Source: Synechococcus sp. PROS-7-1 (lineage in GTDB: Bacteria > Cyanobacteriota > Cyanobacteriia > PCC-6307 > Cyanobiaceae). From it: a stretch of 64,000 bases of DNA. The stretch covers positions 1,012,572 through 1,076,571 of the forward strand of contig NZ_CP047945.1 of assembly GCF_014279795.1 (NCBI RefSeq), given 5' to 3'. Under the pieces are notes generated by a model. It saw nothing but the letters and a program-made list of their open reading frames with translations. It was not told the origin of the DNA and searched no databases. Position numbers and translations under genes: made by a program. This document shows positions 1 through 64,000 of this stretch, one piece after another (position 1 is the first letter of the stretch; each line of letters starts with the position of its first letter).

Positions 1-119
1 GCGTTGATGCTCCTCCGTGGATCTGCGGCCCAGCCATGGCAGCCATGGCGCAGAGCCGCGACTGAGGCTGCTGCAGTGCCACCGGCTGCCAGGGCGAGAA
101 AGGAGCGCCGGCTGATCAC
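1..119 (-). CDS. Tat-exported protein, N-terminus only (runs off window)
   Basis: Only the first 39 codons are present. A GTG start at 119 overlaps the stop of the upstream gene (GTGA), so the two are probably translationally coupled. The translation begins with a twin-arginine signal: S-R-R-S-F-L followed by an Ala/Gly-rich hydrophobic stretch. It therefore predicts export of a folded protein through the Tat system. The mature part lies outside the window and cannot be identified. A multicopper oxidase would fit the metal-handling neighbours, but that is a guess. Confidence 0.6.
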   Translation of the reverse strand, partial: MISRRSFLALAAGGTAAASVAALRHGCHGWAADPRRSIN

Positions 120-871
120 AACGCACCCCCAGAAGCAAGAGCCATCACTGGCTGAATCAACATCGCCAAACCCATCAGCCCCATGATCAGATTCTCAGCG
201 AAGCTCACCACCCCCAGCGGTGTGCGGGAGTTGCCGCCCACGCAGGCACAGTTCAGTGCCAGGTGATCGACGAACACGGCTTTGCCGACGGAGACCATGC
301 CCATCACACCGAGAAGCACTGCTGTCACGCCAATCACAGCTTCAAGGCCCATACTCTCGGCCGATTGCAGCATCCCAAGTCCCACCAATAGCTCAACAGC
401 GGGATACAGTTTTCCCCAGGCCTGCCAACGCTGCGTGAGCAGGTCATATTTGCGGAAGCTTGCAGCGAATGCCGCAATATCCATCAGCTTGAGCATCGCC
501 AACAGGCAGATCGCCAGGCCCATGTAGCCCCGGATTTCGCCCCCTAATGCCAGGTTGATCAACAGAGCGCTCAGGAACACAGCGATCACTGGTGCGTAGG
601 ACACCTCTGCTGTTTCCGCGGTGACACCAAGCCGTTTCGCCAGCTCGGTGTAGCCCCCAATGCGCTCCGCGCCGGCAAACACCTGCGGCGTGGTGGTCAC
701 ACCGTGGGCATGCTTGAAGGCTTCCACCTCCGCCTGGCTGCGCAGAGGATGATCCTCAAACGGAATCCCCTGGGCGCGCAGGAGCTGAAGCGCGCGCTGC
801 CCCCACGGACAGGCATGCTCGGGCGTCTCCATCCTGTAGAGACGCACAGCGCTGAGTTCCGGCTTAGCCAT
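116..871 (-). CDS. glutaredoxin-MauE-like membrane fusion protein
   Basis: A 251-residue protein with two parts. Residues 1-80 look like a glutaredoxin: a CPWG active site in place of the usual CPYC, and a conserved cis-proline in T-T-T-P-Q-V. Residues about 90-250 hold roughly four membrane segments of the MauE/DoxX type with a C-A-C motif near the C-terminus. MauE-like proteins move reducing equivalents across membranes for disulfide or metal-centre maturation. The ATG at 871 overlaps the upstream DUF411 stop by 8 bp. The missing second active-site Cys suggests a monothiol or binding role. Function in metal handling is inferred from neighbours. Confidence 0.8.
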   Translation of the reverse strand: MAKPELSAVRLYRMETPEHACPWGQRALQLLRAQGIPFEDHPLRSQAEVEAFKHAHGVTTTPQVFAGAERIGGYTELAKRLGVTAETAEVSYAPVIAVFLSALLINLALGGEIRGYMGLAICLLAMLKLMDIAAFAASFRKYDLLTQRWQAWGKLYPAVELLVGLGMLQSAESMGLEAVIGVTAVLLGVMGMVSVGKAVFVDHLALNCACVGGNSRTPLGVVSFAENLIMGLMGLAMLIQPVMALASGGAL

Positions 872-1286
872 CACCCTCCACCGTCTGGAAGGCTTGGGTC
901 CGGCCGGATTCGGTGAAGGTGAACACCGTGTAGCTCTCTGTCTTGAACGGTGATTCCATGCCGGGCGAACCGAGCGGCATACCGGGTACGGCAATTCCGG
1001 CCACCTGTGGGCGTTCCTTCAGCAGCCGCTGAATCGCCGACACTGGAATATGACCCTCAACCGTGTAACCCCCAATCCGGGCGGTGTGACAGGACTGCAG
1101 CTGAGGTGGAACGCCGTAGCGCTGCTTGATGCTCGCAAGGTTGCTCGTCACGTAGTCCTTCACTGTGAAGCCGGCTTGCCTGAGGTGGTCCAGCCAGCCT
1201 TTGCAGCAGCCACAGCTTGGGGAGCGATAGGCGGAAACCACCGCAGGCACAGGTATGGCGGCGACTGGAGGCATCAACAGAGGCAC
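864..1286 (-). CDS. DUF411 family metal-binding protein
   Basis: About 140 residues. It shows the DUF411 signature: an S-C-G-C-C-x-G-W cysteine cluster near residue 25, an S-C-H-T-A segment, and a G-M-P-L-G-S-P-G-M-E block. DUF411 proteins are usually encoded beside copper and other heavy-metal resistance genes and are thought to bind metal in the periplasm. The start is either GTG 1286 or ATG 1274. The hydrophobic leader is short, so the true start is uncertain, but an in-frame stop at 1335-1337 limits extension. It lies 48 bp downstream of the sensor kinase gene on the same strand, consistent with one operon. Confidence 0.85.
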   Translation of the reverse strand: MPLLMPPVAAIPVPAVVSAYRSPSCGCCKGWLDHLRQAGFTVKDYVTSNLASIKQRYGVPPQLQSCHTARIGGYTVEGHIPVSAIQRLLKERPQVAGIAVPGMPLGSPGMESPFKTESYTVFTFTESGRTQAFQTVEGDG

Positions 1287-1334
1287 AGGAGGACGGCGAC
1301 TGCTTCCACCGTAAACACTCCAGTCGGTGGAGAG

Positions 1335-2666
1335 TCAATGGGGTGGCTCAGCCGCCGGAATCTCCAGGGAGAAGCAGCTGCCGCATCCAGTCCTGGAGTG
1401 CACCTGGATTGCTGCGCGATGGCGGACGGCGATGGCTTGCGCGATGGCCAGCCCCAGCCCACTGCCACCCTGGAGGCGTGAGCGAGACGGATCCAGTCGC
1501 GTGAAGCGATCAAAGATTCGGCCCTGCATCTCCTCAGCGATGCCAGGTCCGTTGTCGGTGATTGAAAGCTGGAAATGGCGACCCTGGTGCTTCAGGGAGA
1601 CGTCGATCGCGCCACCTGCTGGGCTGTGCTGCATCGCGTTGCTCAGCAGATTGATCACAAGCCGGCTGAGTTCTGTCTCCGCCCCAAGCACCTTGGCACT
1701 GGACATCCATGACGTGTGAATCAGGCTCACCTGAGCAGCCGCAGCTGTCTCTGAAAAATCCTCCATCACATCGGCCGTGATCTCGGCGAGATCACACACC
1801 GTTGCCGGCTCCCGCTCGCAGGGTCGTTCAAGGCTGGCGAGCAACAACAGGTCGCCGATCAGGTTCTGCAGGCGCCGGCCCTGGGCCAGCACCCGATCCC
1901 AGCGTCCTGTCTCCACCACTGCCATCAAGTTGGCCAGCGGGGTGCGTAATTCGTGGGCCACATCGGCGCTGAACTGCTCCTGTCGCTGATAGGCCTCCAG
2001 TAATGGTGCCATCGCCAATCCAGCCAGCCACCAGCTGGCAGCGCCCATGGCCAGCAGCGCAACGAGGAAGACAGCATGTCCCAACCACACCAGCTGTTGT
2101 GCTTCCCGGTCCAGATCGTTCAGGCTGTGTGAAATCTGAAGGAATCCCCAGACGGGTTCTCTGTTGCTGTTGGAGTGATGCAGATGAATGGAGTAGGTGA
2201 GCCAGCGCCGGCCAGCGGGTTCTTGCGTGAGCTGCCAACCTTGATCAGCCGCTGGCGGGAGCAGGATCGGAGCCCCGGGGGAGCTGGCCAGCAGAGCACC
2301 GTTGGGATCGAGAACACGCAGCTTGTAGCGGTCGGAATCGGTGGCACTGATGGCATGGCGTTCAACCAATGAATCCGGTGCCTTGCAAGGCTCTCCTGCA
2401 ATACAGAGGCCCGGTAGAACCGAAACAAGTGCGGGCGTGGGCCGGGCCGCCTGCGGCAGCAGGTCAGGCTTGAGACTGTCGTGCAGGGTGCCGGCAAGAG
2501 CTTGCAGTTCACGCCGGATGGCGCTGTCCTGGCTCTGCAGCAACAGCCGTCCCATCGCGAACCCCGCGCCGTAAAGGAGTGCACCCATCACCAGCAAGGA
2601 GAGTCCCGCCAGTCTCAATCGAGCTTGAAATAACAGGCGATGCGCTGGCGTTTGGATGGTCATCAC
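1335..2666 (-). CDS. two-component sensor histidine kinase, metal-responsive type
   Basis: 443 residues with the plan of a periplasmic sensor kinase. There are two membrane helices (about 18-42 and 192-215) flanking a roughly 150-residue extracytoplasmic sensor. A HisKA domain follows with the phospho-acceptor His near 238 (A-H-E-L-R-T-P-L). The HATPase domain has N-box N-L-L-S-N-A and G-boxes D-N-G-P-G-I and G-S-G-L-G-L-A. The ATG overlaps the response-regulator stop by 4 bp. It resembles cyanobacterial RppB/NrsS kinases, which sense redox or nickel. The signal here is not decidable, but the divergent RND cluster points to a metal. Confidence 0.9.
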   Translation of the reverse strand: MMTIQTPAHRLLFQARLRLAGLSLLVMGALLYGAGFAMGRLLLQSQDSAIRRELQALAGTLHDSLKPDLLPQAARPTPALVSVLPGLCIAGEPCKAPDSLVERHAISATDSDRYKLRVLDPNGALLASSPGAPILLPPAADQGWQLTQEPAGRRWLTYSIHLHHSNSNREPVWGFLQISHSLNDLDREAQQLVWLGHAVFLVALLAMGAASWWLAGLAMAPLLEAYQRQEQFSADVAHELRTPLANLMAVVETGRWDRVLAQGRRLQNLIGDLLLLASLERPCEREPATVCDLAEITADVMEDFSETAAAAQVSLIHTSWMSSAKVLGAETELSRLVINLLSNAMQHSPAGGAIDVSLKHQGRHFQLSITDNGPGIAEEMQGRIFDRFTRLDPSRSRLQGGSGLGLAIAQAIAVRHRAAIQVHSRTGCGSCFSLEIPAAEPPH

Positions 2667-3367
2667 AGCAACACCGCAGCATGCGGGTTCAGCCGATACC
2701 CCTTACTCGGTATGGTTTCAATCGGAGAAGCAAGCCCATGAGAAGCAAGCTTGCGCCGCAGCAATCGCACCTGGGCGGCAACAACATTGCTGATGGGATC
2801 CTGCTGCAGATTCCACAGTTGGTTGCGCAAGCGTGAGCCGGAAATCACCTCACCGGGGTGTTCCAGGAAATAGCTCATCAGTTGCTGCTCTTTCGTGGAG
2901 AGCTCAATGCAAACCTCAGCTGCGGCTGTTGCCACGAGCAACTGCCCCGCGGCGAGATCCAGCCGGAAGCAACCGGCTTCCAGGAGCGGCGCCCGATAGC
3001 TGGGCTGTCGCCGCTGCAACGCCCGTACCCGTGCGAGCAGCTCCTCCATCGCGAAGGGCTTGCTCAGATAGTCGTCCGCGCCGGCATCCAGGCCCTCAAC
3101 CCGGTCGGCTGTTTCGTTACGGGCCGTGAGCAGCAAGAGCGGTAGCGCCAGGCCCCGCGATCGCGTTCGCCTGCACAGATCGAGGCCGCTGAGCTCCGGG
3201 AGCATCCAATCAAGAATTCCCAGGTCGTAGTGGGCCTGATCACTCCCCAGAAGCACCCAGCCGTCCTGACCGCTGACGCAGTGATCCACCACATGGCCCT
3301 GGCCCTCCAGGACTGCCTGGATGGATCGCGCTAGATCCATCTCGTCCTCCACCAACAGGATCCGCAT
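2663..3367 (-). CDS. OmpR/PhoB-family response regulator
   Basis: About 234 residues. The receiver domain has the acidic pocket V-E-D-E, a phospho-acceptor Asp near residue 53 (L-D-W-M-L-P) and the conserved Lys (L-S-K-P-F). A winged-helix DNA-binding domain follows, ending P-S-K-G-Y-R-L. Start ATG 3367 or 3373 (two in-frame Met codons 6 bp apart). It is first in the minus-strand operon with the kinase and transcribed divergently from the RND genes. A direct repeat of the OmpR type at 3420-3437 in the shared upstream region is a plausible binding site. Confidence 0.92.
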   Translation of the reverse strand: MRILLVEDEMDLARSIQAVLEGQGHVVDHCVSGQDGWVLLGSDQAHYDLGILDWMLPELSGLDLCRRTRSRGLALPLLLLTARNETADRVEGLDAGADDYLSKPFAMEELLARVRALQRRQPSYRAPLLEAGCFRLDLAAGQLLVATAAAEVCIELSTKEQQLMSYFLEHPGEVISGSRLRNQLWNLQQDPISNVVAAQVRLLRRKLASHGLASPIETIPSKGYRLNPHAAVLL

Positions 3368-3419
3368 GGGCATCGGCGTGGCGGATCAACAGGGCACAGA
3401 TCTTAGTGAGGGCAGTGGA

Positions 3420-3437
3420 TTTCATCTGTTTTTCATC
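3420..3437 (+). promoter_or_regulatory. direct repeat, candidate response-regulator box
   Basis: TTTCATC at 3420-3426 is repeated exactly at 3431-3437, giving an 11-bp centre-to-centre spacing. Tandem heptamers one helical turn apart are the usual target of OmpR-family dimers. The site lies between the divergent regulator gene and the RND operon, about 45 bp upstream of a TTG start at 3481. If it is the operator, the start of the adaptor gene must lie downstream of it. Binding is inferred, not shown. Confidence 0.5.
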
Positions 3438-3480
3438 CCGGTTGTGCCAACTTCCGCCTATCCAGTGCTTCCCCAGGCCT

Positions 3481-4056
3481 TTGCTTCCCCGAATCCTGCA
3501 GCTGGCGGCCAGCGCCAGCCTTGCTGCCACAGCCTTACTCGCAGCGCCCATCGCCACGCCCCTGGCCCTGGCGCATGTGGGCCATGGCGATGAGTTTCAG
3601 CAGCAGGGCGACGCACGCCAGGTGCGCCGCAACGCCGAAACCGATGCCCTGTTGGGGGTGGCCACGGCAACGCCGGAAGACGGGCCGGATGGGCTCTCGG
3701 TTCCCTCCACTGCTCTAGTCGATGCGAATGGCAAGCCACTGCTGTTCGTGCAAACCCAGACCACCTACGACCCTGTTCTCGTGGTGACGGGTTCCAGACA
3801 GGGTGACCGGGTTGTGATCACCGAGGGCCTTGATCCCACCGACGAGGTGGTGATCTCTGGCGCCCTCTCGCTGTACGCCGAATCGAAGAAGACACCACAG
3901 GCTGAGCCGGCAGCAGATAACAAAGCCGCTGCGCCACAGGACAGCGCGACGGCGAGCCCGTCCGCTCTACCCATTCCCGCCCTGGCAGCTGGCGCGGTTG
4001 TCGTACTCACCGCTGGGGCTATCTGGCTGAACCGCCGCAGGAAGACGGATGCTTGA
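3481..4056 (+). CDS. shortened RND periplasmic adaptor-like protein
   Basis: About 191 residues from TTG 3481; GTG 3406 and 3415 are alternative starts but would bury the direct repeat. It opens with a signal-like hydrophobic stretch and then A-H-V-G-H-G-D-E-F, as I recall it at the start of cyanobacterial RND adaptors. It then passes almost directly to the C-terminal membrane-proximal domain (V-P-S-T-A-L-V-D-A-N-G-K, then E-G-L-D-P-T-D-E-V-V). A final membrane helix with a basic tail follows. The lipoyl and hairpin core of CusB/CzcB is missing. The stop overlaps the pump start by 8 bp. It may be an internal-deletion relic or a small anchored accessory subunit. Confidence 0.6.
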   Translation: MLPRILQLAASASLAATALLAAPIATPLALAHVGHGDEFQQQGDARQVRRNAETDALLGVATATPEDGPDGLSVPSTALVDANGKPLLFVQTQTTYDPVLVVTGSRQGDRVVITEGLDPTDEVVISGALSLYAESKKTPQAEPAADNKAAAPQDSATASPSALPIPALAAGAVVVLTAGAIWLNRRRKTDA

Positions 4057-7000
4057 GCGGTTGCTCAACACAACGCTGCGGTTTTCGATCGCACGCCGCT
4101 GGCTGATCGTTGCCGCCGCGGTGGTGATCAGCCTCTGGGGCCTGCTGGCGGTGAGCCAGATGCCCCTGGATGTGTTTCCCCCCTTCGCGCCGCCGCAGGT
4201 GGATGTGCAAACCAGCGCCGCTGGGCTCTCACCGGAAGAAGTGGAAACCCGCATCACGCTGCCGATCGAATCGGCAGTGAATGGCATTGCCGGGGTGGAG
4301 ACCGTGCGCTCCTCCTCCAAGCCGGGTTTGTCGATGGTGCAGGTGGTGTTCAACCAGAACGCCGACATCTACCGCGCCCGCCAATCCGTGGCGGAGCGGC
4401 TGCAACAGGTGAGCGCCCAGCTGCCTACCAATGCAGATCCCCCCGAGCTCTCCCCGCTGGTGTCGCCTCTGGGCACAATCCTGCAGGTCGCCTTCACCGT
4501 GAACGGCGATGGCGCCACATCGCTGATGGATCTGCAGCAGCTGGTGTTGCGCTCCTATCGCCAGTCGATCCTGGCGGTGCCCGGCGTCGCCCAGGTGACG
4601 ATCTACGGCGGCGATGAGCAGCAATTTCAGGTGCTCCTTGATCCCCAGGAGCTGCAGGCTCAGGCTGTCTCGCTCAAGGCGGTGATGGAGGGTGTTGGCT
4701 CGGCGATGGCCACCAGCCCTGGAGGCTTTCTGATCGGGGGTGGCCAGGAGCGGTTGATTCGCCCCTTGGCTCAGGTCACACAGGTGAGCGATCTGGCGGA
4801 TGCGGCGGTGAAGAGCGAGCAGGGACGATCGGTGCTGCTCTCAACACTGGGAGAAGTGAAGCGCGGTGCAGCGCTCAAACGCGGTGACGCCAGCTTCAAC
4901 GGCAAGCCAGCTGTGGTGCTGATGGTGACCAAGCAGCCCGATGTGGACACCCCCACGGTGTCCCGGGCAGTGGAGCAGCGCTTGGCCGAGCTGAACCGCA
5001 CGCTGCCGAGCGATGTGCAGGTCCAGACCACATTTCGTCAGAGTAATTTCATCGATAGTGCCATCCGCAATGTGAGCGAGTCGCTGCTCCAGGGGGTGGT
5101 GATCGTTTCGGTGGTGATCGTGCTGTTTCTCATGAACTGGCGCGCCGCCGTGATCAGCCTCAGCGCCATTCCGCTGTCACTGCTGATTGGCCTGATGTTG
5201 ATGAAGAGCCTGGGCCTGGGCATCAACACCATGACCCTGGGTGGGCTGGTGGTGGCGATCGGTTCGGTGGTCGACGACTCGATCGTCGACATGGAGAACT
5301 GCTATCGGGGGCTGCGCCGCAACCGGGCCAGCGACACGCCCAAATCGCCCCTGCAGGTGGTGTTCGACACCTCGGTAGAGGTGCGCCAGCCCGTGCTGTT
5401 CTCCACCGTGATCATCGTGGTGGTGTTTGCGCCGATCTTTTCGCTCACCGGCGTAGAAGGGCGCATCTTTGCGCCGATGGGCCTGGCCTACCTGCTGTCG
5501 ATCGCGGCCTCCACCCTCGTAGCGGTAACGCTCTCTCCCGCGTTGTGCGCCATCTTGCTTGCGCCTGCGGAGCTGCCAGAGGAGAACACCTGGCTGGCTA
5601 ACCGGGCTGAGCGGCTCTACCGGCCAATCTTGGATCTAGCGCTGAGATCACCGCAGCGCGTGCTGGCCATCGCTCTGGCGCTGATCGTCGCCACCACAAC
5701 GATCCTGCCGGCACTGGGCCGGGTGTTTCTACCGGAATTCCGCGAACAATCGCTGGTGAGTTCGATGGTGCTCTACCCCGGGGTGTCACTGGAGATGACC
5801 AACCGAGCGGGGCTTGCACTGACCCGTTCGCTGCAGAACAACCCGTTGTTTGCATGGGTGCAGGTGCGCACGGGCCGCGCCCCCGGTGATGCCGATGGGG
5901 CCGGCGTGAACCTAGCTCACGTGGATGTGGAACTGAGCGATCAAGCCATGGCCAATCGGCCCGCTGCCATTGCCGAGCTGCGGCAGGCTTTTTTAAAGCT
6001 GCCCGGTGTGGCGCCCAACATCGGCGGCTTCATCTCGCATCGCATGGATGAGGTGCTCTCGGGGGTGCGCAGCGCGATTGCAATCAAGATCTACGGCACC
6101 GATTTAGGCGAACTGCGCCGCATCGGTGAGGCGGTGGAGAAGGCCATCAAACCCATTGATGGAGTGGTGGATCTGCAGTTGGAACCGCAGCTGCCGATTC
6201 CCCAGGTGCAGATCCACTACGACCGCCCGCTTGCGGCGGCGCTGGGGCTCACGGTGGAGGAGCTGTCGCAAGCAGTGGAGATCGCGCTCAACGGCAAGGT
6301 GGTGGGCCACGTGGTGGAAGGGGGTGTGCGCAGCGATGTGCTCGTGCAGCTTCAGGAGAATGCTCGCCAGAACCTGGAGGCCATCCGCTCGTTGCCGGTG
6401 GCCTTCAGGTTCTGGCATGACCGTTCCTCTCGGCAGTGTTGCCTGGGTTGAGGAAGGTCTGGGGGCCAACATCGTCAACCGAGAAGATGTTTCCCGCATG
6501 ATCGTGGTCTCCACCAACGTCAGCGGCCGGCCCCTCGGCACTGTCGTCAAAGACATCCAGCGCACCATTGCCCGTGAGGTGCCACTGCCTCAGGGCTACA
6601 CGATCCGCTACGGCGGCCAGTTCGAATCAGAAGAACGGGCAACCGCGTCTCTGGTCTTCTACAGCGCTGTTGCCGCAGTGGTGATCGGTGTGCTGATGGT
6701 GATTTCGGTGAAATCAGTGCCCGCCACAGTGGCGATCATGCTCAACCTGCCCCTGGCCCTGATCGGAGGTGTGGTGGCGGTGTTGCTCACGGGAGGAGTG
6801 CTATCGATCGCCTCGTTGATCGGCTTCATCACGCTGTTTGGCATCGCCGTGCGCAATGGGTTGTTGCTGGTGGACAACTACAACCGCCGCCACGGCGCAG
6901 GGCAACCCCTGGGCGAGGTGATCCGTGAGGGAAGCCTGGAGCGCCTCAACGCCATCCTGATGACAGCCCTCTCCTCGGCACTCGGAGCCTTGCCTCTTGC

Positions 7001-7181
7001 ACTCGCTTTCGGGGCCGGGAATGAAATCCTGCAACCGTTGGCTGTGGTGGTGCTCGGTGGATTGACCACCTCCACGGCCCTGACCCTGCTGGTGCTCCCG
7101 GCGCTCTATGCACGCTTTGGCCATTGGCTGCTGCCCGCCCGCGACGGTTCGGCGTCGTCTCTTGCCTCTCTCCCGTCATGA
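4049..7181 (+). pseudogene. CusA/CzcA heavy-metal RND efflux pump, frameshifted
   Basis: Two overlapping frames encode one HME-RND pump. 4049-6451 gives the first 780 or so residues, including the P-L-D-V-F-P start of the porter domain and the paired aspartates of TM4 near residue 408 (V-V-D-D-S-I-V). The rest continues in the next frame from about 6411 to 7181. Removing one T at 6410/6411 restores R-S-G-M-T-V-P-L and a protein of about 1,043 residues, the normal family length. An ATG at 6417 could allow a separate C-terminal product. Such pumps export monovalent or divalent metals by proton antiport. The frameshift may be real decay or an assembly error. Confidence 0.85.
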
Positions 7182-8347
7182 ACCTGAGCCTTAACCACCT
7201 CACGCATCACCTGCGCCAACCCGGCGTGCTTCTTCCTCTGGCGATCTCCGCATCTCTGCTGGTTGGAATCGGTGTGGGTCGCCAGAGCAGCCGGCCGGTC
7301 TCTGCGCCATCGGTTGCGGCGATGGACCGTGCGGATGCCAATGGCAGCGTGGCTCTCAGCGAAGACCAGCTTCGGCGATTGGGATTGACCACTGTTCGCC
7401 CCGAACTGAGCTCGGGCACGGAACGTCCGATCACTGGTTTTGTTGAAGCAGCAACATCGTCGCGCTCAAGCGTGGGGATGCCTGTGGCGGGACGTGTTTT
7501 ACGTCTGATGGTGTCACCGGGCACCCGTGTTCGTGCTGGCGAACCGATCGCAGAAGTCCAAAGCGCTGATGCGGCTGCTGTACGCGCCGATGCCGATGCA
7601 GCGCAGGCCACGGCGCACTCGCTCGCATACCTGTACCGCCTTGCCGAACCCATGGCACGGCAAGGTGCACTCTCGACCCAGGAGCTGGAAAGCCGCCGCA
7701 TCGCCAGCGTTACAGCCGCGACGACAGCCAGGGCAGCCGCTGCCAAGGCTTCAGCGCTAGGGAAGCCTGATGATTCAGGGCGTCTGTTGATTCGCAGTCC
7801 AATTGCCGGTCAGGTCACTGCTGTGAGCACCTCACCCGGTGCCGTCCTGTCTGTGGGGGAAGACGTGGCCCAGATCAGTGATGTCACAGGGGGTGAGCTT
7901 CGCTTCCTCGTGTCACCGGGACTCGCCACGAACATCAGGACCGGACAGCTGCTGCGCGTTCGAGCGGGAGCTCAGACGCTGCAGGCACGGGTGATCGCTG
8001 TGGCACCTGATGCGCAAACCGCCGGGCGCGTGATGCTGCTCCGCGCGCAACCTATTGATGCTCAACTCCCACCGATCGGAACAGCTATCACGGCCTTTGT
8101 GCAGATCCCATCCTCCGAGCAACGGTTCATTGTTCCGCAGGATTCCATTGCCCTGATCAATGGATCACCGGTGGTCTTTCGCTATCAACGGGGGGCTGTG
8201 GAACAGGTTGCTGTGGTGGTGGCCCAGCAAACGGCGGGGCAAGCGGAAATCCTTCAGGGTGTTCGTCAAGGTGATGTGCTCCTGAGAGGCAACACGCAGA
8301 TGTTGCGCAACGCACTGGATGCTTCCAAGGACAGCAGCCAGAACTGA
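7178..8347 (+). CDS. CusB/CzcB-like RND periplasmic adaptor (membrane fusion protein)
   Basis: About 389 residues from ATG 7178, which overlaps the pump stop (ATGA). An N-terminal membrane anchor (about residues 15-35) precedes the lipoyl half-motif (G-R-V-L-R-L-M-V-S-P-G-T-R-V). An Ala-rich alpha-hairpin region comes next, then the second lipoyl half (I-R-S-P-I-A-G-Q-V) and the beta-barrel and membrane-proximal domains, ending G-V-R-Q-G-D-V-L-L. This is the standard adaptor that links an RND pump to an outer-membrane channel. No outer-membrane factor gene is in the window. Confidence 0.88.
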   Translation: MNLSLNHLTHHLRQPGVLLPLAISASLLVGIGVGRQSSRPVSAPSVAAMDRADANGSVALSEDQLRRLGLTTVRPELSSGTERPITGFVEAATSSRSSVGMPVAGRVLRLMVSPGTRVRAGEPIAEVQSADAAAVRADADAAQATAHSLAYLYRLAEPMARQGALSTQELESRRIASVTAATTARAAAAKASALGKPDDSGRLLIRSPIAGQVTAVSTSPGAVLSVGEDVAQISDVTGGELRFLVSPGLATNIRTGQLLRVRAGAQTLQARVIAVAPDAQTAGRVMLLRAQPIDAQLPPIGTAITAFVQIPSSEQRFIVPQDSIALINGSPVVFRYQRGAVEQVAVVVAQQTAGQAEILQGVRQGDVLLRGNTQMLRNALDASKDSSQN

Positions 8348-9175
8348 GTGAAGTTCAGCAACCCGATCAAACCGATGGCATCCTTGAGATGCGGTCAACT
8401 CTCTGGCTTCGCTGCGGCCGTGCTGTTCGGATGCAGCGCCCCACTGATCAGTACGTTCACGGCCAGCGGTTCGTCCCTGAGCATTGCCGGGTTGCTCTAC
8501 GCAGGGACGACTCTGGCTCTGGCGATTGTTCGGCTGATGAAAGGCCGAACCCAGGATGAAAGCCCCCTCCAACGGCGTGATGCGCCTGCCTTGGCTGGGT
8601 TGATCCTTCTGGGCGGGATCGTCGGGCCCGTTGCCCTGGTTCACGGCCTGGCGCGGTTACCAGCCGCATCGAGTTCACTGTTGCTCAACCTTGAGACCGT
8701 CTTCACCCTGGCCATCGCTGTTCTGGTGGGGCGTGAACATCTCGGCAAACGCGGCGCTGCGGCAGCAGCGCTCACCATCGCTGGGGCCATCGTTCTTTCG
8801 GATGGATCACTCGGCGGTGTCAATGCCACCGGAGCTGCCCTGATCGCTCTGGCGACCCTGGCCTGGGGGATCGACAACAACCTCAGCCAACGCCTGAGTC
8901 TGCGCGATCCGATTCAGATTGCCACCGTCAAGGCACTGGGTGCATCGCTGCCCATGCTCGTTCTTGCCTGGGTCCTGGGGCATCCCTTTCCACCTGCCGC
9001 CGTCTGCGGGCCATGGATCTACCGCTGGCGACGGTTGGCACTGTGCTGGGTGCACGGCGATCCGGGAATTGCACCTGCAACGATCTCCAGGCCACGATCC
9101 GCGGCAAGCTCACCGAGATTCAGCAGCGCGTCCACGAACTACAGAGCCTGGAAGCCGAACTCAACACGATGCTGA
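8348..9175 (+). pseudogene. truncated EamA/DMT transporter with foreign tail
   Basis: GTG 8348 follows the adaptor stop directly; ATG 8375 is an alternative. Residues 1 to about 217 form a DMT-type membrane protein with the first EamA repeat and part of the second. After H-P-F-P-P the reading becomes Arg/Ser/Trp-rich and loses all hydrophobic segments. At that point (about nt 8995-9000) another frame shows the tail of a MerR-type regulator. The last three or so membrane helices expected for a family member of about 290 residues are therefore gone. Substrate unknown. I read this as a deletion relic, probably non-functional. Confidence 0.7.
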
Positions 9176-9204
9176 ACACCTGGGAGCGCTGCGGCGGCCG
9201 TTGA
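9001..9204 (+). pseudogene. C-terminal fragment of a MerR-family regulator
   Basis: In the frame of ATG 9013 the translation gives R-L-R-A-M-D-L-P-L-A-T-V, like the helix after the MerR winged HTH. It continues with a C-T-C motif and a heptad-like helix rich in Glu, Leu and Gln, ending in a Cys near the terminus (E-R-C-G-G-R). This matches the dimerisation helix and metal-binding end of metal-responsive MerR proteins. The DNA-binding N-terminus is absent; the sequence upstream is the DMT gene in a different frame. Most likely a deletion fused two neighbouring genes of a metal island. Confidence 0.6.
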
Positions 9205-9337
9205 TGCGTTGCGCGATCAGCGCAGTGCTCAGGCTTCGGTTGAATCTGGTCTTTTGCTGCGGGTGCTCGATCGGTGATCAAGACCTGTGATCATGGGGGT
9301 GGAGCTATCGAATCCAGGGTGCGCGAGAGGCTTGGCC
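9205..9337. other. gap before the displaced DUF4336 start
   Basis: No coding signal is seen. If the element at 9371-15372 is inserted as proposed, this stretch is the original upstream and promoter region of the DUF4336 gene, now separated from it. Confidence 0.35.
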
Positions 9338-9415
9338 ATGAATAGTCGTGCCGACCAGTACTGGGGTTTCTGGCCGCTGCTGCCGCTTGAGAGTGTTTAT
9401 TTGCAGTGGATTTAA
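9338..9415 (+). pseudogene. displaced 5' end of the DUF4336 gene (25 codons)
   Basis: ATG 9338 opens a 25-codon frame that reads M-N-S-R-A-D-Q-Y-W-G-F-W-P-L-L-P-L, then diverges and stops at 9413-9415. It parallels the N-terminus of the intact DUF4336 protein at 15296 (P-A-D-Q-R-W-P-W-W-P-L-L-P-L) without gaps. The shared 17-bp stretch has the same codon phase in both copies. Joining 9338-9387 to 15373 onward would give a continuous DUF4336 frame. I infer that this is the original gene start, cut off by integration of the element. Confidence 0.6.
9371..9387 (+). repeat. left attachment core candidate
   Basis: TGGCCGCTGCTGCCGCT, 17 bp, is identical to 15356-15372. Both copies encode W-P-L-L-P-L in the same codon phase inside DUF4336 N-termini. 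Because the flanks are also homologous, the exact crossover could be shorter or slightly displaced. Confidence 0.55.
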
Positions 9416-9596
9416 GGGTCGTGTCTCTGAAATGTCCCTCGTTTGTTGTGCAACTGGGCAGGAGTGTGTGCAACTGCAGCCTGGGGTTAGAAGCGATTGT
9501 TTTAGGTGTGACGGTTTTGCCTTGGATGGTGGCGATGCCGGTGCTTGATCGTCGGTGATGCAGGGCCTGTACCTGGTGAGGTGACGTCGATCTCTC
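9388..9596. other. left end of the element, non-coding
   Basis: No convincing gene. The stretch holds two arm-like repeats (9446-9457 and 9466-9477) and ends at the terminator behind the replication gene. It is likely the left integrase-binding arm. Confidence 0.4.
9446..9477 (+). repeat. left arm-type repeats, 20-bp spacing
   Basis: TTGTGCAACTGG at 9446-9457 and GTGTGCAACTGC at 9466-9477 are spaced 20 bp. Two reverse-complement copies (CCACTTGCACAA) with the same 20-bp spacing lie near the other end of the element (15234-15265). Paired, inverted, two-turn spacing at both ends fits arm-type sites for a tyrosine integrase. Confidence 0.5.
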
Positions 9597-9642
9597 AAAA
9601 AATGCGCTTAAGGCAAGTCTTCTATAGAGCGTTTTGCCTTAA
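9597..9642 (-). terminator. intrinsic terminator of the replication gene
   Basis: On the minus strand the 9-bp stem TTAAGGCAA/TTGCCTTAA (9634-9642 with 9608-9616) has a 17-nt loop. It is followed after a short spacer by six T residues (complement of 9597-9602). The stem overlaps the stop codon of the primase-helicase gene. Confidence 0.7.
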
Positions 9643-12599
9643 CGGCATTGTTTAGGTAGCGGTAATTCCCCCAGAATCTTGGACCGACCGTCTCCGCAGC
9701 GCTTCCATTGGCCACCGAGCTGTTTGACGATGACGCCAATGGCTTTTACCGCGTTGGCTGCTTTGTGCTTTGAGCGACTGGCCCGAACTTGGAGAGTGCT
9801 GGACCGCTTAAACAGCTCTATTGCCTCTGGTGACTGCAGAACCTGACCACAGGCAACGATCTGGGGGTCGTTCTTGGGTCTAGGCGTCCCGTCACATAGC
9901 TGAACTAACCCTGAGCGCTGCAAGAGATCAACGACCTTGGCTGCGTTGGCTCCGACCAGATCAACGAGGCCACCGCCAACTGCCTTGCGTTCAATGGCTG
10001 CGACTTCTTCCGCGTTCAATAGACCAATCAGACCCTTAAGAATCAGCTGCTTGACAGGTGACAGCTCCTCAAAGGGTGTCATTCCCAGAATATTGGCTAC
10101 TTTGGCGACCCGTTTACGTCCCCTCTGACCGTGCTCAAAATCGCCTAATGCTTCTAAGGTCCAACCGTCTTGATGTAAGTACGCCAAGGCATAGTCAGTG
10201 AACAACGCAAGTTCTGTGATCGACCGCTCGTAATAGGCGAGTGATGTAGCGATCATCAGCTCCTCGACCGGGCCAAGGGTGTTGATGTCGCGGTCATGTT
10301 CGAGCAACGCCTTATGGATGACCTTGGCATTCTCCTCTGGATCTGAAGTGAAGAACGGACAGCTCTGGTCGACCTCGGTGCGAGGCAGGTAGCCATAGCA
10401 AGTCCCCAGGGTCCGCTCTCTGCGCGCGCCTTGCGAGACGCAGTTTGGCGGCAGAGTCAGGCCACCAGCAACGAAGCCGACTTGATGGAAGTCACCGATA
10501 AAGGAGAAACCCGACTGAGCGACGGGCGTGACAATGACGACGTCCGCGATGCCCATGTCTTTCTCCATCAGGATCTTCCGCTGCTCGGTCTCGTCTTTAT
10601 TGAGGCTGTCGATTACGACAACATGCAAACGTGAGAAGGTCACCGGATGGTCCAGCTGGGGTGAAGTGATCTCCTCGGCTGTCTCGATTTCGATGAAACG
10701 CTTAAGTGCCCAGGCAGATATGCCCCTAGTGGAGTCGTCTTTCTCCTCCCCCTTAGCGCCCGTGACAACCAGTACAGGCTTTGTTCTATCGGCGTCCTGA
10801 ATCGTCTCCAGTAGCGCTGCTCTCCAGATGTTCTGCTTGTTCGTCCAGCGGAACACCCCGCCGTTTTCTTCCCTTGGGTTGCCGATCACAGGCAGAGACC
10901 TATTTACCTCGCGGACGCTGTTTATGAAGTCGATCTCAGGTGCGCCTAGCTGAGCATCCATCCCGTAGACCTGGGCGGCGTTGCGGATTGTCCAGACCAA
11001 CCGACAGAACGTCTCAACGCGCTCCCCAGGCGACCCCCAGAACTCCCCTGGCCCAGCCTTGCCTAACAACACGGCCTCCATTACCTGGCGGAGCTCGTCG
11101 ATGATCAACAACCCTGCTGCTGGCATGACACCGTCGCGCCAGAGCAGCTCGTTGCCATGGCGCTTGTGATCTAAACCCCAAGACTGGAGGCAGGCTATGT
11201 AGAAGTCCTCTAGAGACCCGCGACCTGTGGAAACGTCGCGGCCACCTGTGATCTGAGCGTTCTGTGCGTTGATTGTTCGACGGGGGCTGATGCAGCCAAC
11301 AGAGAACTTCGAGCGATCACCATTCCGCTGGCGGCTTTCCCGGTGCATGTCGACTGCCTCCCCGAGGGCTTGCTTTGACTTGCCCTTCCCGGTCCGGCAG
11401 TTGGTCAGGATCGATCGTCCCTTGAGAGTTGCCCGTAGCTCCTCCTCACTGTTGATGAGCTCTGTAGCGGGGTCAGCAACGATTGAGGTGGAGGCCCTGG
11501 GACGTTCCCAGCCGTACCTGGTAGCGGCCATCGAGATGAGCCGCGCAGTGGCATCTGCTGGATTTACTGGCTCTACAAACGACGAGCACCACTCCAATAG
11601 GCCCTTGAGGTCATGCTCACCGACCTTGTCGTAATGGCCTTGGTCGTAGAGGAGCTGGGCGGCTTGTTCGGCTCCTAAAACAGATGTGAGATTGGCGACC
11701 AGTGGCAGAACCTTCGGATAAGTGGCCTCACCTGGAATGCGCTTGTCCCAGACCTGAGCAATCGTCGCGAGGATTTGCATGGCCTCGTCGCCCTCGTAAC
11801 CGAGGACACGGCCAGCGGTGCAAGTGCAAGCGACTGCTCGCCGGGTGGTCGACTCTTTTCGGAAGTCATCGACATCCTTAGGGCCACACTCGATCTGCTC
11901 GAGGGAGCATTGCTTGCCGAGTTGCAGCACTGTGGCGACTTCTCCGGTCTTCTTATGAATTGCACCAGGCAGCCGCATGGCTTGAGTGATTCGGCTTACG
12001 GCGTCGTCGGCCTTGTAGTGGATGTCGTCTATGCGAGCCACATCTACTAGCCGTTCGTGGAAGCACCGGCACACCAGCTGATAGCGCTCCACGGTGATGA
12101 CCTCATTTATTGAGAGATAGGCATGAAGCGATTTACCTCCTGTGTCGACGATCGTGAAGCGGACGTCGTAGGTGTGCTCGAAGGCCCGCAGCACTGCAAG
12201 TTGCTGATCCTTTGGCAGCATGTCGCACTCAACCTTGAGGCACGGCGAGCCCTGTGACTGCGCCTTGGTGCTGCCGCCAAACATCGGGTAAAAACCGAGT
12301 TGGTGACCCTGACGATGGAATCCATCAATTGACCAGTCCAGAATTTGTTCCTGGATCAGATTGATATCGACAGGCCTGCAGTGGGTTGCACCATCAACCT
12401 TTTGCCAGTGCCAGTTGCCGCCATCTCCGCCATAGAGCGTGAGACATACCTCCGATGCCTTAATGCCTATCGCTTCAAGAAATTCGGGAATTCGCCTGAT
12501 TTCTGCCTGGACTTTCTGAGAGTCATATCCGGGCTTACCAAGTCTCTGATGACCACCTTGCCGATCAGAGGAGTTGTGAGGACGTGATTTGCTTACCAA
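9639..12599 (-). CDS. primase-helicase replication protein (AEP-type, CyRepA1-like)
   Basis: 986 residues from TTG 12599; no better start is in frame nearby. The N-terminal third looks like an archaeo-eukaryotic primase: acidic pair in V-E-C-D (124/126), T-G-G-K-S-L-H (153-159), and R-L-P-G followed by H-K-K-T-G (209-219). A P-loop follows (R-T-G-K-G-K-S, about 402-408) and a Walker B-like L-L-I-I-D-E (about 497-502), giving a helicase half. The order matches large primase-helicases of cyanobacterial plasmids and satellites. It probably replicates the excised element. It is transcribed alone and divergently from the TerS-like gene. Family naming is from motif memory. Confidence 0.75.
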   Translation of the reverse strand: MVSKSRPHNSSDRQGGHQRLGKPGYDSQKVQAEIRRIPEFLEAIGIKASEVCLTLYGGDGGNWHWQKVDGATHCRPVDINLIQEQILDWSIDGFHRQGHQLGFYPMFGGSTKAQSQGSPCLKVECDMLPKDQQLAVLRAFEHTYDVRFTIVDTGGKSLHAYLSINEVITVERYQLVCRCFHERLVDVARIDDIHYKADDAVSRITQAMRLPGAIHKKTGEVATVLQLGKQCSLEQIECGPKDVDDFRKESTTRRAVACTCTAGRVLGYEGDEAMQILATIAQVWDKRIPGEATYPKVLPLVANLTSVLGAEQAAQLLYDQGHYDKVGEHDLKGLLEWCSSFVEPVNPADATARLISMAATRYGWERPRASTSIVADPATELINSEEELRATLKGRSILTNCRTGKGKSKQALGEAVDMHRESRQRNGDRSKFSVGCISPRRTINAQNAQITGGRDVSTGRGSLEDFYIACLQSWGLDHKRHGNELLWRDGVMPAAGLLIIDELRQVMEAVLLGKAGPGEFWGSPGERVETFCRLVWTIRNAAQVYGMDAQLGAPEIDFINSVREVNRSLPVIGNPREENGGVFRWTNKQNIWRAALLETIQDADRTKPVLVVTGAKGEEKDDSTRGISAWALKRFIEIETAEEITSPQLDHPVTFSRLHVVVIDSLNKDETEQRKILMEKDMGIADVVIVTPVAQSGFSFIGDFHQVGFVAGGLTLPPNCVSQGARRERTLGTCYGYLPRTEVDQSCPFFTSDPEENAKVIHKALLEHDRDINTLGPVEELMIATSLAYYERSITELALFTDYALAYLHQDGWTLEALGDFEHGQRGRKRVAKVANILGMTPFEELSPVKQLILKGLIGLLNAEEVAAIERKAVGGGLVDLVGANAAKVVDLLQRSGLVQLCDGTPRPKNDPQIVACGQVLQSPEAIELFKRSSTLQVRASRSKHKAANAVKAIGVIVKQLGGQWKRCGDGRSKILGELPLPKQCR

Positions 12600-12731
12600 C
12601 GACTAGAGAGCTGATTCTTCAAATTACTGGGGGTTACTTGAGCTTCTCTTTGCTTTTAGATCGAGATGTAGTTGAAGCCGTTTAGGTCTCTCTGACGCTT
12701 ATTGGAACCCTCAAGGAAAGAGCAGCTAACG

Positions 12732-13211
12732 ATGACCTCCTTTCCCCAGCTTCCCGGCGAGCCCGCAGATTCCTTCGAGCAGCTCCTTGTGCACCGGGAA
12801 TTTGGACCTGCTCGTCAGTTCAGGCAGACAGCAGTTGTCGTGGGTTGCTCTGAGTCAACCCTTCGCCGACGAGCGGATCATTGGAACTGGAGTGAGCGCC
12901 TAGCTGACTACGACTCAGGGCAGCTGAAGACAGTCTCAGAAGCACGAACTGAAGCAGAGCTCGAGCGATATGAGGAACAGCTCGAGACCTTTAGACAAGA
13001 ACAGCTCGCAAGAGCACGAACCGTTGCAGAACGAGCGGACGAGCTGCTTGCCTTGGTCGAGCGCAGCTTGAAGCACCATCTCGAGGCCGGCACTGTCCTC
13101 CATGGACGAGAGCTACCTTCCGTGATTGCCGCAATCTGCAAAGCAGTAGAGGGTTCAATGAACATCGAGGCAACGGCGCTCGGAATATCTGAGCTTTTGA
13201 ATGACAACTGA
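12732..13211 (+). CDS. phage terminase small subunit-like protein
   Basis: 159 residues from ATG 12732, with AAGGA at 12713-12717; a TTG at 12702 is in frame but less likely. An N-terminal HTH with C-S-E-S-T-L-R-R-R and W-N-W-S-E-R-L-A-D-Y-D is the pattern typical of terminase small subunits, which recognise pac DNA. It is followed by a long Glu/Arg/Ala-rich coiled-coil helix and a C-terminal segment (V-I-A-A-I-C-K-A-V-E) like TerS oligomerisation regions. No large terminase is present. In phage satellites a lone TerS redirects helper-phage packaging to satellite DNA; that role is inferred. Confidence 0.65.
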   Translation: MTSFPQLPGEPADSFEQLLVHREFGPARQFRQTAVVVGCSESTLRRRADHWNWSERLADYDSGQLKTVSEARTEAELERYEEQLETFRQEQLARARTVAERADELLALVERSLKHHLEAGTVLHGRELPSVIAAICKAVEGSMNIEATALGISELLNDN

Positions 13212-13349
13212 GCTGATGCGAATCCTGAATATCACCTGAGTTGCAGGCGATTATCCGCAAAGGTGAGAAGACACAACTAAGTTCGCTGATGGCTTCACTT
13301 TCAGCTCCTTCGATCAACACGGGTAGTTTGTAGTAGATGGTTGATTCAC

Positions 13350-13550
13350 ATGTCGAACACTCCGATTACTTGGATGCGTACAAGAGAGTTGACCTCTTGT
13401 CTCGGGGTGCATCGCAACACTCTTGGGAACATGCTCAGGGCAGGTCTTCTTCGGGATGGGCTTCACCGCCGCAAGATCAACCCGTTGTCACCGCGCGGCG
13501 AATTCCTCTGGAATCAAGAAGCAGTTCTGATGACATTGGGGCGTCTGTGA
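13350..13550 (+). CDS. small HTH protein, excisionase/AlpA-like
   Basis: 66 residues from ATG 13350; TTG 13341 is also in frame. The sequence R-T-R-E-L-T-S-C-L-G-V-H-R-N-T-L is a MerR/AlpA-type recognition helix pair. It is followed by a G-L-H-R-R-K-I-N wing and a terminal W-N-Q-E. Such single-domain proteins act as excisionases or regulators in integrative elements. It sits between the terminase-like gene and the integrase block on the opposite strand, as expected for a recombination directionality factor. Which of the two roles it has cannot be told from sequence. Confidence 0.65.
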   Translation: MSNTPITWMRTRELTSCLGVHRNTLGNMLRAGLLRDGLHRRKINPLSPRGEFLWNQEAVLMTLGRL

Positions 13551-13626
13551 CGGCCTGAGTGCCATTTCAGGGACAAAATGAGACTTGCCACAGTGATTGC
13601 TGTCTTTTAAGTGGCTTGGCAAGCCT

Positions 13627-13935
13627 CTATTCCAGTTCGCCCGCAGCAACTTTTGCGCGAATCTTCCGTAGGAGCGTCTCAACATCTTCCTCAAGGCCCG
13701 GCACAGGCGCTGTAGCTCCCTGCCATCGATCGGCTCTCGCGAGATGGAATAAGGCGCATCGAAGTTCAGTAAGTGTTCGTGCAGTGTGAATAGAAGAGCG
13801 TTGATCTGTCTGCTTGATCAATGGGTCAACTTCGTAGCCGTTAATGGTGTGTGCGAAGTGGATCCATCGATCACTGCCACTTTCAGGATCAGGAATCTGG
13901 ATGTCTCTCAGATCTTCGTTGGAGATTTCTTTCAT
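13627..13935 (-). CDS. hypothetical protein of the element
   Basis: 102 residues from ATG 13935, which lies 22 bp after the integrase stop, so the two are probably co-transcribed. It is acidic at the N-terminus (M-K-E-I-S-N-E-D-L-R-D-I-Q) with a W-I-H-F-A-H-T-I-N-G-Y-E-V stretch, and helical in its C-terminal half (L-E-E-D-V-E-T-L-L-R-K-I-R). No membrane segment, signal or known motif is visible. A longer frame starting at 14058 overlaps the integrase and is not favoured. Function unknown. Confidence 0.55.
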   Translation of the reverse strand: MKEISNEDLRDIQIPDPESGSDRWIHFAHTINGYEVDPLIKQTDQRSSIHTARTLTELRCALFHLARADRWQGATAPVPGLEEDVETLLRKIRAKVAAGELE

Positions 13936-13957
13936 AGCCTTTATTGAACTCAGAGAT

Positions 13958-15181
13958 CTACCCGAAGACCTCTCTGATGATCTCGTTCGAGCGGAAGCGG
14001 TGATGGTCGGAATACGTCCTCCTGAGCATGTCCTCAGATGTTGAGAGAAGACCTGCAATCTGTAGAAGGTCGAGCTGTTTCACCTCCAGCAGTCGTCGCG
14101 CAGCGTTGTGCCGAAGAGTGCGTAGCCCGATGAAATCGCGATCAGCTCTCAATCCGCGCTCTTCTGAGAATTCTCGCCAGATCCAGCCATGAATGGCGTT
14201 GAGCTCTTGTTCTGTTCTCCTCTGTTGTTCTTGGTTGGGTTTCTCATTCCATGGACTGGCGGCATCTCGGAGGCGTTGCGGAGGAGTGCTCAGTTTTTCA
14301 ATCCCAACGGCTTCAAGAAGCTCTTTCCATGAAGGACAGAGTTGTGCCTGCCGATTCCTACCCCTTTTGCTATCACGGCATTCCACATAACCCCCAACGA
14401 CTACTTCCACCCTTCCTGGAGGAGTCCACAACAGTTGTGAGGCCATTACCATCGCGCCACGAGCACCGGTGAGAGCAACCCAAGACGTCAGCCATGCGGC
14501 TGCATGAGCAAGCTCAGAGGTTTCAGCTCGATCCCAGAGTTTCAAGATGACGCGCTGTACCTCTTCAGGATCAATCGGTCGTCCCTGCCCTGCCTGGGGT
14601 TCTTGGTAAGCAAACTCTTTGCCTGGGTTGAGTTGCTTGCCATCTGTCGCGATCCCGAAGATCAGGCATGCAGAGGAGATGGCATCGCGACGACTTCTCG
14701 CTTCTGCTGGCCAACTTGCGATCCAACGCAGCAGATCCTCTCGGCTCGTAGCCCTGCCGTTGTTTTCGGAGAGCCACTGAACGCAGCTCTTAAGCCACTT
14801 CACACGACGAGCAGCGTGCTTCTCAGAGTTCCCGTCTGTTTCGATGCGGCTTAAAGCCTGTCTTTGATAGACACCAAGTGAGCTACCAACAGGACCACCC
14901 GCATTCCTTTTGACGTTGCTGTCGAAGTCGGCTAAGGCCTGATCGATGGCACGCGAAATAGCGAGGTCTGTGTCCTCATAGGACGCATTGAGTTTCAGCC
15001 ACTTCTGATCTCCCCCCCCATCAGGTCGCGTCCTGAACGAGAGGTAGATCAGCTCCTGACCGTTAGGTCTGCTTTTGCGCCTGAGAGATAGGCCATACCG
15101 CTCTGAATGAACGGTCCGGAGATACTGGGAGAGCTGCTTCAGCCTTGCGCTGTTTCGGCGTTGCCCAGTGGTGTCTGTCAT
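13958..15181 (-). CDS. tyrosine recombinase/integrase
   Basis: 407 residues, the size of phage-type integrases: an N-terminal arm-binding and core-binding half, then the catalytic domain. Candidate active-site residues are R241 (T-G-A-R-G), K273 (D-S-K-R-G), R357 and H358 (R-T-L-R-H-N) and the nucleophile Y390 (R-R-T-Y-S-D). The first His of the usual HxxR box is replaced by Arg, which some family members tolerate. The gene points away from the right element end, its start lying 175 bp from the proposed attachment core. It probably catalyses insertion into and excision from the DUF4336 gene. Confidence 0.88.
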   Translation of the reverse strand: MTDTTGQRRNSARLKQLSQYLRTVHSERYGLSLRRKSRPNGQELIYLSFRTRPDGGGDQKWLKLNASYEDTDLAISRAIDQALADFDSNVKRNAGGPVGSSLGVYQRQALSRIETDGNSEKHAARRVKWLKSCVQWLSENNGRATSREDLLRWIASWPAEARSRRDAISSACLIFGIATDGKQLNPGKEFAYQEPQAGQGRPIDPEEVQRVILKLWDRAETSELAHAAAWLTSWVALTGARGAMVMASQLLWTPPGRVEVVVGGYVECRDSKRGRNRQAQLCPSWKELLEAVGIEKLSTPPQRLRDAASPWNEKPNQEQQRRTEQELNAIHGWIWREFSEERGLRADRDFIGLRTLRHNAARRLLEVKQLDLLQIAGLLSTSEDMLRRTYSDHHRFRSNEIIREVFG

Positions 15182-15182
15182 C

Positions 15183-15230
15183 TAGGGACAGGGCGGCTTG
15201 TCTGCCTATTTTATCCCTAAGTTGTCCCTA
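15183..15230. promoter_or_regulatory. repeat cluster upstream of the integrase
   Basis: TAGGGACA at 15183-15190 is the inverse of TGTCCCTA at 15223-15230. A near copy, TATCCCTA, lies at 15212-15219, 11 bp before the latter. The sites cover the 50 bp upstream of the integrase start and could bind the element's HTH protein. Function is inferred from position only. Confidence 0.4.
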
Positions 15231-15233
15231 AAA

Positions 15234-15265
15234 CCACTTGCACAAGGTTATGCCCACTTGCACAA
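15234..15265 (-). repeat. right arm-type repeats, 20-bp spacing
   Basis: CCACTTGCACAA occurs exactly at 15234-15245 and 15254-15265. Its complement TTGTGCAAGTGG matches the left repeat at 9446-9457 in 11 of 12 positions. The 20-bp spacing equals that at the left end, and the orientation is inverted. Confidence 0.5.
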
Positions 15266-15295
15266 CCTGGAACAACGGAACAGTCAATTTGAGTG

Positions 15296-16489
15296 ATGGC
15301 AAGTGATCTGAGTGCAACTGAGGGCATCTCGCCAGCCGACCAACGCTGGCCTTGGTGGCCGCTGCTGCCGCTCTATCCCTATGGACGCCGCCGCACGGTG
15401 TTCAGTGAGCTGATCCCCGGTGAGCTCTGGAGCTTTGAGCAGCTTCAAGGGGTGTACTACGTGGCTGTGCCGATTCGTCTCACGGTGGTGAGGGTTCCCG
15501 GCGGCTTGATGTTGGTGAATCCCCTGCCGCCCACCCGGGAGCTTCTGAAGAAACTCGCGGATCTGGAGGCTGTCCATGGACCCGTGCAGACCATCGTGAT
15601 GCCGACGGCATCGGGGCTCGAGCACAAGCTTCCTCTAGGACCTCTGGCTCGCGCGTTCCCGCAGGCCGATCTGTGGGTGTGCCCTGGCCAGTGGAGTTTC
15701 CCTGTGCAACTTCCCCTCAGCTGGTTAGGAGTGCCGAAACGTCGCACCCGGGTTCTGCTCGACGACGGGGTGCCCCATCCAGAGATCTGCCACTGGGTCT
15801 CTCTCGGTCCACTGGACCTCGGCGTGGGGCGATTTCAGGAGATCAGCTGTTTTCACCGTCCTTCCGGGACCCTTCTGGTGACCGATGCACTGGTGGGGAT
15901 CAGTGCTGAGCCCTCCGCGGTGTTCGATCCAGACCCCACCCCGCTGTTGTTCCATGCCCGCGAGCGGGGCGATGAGCCGCTTCTGGATTCAGTTGAAGCA
16001 CGACGTCGCGGTTGGGCCCGGCTTGTGCTGTTCGCCTCCTACTTGAGGCCGGAACCCCTGGACGTTCCTTCGTTGCAACAGGTGCTTCGCCAGGCGTTTC
16101 GTCCCGGTTTGCGCTCGCCCCGTGAGCACTTCGGGCTCTATCCCTTTTCCTGGAAGGACGGCTGGCAACAGGCGGCGGCGGCCTTGATGGGGGACCCTGC
16201 ACCGCGTCTGCAGGTCGCTCCGGTTTTGGAGCGGCTGGTGCTACCGCGGGCACGCCAAGCCCTGCTCGGCTGGTTGGATGAATTGGCAGGCCTTGAGTCC
16301 ATGCGTTGGCTGGTGCCAGCGCACTACAGCGCTCCTCTGGCGTTCACCCCTGAGATCGTCAGTGCGTTCAAGGCGGAACTACTCCAGAGGCCCTGGGCCC
16401 CAGATCAGGGGAGCTGGGACTTTCTTGCCGGGATCGACACAACGTTGTTGCGCTACAAGCTCGTACCGCCTGACCCCTTCAAAGATTGA
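15296..16489 (+). CDS. DUF4336 domain protein
   Basis: About 397 residues from ATG 15296 (a GTG lies one codon upstream). The N-terminus P-A-D-Q-R-W-P-W-W-P-L-L-P-L-Y-P-Y-G is typical of the cyanobacterial/plastid DUF4336 family. The body has a metallo-beta-lactamase-like layout (V-N-P-L-P-P, then I-V-M-P-T-A-S-G-L-E-H-K), and D-A-L-V at about 200. Enzymatic function is unknown. The first 20 or so codons and the promoter are probably supplied by the integrated element, so expression may differ from that in element-free relatives. Confidence 0.85.
   Translation: MASDLSATEGISPADQRWPWWPLLPLYPYGRRRTVFSELIPGELWSFEQLQGVYYVAVPIRLTVVRVPGGLMLVNPLPPTRELLKKLADLEAVHGPVQTIVMPTASGLEHKLPLGPLARAFPQADLWVCPGQWSFPVQLPLSWLGVPKRRTRVLLDDGVPHPEICHWVSLGPLDLGVGRFQEISCFHRPSGTLLVTDALVGISAEPSAVFDPDPTPLLFHARERGDEPLLDSVEARRRGWARLVLFASYLRPEPLDVPSLQQVLRQAFRPGLRSPREHFGLYPFSWKDGWQQAAAALMGDPAPRLQVAPVLERLVLPRARQALLGWLDELAGLESMRWLVPAHYSAPLAFTPEIVSAFKAELLQRPWAPDQGSWDFLAGIDTTLLRYKLVPPDPFKD
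15356..15372 (+). repeat. right attachment core candidate
   Basis: A 17-bp sequence identical to 9371-9387, located 60 bp inside the intact DUF4336 gene. Sequence to its left (15182-15355) would be element-derived and sequence to its right would be chromosomal. Confidence 0.55.
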
Positions 16490-16832
16490 GTTCGTCGTCG
16501 GGGCCGATGGCCATGTCTTCGTCGCCGAACATCGCTTCTTCCAATTCCTTGCGCTGCTCCATCTGACGCAGGAAATACCCCGTCATCATTGCGGAGGCCA
16601 GCATGTTGGCCAGGTTGTCGCGATTGGCGGTGACCTTCACTTCGAACTGCTCTCCAGGAAGCATTCCCAGCAGACCCTGCACGTTGTGTCGGATCACATC
16701 CTGAATGTCGTTGCTCGCGGATTTCGCGACGCGTTGCAGCACATCAGGCGATTGATCCTGCAGGTACTGAATCAGTCCGTTGACGGGTTGTCCGTCCTGG
16801 CTGTCCGTGGTCAGGAACTCCGGGTTGAACAT
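16479..16832 (-). CDS. DUF760 domain protein
   Basis: 117 residues from ATG 16832. It matches the cyanobacterial and plastid DUF760 family: L-I-Q-Y-L-Q-D-Q-S-P-D-V near residue 25, and V-T-A-N-R-D-N-L-A-N-M-L-A-S-A-M-M-T-G-Y-F-L in the middle. The Asp/Glu-rich tail is acidic. Soluble, no signal peptide; function unknown. It starts 15 bp after the signal peptidase stop and is probably in the same transcript. Its 3' end overlaps the converging DUF4336 gene by 11 bp. Confidence 0.85.
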   Translation of the reverse strand: MFNPEFLTTDSQDGQPVNGLIQYLQDQSPDVLQRVAKSASNDIQDVIRHNVQGLLGMLPGEQFEVKVTANRDNLANMLASAMMTGYFLRQMEQRKELEEAMFGDEDMAIGPDDELNL

Positions 16833-16846
16833 CCCGCCGCTCTCCG

Positions 16847-17464
16847 TCAGGACCCTGAACCTATCGCAGCTGTGTGCTGCGTCACAGTTGAATCCGGTTG
16901 TGAGAACCGAATCGGACCGAACCGTGCCAGGGGCCAGTAGCGCCACACAGCTGTTCCGATCACCAGGTTGTCCGGCAGGGAGCCCCACAGATGGGAGTCG
17001 AGACTGGCATTGCGGTTGTCGCCCATCACCCACACCGTGCCATCAGGCACGGTGATTGGTTCCATGGCGTAGTCGATCGCTTCATCCAGCCAGGGCTCGT
17101 TCACCACGCTGTTGTTGCGCAGCAGCTGTCCATCACGAACCTCGAGCTGATCGCCGGGCAAACCCACCACCCGTTTGATCAGCGCCGCATTCGGGTCGTA
17201 GCCGGCAGCTGCCAGTTGGGGAGGAACGGCGAAGACCACGATGCTGTTCAGGGGCAGGGTCTGGTGGGTGGCGCGATCGAACCTCGGCCTCAGCTTTTCC
17301 ACCAGAATTCGATCCTGGAGCTGCAGGGTTGGCAGCATCGACCCTGATGGAATCCAGCGAGGTTCCAGCACCTGCCAGCGCAGCAGCAGTGCCAGAACGA
17401 CCCACAGCAGCAGGGAGATCCAGCCACTCCGGCGTGAGTCGGTCTGATCGGGTTGGCTGGGCAT
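16847..17464 (-). CDS. lepB: signal peptidase I
   Basis: 205 residues. One N-terminal membrane anchor (about 15-32) is followed by the catalytic Ser near 42 (P-S-G-S-M-L-P-T) and the general-base Lys near 97 (A-L-I-K-R-V-V-G-L-P-G-D). The box E motif G-D-N-R-N-A-S-L-D-S lies at about 149-158. The enzyme cleaves Sec and Tat signal peptides at the outer face of the cytoplasmic or thylakoid membrane. Length is normal for cyanobacterial type I peptidases with a single anchor. The start ATG 17464 lies about 95 bp from the divergent menD start. Confidence 0.93.
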   Translation of the reverse strand: MPSQPDQTDSRRSGWISLLLWVVLALLLRWQVLEPRWIPSGSMLPTLQLQDRILVEKLRPRFDRATHQTLPLNSIVVFAVPPQLAAAGYDPNAALIKRVVGLPGDQLEVRDGQLLRNNSVVNEPWLDEAIDYAMEPITVPDGTVWVMGDNRNASLDSHLWGSLPDNLVIGTAVWRYWPLARFGPIRFSQPDSTVTQHTAAIGSGS

Positions 17465-17557
17465 CGAAGGGACGGACCCGGGGGTAGGCGCTGAACGAGG
17501 ATCGCATCAGCGCTGCCGATCGGTCTGAGCCACGCCATCGCCAATCTCAAGGCAGCT

Positions 17558-19294
17558 GTGAGCCTCCTGGCCCATTTGCAGCACCAGGGACTTCGGCAGA
17601 TTGTGCTCTGCCCTGGCAGCCGTTCCGCACCTCTGGCCCTGGCGGCCGGCGGCTTGGCCAGGCAGGGGGGGCTGACGTTGGTGACCGCGATCGATGAGCG
17701 TTCAGCTGGTTTTCATGCGCTCGGGCTCGCCCTGGCGTCCGGTCGTGCCACAGCGGTGATCACCACGTCTGGGACGGCTGTGGCCAATCTTCTGCCCGCA
17801 GCCGTCGAGGCTGATCGTTCCTGCATTCCCCTGCTGCTGCTCACGGCCGACCGACCGACGCGCCTGAAGGACTGCGGCGCCAACCAAACCGTGAATCAGG
17901 AGCAGTTTCTTGCTCCTGTTTGCCGCGCGTTTCTGAGCACCCCAGGCGAGGGGCTTCACCACCAGGGCGACGTTCAGCTGCAGACCCTGGCGTCGACGCT
18001 CTGGGAGAGGGCGCTGGGATCGGCTGGGCCCGTGCACCTGAATGTGCCGTTCGAGGAACCACTCCATCCCAGCGAGAGCGAGCAGCAGGCGTTTTGGTCG
18101 GCGTGGCAACTCCTACCGGCCGCTGGTGGCGAGCGTTGTCCTGCTGAGCCACTCCCCACACCCTGGGATGGTCCGGTTCCGGACTGGTCCCGTCCGGGCG
18201 TGGTGGTGGCAGGACCCTGGCGTGGTCTGCAGGCGGACCTTCCGGCTTACCAGCGGGCGTTGCAGGAGTTGGCCCTCACCAGCGGCTGGCCTGTGCTGTT
18301 GGATCCTCTGGCTGCTGCACCCCAGGACTTACCGGGGGTGATCCGCTATTGGGACCTGATGCTGCCGGCCGGATTGCCCACGCCTGAGCCGTCGCTTCAG
18401 GTGTTGCGCCTCGGTCCTCTCCCGGCCAGCCGCCGGCTTGAAGCCTGGCTGCGCGCGCTGGGACCAGGCCAATGGCTCATCAGTGAGGGGGACTGCCGCA
18501 GCCTCGACCCCCTGGGCCTTGCCAGCCAGTGCAGCCTGGGGCTGTCCAGCTGGTGGCAGGGCGTTTGTCCCCAGCAGGTGCGTACTGGGGAGCGTCCGAG
18601 CGCCTTGCTCACGGCATGGCGTGCCTTGGAGGCGAGTGTGGAGCGTGCGCTCGCCCAGCACTTGCCCCCAGCCGGCCCTGTCAGCGAACCGGCCTTGATG
18701 CGGCGTCTGCCGCAGCTGTTGCCGCCAGCCCTGCCCGTGATGCTGGCCGCCAGCAGTCCCGTGCGGGACTGGCTGGCTTTTGCAGCAGCCGACTCCGGCC
18801 AACGCCGGTGCTTCAGTTTTCGCGGAGCCTCCGGCATCGATGGCACTCTCTCCCTCGCGGTCGGTCTGTCCCGGGAGCTCGGCCCCCTGGTGCTGCTCAC
18901 CGGCGATCTGGCACTCCTGCACGACAGCAATGGCTGGCTGTTGGCGTCGGCCTCAGCTCCGCCTCTGTTGGTGCTGTTGATCGACAACGGCGGCGGCGGG
19001 ATCTTCGGGCAACTGCCGATTCCAACCGTGCCGGCCGCTGCGTTTGACCATCTGTTCGCCATGCCCCAGGCCGTGGATCCACTGGCGTTGGCCAGGGCCC
19101 ACGGCGTGCCCACCCGTCAGCTGGCCTGCCTCGAGGATCTGCCCCATGCCCTGGAGTGGGGACTGGACCAGAGGCGACCGGTGCTGCTGCGGGTCTGTAC
19201 GAATCGCATGGCTGATGCCGCCCTGCGGCAGAGGCTGCGGCGAGAGGTGGAACAGGCGCTCTGCGCTGTTCAAGGCAGTACAAAAGAAGGCTGA
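17558..19294 (+). CDS. menD: SEPHCHC synthase, phylloquinone pathway
   Basis: About 578 residues from GTG 17558. A thiamine-diphosphate enzyme that joins 2-oxoglutarate and isochorismate in phylloquinone (menaquinone-type) synthesis. It shows [10 protein letters not shown] near residue 18, the ThDP-contacting Glu in [10 protein letters not shown] (E47), T-S-G-T-A-V-A-N, and the cofactor loop [11 protein letters not shown]. The frame stays open upstream to 17495 and encodes a family-like A-I-A-N-L-K-A-A. The real N-terminus may therefore be 15-20 residues longer, though no standard start codon is seen. menB follows 14 bp later. Confidence 0.93.
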
Positions 19295-19308
19295 TCTCCA
19301 CCGCCTCC

Positions 19309-20184
19309 ATGGCCGATCCCACCTCCCAATCCGTGCTTCCTGGTGATCCGGGTGTGGTGTGGCAGCCCTGGGGGGATTACAGCGACGTGCTGCTGCATCG
19401 AGCCCAGCCGGGCATCGCGCGGGTGGCCATCAATCGCCCGCACAAGCGCAATGCCTTTCGCCCCCGCACGGTGGTGGAACTCTGTGATGCCTTCACCCGC
19501 ATCCGCGACGACAGCAGCATCGGCGTGGTGCTGTTCACCGGTGTCGGTCCTGCGGACGATGGTGGCTATGCCTTCTGCGCCGGTGGCGACCAGAGCGTGC
19601 GCGGTGATGGCGGCTATCTCGATGAGGACGGCCTGCCCAGGCTGAATGTGCTCGACTTGCAGCGGATCATCCGCAGCCTGCCCAAGGTGGTGATTGCCCT
19701 GGTGGCTGGCTATGCCATCGGTGGCGGACAGGTGCTGCATCTGCTCTGTGATCTAAGCCTTGCCGCAGAGAATGCCGTGTTCGGTCAAACCGGCCCGCGG
19801 GTCGGCAGCTTTGATGGCGGTTTCGGTGCCGGGTACTTGGCCCGGGTCGTGGGTCAGCGCAAGGCCAGGGAAATCTGGTTTCTCTGCCGTCGCTACGGAG
19901 CGGAGGAGGCCCTGCAGATGGGACTGGTCAATGCCATCGTTCCGTTGCACAAGCTTGAAGCTGAGGGCGTGCGTTGGGCCCTGGAGGTTCTGCAGCACAG
20001 CCCCACGGCGATCCGCTGCCTGAAGGCGTCCTTCAATGCCGAAACCGATGGCCTGGCGGGCATTCAGGAGCTGGCTGGTCAGGCCACCCATCTCTTCTAC
20101 CGAACGGAGGAGGGGCAGGAGGGGCGCAACGCCTTCCTTGAGAAGCGAGATCCTGATTTCTCGGCCTCCCCCTGGCTCCCCTAG
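19309..20184 (+). CDS. menB: 1,4-dihydroxy-2-naphthoyl-CoA synthase
   Basis: 291 residues. A crotonase-fold enzyme that cyclises o-succinylbenzoyl-CoA in the phylloquinone pathway used by photosystem I. It shows [11 protein letters not shown] near residue 45, the oxyanion stretch [21 protein letters not shown], and the MenB-specific [11 protein letters not shown]. Length is standard. It lies directly behind menD, so the two pathway steps are probably co-transcribed. Confidence 0.95.
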
Positions 20185-20223
20185 CTAAAAAAGTTGCATC
20201 GTTCACTCCGTCTCGGCGCCGCG

Positions 20224-20880
20224 ATGCTCCAACGCATCCTTCCAGCAACTTTTTCACTGCTTGCCTTGGTTGCGCTCCAGCCGCTCGCCTCGCTGAGGGC
20301 TGTCAAGGCGGCCGATCTCCCCCAGGTTGAGGCGCCTGAGACTTCAACAGAACGGGAACCGGATCCGATTCCTCCCCTGGCAGCACCGGTGAGCGATGCC
20401 GATTCGATGGCCCGCGTCCCGGCGGATCTCCTGCAGCGTGTGGGGCTGCAACTTGTGCTCGATCGCCAGCACCGGCAGGTGCTTGTGCTCCACGATGGTT
20501 TACTCACGCGCCGATTCCCCGCGGCCGTGGGCACGGTTGGCTGGGAAACCCCTGCTGGGCGGTTCCGTGTGATGCAGAAGGTGAAAGAGCCGGTATGGAC
20601 GCACCCTGTCAGCGGCGAACTGTTGGGCCCGGAGGAGGCCACCAATCCGTTGGGATCCCGATGGATCGGCTTTCATCGCGACTGTAAGGGCCGCGAAGGA
20701 TGGGATGGTGAGCAGTATCTCGATATCGATGGCTGCACGGTGGCAGGGTTTCATGGCACCCCCTACCGCTGGACGGTGGGACGGGCTGTGTCCCATGGCT
20801 GTGTTCGCCTTTACGAAGAGAACGTGCAGGAGATCTTTGAGATGGTCCGGGTCGGCACTCCCGTGACAGTGCTTCCTTGA
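20224..20880 (+). CDS. L,D-transpeptidase (YkuD domain), exported
   Basis: About 218 residues from ATG 20224. A signal peptide (about 1-29, ending V-K-A-A) is followed by a Pro/Glu-rich linker and a YkuD catalytic domain. The motif is complete: H177 (G-F-H-G-T-P), then S-H-G-C-V-R-L with H191, C193 and R195. Such enzymes form 3-3 cross-links in peptidoglycan or attach proteins to it, using the Cys as nucleophile. It stands alone between menB and glgA on the same strand. Its particular role is not evident. Confidence 0.88.
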   Translation: MLQRILPATFSLLALVALQPLASLRAVKAADLPQVEAPETSTEREPDPIPPLAAPVSDADSMARVPADLLQRVGLQLVLDRQHRQVLVLHDGLLTRRFPAAVGTVGWETPAGRFRVMQKVKEPVWTHPVSGELLGPEEATNPLGSRWIGFHRDCKGREGWDGEQYLDIDGCTVAGFHGTPYRWTVGRAVSHGCVRLYEENVQEIFEMVRVGTPVTVLP

Positions 20881-20941
20881 CCGACCTCTGAACCCAGCTG
20901 TATGCGCTTAAAGTCGCGCCGCCCAACCGGTTTGACTGACC

Positions 20942-22516
20942 ATGCGCGTGCTCTTTGCTGCCGCCGAATGTGCACCGATGGTGAAGGTGGGTGGCATGGG
21001 CGATGTGGTCGGCTCGCTGCCGCCGGCCCTGGCACAGCTCGGTCACGATGTGCGCTTGATCTTGCCTGGTTACGGCAAGCTTTGGAGCTCTCTCGACATC
21101 CCTGCGGAACCGATCTGGCGTGCCCAGACCATGGGGACGGAATTCGCTGTCTTTGAGACGCGACACCCTACGAATGGTTTGCCGCTCTACCTAGTGGGTC
21201 ACCCTGTGTTTGATCCCGAGCGGATCTATGGCGGTGAAGACGAAGATTGGCGGTTCACTTTCTTCGCCAGCGCAACGGCGGAATTCGCCTGGAATGTCTG
21301 GAAGCCCCAGGTTCTGCATTGCCACGACTGGCACACCGGCATGATTCCGGTGTGGATGCACCAGGATCCTGAGATCAGCACGGTGTTCACGATCCACAAC
21401 CTCAAGTACCAGGGACCCTGGCGCTGGAAGCTGGATCGCATCACCTGGTGTCCCTGGTACATGCAGGGAGACCACACCATGGCCGCTGCGCTTCTTTACG
21501 CCGATCGGGTCAACGCCGTATCGCCCACCTACGCCCAGGAAATCCGCACCTCTGAATACGGCGAGAAGTTAGAGGGCTTGCTCAACTACATCTCCGGCAA
21601 GCTGCGCGGCATTCTCAACGGCATCGATCTCGAGGCCTGGAATCCAGCCACAGACAAGGCTTTGCCGGCGACCTTCAGCTCCACCAACCTGGCTGGGAAA
21701 GCCACCTGCAAGCAGGTCCTGCAGGAACGCATGGGACTGGCAGTGAACCCTGACACCTTCCTGGTGGGCATGGTGAGCCGTCTGGTGGATCAAAAGGGAG
21801 TGGATCTGCTGCTGCAGGTGGCGGACCGTCTTCTCGCCTATACCGATTCACAGATTGTTGTTCTGGGAACCGGGGATCGTGGTCTGGAGTCCGGTCTGTG
21901 GCAACTGGCCTCACGCCACCCAGGACGTGTTGCCGTCTTCCTCACCTACGACGATGCCCTTTCGCGTTTGATTTATGCAGGCAGCGATGCCTTCCTGATG
22001 CCCAGCCGCTTCGAACCCTGCGGCATCAGTCAGCTCTATGCCATGCGCTATGGCTGCGTGCCTGTGGTGCGCAAGGTTGGCGGGTTGGTGGACACGGTGC
22101 CCCCCCACGATCCCCGGCAGAAGACCGGTACGGGATTCTGCTTCGACCGATTCGAGCCAGTGGATTTCTACACCGCCTTGGTTCGTGCCTGGGAGGCCTT
22201 CCGCCATCAGGAGAGTTGGAAGGATCTTCAGCTGCGGGGGATGGAGCAGGACTACAGCTGGGCTCGTTCAGCACTGGAGTACGACCATCTGTACCGCGAT
22301 GTTTGCGGCCTCAAGGAGCCCAGTCCTGATGCTGCTGCAGTGGAGCAGTTTTCCCAGGGTCAGGAAGCCGATCCCTCCCGTCACGGTGGAGCCCCACAGG
22401 CTCTCTCCCCTGCTGATGAAGGCCCCATCGAAAGCAGCGAGGCATCGAGTGCATCAACCCCGGTGCGCACCAGTCGTAACCCCCTCGCCAGGCTGCTCGG
22501 CAAACAGCGACGATGA
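20942..22516 (+). CDS. glgA: glycogen synthase (ADP-glucose)
   Basis: 524 residues, a GT5 family glycosyltransferase extending alpha-1,4-glucan from ADP-glucose. The ADP-glucose-binding K-V-G-G-M-G-D sits at residues 15-21. H-D-W-H-T-G, the C-terminal [12 protein letters not shown] and G-G-L-V-D-T-V are all visible. The last 50 or so residues are a low-complexity Ser/Ala/Pro tail ending in basic residues, beyond the usual family end. The following gene starts within 10 bp. Confidence 0.95.
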
Positions 22517-22522
22517 TTGTGT

Positions 22523-23278
22523 ATGGCTGAACCCCAGGACAAAGGCGCCTTACCAGCTCCCTACCAGAGTCCATGGGAAGCCCTGCGCCGTGATGTGCCC
22601 GCTGCACTGGCTGACTTGCGCCTACGGGCTCAGGAACTCTGGCGCCGCAATCGGGAGGGAGATCTCTCCACACCGGCGTTCTGGCCCGAGGATCTAGCGC
22701 CTCTGTTCTGGCCGCTGCTCCTGGTGCTCGTGGTCGCCTTGCTGGTGTTGGGGGGACTGCAGCTCAAGGGAGCGCTCGCGCCTGAGGAGGCCCCGGATCC
22801 TCCAGGCATCGAGCGCATTCTCACCACACCACTGCCCGAGGCCAAACCTCTGGCAGCGATTCCGGAGCCCGTGCCGTCTGAGCCTGTTGCTGCTCCCATC
22901 GATCCTCCTCAGGATCTGTCACTCGATTCCATCGCTGCCGAACCTGCGGCTGCCGAGCCAGAGGTCCCGCTGTTGCAGGTCACCCCCCTCCTCAGGCTTC
23001 TGGCTGATGCGGATCGTGATTCCGCCCTCCCGGAGGGCTTGCTGCTGACAGCGCAACCGGTCCCGGAGCGCAATGGAGCTGTGCTGACGCTTGATGCCAA
23101 GCAGTGGGCGGCCCTGGCGCCATCCCAACGGCTTGATCGCACTGAAGCCTGGTGGCAGCAGCTTCAGGAGGAGGGTTACGACGATCTCACCCTGGAGGAT
23201 GCCGGCCACCATCTGCTGGCACGGCCATCCCGCGTCGGCAACGGCATGATCATGTTCGATCCGCAGAAAACACCGTGA
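22523..23278 (+). CDS. single-pass membrane protein, cyanobacterial hypothetical
   Basis: 251 residues from ATG 22523; a GTG at 22517 directly after the glgA stop is also in frame. The cytoplasmic N-terminal 60 residues are followed by one membrane helix (F-W-P-L-L-L-V-L-V-V-A-L-L-V-L-G-G). A long Pro/Glu/Ala-rich stretch leads to a C-terminal domain (about 165-245) with W-W-Q-Q-L-Q-E-E-G-Y and L-L-A-R-P. The stop overlaps the murF start (GTGA). No known family is recognised. The link to murF suggests an envelope role, which is only a contextual guess. Confidence 0.75.
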   Translation: MAEPQDKGALPAPYQSPWEALRRDVPAALADLRLRAQELWRRNREGDLSTPAFWPEDLAPLFWPLLLVLVVALLVLGGLQLKGALAPEEAPDPPGIERILTTPLPEAKPLAAIPEPVPSEPVAAPIDPPQDLSLDSIAAEPAAAEPEVPLLQVTPLLRLLADADRDSALPEGLLLTAQPVPERNGAVLTLDAKQWAALAPSQRLDRTEAWWQQLQEEGYDDLTLEDAGHHLLARPSRVGNGMIMFDPQKTP

Positions 23279-24690
23279 CACTGCAGCTCTCCCAGCTGGT
23301 GGAGCTCTGGGGGCAGCCCCTCTGGGCGGGTGGTCCTTCCCCGGATCTGTCGCAGGCCCTTGGACCGGTCTGCACCGATAGCCGCACACTGGAGCCGGGA
23401 TCGTTCTTCATCCCGCTGCGCGGGGAGCGATTCGATGGCCATCGCTTTCTCAGCAGTGCTGCTGAGAAAGGAGCACAGGCTGCCTTTGTGGCCAGCGACT
23501 GCGCCCATGCTGTGCCAGACGGGCTGCTGCACTGGAAAGTGGCGGACACGCTCGAGGCCTACCAACAGCTGGCCACCCTCCATCGCCGCCAACTGAACGC
23601 TGCCGTGGTGGCAGTGACCGGATCAGCCGGAAAAACCACCACCCGCGAATTGATTCGCTCGGCACTGGCACCCCTGGGCGATGTGCAAGCCAGCGACAGC
23701 AACAACAACAACGACATCGGTGTGCCGCTCACCCTCCTTGGAGCGCACCGCGACCATGCGGCCGTGGTTGTGGAGATGGGAATGCGCGGAGCCGGTGAGA
23801 TTGAACGTCTCTCCTGTTGTGCGGAACCGGAGATCGCTGTGATCACCAATATCGGCACGGCGCACATCGGGCGGCTCGGGAGCCGCGCGGCCATTGCCTC
23901 CGCGAAATGTGAGATCACTGCCGCACTCTCGCCCCGTGGGGTTGTGGTGATCCCGGCTGGCGATGCGCTTCTGGAGGATGCGTTATCGCGCTGCTGGACG
24001 GGCCGCATTCTGCGCGTTGCCCTCGAGGGAGATGAGCCCGAGGGCGGCCCTGAGGTGAGTGGACTGACCTCAGCAGCGCTGCCGGATCCCGATCTTGTTG
24101 GTGATTTCCAGCCGGAGGATCAATCGCTGGCGTTCCAAGGTCTGCGCTTCCGCTGCCCTCTCGAGGGGCGTCACAACGCCCGCAACTTCATGTTGGCTCT
24201 GGCGGTTGCGTCCGAACTCGAGGTGCCCCTGCACTCTCTTGAGGCCATGGATGTGGCGATGCCGGGTGGACGGAACAAGCGTCTGAGCGTGGGCGGCATT
24301 TCCCTGCTCGATGAGACCTACAACGCCTCACCGGAAGCGGTGTTGGCCGCTCTTGAATTGCTCGCTCACCAACCGGGGCGTCGCTTTGCTGTGTTGGGAA
24401 CCATGCTGGAGCTCGGCAGTCGCAGCGTTGAACTGCACCGGCGTGTGGCTCAGAGAGCTGTTGATCTCAAGCTCGATGGCCTGGTGGTCGTCGCGGACGG
24501 AGACGAAGGCGAGGCGATGGAGGCCACGGCTTGCTCCCTGGGTCGTTTTGCACGGGTTCAGACCCCTGAGGAAGCGGCTCTGCCTTTATGCGCATGGGTG
24601 AAGCCAGGAGACACGGTGCTGCTCAAGGCCAGCCGTGGTGTGGCGCTGGAGCGCCTGATTCCCCCCCTGCAGAACTCGTTGATCGGGTGA
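23275..24690 (+). CDS. murF: UDP-MurNAc-tripeptide-D-Ala-D-Ala ligase
   Basis: 471 residues from GTG 23275, chosen because it overlaps the upstream stop by 4 bp and aligns with the family N-terminus. Mur-ligase plan: N-terminal UDP-binding domain (C-T-D-S-R at about 33), ATP loop G-S-A-G-K-T-T at 116-122, N-N-N-N-D-I-G-V-P, N-I-G-T-A-H, and the C-terminal D-E-T-Y-N-A-S-P. It adds D-Ala-D-Ala to complete the cytoplasmic peptidoglycan precursor. Length is normal. Confidence 0.94.
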   Translation: MTLQLSQLVELWGQPLWAGGPSPDLSQALGPVCTDSRTLEPGSFFIPLRGERFDGHRFLSSAAEKGAQAAFVASDCAHAVPDGLLHWKVADTLEAYQQLATLHRRQLNAAVVAVTGSAGKTTTRELIRSALAPLGDVQASDSNNNNDIGVPLTLLGAHRDHAAVVVEMGMRGAGEIERLSCCAEPEIAVITNIGTAHIGRLGSRAAIASAKCEITAALSPRGVVVIPAGDALLEDALSRCWTGRILRVALEGDEPEGGPEVSGLTSAALPDPDLVGDFQPEDQSLAFQGLRFRCPLEGRHNARNFMLALAVASELEVPLHSLEAMDVAMPGGRNKRLSVGGISLLDETYNASPEAVLAALELLAHQPGRRFAVLGTMLELGSRSVELHRRVAQRAVDLKLDGLVVVADGDEGEAMEATACSLGRFARVQTPEEAALPLCAWVKPGDTVLLKASRGVALERLIPPLQNSLIG

Positions 24691-24885
24691 TCAGGCGGCC
24701 ATCAGGCTGGAGTGGCCCTCTTCGCAGCGGATCAGATCGATCGCGTTGGGGTGATCTTTGATGTACTTGATCATTTCCATGGCCAAGACCCGAGCCTCAA
24801 AAGCATCGCCGGCGTAATAGCAGCCCTCGATGCGATTGCTGTTGGCATCGCGGTAGCGCACGGTGTAGCGCTTGTGATCGTGCAT
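24691..24885 (-). CDS. small conserved hypothetical protein
   Basis: 64 residues, soluble, with R-Y-T-V-R-Y-R-D near the start and a helical A-F-E-A-R-V-L-A-M-E-M-I. It ends exactly where murF ends on the opposite strand. The composition looks like real protein and small proteins of this type occur in marine picocyanobacteria, but I recognise no family and propose no function. Confidence 0.6.
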   Translation of the reverse strand: MHDHKRYTVRYRDANSNRIEGCYYAGDAFEARVLAMEMIKYIKDHPNAIDLIRCEEGHSSLMAA

Positions 24886-25069
24886 GGATCCAGTGGATGG
24901 ATGCTTCCAACCTCACGCATCGAAGGCCCTTTGCCATCATCAGTTCGTGAAGAGATTCTGGTGATTTGAATAAGTTTCTTGGGAGTTAATTGTCCCTTGA
25001 ACTTGTCTTCTCAAGGGGGCAATCTGATGCGGAATCGCTGACTCTTAATGCAGCGCAATCACGTTTTTT
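24886..25069. other. intergenic, hairpin
   Basis: No gene seen. CCCTTGA at 24994-25000 and TCAAGGG at 25011-25017 can pair around a 10-nt loop, but neither side has a T-run. It might be a weak processing or termination signal behind glmU. Confidence 0.3.
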
Positions 25070-26413
25070 TCAGGAATTCCAGCCCTCTTTCACCCATTGT
25101 TTGGCACGACCCAGTGCCAGGGAGCCATTTGGAACATCTTTGGTGATCGTGGATCCTGCTCCGATCGTTACATCGGCGCCGATGGTGACCGGGGCGACCA
25201 GCACCGAATTGGCTCCTGTCTTGCTTCGGTCTCCGATCACGGTGCGGTGTTTGTTGACACCGTCGTAATTCGCGGTGATCGTTCCGGCGCCCACATTCAC
25301 GTCTGTTCCAAGTTCTGCATCACCGATGTAACTCAGGTGGTTCACCTTGGTGCCTGCGGCCAGGGTGCTCTTCTTCACTTCAACAAAGTTGCCGATGCGG
25401 CAGCCTTCGCCGATGTCTGCTGCCGGCCTCAGGTTGGCAAAAGGGCCAACCGCTACATCGCGAGCGACTTTGGCACCGCGGACCACCGAATGCAGCACGG
25501 TGACATTCTCGGCCAGTTCGGAATCCTCCAGCAGGCTGCCAGGTCCGAGGCGGCAGTTGTCGCCGATGCTGCACACACCACGCAGGTGGGTCTGAGGTTC
25601 GATCACAACGTCGCGTCCAAACCGGCATGACTCACTCAGGGTGCAGCTGGCTGGATCCACGAAGGTCACTCCCTGATCCATCCAATGGTCGCGAAGGCGC
25701 TGTTGGAGCAGGGTTTCGCACTGCGCTAGCTGACGACGGTTGTTGATTCCGTTCACTTCATCGGCGTCTGCCACCTCGAGATGCATGGCGCGCTCCAGCA
25801 TGGAGACGGTATCGGTTAGATACAGCTCACCCTGGTCGTTGTCGGTGCTGAGGTTGGGCAGCACGGCCAGGAGCTTGCTCCAGTTGAAGCAGTAGATGCC
25901 AGCGTTGGTCAGCGTGTTGCGTCGCTGCTCTTCGCTGCAATCACGGTGCTCAACAATGGCGCTCACGCGACCGTCGTCATCGGCGAAGACACGCCCGTAT
26001 CCAGTCGGATCGGCCAGACGTGCCGTGAGCAAGGTCACGTCGGCACCGCTGTTGCGGTGGGTCTCCACTAACTGCTCAATCGTTTCGGCTCGAAGCAAGG
26101 GAACGTCTCCATTCAGGACCAGCAATTCCCCGGTAAAGCTCTGAAGAGGAGCGATTAATTGCTGAACGGCATGGCCGGTTCCGTTCTGCGGTTGCTGGAG
26201 AACAAATTCCAGACCTTCGAGATGATTCAGTTGCTCTTCTACGCGTTCGGCTTGGTGCCCCACGATCAGGATCCGGCGTTCTGGTGCCAGTGTTCTGGCA
26301 CTGGCCAGAACCCGCTCCACCAGCGTGGCTCCTGCCAGGGGCTGCAGCACCTTTGGCAGAGCACTCTTCATGCGAGTGCCTTTTCCTGCGGCCAGAACGG
26401 CAACGGCGAGCAT
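25070..26413 (-). CDS. glmU: bifunctional UDP-GlcNAc pyrophosphorylase/GlcN-1-P acetyltransferase
   Basis: 447 residues. The N-terminal nucleotidyltransferase domain (1 to about 230) opens with [15 protein letters not shown] and contains Q-P-Q-N-G-T-G-H-A. The C-terminal left-handed beta-helix (about 250-440) has repeated hexapeptides and the acetyltransferase segment H-L-S-Y-I-G-D-A-E and N-Y-D-G-V-N-K-H. It makes UDP-GlcNAc for peptidoglycan and outer-membrane glycans in two steps. Standard length. The next gene upstream starts 36 bp away. Confidence 0.95.
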
Positions 26414-26448
26414 GGTCTGCAGAACGAACCCGGGGGAATCTACCGGGA

Positions 26449-27372
26449 TCAGCCGGTGGCGTCTTGCCGCCAGCGCCTTTGCCAGGCATTGGTTGCCTCC
26501 AGCTTGCAGCTGGCCTGTTCAAGGCTCCGGCGCCGCAGGATGGCAGCGCTGTCATCAGCGCTGCTGGGATCACGAAAGGGCACGGCGGCACGGGTGTGGA
26601 GGTGTTCTTCCTCCATGGCCAACAGCGCTCTCCAGCCCGGTCCTGCATCAGGAATCGGCGGTCCGGGGCGTACGGCCATTGTGCCGCTGCTCCAGCCTGG
26701 TCGTTCACCCGGAGCTGGCAGGAGCGACAGCAGGGTTAAACCGTTTCGTCGCAGGCTGGCTCTCACCGCCGCTGAACGGCTATAGGTCAGCAGACGGCCG
26801 CCTGGTGCCAGGCGTCCAGCCAGGCCTGCCAGGAACTCTTCAGTCCATAACTCAGGACAGCGCTGCGGTGAGAAGGCGTCCTGGAGGATTAGATCAAAAT
26901 GCTGTTCACCGGGGATCATCTGCAACATGCGCCGGGCATCTCCCCAGAGCAGCTCGCCCCTGCTGCAGGTGTGATGCCAACCCCCGTGATCACGCATCTG
27001 TTCGAGGATCTCCAGAACGGATGTCGACCAGCTGCTGCGGAAGTGCGGCTGGGCTAAGGCCAGCTCCAGAGGTCGCCGGTCGAGTTCCAGCCCCCACCAC
27101 ATCAGCTCAGGAGCTGGTGAGGGAAGCGCTTCCAACACCGCGGCGCTGTTGTATCCAAGGCCAACACAGACATCGAGAACCCTGAGCGCTGTCCCGTTGC
27201 GAAATCGCTCCAGCTGGGCTGGCACGGCGAACTTCGCGATGGCTTCGTTGCGGGCACCGGCGGAATTGTGAAAGGCCTCACCAAACCGCTCGCTTTGCAG
27301 GCTGAAACTCCCGTCCGCAGTCGGATAGGCGTGCAGTGCTCCGAGGTCAGGTCCGCAGTCGTGCAAGGTCAT
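26449..27372 (-). CDS. MnmD-type tRNA methyltransferase (DUF752)
   Basis: 307 residues. The N-terminal signature [10 protein letters not shown] and [11 protein letters not shown] is that of the MnmC methyltransferase domain. An SAM-binding [11 protein letters not shown] and the [12 protein letters not shown] catalytic segment are present. The FAD oxidoreductase half found in E. coli MnmC is absent, so this is the stand-alone form that finishes mnm5U34 modification in tRNA. The ATG lies 26 bp inside the end of aroA, indicating coupled expression. Confidence 0.85.
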
Positions 27373-28666
27373 CCCAGAACGAGGGGTAAGACACCGCCGC
27401 GGCCTCGCTTCGATTCAGTGTTGAGTCACCGCTTGCTAGCAGTGATGCCACCGCCAAACTCATGGCCACGCGGTGATCCGTTTCACTGTCCAGCGCCGCC
27501 CCTCGCAGGGGACGACCTCCGCGAATCACCAGACCATCGGGTGTTTCATCGAGGTCAGCGCCCATGGCCTTCAGTTGACGGGCCATCACGGCCAGGCGAT
27601 CTGTTTCCTTGACTCGAAGCTCGGCAGCTCCGCTGATGTGGCTTTCGCCATCGCAAAAACAGGCCGCCACCGTGAGGATCGGCACTTCATCCACCAGCCG
27701 GGGCATGATGTCCTCCCCGAAGCGGAAGGGTTGCAGTGGGCCGCTGGTCACGCGCAGATCGCCGACGGGCTCTCCAGCCACATCGCGGCGGTTGAGCACT
27801 TCAATCTTCGCTTCCATCTGTTCCAGCACATCCAGCACGCCGGTGCGCGTGGGGTTCAGCCCCACGTTCTCCACGGTGAGATCAGCACCTGGGACCAGAG
27901 CACCTGCGACTAGCCAGAAGGCTGCTGAACTGATATCCCCCGGGACCACCACGTGCTGTCCCTTCAGCTGAGCACCTGGCTGCACCCTGATGTGCCGCCC
28001 CATTTCTCCTCCCACGGTGAGATCGGCTCCGAACGCCTTCAGCATGCGCTCGCTGTGGTCACGGGAGGGAGCGGGCTCGATCACGGTGGTGGACCCTTCG
28101 GCGGTGAGTGCCGCCAGTAGCAACGCTGATTTCACCTGGGCACTGGCCACAGGGGTTCCCACCACAGCCCCCCGCAGACGGCGACCCTGCACGGCCAGCG
28201 GCGCAAAGTTGCCATCACCACGGCCTCGGACCTCGGCGCCGAGCATGGCTAGGGGGTGGCCCACCCGTTGCATCGGTCGCCTGCGTAGTGAGGCGTCACC
28301 GGTAAGAACGAAGTGGCGCCCATGACGGCCTGCCAGCAGCCCGAGCATCAGGCGCATGGTGGTGCCTGAGTTGCCGCAGTCGAGCACGGTGTCTGGCTCC
28401 TGCAGTCCATCGAGGCCGACGCCGGTGACGCGGATCAAATCGCCTTCAGCAATCGGGCTGATCTCAGCTCCCATCGCCCGCAGGCAGGCGGCGGTGCTGA
28501 TTGGATCTTCGGCTGGAAGTAAGCCTTCGATGGTGGTTTCACCCTCGGCAATCGCTCCGAACAGCAGGGCCCTGTGAGAGATCGACTTGTCTCCCGGGAC
28601 CCTGACACGCCCCTTAAGGCTTCCGCCTGCTTTCAATTCACGGGCAGCGGCGGTGGATCCCGTCAC
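27347..28666 (-). CDS. aroA: 5-enolpyruvylshikimate-3-phosphate synthase
   Basis: 439 residues, sixth step of the shikimate pathway. It begins with the PEP/S3P-binding [10 protein letters not shown] and carries [10 protein letters not shown], the T-G-D-x-S-L-R-x-R-P segment, D-E-V-P-I-L-T-V and K-E-T-D-R. The layout is that of class II (less glyphosate-sensitive) enzymes, judged from D-C-G-N-S-G-T-T and related blocks. It lies 5 bp behind the UbiD-like gene and overlaps the next gene. Confidence 0.95.
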
Positions 28667-28671
28667 GTGGT

Positions 28672-30252
28672 TCAGGAAGGTTTGGATGCTCGCGATCCTA
28701 TGGGTCGGTTCTGCAAGAGAGCATCGAGGGCGTAGCCGAACAGGCTCGGATCCGGCTCTTGAGCCGCTAGATCGTCCAGCCCCAGTTCCTCCAGCCGGTC
28801 TGACACCCGTTGTTCGAGATCGTCGGGTCGGCTCAGGGGCTCTCCCCAGTCGTGATTTTTCTCCGGGCCGATCTTGGTGGTGGCATCGATGGCCATGCGA
28901 CCCCCTAAACCCAATTGCTCGCTTGCGAAGTCGAGGGTGTCAAACGGCGTGTTCTCGAGAACAAAGAGATCCCGCTGTGGATCCACCTGAGCAGCGATGG
29001 CCCAAACAACCTGCCTGGGATCGCGCACATTCAGATGGCTGTCGATCACCACAACGAATTTGGTGTAGGTGAACTGGGGCAGGGCACTCCAGAAGGCCAT
29101 GGCTGCCCGCTTTGCTTGCCCTGGATAGGCCTTGTCGATCGAGATCACCGCCAGCTTGTAGCTGAGCGCTTCCATGGGCAGGAAGAAATCCTTGATTTCA
29201 GGAATTTGCTGCCTCAGGATCGGCGTGTAGATCCTGTTGAGAGCGATGGCCAACATCGCTTCTTCCTTGGGTGGCCGGCCGCTGAACGTTGTGAGGAAGA
29301 TCGGATCACGGCGCTGGGTCATGCAGTGGAAGCGCACCAGGGGGGAGTCTTCGACACCGCCGTAGAACCCCATGTGATCGCCGAAGGGGCCATCAGGCAG
29401 AACCTCTCCAGGGGTGATCGTCCCTTCCAGCACCACTTCGCTGTGGCTTGGAACTTGCAGATCGAGGGTTTTGCAGGGTGAGAGCCGCACACCTTCGCCG
29501 GCATAAATCCCTGCGAACAGCCACTCACTCAGTTGGACGGGGATCGGTGTGGCCGCTGCCATCACCAGCAGTGGATGCACGCCGATGGCTACAGCCACCT
29601 CGAGTTTTTTGCCCATGGCCGCGGCCTTGCGCAGGTGGCGCGCACCACCACGCACGCTTAGCCAGTGCACCGTCATGGTGTTCACCGACTGCCTTTGCAG
29701 CCGATACACCCCCACATTCGGCACCCCGGTTTCCGGATCCTTGGTGATCACGAGTCCCAGGGTGATCACGCCGCCGGCATCGCCTGGCCAGGGCCTGATC
29801 AGCGGGATCTGACCGAGATCAACCTCATCCCCTTTGTAGATCTGTTGGCGGCATGGAGGCAGCAGATCCCGGTCGGGTCGTGCTTTCACCAGATCCCAGA
29901 ACACCCGCGCGAACTTCTTGGTTTCTCCAAGCCCTTTGGGAGGACGGGGCTGTTGCAGCAGGGCCAGCCGCTCTCCAAGCTCCTCCAGTTGCTCTGGGCG
30001 ATCGAGGCCCATGCTCCACACCACCCGTTCCACCGTTCCGAGCAGGTTCACGGCCACCGGCATGGAGGAGCCGATCACGTTCTCGAAGAGAAGCGCCGGT
30101 CCACCACTGGCCAGAACGCGATCGGCGATGGCGGCCAGTTCGAGATCGGGATCGACGGGGGCCTGAATCCGCCTCAGTTGTCCACGCTCTTCCAAGAGTT
30201 GGATGAAGGAACGCAGATCCCGGGTGCCGGGGCCGGGGCGGAACAGAGCCAT
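28672..30252 (-). CDS. UbiD-family prenylated-FMN decarboxylase
   Basis: 526 residues, full length for UbiD. Visible family blocks: L-R-R-I[10 protein letters not shown] near the N-terminus, a Glu-Arg-Glu-type catalytic region with [20 protein letters not shown], and the C-terminal A-I-D-A-T-T-K. UbiD decarboxylates aromatic acids using prenylated FMN. In cyanobacteria the homologue is thought to serve plastoquinone synthesis from 4-hydroxybenzoate. No UbiX partner is in the window. Confidence 0.88.
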
Positions 30253-30304
30253 GAAGACAACACCTCAGCGGTGGGTGGTCTCGGTACTGTGACGCACGCG
30301 GATC

Positions 30305-31057
30305 ATGAGCGTGGCCATGCAGGTTTCCTATTTCCATGTGGCAGCCGATGTTCCTGATGCCATTGGCTCGCCGGATGGACCTGATGCCGCCGTGGTGATT
30401 GATGTGCTGCGCGCCACCACCACCATCGCTTGGGCACTCCATAACGGAGCCGAGGCGGTTCAGGCCTTTGCCGATCTGGATGAGCTGCGCCTGCAGTCCC
30501 GCGATTGGCCGGAACAGACCCGCCTGTTGCTGGGAGAGCGAGGCGGCCGGATGCTCGAAGGATTCGATCTCGGGAATTCTCCCGTTGCCGTGATTCCGGA
30601 GGTGGTGCAGGGAAAACGCCTGTTCATGAGCACCACCAATGGCACCCGCGCCCTTCAGAGAGTTCGCGATGTGTCCGTTGTGATGACAGTGGCTCTCCCG
30701 AACCGCATGGCGGTTGCGCAGCGACTCCTGCGCGACAAGCCAGAGCGTGTGTGGATGGTTGGCAGTGGTTGGGAAGGCACCTACTCCCTTGAAGATTCCC
30801 TGGCGGCAGGGGCACTGGCCGACGCCTTAGTGGCGGCCGGAGCCCAGGCTGCGAACGATGAACTGCAGGCGGCCCTGGCCCTGTGGGCGCAGTGGAAGCA
30901 CGACCCTGAGGCCTGTTTGCGTGTCGCGTCCCACGGCCAGCGACTGACGCGCCTCGGGAATCACGACGCCGATTTCAGTTGCTGCGCCGGTCTGGATCAG
31001 TTGAGTGTGGTGCCAACACAGACTGAACCAGGGGTTTTAAGAGCCATCCGCGTCTGA
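30305..31057 (+). CDS. comB: 2-phosphosulfolactate phosphatase family protein
   Basis: 250 residues from ATG 30305; ATG 30317 is an alternative. ComB-family landmarks: [28 protein letters not shown], and S-T-T-N-G-T-R-A-L. The enzyme hydrolyses 2-phosphosulfolactate in coenzyme M or sulfolactate synthesis. In cyanobacteria, which lack coenzyme M, its physiological substrate is not settled. It is transcribed divergently from the UbiD gene and followed 31 bp later by the nitrilase gene. Confidence 0.85.
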
Positions 31058-31088
31058 GCAGCCATACCATTTGCATCGAACGCATTCG

Positions 31089-31916
31089 ATGGCTGTGAGT
31101 GATTTTCTGGCGGCTGCCGTGCAACTCACCAGCACGTCAGATCCCGAGACCAACTTCAGTGCTGCTGAAGAACAGATTGATCTGGCGGCCCGTCGGGGTG
31201 CCGAGCTGATCGGACTTCCTGAGAATTTCGCCTTCATCGGTGAACCTGAGCAGCGTCTCGCGATCGCACCGGCACTCGCCGATCAGGCGTCCCAGTTTCT
31301 GATCACCATGGCGCGTCGCTACCAGGTGGTGATTCTCGGCGGGGGATTTCCCGTTCCGGTGGGTGATGGTGCTCACACCTGGCAGAGAGCTCAGCTGGTG
31401 GGACGGGATGGTCAAATTCTGGCTAGTTACGACAAAATCCACCTCTTCGATGTGGACCTGCCCGACGGAAGTTCCTACAGGGAATCCAGCAGTTTCTCGC
31501 CTGGTTCCACCCTCCCTCCGGTGGTGGATGTGCCTGGACTGTGTCGGGTGGGGGTGTCCATTTGCTACGACGTGCGCTTCCCTGAGCTCTATCGCTATCT
31601 CGTCGGCGCCGGCGCCGAGTTGCTGATGATTCCAGCTGCGTTTACGGCTTTTACGGGGAAGGACCACTGGCAGGTGCTGCTGCAAGCCCGTGCGATCGAG
31701 AACACGGCGTATGTGCTGGCTCCAGCGCAGACGGGTAGCGATGTCGGTCGTCGGTTCAGCCATGGTCACTCGATGGTGATCGATCCTTGGGGAACCGTTC
31801 TGGCGGATGCGGGGGTGTCCCAGGGGGCTGCCGTCGCTCCAGTGGATCTGGATCACCTCGCTCGCATTCGCAGTCAGATGCCTTGCCTGCAGCACCGCCG
31901 AACCACGGTGTTCTGA
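31089..31916 (+). CDS. nitrilase-superfamily amidohydrolase (Nit2/omega-amidase-like)
   Basis: 275 residues from ATG 31089. The catalytic triad is clear: E45 (L-P-E-N-F-A-F), K116 (Y-D-K-I-H-L-F-D) and C159 (S-I-C-Y-D-V-R-F-P-E). The spacing and the H-L-F-D-V-D box place it with Nit1/Nit2-type enzymes that hydrolyse deaminated glutathione or omega-amides of 2-oxo acids, a metabolite-repair role. The exact substrate is not decidable. The amidase gene begins 8 bp downstream. Confidence 0.88.
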   Translation: MAVSDFLAAAVQLTSTSDPETNFSAAEEQIDLAARRGAELIGLPENFAFIGEPEQRLAIAPALADQASQFLITMARRYQVVILGGGFPVPVGDGAHTWQRAQLVGRDGQILASYDKIHLFDVDLPDGSSYRESSSFSPGSTLPPVVDVPGLCRVGVSICYDVRFPELYRYLVGAGAELLMIPAAFTAFTGKDHWQVLLQARAIENTAYVLAPAQTGSDVGRRFSHGHSMVIDPWGTVLADAGVSQGAAVAPVDLDHLARIRSQMPCLQHRRTTVF

Positions 31917-31924
31917 GCTTGGTC

Positions 31925-33016
31925 ATGCCCCGGCTGCCCTGTCGTTTCACCGCACTGCTGCTTGCCGCTGCTCTGCAGTCGGCTGGATGGTTCGTGGGAT
32001 TGCCTGCTCGGGCTGCCAGTGCTCTAGCGGCCTGGTCCTTCGGGAACGATGGGGTTCTGCAGTTGCGCACGTCGACCGGCGCGCGTCTGGATGCATTCTT
32101 CGAGGCCGGTGATCGTCGTCAGGGGCCGCGGGTTTGGATTGATTTTCCTGGTGAGCTCAGTCGTCCCAGGCGGATTCCAGGGTCGGGGCCGGTTCGTGAG
32201 ATCCGTCTTGGCAAGCCAACACCCGGAGCAACCCGGCTGGTGATCGAGTTTCAGCAGGGGGTGACGCTTGATCCGGGGAACCTACGGCTGGTGGGGACGG
32301 CACCGGATCGATGGAAATTGATGTTTGAGGGGCTTCCCACCCAGGGGTTGCGGTCAATCGGCGAGGGGGATCTCAACCGTGCCAGCAGCGGGCGCTGGGG
32401 TGGCGTGCGCATCCGGCCGACGCAAACACCTGTGAACGCTGAGGGCTTGCCTGACGTCGCTCGGGGGCGGTACCGGGTTGTGGTGGATCCAGGGCATGGA
32501 GGTCCTGACCCCGGTGCGGTGGGCATCAACGGAATTCGTGAGGCTGAGATCGTTCTCGATATCTCCCTGCAGGTCGCCCGCCTCTTGGAAGCCAAAGGTG
32601 TTCAGGTGACACTGACGCGCACGGCTGAAGTGGATGTGGACCTGCCACCACGGGTCTCACTGGCCAATCGGATTGGGGCCACAGCGTTCGTGAGCATTCA
32701 TGCCAATGCCATCAGCATGTCGCGCCCGGATGTGAATGGAATCGAGACCTTTTACTTCTCTGATCCCCGATCGGCCCGTCTTGCGGCCCATATCCAGCAG
32801 CAAGTGCTCAATGTGTCGCCAGGCAGCCCGAACAGAGGGGTGCGTCGGGGCCGATTCTTTGTGATTCGACGCACCACCATGCCGGCAGCTCTGGTGGAAA
32901 CGGGATTTGTGACCGGTGATATCGATGCGGCTCGCCTCGCCACCGCTTCCCATCGTCGCAGGCTGGCACTGGCGATTGCAGCCGGCATTCTTGAGTATCT
33001 GCAGGGGGTTCGTTGA
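31925..33016 (+). CDS. N-acetylmuramoyl-L-alanine amidase (AMIN + Amidase_3)
   Basis: 363 residues from ATG 31925. A signal peptide (about 1-30) leads to a beta-rich AMIN-like localisation domain and then, from about residue 180, the zinc amidase. Its ligand motifs are V-V-D-P-G-H-G-G, the Glu in I-R-E-A-E-I, S-I-H-A-N-A and the catalytic V-E-T-G-F. It cleaves the bond between MurNAc and the stem peptide during daughter-cell separation. Its stop overlaps the murI TTG start. Confidence 0.92.
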   Translation: MPRLPCRFTALLLAAALQSAGWFVGLPARAASALAAWSFGNDGVLQLRTSTGARLDAFFEAGDRRQGPRVWIDFPGELSRPRRIPGSGPVREIRLGKPTPGATRLVIEFQQGVTLDPGNLRLVGTAPDRWKLMFEGLPTQGLRSIGEGDLNRASSGRWGGVRIRPTQTPVNAEGLPDVARGRYRVVVDPGHGGPDPGAVGINGIREAEIVLDISLQVARLLEAKGVQVTLTRTAEVDVDLPPRVSLANRIGATAFVSIHANAISMSRPDVNGIETFYFSDPRSARLAAHIQQQVLNVSPGSPNRGVRRGRFFVIRRTTMPAALVETGFVTGDIDAARLATASHRRRLALAIAAGILEYLQGVR

Positions 33017-33819
33017 CCATCCGTCTCGGTTTGTTTGACAGCGGCCTGGGGGGGCTCACGGTGCTTCGGCGTGTGCTTGAACGCCATGGGGGAGTTCCCA
33101 CGATCTATCTGGGAGACACGGCCCGGGTCCCCTACGGCAGTCGCTCTCCATCCGAGATCCGAGCTATCGCCTCCGAAGTCGTCGGCTGGCTGCGTCATCA
33201 GCAGGTCACCACTGTGGTGATGGCCTGCAACACCACCAATGCTCTCGCTCGCGATGTGGCTGAAGGGCAGGCCGGGGTTCCAGTGGTCGGTCTGATCGGC
33301 GCCGCTGCCGCCATGGTGCGGGAGTCGCGGGTGGGTGTCTTGGCCACTCCAGCGACCGTGGCATCCGGTGCTTATCGAGAAAGCATCGAAGCCCTTCACC
33401 CTGGAACGCTTGTGGTGCAGCAGGCCTGTCCGGACTTCGTTCCGCTCATCGAGGCAGGGGACCTGAGCTGTGACGAACTGCGCAGCGCAGCCATTGGCTA
33501 TCTCCAGCCTCTTCTGGAGGCCTCGGTGCAATCAATCGTGCTGGGTTGTACCCATTACCCGCTGCTTCTTCCCCTCCTCTCCAATCTGTTGCCTGATTCG
33601 ATCCGACTGATCGATCCGGCATTGGGCGTGGCAAGCCAGCTCGATGCTCTGCTCGGCAAGCCGTTGCCAGGTGGCCTCGATCAGCCGCTGGCCCTCGAGG
33701 CCACCCGTATCTGTGTGACATCGGATCCGCAGGGATTCGCTGATCGTGCGACGCCGTGGCTGGGGCAATGCCCGCGGGTCGAACAGATTGCTCTGCAGTC
33801 TTCGGTCGATGCCTTCTAG
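33013..33819 (+). CDS. murI: glutamate racemase
   Basis: 268 residues from TTG 33013, overlapping the amidase stop (TTGA). D-S-G-L-G-G-L-T-V opens the protein. The two catalytic cysteines are in V-M-A-C-N-T-T-N-A and L-G-C-T-H-Y-P-L. It provides D-glutamate for peptidoglycan. It forms a cell-wall pair with the preceding amidase. Confidence 0.94.
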   Translation: MTIRLGLFDSGLGGLTVLRRVLERHGGVPTIYLGDTARVPYGSRSPSEIRAIASEVVGWLRHQQVTTVVMACNTTNALARDVAEGQAGVPVVGLIGAAAAMVRESRVGVLATPATVASGAYRESIEALHPGTLVVQQACPDFVPLIEAGDLSCDELRSAAIGYLQPLLEASVQSIVLGCTHYPLLLPLLSNLLPDSIRLIDPALGVASQLDALLGKPLPGGLDQPLALEATRICVTSDPQGFADRATPWLGQCPRVEQIALQSSVDAF

Positions 33820-33841
33820 GATCTCGCCACCGAGGGGACCC

Positions 33842-34813
33842 ATGACCACCGTCACCGAGTTGCTGCAGCCGGTCGAGGCGGATCTCGAGATTCTGCTGAG
33901 CGATCTGCGCAGCCTGATCGGTGCTGGACATCCGATTTTGCAAGCTGCTGCTGAGCATCTTTTTAGTGCCGGCGGGAAACGGTTAAGACCGGGAATTGTG
34001 CTGCTCGTCTCACGCGGTTTATCCCCCGATGGAGAGCTCTCGCCAAGGCATCGGCGTCTGGCAGAGATCACCGAGATGATCCACACCGCTTCCCTCGTTC
34101 ACGACGACGTTGTGGATGAAGCGGGGACTCGCCGGGGTGTGGAAACAGTCCACAGCCGTTTCAACCATCGCGTCGCGGTCCTTGCTGGCGATTTTCTCTT
34201 CGCACAGGCCAGCTGGCACCTTGCCAATCTGGACAATCTCGATGTGGTGAAGCTCCTCAGCCGCGTGATCATGGATCTGGCTGATGGAGAGGTGAAGCAG
34301 GGATTGTTCCGTTACGACACGGGGCAGACCTTCGAGACCTACCTCGAGAAGAGTTACTGCAAAACAGCCTCCCTCATTGCCAACAGTGCCAGGGCGGCGG
34401 GCGTTCTCAGTGGCTGCACCGAGCCTCAATTGGAATCTCTTTACCACTACGGCCGGCAACTGGGCTTGGCCTTTCAGGTTGTTGATGACATTCTCGATTT
34501 CACCGGGAGTGATCAGCAGCTCGGTAAGCCCGCGGCCAGTGACCTCTCCAGTGGTTACCTCACCGCCCCAGCGCTCTACGCGCTCGAAGAAAATCCTTCT
34601 CTCGGCGTGTTGATTGAAAGGGAATTCAGCAACGAGGGTGATCTCGACGAAGCTCTCCGGATCGTGCGTCAATCCGATGCCATTGCTCGGACCCGTCAGC
34701 TTGCCGAACGCTTTGCCCAGGAATCCCGTGAGGCCCTGAGATGGCTGCCGGAATCCACTTGCCGCACGGCTTTGCTCGAATTGCCTGACTTCGTGCTCAG
34801 TCGCCTGTACTGA
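33842..34813 (+). CDS. sds: long-chain polyprenyl (solanesyl-type) diphosphate synthase
   Basis: 323 residues from ATG 33842. Trans-prenyltransferase with first Asp-rich motif H-D-D-V-V-D (aspartates three residues apart) and second V-V-D-D-I-L-D. G-G-K-R-L-R-P near residue 40 binds IPP. The small residues before the first motif suggest a long product; in cyanobacteria this enzyme makes the C45 tail of plastoquinone. Its 3' end overlaps the converging HAD gene by 17 bp. Confidence 0.9.
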   Translation: MTTVTELLQPVEADLEILLSDLRSLIGAGHPILQAAAEHLFSAGGKRLRPGIVLLVSRGLSPDGELSPRHRRLAEITEMIHTASLVHDDVVDEAGTRRGVETVHSRFNHRVAVLAGDFLFAQASWHLANLDNLDVVKLLSRVIMDLADGEVKQGLFRYDTGQTFETYLEKSYCKTASLIANSARAAGVLSGCTEPQLESLYHYGRQLGLAFQVVDDILDFTGSDQQLGKPAASDLSSGYLTAPALYALEENPSLGVLIEREFSNEGDLDEALRIVRQSDAIARTRQLAERFAQESREALRWLPESTCRTALLELPDFVLSRLY

Positions 34814-35498
34814 ACACTGTTCGCAAGCGCGTCTCCACCTCGGAGAGTGCCTGAATCTTGGTGATTCCTTCGCAGTTGTTGGGCTTAGAAAGTCCAGCCG
34901 ATGGCATAAGACGCCACACGTTGCAGCCAGCGAGTTGCGCCGATTGGCAACCGGCATCGGAGTCTTCGAAGGCCCAGCAATTCTCCGGTTGCACATTCAG
35001 CTTCAAGGCTCCCAGCTGGTAAGGGTCTGGAGCCGGTTTTCCAGCTTTCAGTGCCCTGTCGTCCCCACAAACCTGCACCTGCAACAGATTCACCCAGGAA
35101 TGGTGACGGATTTTCTGTCGCAAGGAGTTTTGATCACTGCTGGTGACCAGTGCCATCGGCAGATCCAGGGAATGGATGTAGCGCACGAGAGACTCGGCTC
35201 CCGGCATCGCCGGGGCTGCGGTCATCAAATCAGTGGCAAGCGGTTGACGCACCGCGAGCAATTGCTCGGGGCTGATGGGCTGACTGATCCAAGAACAGAC
35301 CAGCCGGGCGTTCTCCTGCCGGCGCTGGCCTTGCAACTGCGCAAGCTTTGCATCGGTTAGATCAGTCCCGAAGTGGGAGGCTGCTTGCCGCCATGCGATC
35401 GCGTGCAGGGGTTCTGTATCCAGAAGAACGCCATCCAGGTCGAAGAGAAATGCCTCAGGAACTGTGGTTCCAGCAAGCGTTGACGCCGGCTCAGGCAT
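34797..35498 (-). CDS. HAD-superfamily hydrolase, beta-phosphoglucomutase-like
   Basis: 233 residues from ATG 35498; an upstream in-frame ATG at 35555 is less likely. Motif I is F-D-L-D-G-V-L-L-D-T-E, motif II V-T-S-S-D, then K-x-G-K-P-A-P-D-P and F-E-D-S-D-A-G. The cap domain falls between motifs I and II, as in phosphoglucomutase and phosphoglycolate phosphatase relatives. Substrate not predictable. Converges on the prenyl synthase gene. Confidence 0.85.
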   Translation of the reverse strand: MPEPASTLAGTTVPEAFLFDLDGVLLDTEPLHAIAWRQAASHFGTDLTDAKLAQLQGQRRQENARLVCSWISQPISPEQLLAVRQPLATDLMTAAPAMPGAESLVRYIHSLDLPMALVTSSDQNSLRQKIRHHSWVNLLQVQVCGDDRALKAGKPAPDPYQLGALKLNVQPENCWAFEDSDAGCQSAQLAGCNVWRLMPSAGLSKPNNCEGITKIQALSEVETRLRTVFSTGD

Positions 35499-35650
35499 GC
35501 GGGTCAATCGGCTCCTATCTGCATTCTGCAACCGGTAGCGTCTGGCTTCAATCACGGTGAAGGGAGCCTGGCAACGCTTGGCAACGACGCACTGTCGATG
35601 GCGCTTCGTGCTGGATAACCTTGCCGAGACACTGCAAGCGGTTGCTGGCG

Positions 35651-37621
35651 ATGAGCGAAGGTTCCACGATCGAAAGCGTGCTCAAGGAACAGCGCGTTTT
35701 TGCTCCGCCCATTGAGCTCACTCAGTCAGCCCGAATTGGTGGCATGGATGCCTACCAAGCCATGGCCGATGCGGCCAGAAAGGATCCGGAAACGTTCTGG
35801 GGCGATGCGGCTCGTCAGGAACTCGATTGGTTCACTCCGTTTGATCAGGTCCTCGACTGGTCCAACCCTCCCTTCGCGCGCTGGTTCCAGGGAGGCACCA
35901 CCAATCTCTCCCACAACTGCCTTGACCGCCATCTTCACGGTGAGACGGCTGACAAGACTGCCCTGATCTGGGAGGGGGAACCCGGCGATGTCCGCCGCTT
36001 CACCTACAGGGAACTGCACGCTGAGGTGTGCAAGGCGGCCAACGCGCTCAAGTCCATGGGCGTTGGCAAAGGGGATCTGGTGGCCCTTTACATGCCGATG
36101 GTTCCGGAAGCGGCCATTGCCATGCTGGCCTGCGCTCGCATCGGAGCTCCCCACTCAGTGGTGTTCGGAGGGTTCTCCGCAGAAGCGCTCCGGGACCGGT
36201 TGATCGATGGTGAGGCCAAGGCCGTGATCACCGCCGACGGTGGCTTCCGCAAGGACAAGCCCGTTTCTCTGAAACCTGCTGTCGATGCCGCTCTGGCCGA
36301 CGGTGCCTGTCCGTCGGTGACCTCCGTGCTGGTGGTGCAGCGCACCAAACAGCCGGTGGACATGGTGCCGGGCCGTGATCAGTGGTGGCATGCGCTGGTG
36401 GAGGGTCAGTCCCATGAATGCCCCGCCGAGCCGATGGCAAGCGAAGACCGACTGTTTGTGCTCTACACCTCCGGATCCACCGGCAAACCCAAGGGTGTGG
36501 TGCACACCACAGCGGGTTACAACCTCTGGGCTCATCTCACGTTTCAGTGGATCTTCGATCTCCGCGATAACGACGTGTATTGGTGCACAGCGGATGTGGG
36601 CTGGATCACCGGACACAGCTACATCGTGTACGGCCCGCTGTCCAATGGGGCCACCACGGTGATGTACGAGGGAGCTCCACGACCTTCCAAACCGGGAGCT
36701 TTCTGGGAGTTGATCCAGAAGCACGGGGTCACGATCTTCTACACCGCTCCCACGGCGATCCGGGCCTTCATGAAAAACGGCCGGACCGTGCCTGATCAGT
36801 TCGACATGAGCAGCCTGCGACTGCTCGGAACCGTTGGCGAACCCATCAACCCCGAAGCCTGGATGTGGTATCGGGATGTGATCGGCGGTGGCCGCTGCCC
36901 GATCATTGACACCTGGTGGCAGACCGAAACGGGTGGCGTGATGATCAGCCCTCTGCCCGGGGCCACCCCCACCAAGCCCGGGTCAGCGACCCTTCCACTT
37001 CCCGGGATCGAAGCCGATGTGGTGGACGCCGAGGGCAACAGTGTGGCCGCCAACGAAGGGGGCTACCTCGTTGTGCGCCGTCCTTGGCCAGGGATGATGC
37101 GTACCGTTCATGGCAATCCTGAGCGGTTCCGCCAGAGTTACTGGGAACACATCCGTCCTGAGGATGGCAGCCACATCTACTTCGCAGGCGATGGCGCCCG
37201 AAAGGATGCTGATGGTTACTTCTGGGTGATGGGACGCGTGGACGATGTCATCAACGTCTCCGGTCATCGTCTCGGCACCATGGAAATCGAATCAGCCTTG
37301 GTCAGTCACCCTGCGGTGGCTGAGGCCGCTGTGGTCGGTCGTCCTGATGATCTCAAAGGCGAAGGCATCGTGGCGTTCGTCACTCTTGAGGCTGATCGCG
37401 AAGCCAGTGATGCTCTGATCGCTGAGTTGCGGGCCCATGTGGGCATCGAAATCGGTCCGATCGCCCGTCCGGATGAAATCCGCTGCAGTGATGCTCTTCC
37501 CAAGACGCGGAGTGGCAAGATCATGCGCCGGATTCTCAGGGCGCTTGCTGCTGGGGAGGATGTGACAGGGGACACCAGCACCCTGGAAGATCGCTCCGTA
37601 CTGGATCGCTTGAGAGCCTGA
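35651..37621 (+). CDS. acs: acetyl-CoA synthetase
   Basis: About 656 residues from ATG 35651, full length for AMP-forming acetate-CoA ligase. Landmarks: [11 protein letters not shown] (AMP-binding P-loop), [29 protein letters not shown] and the acetylatable Lys in T-R-S-G-K-I-M-R-R. Activates acetate for fatty acid and central metabolism. Its end meets the converging DUF1350 gene 2 bp away. Confidence 0.95.
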
Positions 37622-37623
37622 TC

Positions 37624-38349
37624 TCAGGCCCACGCAACGAGAAGGTCGACCAACCGACGGATTCGTCGGCTGCGGCTTGGGTCATCAGCCCAGTCGCCGA
37701 GAAGTCCCTGCCTGAGTCCTGCACTCGCTGGAGTGAGGTGGTCGCCTGATGTCTGTACAAAGCGGCTTTGGTCCCCGGGTCTGCGCTGGAGTGCCTGAAT
37801 CAGATCATCACTTTGATCGAGGGCATCGTCTCCAAAACGCACAACCAGATTGCGCTCCTGCCTGTAGAAACGCTCGATCATGTTGAGTGTTTCCGTTGGC
37901 CCGGGGCTGAACTCGGTGACCACTCCGAGCTTCGGGGCGAGGGTCCCGAGCAGGGGAATCGAGCGGTCGGCCGTGAAGTTGTTGAAGCTCAGTGCTGCAA
38001 GACCGCTGCAGCCGCGCCCATCATCCGGAGCCAGGAGATGGAGCTTGCAGCCGAGACTATGGCCGAGCCGCAACGGCATCAACGAGCTGTTCAGGCGCTC
38101 TTCAAGGAGGCGTCGGCACTGCCTCAGCTGCTGCCAGCCCTCGCGGGCCTGAAGCTGGTGGTCGAATCCCGGAACGTAACTCCAGGCGTGAACGGCATAG
38201 CCCTCATCCGCCAACCATTCCAAGAGGCGTCGGTAGCTGATCTGGGGACTGGTGGCGAGATAGCTGCCGCCGATGAAGTCCACGAGCCCGCGGATGGAGT
38301 CCGTTGGCCACAGGCACCAGCACTGTTCGCGTCGCTGCCAACGGTTCAC
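37624..38349 (-). CDS. DUF1350 alpha/beta-hydrolase-like protein
   Basis: 241 residues. It follows the cyanobacterial and plastid DUF1350 pattern: an N-terminal V-D-F-I-G-G-S-Y-L, R-L-G-H-S-L-G-C-K-L-H-L-L as a nucleophile-elbow-like turn, and S-F-N-N-F. No signal peptide. Predicted alpha/beta-hydrolase fold of unknown substrate. The start overlaps the peroxiredoxin stop by 4 bp, so they share a transcript. Confidence 0.82.
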   Translation of the reverse strand: MNRWQRREQCWCLWPTDSIRGLVDFIGGSYLATSPQISYRRLLEWLADEGYAVHAWSYVPGFDHQLQAREGWQQLRQCRRLLEERLNSSLMPLRLGHSLGCKLHLLAPDDGRGCSGLAALSFNNFTADRSIPLLGTLAPKLGVVTEFSPGPTETLNMIERFYRQERNLVVRFGDDALDQSDDLIQALQRRPGDQSRFVQTSGDHLTPASAGLRQGLLGDWADDPSRSRRIRRLVDLLVAWA

Positions 38350-38804
38350 CCTGCGGCCAGAGTGCGCACGATCGACTCCGCCTCCTTCACGTGGGCTGGT
38401 CCATCGAGAAGGTTGTTGAAAACCAATTGGATCACGCCCTTCTGATCAATCACGTAGGTCACCCGTGCGGGGAGGAGTCCGAACGTTTTGGGCACTCCGA
38501 AGGCCCTTTTCAAGCTTCCCGTTTTGTCGCTCAGTAGCGGAAACGGCAATTGGTGGCGTTCAGCGAAACGCCTGTGGCTCACTGCGTCATCCCCGCTCAC
38601 TCCCCAAATTTCAGCCCCCAGTGCCGTGAGATTGGCGTAATTATCCCGGAATGTGCAGGCCTCCGCAGTGCAGCCGGGAGTGTCGTCCTTCGGATAGAAG
38701 AACAGCACAAGAATCCGGCCATCGAGGTCATCAAGCCGGCGCATCTCACCGTTTTGATCCTCGAGAGCAAAGCTCGGGGCCGCGTCGCCGGTCTTCAGTG
38801 CCAT
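38346..38804 (-). CDS. bcp: peroxiredoxin, BCP/PrxQ type
   Basis: 152 residues. The peroxidatic Cys is C45 (D-T-P-G-C-T-A-E-A-C) and the resolving Cys C50, the C-x4-C arrangement of PrxQ/BCP. F-F-Y-P-K-D and the L-P-F-P-L-L-S-D block fit the family. Thioredoxin-dependent reduction of H2O2 and organic peroxides. First gene of a two-gene operon with DUF1350. Confidence 0.93.
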   Translation of the reverse strand: MALKTGDAAPSFALEDQNGEMRRLDDLDGRILVLFFYPKDDTPGCTAEACTFRDNYANLTALGAEIWGVSGDDAVSHRRFAERHQLPFPLLSDKTGSLKRAFGVPKTFGLLPARVTYVIDQKGVIQLVFNNLLDGPAHVKEAESIVRTLAAG

Positions 38805-38886
38805 TGGACTTCAACACTCAATTCACCCTAGGAAGCGATTGCGGTTGACGAGAGAATGGATCGCTGAGATCTGATGGCCCCCACCA

Positions 38887-39705
38887 ATGACTGACAGTGC
38901 CCTGGAGTCTGGTCAATTGGATCTTTTGCAGGGTTTTCAATCGCCGTCTCTTCCGTCGCGCCCGATTGAGCAGCCGGCGAGCGCAGAATCAGCTCCGGAG
39001 ACGCCCCCGTCCTGTCTGCTGATTGTTGACACCGAAACGACAGGGCTGGATGCCGATCGTGATCAGTGCCTCGAACTTGGAGCGATTCTGTTTTCCGTCC
39101 CCCATCGCCAGGTGCTGGCTCAGATGTCGTGTCTTCTGCCTGTCGATCGCAATCCCGCTGAGTCGATCAATCGAATCCCAGCAGAGGTGAGCCGCGTGGA
39201 TCAGCCCTGGGCTGATGGGCTGGCTTGGTTTGAGCAGCTGATGGAGCGCGCGGATTATTTGGTGGCTCACAATGCTGCCTTTGATCGGCAGTGGTTCGGT
39301 CGCGGTGCTTTGCCAGAGGCGAAGCGTCCTTGGCTTTGCACTCTTGAAGACATCCGTTGGCCTGAAGCGCGCAATCTCAGAGCCAGGCCTTCGGTGATTG
39401 ACCTTGCTCTGGCCTATGGAATTCCTGTGTGGTCAGCGCATCGGGCTCTCACCGATTGCACTTATCTGGCTGAGGTGTTTCAGCGCTGCGACGACCTGGA
39501 GTTACTGATCGCCCATGCCCTGGAACCGCGTCGACTCGTGCGTGCCCAGGTGTCTTACGACCAGCGCCACCTGGCCCGGGAGGCCGGCTTCCGCTGGAAC
39601 GAACCCGTCAAGGGCGCCTGGGCCAGGCGGCTCTCGGAGCGGGAGGAGCGGGAGCTTCCCTTCACTGTTGTGCCGGTTGACGCTGCGTTGCCACAAGCAT
39701 CCTGA
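38887..39705 (+). CDS. DEDDh 3'-5' exonuclease (DnaQ-like)
   Basis: 272 residues. After a disordered 40-residue N-terminus comes a DnaQ-fold nuclease with Exo I D-T-E-T-T-G-L-D, Exo II with H-N-A-A-F-D and Exo III H-R-A-L-T-D-C. A C-terminal extension of about 70 residues has W-N-E-P-V-K-G-A-W-A-R-R-L, which can bind another partner or nucleic acid. It may be a stand-alone editing or repair nuclease rather than the replicative epsilon subunit. Confidence 0.85.
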   Translation: MTDSALESGQLDLLQGFQSPSLPSRPIEQPASAESAPETPPSCLLIVDTETTGLDADRDQCLELGAILFSVPHRQVLAQMSCLLPVDRNPAESINRIPAEVSRVDQPWADGLAWFEQLMERADYLVAHNAAFDRQWFGRGALPEAKRPWLCTLEDIRWPEARNLRARPSVIDLALAYGIPVWSAHRALTDCTYLAEVFQRCDDLELLIAHALEPRRLVRAQVSYDQRHLAREAGFRWNEPVKGAWARRLSEREERELPFTVVPVDAALPQAS

Positions 39706-39775
39706 TTTGCTTCAGCAGTCCGAAGCCTCATGGGTTTTTTGCCGATCCTTCCACCGCGGCGGCCACCCTGACGGT

Positions 39776-40081
39776 ATGAAAGCGTCGACGCACCACGATT
39801 CCGTTCGTTTGCGCCTGCAGCGATGGCAGCAGGTCCGAACCTGGGCGCGTTTGATCCGGGAAGCGGAATGCCTTTGGCACGTCGATGTACGCGAGCTGAA
39901 ACGTCTTGGAGCACTGGAGCTTTCCCAACTCCTGAATGAGGTTCCTTTCTGTCAACGCAGTCGTGTGAATCGTTGGCTCACCCGTTACAGCGTGTCGACG
40001 CGTCTGCCTTTTGAGAGCAGTGGAATGCGGTCACGTTCGTGCTGCTCGTCTGGGACCAAAGATGAGTCTTGGCGGCCCTGA
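39776..40081 (+). CDS. hypothetical protein upstream of pstS
   Basis: 101 residues from ATG 39776. The first 75 residues are rich in Arg, Leu and Trp with a helical pattern (L-Q-R-W-Q-Q-V-R-T-W-A-R-L) and look like real protein. The tail is Ser/Arg/Cys-rich and less convincing. No family recognised. It lies between the exonuclease and the Pho box of pstS. Confidence 0.4.
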   Translation: MKASTHHDSVRLRLQRWQQVRTWARLIREAECLWHVDVRELKRLGALELSQLLNEVPFCQRSRVNRWLTRYSVSTRLPFESSGMRSRSCCSSGTKDESWRP

Positions 40082-40099
40082 ACTAGGTTTCCGAAGTCT

Positions 40100-40118
40100 C
40101 TTAACCTACTGCTAACGA
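40100..40118 (+). promoter_or_regulatory. Pho box (PhoB/SphR site) of pstS
   Basis: CTTAACCT at 40100-40107 followed after 3 bp by GCTAACGA at 40111-40118. The 8-bp half-sites with an 11-bp period match the cyanobacterial Pho box (CTTAACCT repeats). It sits 55-73 bp upstream of the pstS start, so expression should rise under phosphate limitation. Confidence 0.7.
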
Positions 40119-40172
40119 CCAAATCCGTTTCGGTTAGCTACTCCTAGGACGCCGATTTCTCCCAGGCTTCCC

Positions 40173-41153
40173 ATGAGCTTCGCCAAGAAGGCTCTCATTT
40201 TTTCCTCTTTGCTGGCTCTTGGAGCCGGCGTTTCCGCTTCTGCAGCTGATCGTCTGAACGGTGCAGGTGCATCGTTCCCCGCCAAGATCTATCAGCGCTG
40301 GTTTGCTGAACTGGCCAAGGCTGGTGGCCCTCAGGTCAACTATCAGGCCGTTGGATCCGGTTCCGGCCGTAAGGCTTTCATCGACCAGACCGTGAACTTC
40401 GGTGCTTCTGATGATCCGATGAAGCCCAAGGACATGGCCAAGGTGAAGCGCGGTGTCGTGCAGATCCCCATGGTGGGCGGCACCATCGCCTTCGGTTACA
40501 ACAAGCCCGGTTGCGACTTCAAGCTGACCCAAAAGCAGGCTGTTCAGGTGGCGATCGGCAAGATCACCAACTGGAAGCAGCTCGGTTGCGCCCCCGGCAA
40601 CATCACTTGGGTGCACCGTTCCGACGGTTCCGGCACCACCAAGGCCTTCACCAACTCCATGCAGGCCTTCTCCTCTGAGTGGACCCTGGGTACCGGTAAG
40701 TCCGTCAAGTGGCCCGGTAAGAACGCTGTGGGTGCCAAGGGCAACTCCGGCGTCGCTGGCACCATCCAGAACAAAGTTGGCGCCATCGGTTATGTCAACC
40801 AGTCCTACATCAAGGGCAAGGTTGTGGCTGCAGCCCTGCAGAACAAGTCTGGTGAATTCCTCAAGCCTTCTGTGAAGGCTGGTGCGACTGCACTGAACGG
40901 CATCAAGCTTGATTCCAACCTGGCTGGCAAGAACCCCAACCCCACCGCAAAGGGTGCTTATCCCATCGCCACCCTCACCTGGGTGCTGGCTTACAAGACC
41001 GGCAATGGCAAGAACACCGATGCCATCAAGAAAGCCTTCAACTTCATGCTGAGCACCAAGGCTCAGGACCAGGCTCCTAGCCTCGGTTTCGTTCCCCTGA
41101 AGGGCGGCATCCTCAACAAGGCCAAGGCTGCTGTAAACAAGATCGGCAAGTGA
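40173..41153 (+). CDS. pstS: phosphate ABC transporter substrate-binding protein
   Basis: 326 residues with a signal peptide of about 24 residues ending S-A-S-A-A. The mature protein begins L-N-G-A-G-A-S-F-P and contains the phosphate-contacting G-S-G-S-G-R and R-S-D-G-S-G-T-T segments. High Lys/Gly/Asn content and favoured codons suggest strong expression. It may be the SphX-like variant of marine Synechococcus. Pst permease and ATPase genes are not in the window, so it is a lone binding protein beside the ptrA-like regulator. Confidence 0.93.
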   Translation: MSFAKKALIFSSLLALGAGVSASAADRLNGAGASFPAKIYQRWFAELAKAGGPQVNYQAVGSGSGRKAFIDQTVNFGASDDPMKPKDMAKVKRGVVQIPMVGGTIAFGYNKPGCDFKLTQKQAVQVAIGKITNWKQLGCAPGNITWVHRSDGSGTTKAFTNSMQAFSSEWTLGTGKSVKWPGKNAVGAKGNSGVAGTIQNKVGAIGYVNQSYIKGKVVAAALQNKSGEFLKPSVKAGATALNGIKLDSNLAGKNPNPTAKGAYPIATLTWVLAYKTGNGKNTDAIKKAFNFMLSTKAQDQAPSLGFVPLKGGILNKAKAAVNKIGK

Positions 41154-41186
41154 TTCTCTGAATCAACGCACTGATCGGATCATCGA

Positions 41187-41211
41187 GGAGGGGGCAACCC
41201 CTCCCTTTTTA
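41187..41211 (+). terminator. intrinsic terminator of pstS
   Basis: Stem GGAGGGG (41187-41193) and CCCCTCC (41198-41204) with a GCAA tetraloop, followed by five or more T residues from 41206. It ends the pstS transcript before the regulator gene. Confidence 0.88.
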
Positions 41212-41324
41212 TGTTTCCTTTATCTTTCTGAATTTTTAGGGGAGTCTTAAAGGACTGATCTCCATCCCTTTGCCTGTGAGGGATGTTGCGCTCCATACAC
41301 TTCGTTGTATCGAGAGCTTCAGCC

Positions 41325-41957
41325 ATGGTCTCTGCTCCTCAGTCCGTTTCCAGCCGTCGTGACGGTTTTCTTGAGCTTCTCGAGAACAATTTTCAGAAGC
41401 GCAACCTTGTGCACCTTTCCGCGGGCAGTGTGGTGCCTTTGCTGAAGAACAGCCTCTGGCTTGTCGTGAGAGGCATGGTGAAGCTTGGTGCCGTTTCCGT
41501 GCATGGTGATGAGCTTTTACTGGGCTTGGCCGGGCCTAATGAGCCATTCGGTGAGCCTTTGAGCACCGTGGAGGCCTACGAAGCCGTCACCCTCACGGAT
41601 TGCGATCTCCTGTGCGTGACGATGGCGGAAGTCGGCGAATCGTCTGATCTCGCCAAAGCCCTTCTCGATGCTGTTGTTCTGCGTTATCGCCAATCGGAAT
41701 ACCTGCTCTCGCTTCTAGGTTTACGCCGCGTTGAAGAACGGGTTCGCGGCTTTCTTGAATTGCTGGCCCAGGATTACGGGCAGCCCTGTGATGAAGGTTT
41801 GCGCCTGAATCTTCGTTTGACCCATCAGGAGATGGCGAGCGCTTTGAGCACAACACGCGTAACAGTGACCCGAGTGATCGGCCTTCTCAGGGATGAGGGT
41901 TGGCTCAAGATTGATGCCCAGCGCCACCTTGTGATCACCCATCTGCCCAAGAAATAA
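41325..41957 (+). CDS. ptrA: Crp/Fnr-family transcription regulator, PtrA-like
   Basis: 210 residues from ATG 41325. A divergent cyclic-nucleotide-type sensor domain (about 15-125) lacks a clear cAMP-binding R-S-A motif. The HTH contains L-T-H-Q-E-M-A-S-A-L-S-T-T-R-V-T-V-T-R. In marine Synechococcus the Crp-type regulator PtrA lies close to phosphate genes and controls part of the low-phosphate response. Position directly behind pstS supports that identity. A CTTAA-containing stretch near 41246 might be a weak Pho site. Confidence 0.78.
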   Translation: MVSAPQSVSSRRDGFLELLENNFQKRNLVHLSAGSVVPLLKNSLWLVVRGMVKLGAVSVHGDELLLGLAGPNEPFGEPLSTVEAYEAVTLTDCDLLCVTMAEVGESSDLAKALLDAVVLRYRQSEYLLSLLGLRRVEERVRGFLELLAQDYGQPCDEGLRLNLRLTHQEMASALSTTRVTVTRVIGLLRDEGWLKIDAQRHLVITHLPKK

Positions 41958-42016
41958 GTCAACCGGATTGTCAGCTCGAGGGTGGGTCCCTAAAAAAGAG
42001 CTGATGGTTTAAGGCT

Positions 42017-42283
42017 TTGGCTGATTCCTCGTTTCCATTGGTTCTGTTGGCCCTGCATGCCGTGCAGGGCTATTGGTATGCAGGGCTAGTGATTGCCATT
42101 CTGTTCTCACTGTTCGGTGTGCAGACGATTGATCCGTCTGCCAGGGGGTGGTCCCACCCGTTGTTCCGTTTGGTGATCATTCCCGGCGTGTCACTGTTCT
42201 GGCCGCTCCTGCTTGTGCGTTGGGTGCGCCGTCAGGGGCCACCGCGGGAGCGCAATGCCCATCGCCTTGCCTTGCGGCCATGA
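42017..42283 (+). CDS. small membrane protein
   Basis: 88 residues from TTG 42017, with AAGG at 42011. Two predicted membrane helices (about 5-35 and 48-68) and a basic C-terminal tail (W-V-R-R-Q-G-P-P-R-E-R-N). It overlaps the next gene by ATGA. It is the first member of a four-gene membrane redox set. No family recognised. Confidence 0.65.
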   Translation: MADSSFPLVLLALHAVQGYWYAGLVIAILFSLFGVQTIDPSARGWSHPLFRLVIIPGVSLFWPLLLVRWVRRQGPPRERNAHRLALRP

Positions 42284-42795
42284 TTCGATCCCATCGCATC
42301 ACGCACAGGCGCCTGTTCCCGTTGCTTGCGGTGCTTGCACTTGTGCTCTCTGTTTCGGCCCTGGCTTTACGTCCGGCTGTTCCGGTTTCGTCGCCTGCCT
42401 CGGCCCCGCTGTACCAGTCACTCGGTTTTTCAAGTGCGCCGCTTTCGGCGTCCAGAAGCGCCCGAGTCATGGTGAATGGACATCCCGTTCTGCTTGGTTA
42501 TCAGCAGGAACCATTGGGTCAGCCAATGCTGTTGATCCAACCCCAGCACATTCAATCGGAGGCCCAGGTGCAGGTCCTGTGGACCGGCGGCGATGCCACC
42601 ACTGATGAAACGCTCCCTTCAGCGGTGTTTCTCGGTCAGCTTTCTGGTGCATCGGCCCTTGCGTTGCCCCTTCCAAGCGACTTTTCCGCGGATCGCCCCG
42701 GTCAGCTTGTATTTCGAAGCCTTCCTTTGGCTAAAACCCTCGGAACCATTGATCTGGCGGCACTTCCTTCCAATCTGTTTCAAGAGAGTCGCTGA
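42280..42795 (+). CDS. exported or membrane-anchored hypothetical protein
   Basis: 171 residues from ATG 42280 (ATGA overlap with the preceding stop). An N-terminal anchor or signal helix (about 12-32) is followed by a soluble domain without Cys, containing V-M-V-N-G-H-P-V-L-L-G-Y and W-T-G-G-D-A-T-T-D. It probably lies in the periplasm. Unknown function; it precedes the Rieske-reductase gene by 2 bp and likely works with it. Confidence 0.65.
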   Translation: MIRSHRITHRRLFPLLAVLALVLSVSALALRPAVPVSSPASAPLYQSLGFSSAPLSASRSARVMVNGHPVLLGYQQEPLGQPMLLIQPQHIQSEAQVQVLWTGGDATTDETLPSAVFLGQLSGASALALPLPSDFSADRPGQLVFRSLPLAKTLGTIDLAALPSNLFQESR

Positions 42796-42797
42796 TC

Positions 42798-43907
42798 ATG
42801 GGCCATCCCTATCAAGCTGTTCAGTGGACCCGTAAGAAGCTGATTTACGACGGCATTCTTCTGGCCCTGGTGATGGGCTACCTGGTGGTGTTCACCCAGA
42901 TCACCTATGCCCTCAATCGTGCTGTTGGCTCCGTAGCTGAATGGGAAGGGGTCGAAATCAGGGCCTACGGAAGCGCCGCCTTCATTCTTCTCAGCATCAT
43001 CCTCTGCATTGGTCCCCTCAGCCGTTTGAACAAGCGTTTTCACGTGTTGTTGTTTAACCGGCGGCACATGGGTGTCCTCGCTTTTCTGCTGGCACTGTTT
43101 CATGTGCATGGCTTCCGTTTGCCAGCTCAACCGTTTCAAGCCCTCGGACTGTCTGTTCCCAAAATTCCTTTCCAGTTCTTTGGTGCCCTGCCCTGGTACA
43201 ACGATTTCGGCGATCTCGACCCCCTTGTTTCCCTGTTCGTGGGGAATCGCCATTTCGACAGTCTCACCTTTTTCCCGTTTGAACTCCTCGGGCTTGGGGC
43301 TCTGTTGGTGATGTTCGTGATGGCGGCCACCAGCCACGACTTCTGGCTTGTGAATCTCACCCCGCCGATCTGGAAGGGAATTCATATGGCTGTGTATGTC
43401 GCCTATGCACTGCTTGTTGGACACATCCTCTTGGGTCCCCTTCAGACCAACCGTGACCCTTGGCTGACGGCTCTGGCACTCGTGTCGTTTGTGTGCGTGA
43501 TCGGGCTGCATCTCATCAGTGGCTGGCGGGAGCGCAAGGCCGATCGGTCCCTTGATGCCTCGCCGGATGCTCTCACTGTCGAGGGGTTTGTGGATGTGAT
43601 GGCGCTCGATGATCTGGAGGACGAGTGCGGCATACCGGTGGTGATCCGTGGTGAGCGCATCGCCTTGTTCCGTCAGGGCGATGCGGTCTTCGCCCTCAGC
43701 AATGTCTGCGCCCATCAAAATGGCCCTCTGGCTGATGGTCGCCTCAGCCATGGCTGTGTGGTGTGTCCCTGGCATGGCTGGGAGTACCGCGCTGAAACCG
43801 GTGTTTCCCCACCCCCGTTTGCCGAGCGTGTGCCGGTGTTCCCCGTTCGCATTCAAGAGGGCCGTGTGTTGGTAGCGCTCCAGCCTGTTCTCAACGCAGT
43901 GAGTTGA
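42798..43907 (+). CDS. ferric-reductase-like/Rieske fusion membrane protein
   Basis: 369 residues. The first 250 form about six membrane helices of the ferric reductase-like (MsrQ/YedZ-type) domain with candidate haem-ligand histidines (F-H-V-L-L, F-H-V-H-G, K-G-I-H-M). The C-terminal 100 residues are a Rieske 2Fe-2S domain with C-A-H-Q and C-P-W-H-G-W-E-Y. This suggests electron transfer between haem b in the membrane and a Rieske centre. Physiological partner unknown. Closely packed with genes on both sides. Confidence 0.8.
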   Translation: MGHPYQAVQWTRKKLIYDGILLALVMGYLVVFTQITYALNRAVGSVAEWEGVEIRAYGSAAFILLSIILCIGPLSRLNKRFHVLLFNRRHMGVLAFLLALFHVHGFRLPAQPFQALGLSVPKIPFQFFGALPWYNDFGDLDPLVSLFVGNRHFDSLTFFPFELLGLGALLVMFVMAATSHDFWLVNLTPPIWKGIHMAVYVAYALLVGHILLGPLQTNRDPWLTALALVSFVCVIGLHLISGWRERKADRSLDASPDALTVEGFVDVMALDDLEDECGIPVVIRGERIALFRQGDAVFALSNVCAHQNGPLADGRLSHGCVVCPWHGWEYRAETGVSPPPFAERVPVFPVRIQEGRVLVALQPVLNAVS

Positions 43908-43912
43908 TCGTC

Positions 43913-44671
43913 ATGTCACAGCGCAAGTCACCCTTCTTTGTTCATTACCTACCACTGCCGCCGGAACTGCGTGCCTTTGTGATTTGGCTTGTGTTCGGCC
44001 TCAGTGTTCTCACATTGATCCTGTCGATTGTGGTTCCAGCCCTGCAGGACCAGTTCGGCCCAGGCTGGCGGCAACCAACCCGGGAGATCAGTGGCCTGCT
44101 CCTCGATGGTCCTGGTGCAGCGCAAGTGCTCATCCCCAGGCCTGAGGGTTCCGGCGAGAGTGCTTATTCCAGGGTTTTGCTGGCGAGCACCCGTAAGCTC
44201 GCCCCCCCTGCATCGGTGCTGGACAAGACCGGTCAATGGGTGAAGCTTCGCGGGGCCCTGTTTTCCAATGGCACCCTGACCGTGATGAATACCAATCGCG
44301 CCACAGTCCTGGCTGCACCCCTTTCGGCCCAACCGGTTCCCACCGAGCCGAATTCCCTGGGGACTTTCACGCTCAAAGGCGAGATCATCGATGCCAAATG
44401 TTTTTCCGGTGTGATGAAGCCCGGTGCTGGTAAGACCCATCTCGGTTGTGCCGTCCGCTGCATCAGTGGAGGAGTGCCTGCCATGTTCCATACCCGTAAT
44501 GCACAGGATCAAGAACTGGATCTTCTTCTTGTTGATGAGAAGGGTGATGCTGTCAACGACAGGGTGCTTGATCGCGTCGCCCTGCCACTGGAGATCCGTG
44601 GGGAAGTGCTGAAGTTGAATGACCTCCTGTTACTGCGTGCCGACCCTTCCACATACCGCTCGCTGCTTTGA
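43913..44671 (+). CDS. membrane-anchored Cys-rich protein of the Rieske module
   Basis: 252 residues from ATG 43913; a TTG at 43904 overlaps the previous stop. An N-terminal membrane helix (about 20-45) is followed by an extracytoplasmic region. Its conserved-looking core is D-A-K-C-F-S-G-V-M-K-P-G-A-G-K-T-H-L-G-C and A-V-R-C-I-S-G-G-V-P, with three cysteines and a His that could bind haem, copper or an iron-sulfur cluster. I recall similar motifs next to Rieske/ferric-reductase genes elsewhere, but no function is known to me. Confidence 0.7.
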   Translation: MSQRKSPFFVHYLPLPPELRAFVIWLVFGLSVLTLILSIVVPALQDQFGPGWRQPTREISGLLLDGPGAAQVLIPRPEGSGESAYSRVLLASTRKLAPPASVLDKTGQWVKLRGALFSNGTLTVMNTNRATVLAAPLSAQPVPTEPNSLGTFTLKGEIIDAKCFSGVMKPGAGKTHLGCAVRCISGGVPAMFHTRNAQDQELDLLLVDEKGDAVNDRVLDRVALPLEIRGEVLKLNDLLLLRADPSTYRSLL

Positions 44672-44704
44672 ACGTCTTCGTTGTCTCGTCTTCCCATTGA
44701 GTCC

Positions 44705-45703
44705 ATGCTTTCTCCCCAGCTTGAGGTTCTTTTCTCGCGATCTCTGGCGTCACTGCGCCCTGTGATTGTTTCGTTCCTGATCGTTCATGCCATGAGTCTC
44801 AGTGGCGGACTCGATCAGGCGTTGTCACCTTGCAACGTGCTGTTAGTCGGTAATTTCTGTGCCGCCATGCTCGTGCTCACGTTGTTCAAGCCGGCAGCCA
44901 TCCTTAGGGAAATTTCAGAGCTTCCGTGGTCGATCAAAGGGTTGATGTTGCTGGATGGTGCTCTGACAGCGCTTATTTCAGCTTTGATTTTCACAGGTCT
45001 CGAGTACACCACTGCCAGCAATGCCATCCTTATCGGCCGTATGGCTCCGGTTCTGTACGCATTAATTGGTGCTCTTGCTCTGGGCACCGTGCTGGCAAGG
45101 CCTGTTTGGATTGGTAACGGCTTCATCATTGTCGGCGTGTTGATGATTGTGTTGTTCAGTACCGGTGGCAATGTCAATAAAGGCGACGCAATGATGATCG
45201 CTTCCACATTTGTGTTCTCGATCGTGTCGATCATTGGCAAAAAGCTGGTGTCAAGGAAGATCTCCATGCCAGTGTTGCTCTTTGCGAGGAATCTGTCCGG
45301 GAGTGTAATTTTCTTTTTTGTTGCGATCTATTTGTTTGGTGTGCATCATTTCGCCGATGTTTTCGCTGGATCTCTTTGGGTTGTAATGCTTGTTTATGCT
45401 GGCTTGATCATCGTTGTTTCCCAGTGGCTTTGGTATAAAGCGTCTGCTGAATTGAACTCCGTGAGTATGGGACGTTGGGCTTCGCCTGCTCCACTTGTTG
45501 GCCTTACATTCGCCTACTTTGTGAACAACAACATCCCTGACAGCAAGCAGTTAATCGCAGCGGTTGTCATTCTGGTGGGAATCGCTATTACCACCTTCGG
45601 GAAGCCAGCACCTGTGGCGCAAGTTGCTGAAGATAAGCGTGAAACCAGCAGCAAGGCTGATTTGTTGATGCAAGGGGACAACGTCGTTTCGCCGTCCGTA
45701 TGA
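44705..45703 (+). CDS. EamA/DMT-family transporter
   Basis: 332 residues from ATG 44705; an in-frame start at 44681 is possible. Ten predicted membrane helices in two EamA repeats, with A-S-N-A-I-L-I-G-R-M-A-P-V and W-L-W-Y-K-A-S-A-E-L-N as repeat signatures. Drug/metabolite transporters of this type export amino acids or small metabolites. Base composition in its second half looks more AT-rich than the neighbours. The stop overlaps the ATP-grasp/acetyltransferase gene by 4 bp, suggesting export of that enzyme's product. Confidence 0.82.
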   Translation: MLSPQLEVLFSRSLASLRPVIVSFLIVHAMSLSGGLDQALSPCNVLLVGNFCAAMLVLTLFKPAAILREISELPWSIKGLMLLDGALTALISALIFTGLEYTTASNAILIGRMAPVLYALIGALALGTVLARPVWIGNGFIIVGVLMIVLFSTGGNVNKGDAMMIASTFVFSIVSIIGKKLVSRKISMPVLLFARNLSGSVIFFFVAIYLFGVHHFADVFAGSLWVVMLVYAGLIIVVSQWLWYKASAELNSVSMGRWASPAPLVGLTFAYFVNNNIPDSKQLIAAVVILVGIAITTFGKPAPVAQVAEDKRETSSKADLLMQGDNVVSPSV

Positions 45704-47208
45704 CGGTGGCCATTGGTGTGATCTGCGATGCCCTGGCGTATCGCGATCAATCCGGATCTGACGTGATCCGCTTCTATCAGGCGTTGGCTAGAGATCAGGA
45801 GTTTGAGTCGTTTCACCTCCCTCTGCTCGACTTGCGAGCGTCGTTGATGAGGGGTGATACCAACAGGCTTCCTGCACTTCGTCTCAGCGATCGAGCTGCA
45901 GCCACCCTCTGGACGGCGGAGCCTCTCAGGGATCTGCAGCTTCTGCCTGCAGAGCGCTTTGATCTGCTGTTTTGCAGAACGCTGAAGCCGTTCCCTCCCC
46001 GTCACCTCGAATTGCTGCAGCAGCTGGAGCCACTCACGCGCTTTCTGAACCGGCCCTCCAGCAAGATCAGGCAGCTGGCTTCTTGGTTCCTGGCTGATAT
46101 TGCCGGATCCTTTATGCCTGCGTCGCGGTTGATTCGCTCGTCGGAGGCCCTGGCCGACGTTCTTGAGTTCTGGGGCGACATCGTGATCAAGCGACCGAAC
46201 AGCACCCAAGGCCGTGGTGTGTCCCGCTTGCGTCGATCCGGTGGGGGTGTGCAGTTGAGTCAGGGGTTACGCCAGGTCGAGACCTTTCCCTCTCTGGAGC
46301 CTGTGATGGGTTTGATCGGTGATGTTGCTGAGGAATGGTTGGTCATGCCGTTCCTTCCTGGCACTTGCAAGGGAGATAAACGCGTTCTGGTTGTGGATGG
46401 GGAGGTCGTCGCCGGCTATCGCCGGCGATCGCGGAGTGGTCATTGGATCAACAATGTCTCCTTTGATGCCGACTGTGAACTGGAAGCGGTCTCAGAGGAC
46501 GAGCGTTGCGTTGTTGCAGCCACGGCCCCGGCCTATCGATCGATGGGGCTGCGGGTGCTCGGTTACGACTTTCTCACTGGTGACACGGGAGAGCCCGTGG
46601 TGAGCGAGATCAATGTGGGCAACATTGGCGGTTTTTCCAGGGTGGCTGAGCTGGGTGGTCCTGATGCCATGCAGCAATTGTTGGGATGGATGCGGATTTT
46701 CGGTCAGTCCGAAGGCGACCCGTTGATCGAGTCAGCTCAGAATCACCATGCGCCAGCGATGGCTGCGATTTACCAGCAGTCGGTTGATCAGGGCGGCGTC
46801 ACCATGGACGCCGGCTTGATTACGGCAGAGTCCTTCCGGCAGCGGTTGAGCGCCTGCGGAGAGAGGTCTGGCTTCTGGGTGCTCACCCTGGGCGGGGAGG
46901 TGCTGGGGTGGACGGAGTTGCGGGCTTATTCGCCGCGTTGGGGTTATCGCTTCACGGCAGAAACATCAACCTATGTGCATGCGTCTGCACGGGGAAGGGG
47001 ATTGGGTTCCAAGCTTCAGAGCTTTGTGATTGGCAAAGCGCGGGAGATGCGCTATCGGCATTTGGTGGCCAAAGTTGTGTCCAGGAATGACCAGAGTGTG
47101 GCGTTTCATCTGAGGCATGGTTTTGAGCATGTCGGCATTCAGAAAGAGGTGGGATTTCTCGGAAATTCGTGGCACGATGTTGTGATCCTTCAGTGTTTGT
47201 TGGTTTGA
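45700..47208 (+). CDS. ATP-grasp ligase fused to GNAT acetyltransferase
   Basis: 502 residues. The N-terminal 345 or so follow glutathione-synthetase/RimK-like ATP-grasp ligases: P-S-S-K-I-R, I-V-I-K-R-P-N-S-T-Q-G-R-G-V, D-K-R-V-L-V-V-D-G-E and E-I-N-V-G-N-I-G-G-F. The C-terminal 150 resemble phosphinothricin-type N-acetyltransferases (S-A-R-G-R-G-L-G-S-K-L, H-L-R-H-G-F-E-H-V-G, W-H-D-V-V-I-L-Q). One protein could thus form an amide bond and acetylate an amine. Substrates unknown. Located between an exporter and a cupin dioxygenase. Confidence 0.82.
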   Translation: MTVAIGVICDALAYRDQSGSDVIRFYQALARDQEFESFHLPLLDLRASLMRGDTNRLPALRLSDRAAATLWTAEPLRDLQLLPAERFDLLFCRTLKPFPPRHLELLQQLEPLTRFLNRPSSKIRQLASWFLADIAGSFMPASRLIRSSEALADVLEFWGDIVIKRPNSTQGRGVSRLRRSGGGVQLSQGLRQVETFPSLEPVMGLIGDVAEEWLVMPFLPGTCKGDKRVLVVDGEVVAGYRRRSRSGHWINNVSFDADCELEAVSEDERCVVAATAPAYRSMGLRVLGYDFLTGDTGEPVVSEINVGNIGGFSRVAELGGPDAMQQLLGWMRIFGQSEGDPLIESAQNHHAPAMAAIYQQSVDQGGVTMDAGLITAESFRQRLSACGERSGFWVLTLGGEVLGWTELRAYSPRWGYRFTAETSTYVHASARGRGLGSKLQSFVIGKAREMRYRHLVAKVVSRNDQSVAFHLRHGFEHVGIQKEVGFLGNSWHDVVILQCLLV

Positions 47209-47209
47209 G

Positions 47210-47881
47210 ATGGCTGTGCCTGGAACAGCGCTTGGCATGTCTCGGCGTCTACAAGCGCTAATTGCATCAATTGGTGAACAGCCTCCCTCGAGCCTTGCCC
47301 AACTTGAGCGCCGCGTTACTGATGCTGGATTGGTTGAGCAGGATCTTTTGCCATGGGCAGAATTCCATCACCCTTTGGAAGATAGTTATGGGCGGCGATT
47401 GGTCTGGAAATCTGATTTTGTTGAGCTCATGGTGATGAGCTGGATCCCTGGTGATTTCAGCGCAATCCATGACCATGGTACGGCTCACTGGGGAGTCGTT
47501 CAGTCTTTTGGTCCTGCAACGCATTCGTTGTTCAGGCTTAATGGATCACAGCTTGAATTTGAGCGTCAAAGTGACTACTACCCTGGTCAGATTCAAACAG
47601 TTGATCATCGCCTGATTCATCAGATGGGCAACGCCAGCAGCAATCCTTTTGTGAGTTTGCATGTTTATGCGGCTCTCCAGCCATTGGCCACCATCACCGC
47701 CAATGCCCGTGTATTCGATGTGGTGGAAGGGGTAATCCAGTTCACTGATGGAGGCGTGTTCTTTGCCTTGCCTGACAGTCAGGTGAAACGTCAGATCACG
47801 GGACTGAGGGCCAAGTCCTCGCTCGTCTCCCATCAACGTCGGTTGCGGGATGCGCGTCTGCAAGTGATGGCCCACGCCTGA
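47210..47881 (+). CDS. cysteine-dioxygenase-like cupin protein
   Basis: 223 residues from ATG 47210 (a second Met at 47237). The cupin motif S-A-I-H-D-H-G-T-A-H-W-G supplies two histidine iron ligands, and a later H-V-Y-A-A supplies the third, as in type I cysteine/thiol dioxygenases. The 3-His pattern without the cupin Glu fits that group. The substrate could be cysteine or another thiol. It starts one base after the preceding stop and closes the gene set before tRNA-Pro. Confidence 0.78.
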   Translation: MAVPGTALGMSRRLQALIASIGEQPPSSLAQLERRVTDAGLVEQDLLPWAEFHHPLEDSYGRRLVWKSDFVELMVMSWIPGDFSAIHDHGTAHWGVVQSFGPATHSLFRLNGSQLEFERQSDYYPGQIQTVDHRLIHQMGNASSNPFVSLHVYAALQPLATITANARVFDVVEGVIQFTDGGVFFALPDSQVKRQITGLRAKSSLVSHQRRLRDARLQVMAHA

Positions 47882-47883
47882 AC

Positions 47884-47908
47884 AAAAAAAATCCCTCCGT
47901 AGAGGGAT
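47884..47908 (-). terminator. intrinsic terminator behind tRNA-Pro
   Basis: On the minus strand the perfect 7-bp stem ATCCCTC/GAGGGAT (47891-47897 with 47902-47908) has a 4-nt loop. It is followed by seven T residues (complement of 47884-47890). It lies 28 bp past the tRNA 3' end. Confidence 0.88.
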
Positions 47909-47936
47909 GAAATGCCCTGAAAAGGCGACGGTGAAA

Positions 47937-48013
<77 letters not shown>

Positions 48014-48024
48014 GAATCAAGTTA

Positions 48025-48372
48025 TCACAAGGCATCCACGGCTTTGATCCGTCGACGGATGCGACTGAGAAGACGGGCAGTGAGCCGCTCTCGCGATTCG
48101 CTTGCGTAACCCCAGATCCGCAGTTCTCTGGACAGCTCCCGCAGCTCTCGCATCGCCATGGAGGCCAGCTGCAACTCCGGCAAGGTTCTCCAGGCCCGCG
48201 ACGTCATCGGCAACGGCGCTTTCGCTCCCCGCTCACCAAGATTGATTGTGCCGTCAGCGATCCATTCCGGGATCAGCACCACAAGCACGGCAATCAGCCC
48301 GTAAAGCTCCACAAGCCCCTTGGGCAGGGGATGGAGGCGACGCCTTGCTGATGGCTTGGGAGGGGATGACAC
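48025..48372 (-). CDS. conserved hypothetical membrane-associated protein
   Basis: 115 residues. One membrane helix near residues 20-38 (L-Y-G-L-I-A-V-L-V-V-L-I) follows a basic, Pro-rich N-terminus. The C-terminal half is a charged helix rich in Arg and Glu (M-R-E-L-R-E-L-S-R-E-L-R), reminiscent of small cyanobacterial proteins of unknown function. It lies 14 bp upstream of tRNA-Pro on the same strand. Confidence 0.7.
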   Translation of the reverse strand: MSSPPKPSARRRLHPLPKGLVELYGLIAVLVVLIPEWIADGTINLGERGAKAPLPMTSRAWRTLPELQLASMAMRELRELSRELRIWGYASESRERLTARLLSRIRRRIKAVDAL

Positions 48373-48385
48373 GGGACTTTCGTGG

Positions 48386-48565
48386 TCAGATTGCGAGGGT
48401 TCCAGGCTTGGTCGGACCCCGATCGAGCTCTGGCCCCGAGTCTCGCCAAAGGAACGGCTGGCTGTCCGGGGACGGTGCTCGGAGAGAGAACGCCAGGGCG
48501 AACACCATGAGCACCGTCGCGGCCAGGATGGCGATGACCCAGCGATCCGGGAGGGTTCGGTTCAA
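48386..48565 (-). CDS. possible small single-pass membrane protein
   Basis: 59 residues from TTG 48565, which overlaps the msrA stop (TTGA). The frame also stays open upstream within msrA. One clear membrane helix (W-V-I-A-I-L-A-A-T-V-L-M-V-F-A-L-A) precedes a hydrophilic Pro/Asp-rich tail. No family recognised; supported only by the overlap and the helix. Confidence 0.4.
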   Translation of the reverse strand: MNRTLPDRWVIAILAATVLMVFALAFSLRAPSPDSQPFLWRDSGPELDRGPTKPGTLAI

Positions 48566-49284
48566 GGGTTCAGCGCGATCGGACTGTTGTCGCCACGCAG
48601 CACGCAATGGCTGATCGACCAGTCGTAGTGCCCCCAAACTTTGTCCGGAAGCCGGTAATCGGCACCATCGAAGTTCCCGAGACGCACCCCTGTGGGCATG
48701 GCCGAACAGTAAGGCCTGCTCCCTGGTCTCGCCAGATATTGCTGGTGATAAGCCTCGGCGAAGTAATAAGGGCGATCGGCGGCGATCTCCGTGGTGATCT
48801 CACCATGCCCAGCCTCCGACAGGGCGTTCTGATACCAGGCACGGCTGGCCTGAACCAGCTGCATCTGGCGGGCATTTGTTGTGTAGATCGCCGATCGGTA
48901 CTGACTGCCGCGGTCATTGCCCTGGCGATCTCCCTGGGTGGGGTCGTGACACTCCCAGAACAGTTTGAGCAGGTCACTCACGTCGATTGCAGGTGAGCTC
49001 CACACCACGCGCACCACTTCCGTATGACCGGTTCGTCCGCTGCAAACCTGGTCATAACTCGGATGATCCGTTTGCCCGCCTGCGTACCCAACAGACGTTG
49101 AAATCACGCCTGGAAGTCTCCAGAACCCTTTCTCCGCGCCCCAGAAACAGCCGCAGCCGAACACGATCTCTTCCTGATCGTCCATCAGGGGCGCCCGCAG
49201 TGGCGAACCGAGCACGACATGGCGCTCAGTGCCATCACCCTGCTCAGGTGTCCCAATGGATCCTGTCAACCAGTTGGGGAGCAT
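48562..49284 (-). CDS. msrA: peptide methionine-S-sulfoxide reductase
   Basis: 240 residues; the core starts near residue 38. The active-site G-C-G-C-F-W-G-A-E places the catalytic Cys before Phe-Trp. G-Y-A-G-G, H-D-P-T-Q and Q-Y-R-S-A-I-Y complete the family pattern. It repairs oxidised methionine using thioredoxin. The first 35 residues are not part of the fold; an internal Met at about residue 34 could be the real start. Confidence 0.92.
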   Translation of the reverse strand: MLPNWLTGSIGTPEQGDGTERHVVLGSPLRAPLMDDQEEIVFGCGCFWGAEKGFWRLPGVISTSVGYAGGQTDHPSYDQVCSGRTGHTEVVRVVWSSPAIDVSDLLKLFWECHDPTQGDRQGNDRGSQYRSAIYTTNARQMQLVQASRAWYQNALSEAGHGEITTEIAADRPYYFAEAYHQQYLARPGSRPYCSAMPTGVRLGNFDGADYRLPDKVWGHYDWSISHCVLRGDNSPIALNP

Positions 49285-49308
49285 GGCAAGGGAATATCAG
49301 AACCCAAA

Positions 49309-49566
49309 TTAGGTCGTTGATCCTGGATCCAGGCGAATGTGGTTCAGGAGAGTGGTGACAAAGGCAAAGAGCAGGAATGGAAGGCTTAGAACGAGAATCA
49401 GTCCCACACCCACCAGGGCAAACAGGGGTCTTGAAGATCCCATGAGCGCAAGTCCTGAAGCGAGGCTCACGAAGATCACAGCCATCCAGGCCAGGATTTG
49501 GCCGTAGATATCACCGAACGTGAGGGTGCAGCGAACGTGAAAGGGGGTGTCGTTGCCTGACGTCAT
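49309..49566 (-). CDS. small two-helix membrane protein
   Basis: 85 residues with two hydrophobic helices (about 24-43 and 49-72) joined by a short G-S-S-R-P loop. It starts 72 bp downstream of the ABC exporter and is followed by msrA 24 bp later, all on the same strand. Looks conserved in type but I recognise no family. Confidence 0.6.
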   Translation of the reverse strand: MTSGNDTPFHVRCTLTFGDIYGQILAWMAVIFVSLASGLALMGSSRPLFALVGVGLILVLSLPFLLFAFVTTLLNHIRLDPGSTT

Positions 49567-49638
49567 GATTCCGGGGCAGTGAACTCAGCTAAGCCGAGGG
49601 CAGCAGCTTTGTCCGCCGTTCATTGCGCAAGCTTTGCG

Positions 49639-51390
49639 TCAGGCCACTGATTCCAGCCGTTCCGCGGCCTGTTCCCGCTCCCAGAGACTGCGGTAGAGCC
49701 CCTTTTCTTGAATCAGCTGGTTGTGATGGCCTTGCTGCACCAGGCGTCCCTCCTCGAGCACGAGGATGCGATCGCACGCAGCAGCAGCAGAGAGCTGGTG
49801 ACTGATCATCACTACGGTTCGTTGGGTCTGACGTCGCACCGATGTCAGGATTTCTGCGGCCGTGTTGTTGTCCACGCTGGCGAGGGCATCATCGAGCACC
49901 AGCACAGGACAGTCCATCAACAGGGCCCGGCCCAGGGCCGTGCGCTGACGCTGGCCTCCGCTGAGTGTGATTCCCCGTTCTCCGACCAGGGTGTTCATCC
50001 CGTCAGGGAAGCCCCGCACATCGCTCATTAATCGCGCTTGCTCCGCAGCGGACTCCACCCTGTCCATGGAGGCCTCAGGCTCCCCGTACCGGAGATTGTC
50101 CGCAAGGGTATTGGTGAAGAGATAGCCCTCCTGGGGGACGAGAGCGAGCTGAGCGCGCAGGTCTTCGAGGCGAAGTCTGGTGATGTCGTAGCCATCGAGG
50201 AATAACTCTCCTGCCGGTACGTCCACCATTCGACCGAGGGCTCTTGCCAGGGTCGTCTTTCCACACCCGACGGGTCCCACCACAGCCACGAGTTCTCCAG
50301 CTCGAATGCGGAAGCTGAGGCCGTTCAACGTGTCCTTTGCACTGTCTTCGTATCGGATGTGCAGGTTGCGGGCCTCAAGTTCGCCACGCACTGGCTGTTG
50401 AAGTGGGGTCAGTTGGCCGCTGTCGCGAATCAAAGGTTCTCTTGAGAGAAGTTCCTCCACCCGCTCAAGGCTCACCTGACCGGTTTGAAAGGTGTTCAGC
50501 GTGAATCCCAACAAAGCGGTCGGGAACACCAGCCGTTCCACATACAGAATCAGCGCCACGAGTCCGCCGATCGACAGCGTGCCCTGTTGAAGCTGCCCAC
50601 TACCGAGAGCCAGCAGGAGGAGAAGAGAGATCGAGGAAATTCCCTCCAAGAGGGGAAACAAAGTGCTGCGGGTTTTGGCCAGTTGGATCGCAGAATCGCG
50701 GTAGCGGCGATTCCGAGAACTGAACGCATCGAGTTCCTGATCTTCCTGGTTGTAGATCTTGATGGCAGCGATGCCTGAGAGGTCTTCCTGGATCAGTTCG
50801 CTCAGTCCTGATAACGCCTCCTGTTGCCGGCGCTGCTGATGCATCATTCTTCGCCCGAACAGTCGGACGGATCCCAGCATCACCGGGTAAAGCGCAATCG
50901 CTGCCACGGTGAGTCCTGGGTCAATCGCCAGCATGGCCGGCAGGGTGAAGGCATAGGCCAACGCGGTGTTCGTGAGACTGAGCACAGCAAACCCCAGCAG
51001 CCGGCGAACGTTCTCCACATCACTGGTGGCTCTGCTGATCACTTCGCCGCTGCCGGTTTTTTGAACCCAGCCGGGCTCCTGTTGCAGCATCTGGTCAAAG
51101 AGCTTCTGGCGCAGCTCCACCTCCACCTGGCGCCCCACACCGAACACGAGTTGACGGGAAATCAACCGCACCACCGCCATCGAGCTCGCCAGGAGAACGA
51201 TCCAGCCGGCCTGGGTCAGCACATCCGACAGCGCAAAATCGTTCTGAAGATCGTCCACGACCCGCCGGACTTCCAAAGGGATGGTGACGCTGAGAATGTT
51301 CACCACCACAAGAGCGATGGCGCCAAGCATCACCGTGCGTCGGTGAGGTTTCAGGTAGCGGCCGATCAGATCGAGGCGGAAGGCGGCCAT
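49639..51390 (-). CDS. ABC exporter, fused permease-ATPase (MsbA/MdlB-like)
   Basis: 583 residues. An N-terminal type I exporter membrane domain (about 1-310) is followed by an ATPase with Walker A G-P-V-G-C-G-K-T-T, Q-loop V-P-Q-E-G-Y, signature L-S-G-G-Q-R-Q-R, Walker B V-L-V-L-D-D-A and the switch His in M-I-S-H. It would work as a homodimer or paired half-transporter for lipids, drugs or peptides; substrate unknown. Walker B ends D-D rather than D-E, as in degenerate-site members of heterodimers. The partner is not in the window. Confidence 0.88.
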   Translation of the reverse strand: MAAFRLDLIGRYLKPHRRTVMLGAIALVVVNILSVTIPLEVRRVVDDLQNDFALSDVLTQAGWIVLLASSMAVVRLISRQLVFGVGRQVEVELRQKLFDQMLQQEPGWVQKTGSGEVISRATSDVENVRRLLGFAVLSLTNTALAYAFTLPAMLAIDPGLTVAAIALYPVMLGSVRLFGRRMMHQQRRQQEALSGLSELIQEDLSGIAAIKIYNQEDQELDAFSSRNRRYRDSAIQLAKTRSTLFPLLEGISSISLLLLLALGSGQLQQGTLSIGGLVALILYVERLVFPTALLGFTLNTFQTGQVSLERVEELLSREPLIRDSGQLTPLQQPVRGELEARNLHIRYEDSAKDTLNGLSFRIRAGELVAVVGPVGCGKTTLARALGRMVDVPAGELFLDGYDITRLRLEDLRAQLALVPQEGYLFTNTLADNLRYGEPEASMDRVESAAEQARLMSDVRGFPDGMNTLVGERGITLSGGQRQRTALGRALLMDCPVLVLDDALASVDNNTAAEILTSVRRQTQRTVVMISHQLSAAAACDRILVLEEGRLVQQGHHNQLIQEKGLYRSLWEREQAAERLESVA

Positions 51391-51428
51391 CGGAGATCCT
51401 GAACAGACAACAACCTAGGCATCAGTCG

Positions 51429-51776
51429 ATGCGTCAGGCTGCGGCCAATCGCGAGCGTGGCGTGTCCGATTCCGGTGATCAGAACCATCCTCTCGAGGCG
51501 ATCGACCGCGACACGGTGGATCGCCTTTTGGCGAGCGAACGTCCAGGTGACCAAGACGTCACTGACTTGGCAAGGCTTTTCATGCGCTACGAGCTGTTTC
51601 CTGGTGCTGCCTCCCTTCGTCATGACCTCGATCGAGTCCTGACCTTCTGGGGCATGTCCCGTGATGACCTCAACAGCCGGGCGCGCGAGCTTTGGTCCGC
51701 CGGCTTTCGTCCCGGTCAGTCCGACGCAGACGAGGTGGGATCGGGATTCGATGCTCAGCAATCCGACAGTCCGTGA
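51429..51776 (+). CDS. DUF3288 family protein
   Basis: 115 residues from ATG 51429; GTG 51462 is an equally good start. It matches the cyanobacterial DUF3288 pattern: D-Q-N-H-P-L, L-A-R-L-F-M-R-Y, F-P-G-A-A-S-L-R-H-D-L and W-S-A-G-F. Soluble, helical, function unknown. Followed by a strong terminator. Confidence 0.85.
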   Translation: MRQAAANRERGVSDSGDQNHPLEAIDRDTVDRLLASERPGDQDVTDLARLFMRYELFPGAASLRHDLDRVLTFWGMSRDDLNSRARELWSAGFRPGQSDADEVGSGFDAQQSDSP

Positions 51777-51854
51777 CGCCGGGAGACAGAGACGCCAGAA
51801 GAACTGGTCACCTGATTCATTCTGGGTAATAGTGGATTGATCCCCATTACCCGG

Positions 51855-51884
51855 CCCGGCGTGCTCAAGCACCCGGGTTTTTTT
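51855..51884 (+). terminator. intrinsic terminator before trpD
   Basis: CCCGG-C-GTGC pairs with GCAC-CCGGG (51855-51864 with 51869-51877) around a TCAA loop. Seven T residues follow (51878-51884). It closes the DUF3288 transcript. Confidence 0.88.
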
Positions 51885-51924
51885 CTGTTCACGGGTCGCC
51901 GTGAATCGTTACAGGCTCTGTTTC

Positions 51925-52971
51925 ATGGTTTCTTCGCCCATTTCCTGGTCCAAGCGTCTGGATCATCTGCTCAACGGCGGTGTGTTCAGTCATGCCGAGG
52001 CCACAGAGCTGATGGAAGCCTGGCTTAAGGAAGAGCTCACACCGGTTCAGACAGGCGCCTTCCTTGCTGCCCTGCGGTCCAGGGGCGTGAATGGAACCGA
52101 ACTGGGAGCGATGGCCGCTGTGTTGCGCCAGGCCAGCCTGCTGCCTTGTGAAAGACCGTCCTTGCGCATGGTGGATACCTGCGGCACCGGTGGCGATGGC
52201 GCGGACACCTTCAACATCTCCACAGCTGTGGCGTTCACCGCTGCCGCCTGCGGCGCCACCGTGGCGAAGCATGGCAATCGCAGTGCGAGTGGCAAGGTCG
52301 GTTCTGCCGATGTTCTTGAGGGGTTGGGTCTTCATCTCAAGGCTCCCGCTGCTCAGGTGGTCAAGGCCTTGCCAGCCACCGGTGTGACCTTTCTGTTCGC
52401 TCCTGCTTGGCATCCCGCACTGGTGAATCTCGCCCCTTTGCGCAAGAGCCTGGGGGTGAGGACGGTGTTCAACCTGCTTGGCCCTCTCGTCAATCCCCTG
52501 CGGCCCGATGGCCAGGTGCTCGGTGTGGCGACCGATGATCTGCTGGACCCGATGGCTGAAGCTCTGCGCTCGTTGGGGCAGGATCGGGCTGTGGTGGTGC
52601 ACGGATCAGGCGGTTTGGACGAAGCATCCCTGGCCGGCCCCAATCCTGTGCGCATCCTGGAGAAGGGCCATGTGCGCTCGGAATGGATTGCTCCAGAGGA
52701 TCTGGGTTTGCATCAGGCACCGCTCGAAGCCCTGCGCGGTGGTGATCTGCTCTGTAACCAGACCATCCTTGAGGAGCTGCTGAAGGGGCGCGGCAGTCAG
52801 GCGCAGAACGAGGTGGTGGCGTTCAACACAGCGCTTGTGCTCTGGGTGGCTGGTGTGGAATCCGATATCCAGCAGGCTGCCCAGAGGGCTCTCGCTGTTC
52901 TTGCTCAGGGGTCTCCGTGGTCTCGCCTTGAACAGTTGCGCGATGCGCTGTCCCTCGCCAAGGAAGAATGA
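51925..52971 (+). CDS. trpD: anthranilate phosphoribosyltransferase
   Basis: 348 residues from ATG 51925; ATG 51901 upstream is less likely. Family signatures: D-T-C-G-T-G-G-D-G (PRPP site), [20 protein letters not shown] and G-P-L-V-N-P. Second step of the tryptophan branch. The other trp genes are elsewhere, as is common in cyanobacteria. Confidence 0.95.
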
Positions 52972-53005
52972 AGGGGTGCGACGTGCTGAAGGGATCGTTT
53001 CGACA

Positions 53006-54151
53006 ATGATTGCAGCCTCATCCGGGAACCCGGCGATGCTGATGCTCGCTGATGGAACCGTGTTCCAGGGACTGGCCTGCGGAGCTTTGGGGAGTGTCGT
53101 GGGTGAGGTGGTCTTCAACACGGGGATGACCGGGTATCAGGAGGTGATGACGGATCCCAGCTATTCCGGTCAGCTGGTCACGTTCACCTATCCAGAGCTG
53201 GGCAATACCGGCGTGAATGATCACGACCAGGAGGCAGATCACGCCCACGTGCGTGGATTGATTGCCCGTCAGCTGTCTCCGGTTTCCAGCAACTGGCGCT
53301 CAACCCAGAGTTTGCAGGCCTGGCTGGAACAGCAGGGTGTGGTTGGTATCCAGGGAATCGACACGCGTGCTCTGGTGCGCCACCTGCGTGAAACGGGCGC
53401 CATGAACGGAATCATCTGTTCCTCAGGGCGTACTCCCGCTGATCTGCGCGAGGAGCTTCGCGCTGCTCCCTCCATGGAGGGACTCAATCTTGCCGATCGG
53501 GTCTCCACGCCAACGGCCTACAGCTGGGAGAAGACCTGTGACGTCGCGTTTGACCGCCGTCTGCAAGCCAGTCGCTGCGAGCGCCCCTTCCGTGTTGTGG
53601 CGATTGATTTCGGCATTAAACGGGCCATTCTCGATCGGCTCGTGAGTCACGGTTGTGCTGTCACGGTGCTTCCCGCATCAGTGGATCTGAAGACCGTTCT
53701 GGGCCATGAGCCCGAGGGGGTCTTCCTGTCCAACGGCCCCGGTGACCCTGCGGCCGTGACCCATGGCATCGATCTAGCCCGTGGTCTTCTGGAGCATCGA
53801 ACGCTGCCGCTATTCGGAATTTGTCTCGGTCATCAGATTCTCGGCTTGGCCCTCGGTGGTGAGACGTTCAAGCTCGGTTACGGACATCGCGGGCTCAACC
53901 ATCCCTGCGGCACAACGGGGCAGGTGGAGATCACAAGCCAGAACCATGGTTTTGCTCTGGATGCTTCAAGCCTGTCCCAGGACCAGGTGGAGATCACCCA
54001 TCTGAATCTCAACGACCGCACGGTTGCGGCGATGGCCCATCGTCATCAACCGGTCTTCAGCGTTCAATACCACCCAGAAGCCAGTCCTGGTCCCCACGAC
54101 GCGGATCATCATTTCTCCCGATTCGTCACACTGATGTCGGATCGCCGCTGA
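53006..54151 (+). CDS. carA: carbamoyl-phosphate synthase small subunit
   Basis: 381 residues from ATG 53006. The N-terminal CPSase domain has L-A-D-G-T-V-F-Q-G and [14 protein letters not shown]. The class I glutamine amidotransferase domain has F-G-I-C-L-G-H-Q with the nucleophile Cys, and H-P-E-A-S-P. It supplies ammonia to CarB for arginine and pyrimidine synthesis. carB is not in the window. Confidence 0.95.
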
Positions 54152-54191
54152 TCCGTGGTCTGTCTTGGATTGCATCCCTACACTTCGCACG

Positions 54192-54581
54192 ATGCAATCC
54201 GGGGGGTCTGTTCCCATCACTGAACTCCAGCGACTGACTGTTTCGCTCCGTGGCGGCTTCGAGCAGAAGGATGGGTGTCTGGTTTTTCATTTCACCGGAC
54301 AGCTGGATGCCTTCTCTGAGAAGCAATTCCTCAGCTATGTGGCGGATGTTCTCAAGGCCAATGCCTCCCCAACGGTTCTCGATCTGAGCAAGATCGATTT
54401 CCTCGATTCATCCGGTCTGGGTGCTCTTGTGCAGCTTGCCAAGCAGTGCAAAGACGCCAAACGCAGTTTCGTGATGGTGGGCAATGCCAGGGTCACCCAA
54501 ACGGTGAAACTGGTCAGGCTTGAAGAGTTTCTTCACCTCGTGAACGATCTGCAGACGGCCTTCACCCAGCTGGCCGCTTGA
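54192..54581 (+). CDS. STAS-domain protein (anti-sigma-factor antagonist type)
   Basis: 129 residues from ATG 54192. A single STAS domain: F-T-G-Q-L-D-A-F-S near residue 40 and the phosphorylatable-Ser region D-L-S-K-I-D-F-L-D-S-S-G-L-G-A-L. Such proteins bind anti-sigma kinases and release sigma factors or other partners when unphosphorylated. The cognate kinase and phosphatase are not nearby. The Mini-RNase III gene starts within its stop codon. Confidence 0.85.
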   Translation: MQSGGSVPITELQRLTVSLRGGFEQKDGCLVFHFTGQLDAFSEKQFLSYVADVLKANASPTVLDLSKIDFLDSSGLGALVQLAKQCKDAKRSFVMVGNARVTQTVKLVRLEEFLHLVNDLQTAFTQLAA

Positions 54582-54988
54582 GTGATTGGATCCGGCTTCA
54601 GCAGGCCCTCCCTTCGCAGTCCGCAGATCTAGGTCCTCTCCAGCTCGCCTGGCTTGGCGATGCCGTCTGGGAACTTCATCAACGCTTGCGTCACTGTCGC
54701 CGTCCGGGCCGCTCGGCAGACCTGCACCGCGCTGTGGTGTCGGAGGTTCGGGCTGATGCCCAGGCGCTGGCTTTAGAACGCCTTGAGCCCCTGCTCACAG
54801 AGTTGGAGTGCGATCTCGTGCGTCGTGGCCGCAACCGTGCCGGGAAGGGGCCCCGCGGTGGCGATCCTGCGGCTTATGGGAAGGCCACGGGATTTGAGAC
54901 AATGGTGGGCTGGCTCTTTCTTCACAATCCGGCTCGGCTAGCCCAGCTTCTGGATCGCCTTGAGGAGACCGAATCATCCCTGTCATAA
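54578..54988 (+). CDS. mrnC: Mini-ribonuclease III
   Basis: 136 residues from TTG 54578 (TTGA overlap). An RNase III catalytic fold without the dsRNA-binding domain: A-W-L-G-D-A-V-W-E and R-R-G-R-N-R-A-G-K, with G-Y-L-type end replaced by F-E-T-M-V-G-W-L-F. Mini-III matures 23S rRNA in bacteria and occurs in cyanobacteria and plastids. The rRNA methyltransferase gene 11 bp downstream supports an rRNA role. Confidence 0.88.
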   Translation: MSDWIRLQQALPSQSADLGPLQLAWLGDAVWELHQRLRHCRRPGRSADLHRAVVSEVRADAQALALERLEPLLTELECDLVRRGRNRAGKGPRGGDPAAYGKATGFETMVGWLFLHNPARLAQLLDRLEETESSLS

Positions 54989-54999
54989 CCATCGATCCC

Positions 55000-56367
55000 A
55001 TGAGCTCCCGCTTTGACCGCCGCCCGTCCCGTCCTCCCCGCGGCGCAGGCCCTGGGGGCGGACGTCCGTCCCGAGGAGGACCACGTGGCAGGTCGTCGCG
55101 ACTGGACGAGGGAGGTGCAGGACTGCGTCGCCGTGATCGCAGCGATGAGCGTGACGCATCCCCCTGGCGTGGTGAGCGAGACGACGGGGATGTGAGGCGA
55201 CGGGAACCTGCACGCAGTGATTCCCGCGATTTCAGGCGAACCGGAGAGCGTGCTGGCGTGCGCTCGCTGGACGGTGCCGGACGAGGGCGCCGCGATCAAC
55301 GCAGTAACGACCGTCGCTTCTCAGAACGCAACCGTGCACTGCCGCTGGGCAGCCGGCCGCAGCGATCGGACCGCCCTGGCCGTCCTGATCGCACTGGTCG
55401 CCCCGATCGTCGTTTTGAGGAGAAGCCCCGGGGCGAGGCCAGTTCTCACTCCGCCGATCCCGTAGCCGACGATCTTCTCTGGGGCCGTCACGCCACCCAG
55501 GCAGCCCTGGAAGCCGGTCGCCCCATTCACCGCATCTGGTGCACCAGCGAGATGCGCAGCGCACCGCGGTTCATGCAGCTGCTGAGAGATGCCAAGTCCT
55601 CCGGGGTGCTGGTGGAGGAGGTGACCTGGGCCCGCCTGGCTCAGATGACCGGCGGTGCTGTTCATCAAGGCATCGCCCTGCAGACCGCCGCTGCCGACAC
55701 CCTGGATCTTGCCGATCTGATCGAGGGGTGTGCCGCTCTCCAAGAAGCTCCTTTGCTGTTGGCACTGGATGGTCTGACTGATCCTCACAATCTCGGTGCC
55801 ATCGTTCGCTCTGCAGAGGCGCTTGGTGCCCATGGCGTGGTGCTTCCGCAGCGCCGTAGTGCTGGATTGACCGGGTCTGTGGCCAAGGTGGCGGCTGGAG
55901 CCCTCGAGCACCTTCCCGTTGCGCGGGTGGTGAACCTGAACCGATCGTTGGAAACCCTTAAAGATGCGGGCTACCGGGTGGTGGGTCTTGCTGAAGAGGG
56001 CGACCAGACGTTGGAGGAGGTTGACCTTGACGGTCCGCTGGTGGTGGTGACCGGTTCGGAGGACCAAGGCTTGTCGATGTTGACGCGCCGCCATTGCGAT
56101 CACCTGATCCGCATTCCCCTTCGAGGCATCACGCCGAGCCTGAATGCGTCGGTTGCGACCGCCCTTTGTCTGTATGAGGTGGCCCGTCGGAGCTGGATGA
56201 AAGGCCTTCGCGGTCAGAACCCTTCACCCCAGATCGTGCGCCCCAAATTGCTTGCAGCACCCAAGTCCGACAGCGGCGTGACGGCTCAGGAAACGGTTCT
56301 TGATCTTCAACTTGAGCGCTCGACTGATCTGGCAACACCGAGTTTCGATGGGAGTGTTGAACTTTGA
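55000..56367 (+). CDS. rlmB: TrmH/SpoU rRNA 2'-O-methyltransferase with RG-rich tail
   Basis: 455 residues. Residues 1 to about 155 are extremely rich in Arg, Gly, Asp, Ser and Pro, clearly disordered and RNA-binding in character. From about 160 comes a substrate-binding domain (L-L-W-G-R-H-A-T-Q-A-A-L-E-A). The SpoU knot domain follows with D-G-L-T-D-P-H-N-L-G-A-I-V-R-S, V-V-T-G-S-E-D-Q-G-L and L-N-A-S-V-A-T-A. It probably methylates a guanosine in 23S rRNA. The long N-terminal tail is absent from the short bacterial RlmB. Confidence 0.88.
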   Translation: MSSRFDRRPSRPPRGAGPGGGRPSRGGPRGRSSRLDEGGAGLRRRDRSDERDASPWRGERDDGDVRRREPARSDSRDFRRTGERAGVRSLDGAGRGRRDQRSNDRRFSERNRALPLGSRPQRSDRPGRPDRTGRPDRRFEEKPRGEASSHSADPVADDLLWGRHATQAALEAGRPIHRIWCTSEMRSAPRFMQLLRDAKSSGVLVEEVTWARLAQMTGGAVHQGIALQTAAADTLDLADLIEGCAALQEAPLLLALDGLTDPHNLGAIVRSAEALGAHGVVLPQRRSAGLTGSVAKVAAGALEHLPVARVVNLNRSLETLKDAGYRVVGLAEEGDQTLEEVDLDGPLVVVTGSEDQGLSMLTRRHCDHLIRIPLRGITPSLNASVATALCLYEVARRSWMKGLRGQNPSPQIVRPKLLAAPKSDSGVTAQETVLDLQLERSTDLATPSFDGSVEL

Positions 56368-56422
56368 AAGCCGACAGGAGTGCTGAATCAAGGCACAATG
56401 GCATCGACTTCATCGCTCCGCC

Positions 56423-56668
56423 ATGAGCCCGCTGAACAGGCCGATGCGCTCCCTTGCCAACGGTCTAGGACTCGCATGGTGGGCCAGGGTGCAGACAAAG
56501 AGTCCTGATGTGACCTATTGGTATGGCCCTTTTGTGCGTCGTTCCAGTCTTGAGGAAGCCCTCCCAGGATTTCTTGCAGACCTCGCGTCGGAGTCGCCTG
56601 CAGCCATCGAGAAATCATTGATCCGTTGCCGTCGCACGGAGCCATTCACGATTGAGTCCCAGTCCTGA
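56423..56668 (+). CDS. DUF1816 domain protein
   Basis: 81 residues. It shows the cyanobacterial DUF1816 pattern: W-W-A-R-V-Q-T, V-T-Y-W-Y-G-P-F, a C-terminal helix and I-R-C-R-R-T-E. The fold is related to small linker-type or CpcD-like domains by impression only. Soluble, function unknown. A possible Met at codon 8 is an alternative start. Confidence 0.8.
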   Translation: MSPLNRPMRSLANGLGLAWWARVQTKSPDVTYWYGPFVRRSSLEEALPGFLADLASESPAAIEKSLIRCRRTEPFTIESQS

Positions 56669-56726
56669 AAGGACCTTTTGTCTCTCGACTGGCTGATAGC
56701 GTCTCAACTGCACGAAAATCCTGACC

Positions 56727-58199
56727 ATGGCGATCGCCGAATGGCGTCAGCAACTGGCGAGCGGAGAGGTTTCAGCAAGGGAACTCACCGACCACCATCT
56801 GGCCAGGATTGAAGCGGTTGAACCTGGACTTCATGCGTTCCTTGAGGTCACCGCTGACCGGGCTCGGGCTGATGCCGATCGCGTTGACGAAGCCAGGGCC
56901 TCCGGTGAGGACTTACCTCCGCTCGCGGGGATTCCTCTCGCCATCAAGGACAACCTCTGTACGCGGGGTGTGCGCACCACCTGTTCCAGTCGGATGCTGG
57001 AGCATTTCGTCCCTCCCTATGAGTCCACGGTGACCGAGCGCCTCTGGGCGTCCGGAGCCGTTTTGCTCGGTAAGACGAATCTCGATGAGTTCGCCATGGG
57101 TGGATCCACGGAGACATCCGCCTTCGGTCCGACGGCGAACCCCTGGAATCCTGATCATGTTCCCGGTGGAAGTTCCGGAGGCAGCGCCGCGGCGGTGGCA
57201 TCCGGTGAGTGTTTGGCCTCCATCGGTTCTGACACCGGCGGTTCCATTCGTCAGCCGGCATCGTTCTGTGGTGTGGTCGGTCTGAAGCCCACCTATGGAC
57301 GCATCAGTCGTTACGGACTCGTTGCCTTTGCCAGTTCCCTCGATCAGGTCGGTCCCTTCAGCCACACCGTTGCCGACGCAGCGGAGCTGCTTCAGGTGAT
57401 GGCCGGCGCGGATCCCCGCGATTCCACCTGTCTCAATGCTCCCGTTCCTGACTACAGCGCGGCACTGGGGCGTCCTGTGAAAGGCCTGAAGGTTGGACTG
57501 GTGAAGGAATGCTTCGACCAGGATGGTTTGGATCCTCAGGTGAAAGCGTCCGTTCTCGCAGCGGCGCAGCAGCTTCAGGCTCTGGGGGCGGATCTGGTGG
57601 ACGTGAGCTGTCCGCGGTTTAACGACGGGATCGCGACCTATTACGTGATCGCCCCGTCGGAGGCTTCGGCCAACCTCGCCCGCTACGACGGTGTGAAGTA
57701 TGGATACCGGGCCGATGATGCGGCTTCATTGGCTGCCATGACCGCCCGCAGCCGTGCCGAAGGATTCGGCAGTGAGGTGCAAAGGCGCATCTTGATCGGC
57801 ACCTATGCCTTATCAGCGGGCTATGTGGATGCCTATTACAAGAAAGCCCAGCAGGTGCGCACGCTGATCCGGCGTGACTTTGATGCTGCGTTCCAGTCAG
57901 TGGACGTGTTGCTCACGCCCACCGCTCCAGGCACGGCCTTCAAGAACGGTGCCCATGCGGATGATCCTCTGGCGATGTATTTGTCTGATCTGCTGACGAT
58001 TCCAGCCAACCTCGCTGGACTCCCAGCGATCAGCCTCCCCTGCGGCTTCGATACCGGTGGCCTGCCGATCGGGGTGCAGCTGATCGGCAATGTGCTGGAG
58101 GAGCCCCTCCTTTTGCAGGTGGCTCATCAGTACGAACAGGCCGCTGATGTGATGAAAACCCGTCCGGAGGCGGCGTTCATCCCCGGGTCAATGCGCTAG
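56727..58199 (+). CDS. gatA: Asp/Glu-tRNA amidotransferase subunit A
   Basis: 490 residues of the amidase-signature family. The catalytic Ser-cisSer-Lys is built from the Lys in A-I-K-D-N-L, G-S-S-G-G-S and [11 protein letters not shown]. It hydrolyses glutamine so that GatB can amidate misacylated Glu-tRNA(Gln) (and Asp-tRNA(Asn)). Cyanobacteria lack glutaminyl-tRNA synthetase and need this route. gatB and gatC are elsewhere. Confidence 0.96.
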
Positions 58200-58259
58200 A
58201 TGCGGTGTCGGTGAGTCGGGAAGACCGCTGCATCTTGCGCCGGCACTTAGGCTGTGGTG

Positions 58260-61200
58260 ATGGCTTTCGTTCCCCTTCACAACCACAGCGACTACAGCCT
58301 GCTGGATGGTGCGTCTCAGCTGCCCCAGATGGTGGAGCGTGCCAAAGCGTTGGGCATGCCGGCACTGGCTTTAACGGACCATGGCGTGATGTATGGGGCC
58401 GTGGAGCTCCTGAAGCTTTGCAAGGGGGCGGGGATTAAGCCGATCATCGGCAATGAGATGTATGTCATCAATGGCTCCATTGATGACCCACAACCCAAAA
58501 AGGAGCGCCGCTATCACCTGGTTGTGCTGGCCAAGAATGCCGTCGGTTATCGGAATCTCGTCAAGCTCACCAGCATCAGTCACCTGCGCGGCATGCGTGG
58601 TCGGGGGATTTTCGCGCGCGCCTGCATCGACAAGCACCTGCTCAAGCAACACAGCGAGGGCTTGATCGTGGCCACCGCTTGTCTTGGCGGTGAAATTCCA
58701 CAGGCCATCATGCGCGAGAGGCCCGATGTGGCAAGGGATGTGGCCCGGTGGTACCAGGAGGTCTTCGGTGAGGATTTTTATCTCGAGATCCAGGATCACG
58801 GCTCTCCCGAAGACCGCATCGTGAATGTGGAGATCGTCAAGATCGCCCAGGAGCTCGGAATTCAGGTGGTGGCCACGAACGATGCCCACTACCTAACCAG
58901 CAATGATGTGGAAGCCCATGACGCCCTTCTTTGCGTGCTCACGGGCAAGCTGATCAGCGACGAGAAACGCCTTCGTTACACCGGCACTGAATATCTCAAG
59001 AGTGAAGAGGAGATGGGCCGGTTGTTTGCCGATCACCTCGACCCTGCTGTGGTGCAGGAAGCGATTGCTAACACCGTGTCCGTGGCGGAGAAAGTCGAGG
59101 ATTACGACATCCTCGGTCGCTACCAGATGCCCCGCTTCCCGATTCCGGAGGGGCATACGCCGGTCACCTACTTGCGCGAGGTGACTGAGCAGGGTCTGCG
59201 TGACCGGCTTGGCTTGTCCAGCAACGACACGATCGAGGAGACCTATGCCGATCGTCTCGCCCATGAGCTGCAGATCATGGAGCAGATGGGATTTCCGACC
59301 TACTTCCTTGTGGTGTGGGATTACATCCGTTTTGCGAGAGAGCAGGGGATTCCTGTCGGTCCAGGCCGCGGCTCGGCTGCTGGCTCGCTGGTGGCCTACG
59401 CCCTTGGGATCACCAACATCGACCCGGTGAGCAATGGCTTGCTGTTTGAGCGCTTCTTGAACCCGGAACGCAAGTCGATGCCTGATATTGATACCGACTT
59501 CTGCATTGAACGCCGGGGCGAGGTGATCGATTACGTCACGCGCCGTTATGGCGAGGAAAAAGTGGCGCAGATCATCACGTTCAACCGGATGACGTCGAAG
59601 GCTGTGCTCAAGGATGTGGCCAGGGTGCTGGATATTCCCTACGGCGATGCCGACCGCCTGGCGAAGCTCATCCCCGTGGTTCGCGGAAAACCAGCCAAAC
59701 TCAAGGCCATGATCGGTGATGAGTCGCCGAACCCCGAATTCAAGGAGAAGTACGACAAGGACCCTGTCGTCCAACGCTGGGTTGATATGGCCATGCGCAT
59801 TGAGGGCACCAACAAAACGTTTGGTGTGCACGCAGCCGGTGTGGTGATTGCAGCGGATCCCCTCGATGAGCTGGTCCCGCTGCAGCGCAACAACGACGGT
59901 CAGGTGATCACCCAGTACTTCATGGAGGACGTGGAGTCGATGGGCCTCCTCAAAATGGATTTCCTGGGTCTCAAAAACCTCACAATGATCGACAAGACCC
60001 TTGAGCTTGTCGCCCAAAGCACTGGGGAGCGAATTGATCCCGATCAGCTCCCTCCCCAGGATCAGGGAACCTTTGATCTCCTGGCCCGGGGTGACCTTGA
60101 AGGCATCTTCCAGCTGGAGTCGACGGGGATGCGTCAGATCGTGCGCGATCTCAAACCGTCGTCTTTGGAGGATATTTCCTCAATCCTGGCGCTGTATCGC
60201 CCGGGACCTCTCGATGCCGGCCTGATTCCCAAGTTCATCAACCGGAAGCATGGACGGGAGGCGATTGACTTCGCTCACAGCACCCTGGAGCCGATTCTCA
60301 GCGAAACCTACGGAATCATGGTGTACCAGGAGCAGATCATGCGCATCGCCCAGGATCTTGCCGGTTACTCCCTGGGGGAAGCCGACCTGCTACGTCGGGC
60401 CATGGGCAAGAAAAAGGTGTCTGAGATGCAGAAACATCGGGGAATCTTCGTGAAGGGTGCCTCCGAGCGTGGTGTGGCCGAGAAGGTGGCCGATGAACTC
60501 TTCGACCAGATGGTGCTCTTCGCTGAATACTGCTTCAACAAGAGTCATTCCACGGCGTATGGGGCGGTGACCTACCAGACCGCCTATCTCAAGGCGCACT
60601 ATCCGGTGGCTTATATGGCTGCGCTGCTCACGGTGAATGCCGGTGCCAGTGACAAGGTGCAGCGTTACATCTCCAACTGCAACGCCATGGGCATTGAGGT
60701 GATGCCTCCAGATGTCAACGCATCGGGCACCGACTTCACCCCCCGCGATCAACGCATCCTTTTCGGCCTTTCTGCGGTGCGCAATCTTGGCGACGGAGCG
60801 ATCCGTGCCCTGATTCGCTCTAGAGATGCGGATGGACCTTTTGAATCCCTCGCCGATCTGTGCGATCGCGTGCCCTCAAGCGTGATCAATCGCCGCAGCC
60901 TTGAATCACTGATTCATTGCGGTGCCATGGATGCCCTTGAGCCAGAGGCCAACCGTGCCCAGTTAATCGCCGATCTCGATCTGCTCCTGGACTGGGCCAA
61001 TTCCCGTGCCCGGGATCGCGCTAGTGGTCAGGGCAATCTCTTCGATCTGATGGCGGGCGCTGCCGGCGGCGAGGCTGATGCACCCTCTGATCTCAGCCTG
61101 GCGCCCAAAGCTGCGCCGGTGAAGGACTATCACCCCAGTGAAAAGCTCAAGCTTGAGAAAGATCTGGTTGGGTTCTACCTCTCCGATCATCCGCTCAAGC

Positions 61201-61781
61201 AGCTCACTCCCCCGGCCCGGCTGCTGGCTCCGATCGGGCTCGCTGGCCTGGAAGAGCAAGCGGACAAGGCCAAGGTGAGCGCGATTGCCATGGTGAGCGA
61301 AATGCGTCAGGTGACGACGCGAAAGGGTGACCGCATGGCGGTGCTTCAGCTGGAAGATCTCACCGGCTCCTGTGAAGCGGTGGTCTTCCCTAAGAGTTAC
61401 GCGCGGCTTGCAGATCATCTGATTGCCGAAGCCCGCCTGCTGGTTTGGGCCGCTGTTGATCGCCGCGACGAGCGTGTTCAGCTGATTGTTGATGACTGCC
61501 GCGCCATCGATGATTTGCGCCTGTTAATGGTGGAGCTGGATGCCGATCAGGCCAGCGACGTGGCTGTTCAGCACAAGCTGAGGGAGTGCCTGCAGGCGTA
61601 TCGCCCCGATCAGGATGAACTCGGGGTGCGCGTGCCGGTGGTGGCCGCGGTGCGACGGGGCTCGGATGTTCGCTATGTGCGCTTGGGCCCTCAGTTCTGC
61701 GTTCGGGATGTGGCTGCTGCGCAGAAGCATCTCCTGGAGAGCTCCTTCCGGGTGAGTTGCAGTGACCCCTTGTTGATTTGA
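58260..61781 (+). CDS. dnaE: DNA polymerase III alpha subunit, unsplit
   Basis: 1,173 residues from ATG 58260 (GTG 58254 is in frame). An N-terminal PHP domain (L-H-N-H-S-D-Y-S), the palm with [10 protein letters not shown] and P-D-I-D-T-D-F, then the helix-hairpin-helix and a C-terminal OB fold ([12 protein letters not shown]). Replicative polymerase. The gene is one continuous frame without the split intein that divides dnaE in many other cyanobacteria. It ends 37 bp from the converging pam68 gene. Confidence 0.96.
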
Positions 61782-61818
61782 GATTGGGTCTGAAAACGAG
61801 GGATTGAAGCGAGTGATT

Positions 61819-62196
61819 TCAACTCTGCTTCTGAGCTCGGATCGAACTGCGCAGTCTCTGCAAGTTGGGTTTGATGTGCTCGATCCCAAGCAACGTCCCT
61901 GGTTGGGGCTCCCAGCTCGCTGACAACACCCCGAAACTCAGTCCGACCAGGCCAAGAAGAAAAAACAATCCGGACGTCACCAGCGTGATGCCAGGGGGGA
62001 TGTCAAGAATCCCGCGACTCACCAGCACGTAGCTTCCGACAAACACGCCCATTCCCATCAAGGAAGGCAAACCGGTCGCGATGGCCACTCTGCGAGCCAT
62101 GCGATTGGCCACATCTTTGGGGATCGGTTGATTGACCGAAGGGGTGGGCTCCGATCGGCGCGGTTCAAACGGCAGGGGATCGCGTCGTTCGGCCAT
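61819..62196 (-). CDS. PAM68-family photosystem assembly protein
   Basis: 125 residues. A soluble N-terminus with P-F-E-P-R and P-K-D-V-A-N-R-M leads to two membrane helices (about 40-60 and 70-92) and the W-E-P-Q-P-G-T-L-L-G block, as in PAM68 proteins. These help assemble photosystem II in plants and cyanobacteria. It lies 28 bp after rpsO, probably in one transcript with it. Confidence 0.85.
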   Translation of the reverse strand: MAERRDPLPFEPRRSEPTPSVNQPIPKDVANRMARRVAIATGLPSLMGMGVFVGSYVLVSRGILDIPPGITLVTSGLFFLLGLVGLSFGVLSASWEPQPGTLLGIEHIKPNLQRLRSSIRAQKQS

Positions 62197-62223
62197 GACT
62201 CAGTGAGAAACTGGAACCGCGGA

Positions 62224-62493
62224 TCAGCCGCGGATTCCCAGTTTGGCGATCAGCTCGCTGTAACGCTTCTCGCTCTTGCCTCGCACGTATCCGAGCAGGC
62301 GCTTGCGCCGGCCGATCATCTTCAGAAGACCCTGACGGGACGAGAAGTCGTGGATGTTCTGCTGCAGATGGCTGCTCAGCTTCGAGATGCGCTCTGTGAG
62401 CATGGCCACCTGAACCTCAGCCGATCCAGTGTCGGTGGCGTGGGTCTGATGAGCGTTGATCAGTTCTTGCTTTTCGGTGGTATCGAGCGACAT
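62224..62493 (-). CDS. rpsO: 30S ribosomal protein S15
   Basis: 89 residues from ATG 62493. All S15 landmarks are present: H[12 protein letters not shown], L-T-x-R-I, H-L[13 protein letters not shown] and R-R-K-R-L-L-x-Y. Primary binder of the 16S central domain. Standard length. Confidence 0.97.
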
Positions 62494-62547
62494 GCGCGGC
62501 GTCTGGCCCTGACAGTGCAAACAAACAATTTACTCTGCCGCGGGGCC

Positions 62548-63195
62548 CTACGCCGATTGACTTAACCACTTCAGGCTTGCCCGCAACCAGGCGTCCCCGT
62601 CATCGTCTGCAGGAACGTCAGATCCTGAGGCCACGGCCCGCATGGCCCTGCGGATTTCAAGATCCTCATACCCCAGCGTTTCGAGGGTGATCTGAAGCTC
62701 TCTCAGGCATGGTGCGCCGAGAGGAACCTCCTTCACGTCGCTGCGGTCCACCAGGGACAGGCCCGGTTCCTGCAACGGCGCCCAGGCACCGAGGCGATCA
62801 CGCAGTTCCACAGCGATCCGCTCAGCGGTGCGTTTGCCCACACCCTGCGCCTGGGTGAGGCGTTTCAGGTCGCCATCAACGATCGCTGCCACGAGCTCTT
62901 CAACCCGGCAACAATCAAGTAAGGCCAGGGCCATCTGTGGACCAACCCCGTTGACGCCAATAAGGGTTCGGAACAAATCGCGTTCCTGTTGCTCGCAGAA
63001 TCCGAACAGGGTGGATCCATCGTCCCGCTGCACCTGGTGCACCCAGAGTGTGCAGCCGCTGCCGTCCATCTGCTGGTTCTGATCTCGGGAGGTGAGCTGC
63101 ACCTCGTAGCCGACTCCGCCGCAGGCGATCACCACCCCTCGTCGACCACCCTGCTCCCAGCTTTGGATTCGTTCTCCCTGCAGCCAGCCGATCAT
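62548..63195 (-). CDS. ruvA: Holliday junction DNA helicase subunit RuvA
   Basis: 215 residues from ATG 63195 (M-I-G-W-L-Q-G). An OB-fold N-terminal domain, two HhH motifs in L-I-G-V-N-G-V-G-P-Q-M-A and A-Q-G-V-G-K-R-T-A-E-R-I, and a C-terminal domain that contacts RuvB. It binds four-way junctions during recombination. rpsO follows after 54 bp. Confidence 0.95.
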   Translation of the reverse strand: MIGWLQGERIQSWEQGGRRGVVIACGGVGYEVQLTSRDQNQQMDGSGCTLWVHQVQRDDGSTLFGFCEQQERDLFRTLIGVNGVGPQMALALLDCCRVEELVAAIVDGDLKRLTQAQGVGKRTAERIAVELRDRLGAWAPLQEPGLSLVDRSDVKEVPLGAPCLRELQITLETLGYEDLEIRRAMRAVASGSDVPADDDGDAWLRASLKWLSQSA

Positions 63196-63246
63196 GGGAG
63201 AGTTCCTGTTGAAGCCATGCTGCCTGATCTGTCGAGCTTGTCCTCC

Positions 63247-63684
63247 ATGCACGTGTCGTTTCGTCGCTTGTTCCGGACTGTTGCGACAGTGCTGGTTTGT
63301 TTGATGATCAGTGCCGGCTTGTCTGCATGCGTTGGTTCGGATCAGCCTCCGCGCTCTGTTCTGCTCAGTGCGCTGGGCCAGCAGATCCAGCTCACGCAGA
63401 CCTCCATCGCCCGTTCCCTCGATCTGGAGGCGGCCGGTGTTCCTGAGGTGAGCAGAGTGCGGCTTGAAGATCAGGACGTGATCCGCATCGGTGAGCAGAA
63501 AGGCATGCATCTCACGGGTCGATTCGACTGGCGTCTGCCGGGAGATGCCGTCAAGGTGGATAGCGCGTTTGAGCTGTACCTCGAACGGGGTGAACGGGGA
63601 GAAAGCTGGCGTCTGGCGATCCCCAGCGGGTCTGACGATGGTGCATCCCAGGCCTGGGTCACCTACCCCCTCGCCATCGACTGA
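63247..63684 (+). CDS. putative lipoprotein
   Basis: 145 residues from ATG 63247. The signal peptide has a clear lipobox (L-S-A-C at about 25-28). The mature domain is beta-rich with S-R-V-R-L-E-D-Q-D-V and W-R-L-A-I-P-S. Divergent from ruvA, with starts 51 bp apart. It overlaps the converging transporter gene by 22 bp. No family recognised. Confidence 0.75.
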   Translation: MHVSFRRLFRTVATVLVCLMISAGLSACVGSDQPPRSVLLSALGQQIQLTQTSIARSLDLEAAGVPEVSRVRLEDQDVIRIGEQKGMHLTGRFDWRLPGDAVKVDSAFELYLERGERGESWRLAIPSGSDDGASQAWVTYPLAID

Positions 63685-64000
63685 CGGGCACTCAGGCTGA
63701 TCAGCGTGGCTCCGAGCACACAAAGCGCTCCGACAATCACTGTTCCTGTGATCGGCTCTGCGAAAAAGAGCACACCCCAGACGGTGGCAAACACAACTTG
63801 GACGTAATTGATTGATGTGGCGCGTGCTGCTGGCAGTGCAGCCAGCCCCTGGGTGAGCCAGATCTGACCCATCTGGGTCAAAAGACCGACCCCGACCAGC
63901 CAGACCCAGTCCATGCCGCTCGGGAGCACCAGCTGGTTCACAAGGAGCGGCAGCGTGGCTGGCACAGAAACCAGGGGGAAATAGAACACAATCACCAATG
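63663..64000 (-). CDS. EamA/DMT-family transporter, C-terminal part
   Basis: The gene continues beyond the window end; about 112 C-terminal residues are seen. They form four hydrophobic helices of the second EamA repeat, with S-I-N-Y-V-Q-V-V-F-A-T-V-W-G and the terminal G-A-L-C-V-L-G-A-T-L. Substrate unknown. This is unrelated in position to the two other DMT genes in the window. Confidence 0.8.
   Translation of the reverse strand, partial: LVIVFYFPLVSVPATLPLLVNQLVLPSGMDWVWLVGVGLLTQMGQIWLTQGLAALPAARATSINYVQVVFATVWGVLFFAEPITGTVIVGALCVLGATLISLSARQSMARG

Follow-up and report, generated by a model that had tools for sequence, protein, structure and literature searches.

In N-acetylglutaminylglutamine (NAGGN) synthetase, GNAT and ATP-grasp parts are found in one protein, and in MsrPQ a ferric-reductase-like heme protein is assumed to supply a periplasmic partner. 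A close precedent among operons, combining an oxygenase-cupin, an ATP-grasp enzyme and a Rieske protein, comes from Iyer et al. (2010; PMC2922099), who predict, in the part of that paper devoted to these operons, a secreted modified amino acid or peptide. The locus investigated here shares with the operons treated there a cupin, an ATP-grasp ligase, a Rieske protein and an efflux transporter. A description of its gene set was not found in the open-licence PMC papers searched, in agreement with the preliminary description of this DNA, which knew of no pathway with this set; the Iyer/Aravind 2009 amidoligase paper, which lies outside those papers, may mention part of it.

The preliminary description had recognized three overlapping or abutting genes, for an exporter, an ATP-grasp/acetyltransferase fusion and a thiol-dioxygenase-like cupin. 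ORF coordinates and Pfam matches agree with this layout: all three ORFs are on the + strand, at 44681/44705-45703 (EamA), 45700-47208 (502 aa) and 47210-47881 (223 aa), with a 4-bp overlap between the EamA and fusion ORFs and a 1-bp gap between fusion and cupin. These genes are real and adjacent, but they are the last three of a unit of seven, on the + strand at about 42017-47881 of the window (the whole stretch of 64,000 nucleotides that was analyzed), whose first four members, in the order C5, F5, FRR and F4, lie upstream of EamA and had been overlooked. Intergenic gaps across the operon are of 33 bp or less. C5, covered by a longer frame running into F5, escaped ORF calling; its stop-to-stop frame opens at 42005, and a profile built from eight homologs recovered it at E 2.4e-28 and found a homolog in all eight picocyanobacterial loci. 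The features are as follows.

41951..47932, no strand: insertion interval, from blastn of the window against L183, L184 and L185
42017..42283, +: C5, small membrane protein of about 88 aa (homolog profile; TTG start guessed)
42280..42795, +: F5, one-TM protein (ATG start at 42280; ATGA overlap with C5)
42798..43907, +: FRR, membrane protein with a ferric-reductase-like (heme b) domain and a C-terminal Rieske [2Fe-2S] domain (Pfam)
43913..44671, +: F4, one TM helix and two OB-like domains (motif, AlphaFold2 model)
44705..45703, +: EamA/DMT-family transporter, putative exporter (PF00892)
45700..46707, +: N-terminal ATP-grasp ligase domain of the fusion, residues 1-336, glutathione-synthetase fold (Pfam, fold match)
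46708..47208, +: C-terminal GNAT domain of the fusion, residues 337-502, phosphinothricin-acetyltransferase-like (Pfam, fold match)
47210..47881, +: cysteine-dioxygenase-type cupin with a conserved C-terminal extension (PF05995)

Among the members of the membrane cassette, F5 matched no Pfam family, and FRR scored 50.6 bits for Ferric_reduct and 54.3 bits for Rieske, with the Rieske ligands C304, H306, C323 and H326 kept in all 23 aligned homologs. F4, which probably faces the periplasm, carries the motif D-x-K-C-x2-G-x-M-x-P-G-x4-H-x2-C-x2-RCI-x-GG-x-P, invariant in 23 of 23 homologs. A fold search with its AlphaFold2 model (mean pLDDT 85.3) returned common OB-fold matches only, the best of them (Z 8.1) over model residues 50-134, so that the second, Cys-bearing domain was hardly covered; the best Foldseek match had E 4.3e-4 and TM below 0.3, and a sequence search of the PDB gave nothing better than E 0.31. 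These OB-fold matches carry nothing about function. FRR-F4 also occurs on Rhizobium plasmids, with no ligase, GNAT or cupin nearby; the parts are annotated there as hypothetical or Rieske-domain proteins.

Both halves of the fusion have Pfam matches above cut-off. First, the N-terminal part scores 47.2 bits for GSH-S_ATP (cut-off 23) and 40 for RimK (21), keeps the ATP/Mg residues of ATP-grasp enzymes on sequence comparison, and superposes on glutathione synthetase 1gsa with Z 29.6 and rmsd 2.6 over 303 aligned residues; glutathione synthetase is its top match by both fold and sequence, RimK being also among the fold matches. Second, the C-terminal part scores 52.5 bits for Acetyltransf_1 (20.7) and matches structures of the phosphinothricin acetyltransferase (PAT) type with Z of about 23-25 and rmsd 1.4-2.0 over about 163 residues. 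The EamA protein scores 68.8 bits for PF00892 (28.2).

The cupin matches CDO_I (PF05995) at 35.3 bits, against a gathering cut-off of 23, as the only domain in its 223 aa. When aligned to human CDO1 and Bacillus subtilis CDO, it shares with these cysteine dioxygenases three Fe-binding histidines, a carboxylate-binding arginine, an active-site tyrosine and an S/T-x-H-x-Y motif. The conserved residues are Y60, R62, H87, H89, H137, H151 and Y153, of which H87, H89, H137 and R62, equivalent to the CDO1 Fe ligands H86, H88 and H140 and the substrate-binding Arg60, are kept in 34 of 35 aligned sequences; the sole exception is an 80-residue fragment that does not cover the Fe-ligand region.

In picocyanobacteria the seven genes travel together. 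A fusion gene separated from its neighbors was sought and not found: the eight picocyanobacterial genomes in which the fusion was detected all have the whole operon, one of them with a stop in the fusion, and Synechococcus WH7803 (L042) has all seven genes. These units occupy four genomic sites. In relatives there are sites that stand empty and one decayed scar of a deletion, which show that the unit is gained and lost as a block. Upstream of the operon lie a PBP-superfamily protein and a Crp-family regulator, which we take to be pstS and ptrA; in three relatives, L183, L184 and L185, a distance of 70-135 bp separates the upstream Crp-family gene from the interval's tRNA-Pro side (blastn). A phosphate-regulated function, which these neighbors might suggest, was rejected since the other sites have different neighbors. 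As to a defense system, the three proteins first noticed had no PADLOC match at E 0.01.

Beyond picocyanobacteria, the only group in which the fusion was seen, ligase and GNAT are separate adjoining genes, and the set turns up again in filamentous cyanobacteria as well as in metagenome-assembled genomes (MAGs) labelled Nitrospirota, Myxococcota, Chromatiaceae, Planctomycetota and Verrucomicrobiota; every locus outside Cyanobacteria is from a MAG, whose label may be wrong. At 43 loci of a named genome collection, surveyed with the ligase as query and hence all containing it, the genes found nearby were GNAT (25), cupin (29), EamA (29), FRR (18), F4 (18) and F5 (16). Genomes whose locus lacked one of these genes were searched for it elsewhere: F4 turned up in 12 of 23, a strong GNAT in 8 of 16 and a cupin in 7 of 12, although another locus had already brought two of these seven into the cupin count. 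Summed by hand, with genomes told apart by accession prefix, this gives for the 41 genomes behind the 43 loci 34 with a cupin, 33 with a GNAT at the locus or a strong one elsewhere, and 30 with F4. In a sample of 386 cyanobacterial genomes, the five with a two-domain ligase/GNAT match were also the five with F4 and the five with a strong cupin. Distances correlate for all gene pairs, for which common ancestry alone suffices. Since the set recurs in many genomes, the association of the three genes first noticed is not due to chance. The cassette, on the other hand, is not essential to the core, because a search of 23 genomes for F4 came up empty in 11; these include the three planctomycete and verrucomicrobial MAGs, groups in whose MAGs F4 was not found, two cyanobacterial MAGs of L066 and L068, Acaryochloris L050 and Leptolyngbya L058.

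On balance we favor, by a modest degree, a self-contained operon for the synthesis and export of an N-acetylated, S-oxidized cysteine amide or dipeptide, which in most hosts is partnered by an electron-transfer cassette. The cupin would convert free L-cysteine, or some closely similar amino acid with a thiol, into the sulfinate; the GNAT domain would acetylate an acidic, tetrahedral amino acid, for instance cysteine sulfinate, on its alpha-amine; the ligase would use ATP to join the carboxylate of the acetylated amino acid to a second amine; and EamA would take the resulting N-acetylated cysteine-derived amide or dipeptide out of the cell. In the cassette, electrons would probably pass from a cytoplasmic donor through the Rieske center and heme b to F4, the Cys/His protein, outside the membrane; the target of F4 there could be the exported product or a metal bound to it. 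Thiol oxidation, acetylation and ligation are predicted from family membership, the order of steps and the role of the cassette are those we infer, and the export direction of EamA is putative. With gaps of 33 bp or less the operon has no space for a RiPP precursor, which makes free amino acids the probable substrates; a precursor encoded elsewhere is possible. The dedicated small-molecule pathway first proposed thus stands in part: the fusion did not occur apart from its neighbors and the cupin kept its iron ligands, the two points on which the proposal had been made to depend, but the unit has seven genes, the fusion turned up in picocyanobacteria only and the enzyme steps come from family assignments.

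The electron-transfer cassette bears on a metallophore or extracellular redox shuttle, namely, an exported product that binds or reduces Cu or Fe with FRR-F4 as its dedicated transmembrane reductase. The heme- and Rieske-bearing FRR together with a probably periplasm-facing Cys/His protein at 18 of 43 loci, and F4 elsewhere in 12 of the 23 genomes with an F4-less locus, speak for this function; however, the seven genes include no TonB receptor or metal transporter and the core exists without F4, and we regard it as unlikely. Its fullest form, a new type of secreted-metabolite system, is slightly more doubtful. Here an N-acetylated, sulfur-oxidized cysteine dipeptide would bind metal or shuttle electrons outside the cell, and a dedicated Rieske-heme-OB transmembrane reductase would recycle it; if this is true, the dipeptide made by Synechococcus of the WH7803 type could account for some of the copper ligands that marine cyanobacteria release.

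It is improbable that the cupin has the activity of SbzM, an enzyme of altemicidin biosynthesis, and makes from L-cysteine a sulfonamide or a reactive sulfonate-enamine, from which ligase and GNAT would build a sulfonamide amide. Free L-cysteine is the SbzM substrate in the relevant part of PMC6331615, and some SbzM homologs cluster with ATP-grasp enzymes in that of PMC9113183; yet the homologs listed there are actinomycete. In addition, the aldehyde dehydrogenase partner of SbzM had no match in the six operon proteins scanned with Pfam, the seventh, C5, being of about 88 aa. Overflow disposal, in which excess cysteine or other thiol is detoxified and exported with no functional product, would fit a CDO-type cupin alongside an EamA exporter, E. 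coli EamA being an exporter of cysteine and O-acetylserine; it is similarly improbable, since an ATP-spending peptide ligase, the query member common to the whole set, would be needless for disposal, as would the redox cassette. RimK-type ATP-grasp enzymes can modify proteins and RimK is among the fold matches, but modification of a protein, perhaps a cassette part, by the RimK/GshB-like ligase and the GNAT is highly improbable when the top fold and sequence match is a small-molecule ligase, the core occurs without F4 and an EamA transporter lies near the ligase at 29 of 43 loci.

The favored synthesis-and-export operon would represent a mobile, multi-phylum pathway present in a culturable picocyanobacterium, Synechococcus WH7803, open to knockout, and the analysis reveals a membrane electron-transfer cassette that also stands alone in Rhizobium. 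Should a sulfinate peptide or a metal ligand prove to be the product, it would be relevant to organic sulfur in the sea and to the question of what the copper ligands of cyanobacteria are.

The ligase shares fold and ATP-grasp residues with GshB (1gsa) but has an EINxGNIGG-type substrate loop where GshB has EINVTSPTG, a comparison of 17 ligases against 16 of 24 extracted genus GshB sequences, and RTLKPF where GshB has RKDPP. Glutathione synthesis was rejected on this loop and on the family cut-offs, the fusion scoring 54.8 against 299.05 for TIGR01380 and 62.0 against 272 for PRK05246 (NCBIfam); a separate GshB-like gene is present elsewhere in the same genome. The GNAT domain shares its fold with PAT/ArsN1, and its R-x2-Y-x4-E-x3-Y motif with the PAT sequences of P. 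syringae and S. meliloti, while some of the structures compared lack it; it differs in being fused or linked to a peptide ligase, and the fusion falls below the equivalog cut-offs (ArsN1a, 95 against 170; PAT, 61.6 against 300; NCBIfam). NAGGN synthetase likewise has GNAT and ATP-grasp in a single protein, but the fusion scores 15.4 bits where TIGR03103 demands 569. Unlike CDO1, the cupin has Trp in place of Cys93 in 34 of 35 sequences, a conserved C-terminal extension of about 70 residues past the CDO-aligning region, and different partner genes. Cys93, of the Cys-Tyr crosslink, belongs to the animal enzymes and is not known to be required in bacterial CDOs, so its absence was not used to exclude the cupin from the CDO family. 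FRR resembles MsrQ as a ferric-reductase-like heme protein, but it has an added Rieske domain, lies in an operon with no molybdoenzyme, and scores 32.8 bits against a cut-off of 130 for the MsrQ model. Finally, in the part of Iyer et al. (2010) that treats the related operons, the cupin forms one protein with a heme-oxygenase-like domain, whereas at the present locus a stand-alone, 223-aa CDO-type cupin is accompanied by a GNAT of PAT-like type and by a membrane protein with heme and Rieske domains.

The preliminary description had placed three genes at 44705-47881 of the window, namely, an exporter, a fusion of an ATP-grasp enzyme and an acetyltransferase, and a cupin, with a 4-bp overlap and a 1-bp gap between them. 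An ORF check bore this arrangement out, with the exporter at 44705-45703, the fusion at 45700-47208 and the cupin at 47210-47881, all on the forward strand, and Pfam assigned the trio, always over cut-off, to EamA, ATP-grasp plus GNAT, and CDO_I (cysteine dioxygenase, CDO). The trio is, however, only part of a larger unit. The proposed search for the fusion and its neighbours in other genomes showed that all eight fusion loci carry seven genes in identical order: C5 (small membrane protein), F5 (one transmembrane helix), FRR (ferric-reductase-like heme b and Rieske membrane protein), F4, EamA, fusion and cupin. Between successive genes of the copy in the window, the intervals are -4, 2, 5, 33, -4 and 1 bp; C5, concealed under another reading frame, was detected by profile. 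The eight genomes combine a genus search (full-length fusion in 6 of 31 genomes, E 1e-110 or better) and a family search (7 of 251, E 1e-40). At E 1e-3, 28 of the 31 genus genomes match, the remaining 22 through hits of lesser length, most of them to a glutathione-synthetase-like gene. The genome holding the window is one contig of 2.57 Mb, and its fusion and that of Synechococcus WH7803 share 88% identity; in one of the eight loci (genome G011) there is a stop at fusion codon 104.

The eight loci occupy four chromosomal sites (the window with loci L035-L037; L038 with L039; L040; L041). In genomes G019, G020 and G028, sequence matching the upstream Crp-family gene stops 70-135 bp short of the start of the tRNA-Pro-side match, which places the insertion at about 41951 to 47932. 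G004 is a close relative in which the match skips from 20 bases inside F5 to cupin codon 137, and both remnants are decayed yet recognisable, so the unit was once present there and then lost. Judged from these sequence comparisons, the seven-gene unit moves as a block. Two kinds of gene recur at its borders:

L038:3990-5462, minus strand, circularly permuted ATP-grasp gene overlapping the cupin gene end
L039:4435-5907, minus strand, the same
L041:3872-5347, minus strand, the same
L038:11311-12285, minus strand, PRTase-CE gene (PF24390)
L039:11767-12741, minus strand, PRTase-CE gene
L040:4529-5545, plus strand, PRTase-CE gene

The permuted ATP-grasp gene, behind the cupin in three of the eight loci and at two sites, suggests an additional ligation step. 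The PRTase-CE gene borders the operon at two distinct sites: two genomes have it upstream, and a third has it at the cupin end in convergent orientation.

Among 386 sampled cyanobacterial genomes, the ligase-GNAT profile matches six at E 1e-30 (G318 through GNAT alone), F4 matches five, and the cupin profile matches 21 at E 1e-6, five of them with strong matches (E 7e-81 or better) and 16 with weak ones (best 2.5e-12), the latter presumably ordinary CDO relatives. The identical five genomes carry F4, the strong cupin and the two-domain ligase-GNAT. For each of the 21 gene pairs, sequence distances are correlated (r 0.75-0.93, Mantel p 0.001), as common descent would also yield.

Scanning a named genome collection gave 43 loci. 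In those beyond picocyanobacteria, ligase and GNAT are encoded by separate genes whenever both were seen. Partners near the ligase are GNAT at 25 loci (the L054 copy being a fragment), cupin at 29, EamA at 29, FRR at 18, F4 at 18 and F5 at 16; at the 24 loci flanked by 5 kb or more in both directions, the counts are 17, 18, 18, 13, 13 and 13. At L080 the ligase frame is split in two. Contig ends and dispersal explain many of the absences. For the 14 loci lacking the cupin, a strong cupin lies elsewhere in seven of 12 genomes searched, two of the seven (G603, G606) being the already counted genomes of L058 and L068; none was found at E 1e-6 in the genomes of L051, L067, L069, L071 and L081. All 16 genomes behind the 18 loci lacking GNAT were searched: eight have strong matches (E 1e-69 or better), five weak ones only (about 1e-25 to 1e-27) and three none. 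Likewise, F4 occurs in 12 (E 2e-92 or better) and is absent from 11 of the 23 genomes searched for the 25 loci lacking it. A hand tally over 41 genomes, by accession prefix, gives cupin in 34 (two being outside the search), GNAT in 33 and F4 in 30. The partnerless loci L051 with L067, and L071 with L075 and L081, make up two distinct branches in the ligase phylogeny. The three loci from Planctomycetota and Verrucomicrobiota all have ligase, EamA and cupin, with GNAT in two (L062, L079); F4 was not found genome-wide in these three. Every locus outside Cyanobacteria comes from a MAG. Simple contamination, though possible, is disfavoured, since these loci form their own branches in the ligase tree.

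The cupin retains the iron ligands on which the preliminary description had hinged: H87, H89 and H137, the Fe positions by alignment to CDO, are kept in 34 of 35 sequences, as are R62, Y60 and H151, with Y153 in all 35 and S149 as S in 32 and T in three. The position of CDO1 Cys93 is Trp, and a C-terminal extension outside the CDO-aligning part (T163, R167, F169, Q177, T179) is almost invariant. In CDO, the active-site Arg contacts the substrate carboxylate; retention of R62 at this position suggests a substrate with a free carboxylate and, by analogy, points to free cysteine or a close analogue. At four Moorena loci, all closely related, a homocysteine-biosynthesis gene (PF01837, Pfam on L060; L060:13269-14468, minus strand) adjoins the cupin, which might hint at homocysteine as the thiol.

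The fold closest to the ligase model (mean pLDDT 90.9) is E. coli glutathione synthetase (Z 29.6, rmsd 2.6, 303 aligned). With same-genus GshB (16 of 24 sequences compared) it shares K164, D226, R228, E235, N252, D290, E303 and N305, whereas the substrate loop and the RTLKPF stretch differ. GNAT has a phosphinothricin-acetyltransferase fold (Z about 23-25) and a conserved R-x2-Y-x4-E-x3-Y motif, found in some, not all, relatives of known structure. This family acts on the alpha-amine of amino acids that are acidic and bear a tetrahedral group, a description that cysteine sulfinate would fit. A second, different ATP-grasp (PF02655, Pfam on the L059 copy) adjoins the ligase gene of an alphaproteobacterial MAG and lies about 8 kb away from it in Moorena, and an asparaginase_2-type gene (Pfam on L075) stands beside two partnerless ligases, perhaps a related but different pathway:

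L067:11073-11987, plus strand, PF02655-type second ATP-grasp
L059:18841-19743, minus strand, PF02655-type second ATP-grasp
L060:19043-19945, minus strand, PF02655-type second ATP-grasp
L081:8705-9754, minus strand, locus of partnerless ligase/asparaginase_2-type pair
L075:8751-9683, minus strand, locus of partnerless ligase/asparaginase_2-type pair

In the membrane cassette (C5, F5, FRR, F4), the FRR Rieske ligands and the F4 Cys/His motif are each kept in 23 of 23 homologues; F4 has one transmembrane helix and two OB-like domains. Hydropathy and charge weakly suggest that the F4 domains may lie outside the membrane and the FRR Rieske domain inside. Five Rhizobium plasmid records match F4, and the two inspected hold C5, a short F5-like protein, FRR and F4 in the same order:

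L092:6503-8747, C5/F5-like/FRR/F4 cassette, Rhizobium plasmid
L093:6295-8531, C5/F5-like/FRR/F4 cassette, Rhizobium plasmid

The C5 matches are clear (E 1.3e-10 and 2.4e-8), those of F5 weak (E 0.013 and 0.053), and in the F4 motif the residue preceding the final Cys is Leu instead of Arg. The parts carry hypothetical or Rieske-domain annotations, and the stretch inspected in the two records bears no annotated ligase, GNAT or cupin. Since the cassette occurs there alone, a pre-existing membrane cassette probably became linked to the biosynthetic core. A thiamine-pyrophosphate (TPP) enzyme lies about 3 kb from the Rhizobium cassette on the opposite strand. In Nitrospirota, Myxococcota and Chromatiaceae MAGs (L070:5966-11979; L072, L073, L077), the unit is extended by a TPP-enzyme/Rieske fusion, which some loci follow up with a glutamate-synthase/Rieske fusion (Pfam on L070, the other loci through clustering); L070 additionally has a carbonic anhydrase. 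DM13-like electron-transfer proteins (Pfam on L056, the rest by similarity) lie close to the cassette at three cyanobacterial loci:

L053:3025-3426, DM13-like protein
L056:4409-4834, DM13-like protein
L076:14217-14660, DM13-like protein

The seven-gene unit is thus real, conserved and mobile. Of the dedicated small-molecule pathway proposed earlier, the logic is well supported; the set comprises seven genes, not three alone, and the product is putative. As far as we searched, the unit is uncharacterised: the portions of PMC2922099, PMC6331615, PMC9113183 and PMC10703444 that we compared contain no description of it. The cupin SbzM can turn cysteine into a sulfonamide, and some of its relatives adjoin ATP-grasp genes in actinomycetes (PMC6331615, PMC9113183). 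A cysteine dioxygenase is reported in MGII and taurine-metabolism genes are enriched in Synechococcus (PMC10703444). Predicted operons combining a cupin, an ATP-grasp, a Rieske protein and an efflux transporter, with a modified amino acid or peptide destined for secretion as predicted product (Iyer et al., 2010; PMC2922099), are, in the part compared, alike in logic to the seven-gene unit but have a different cupin.
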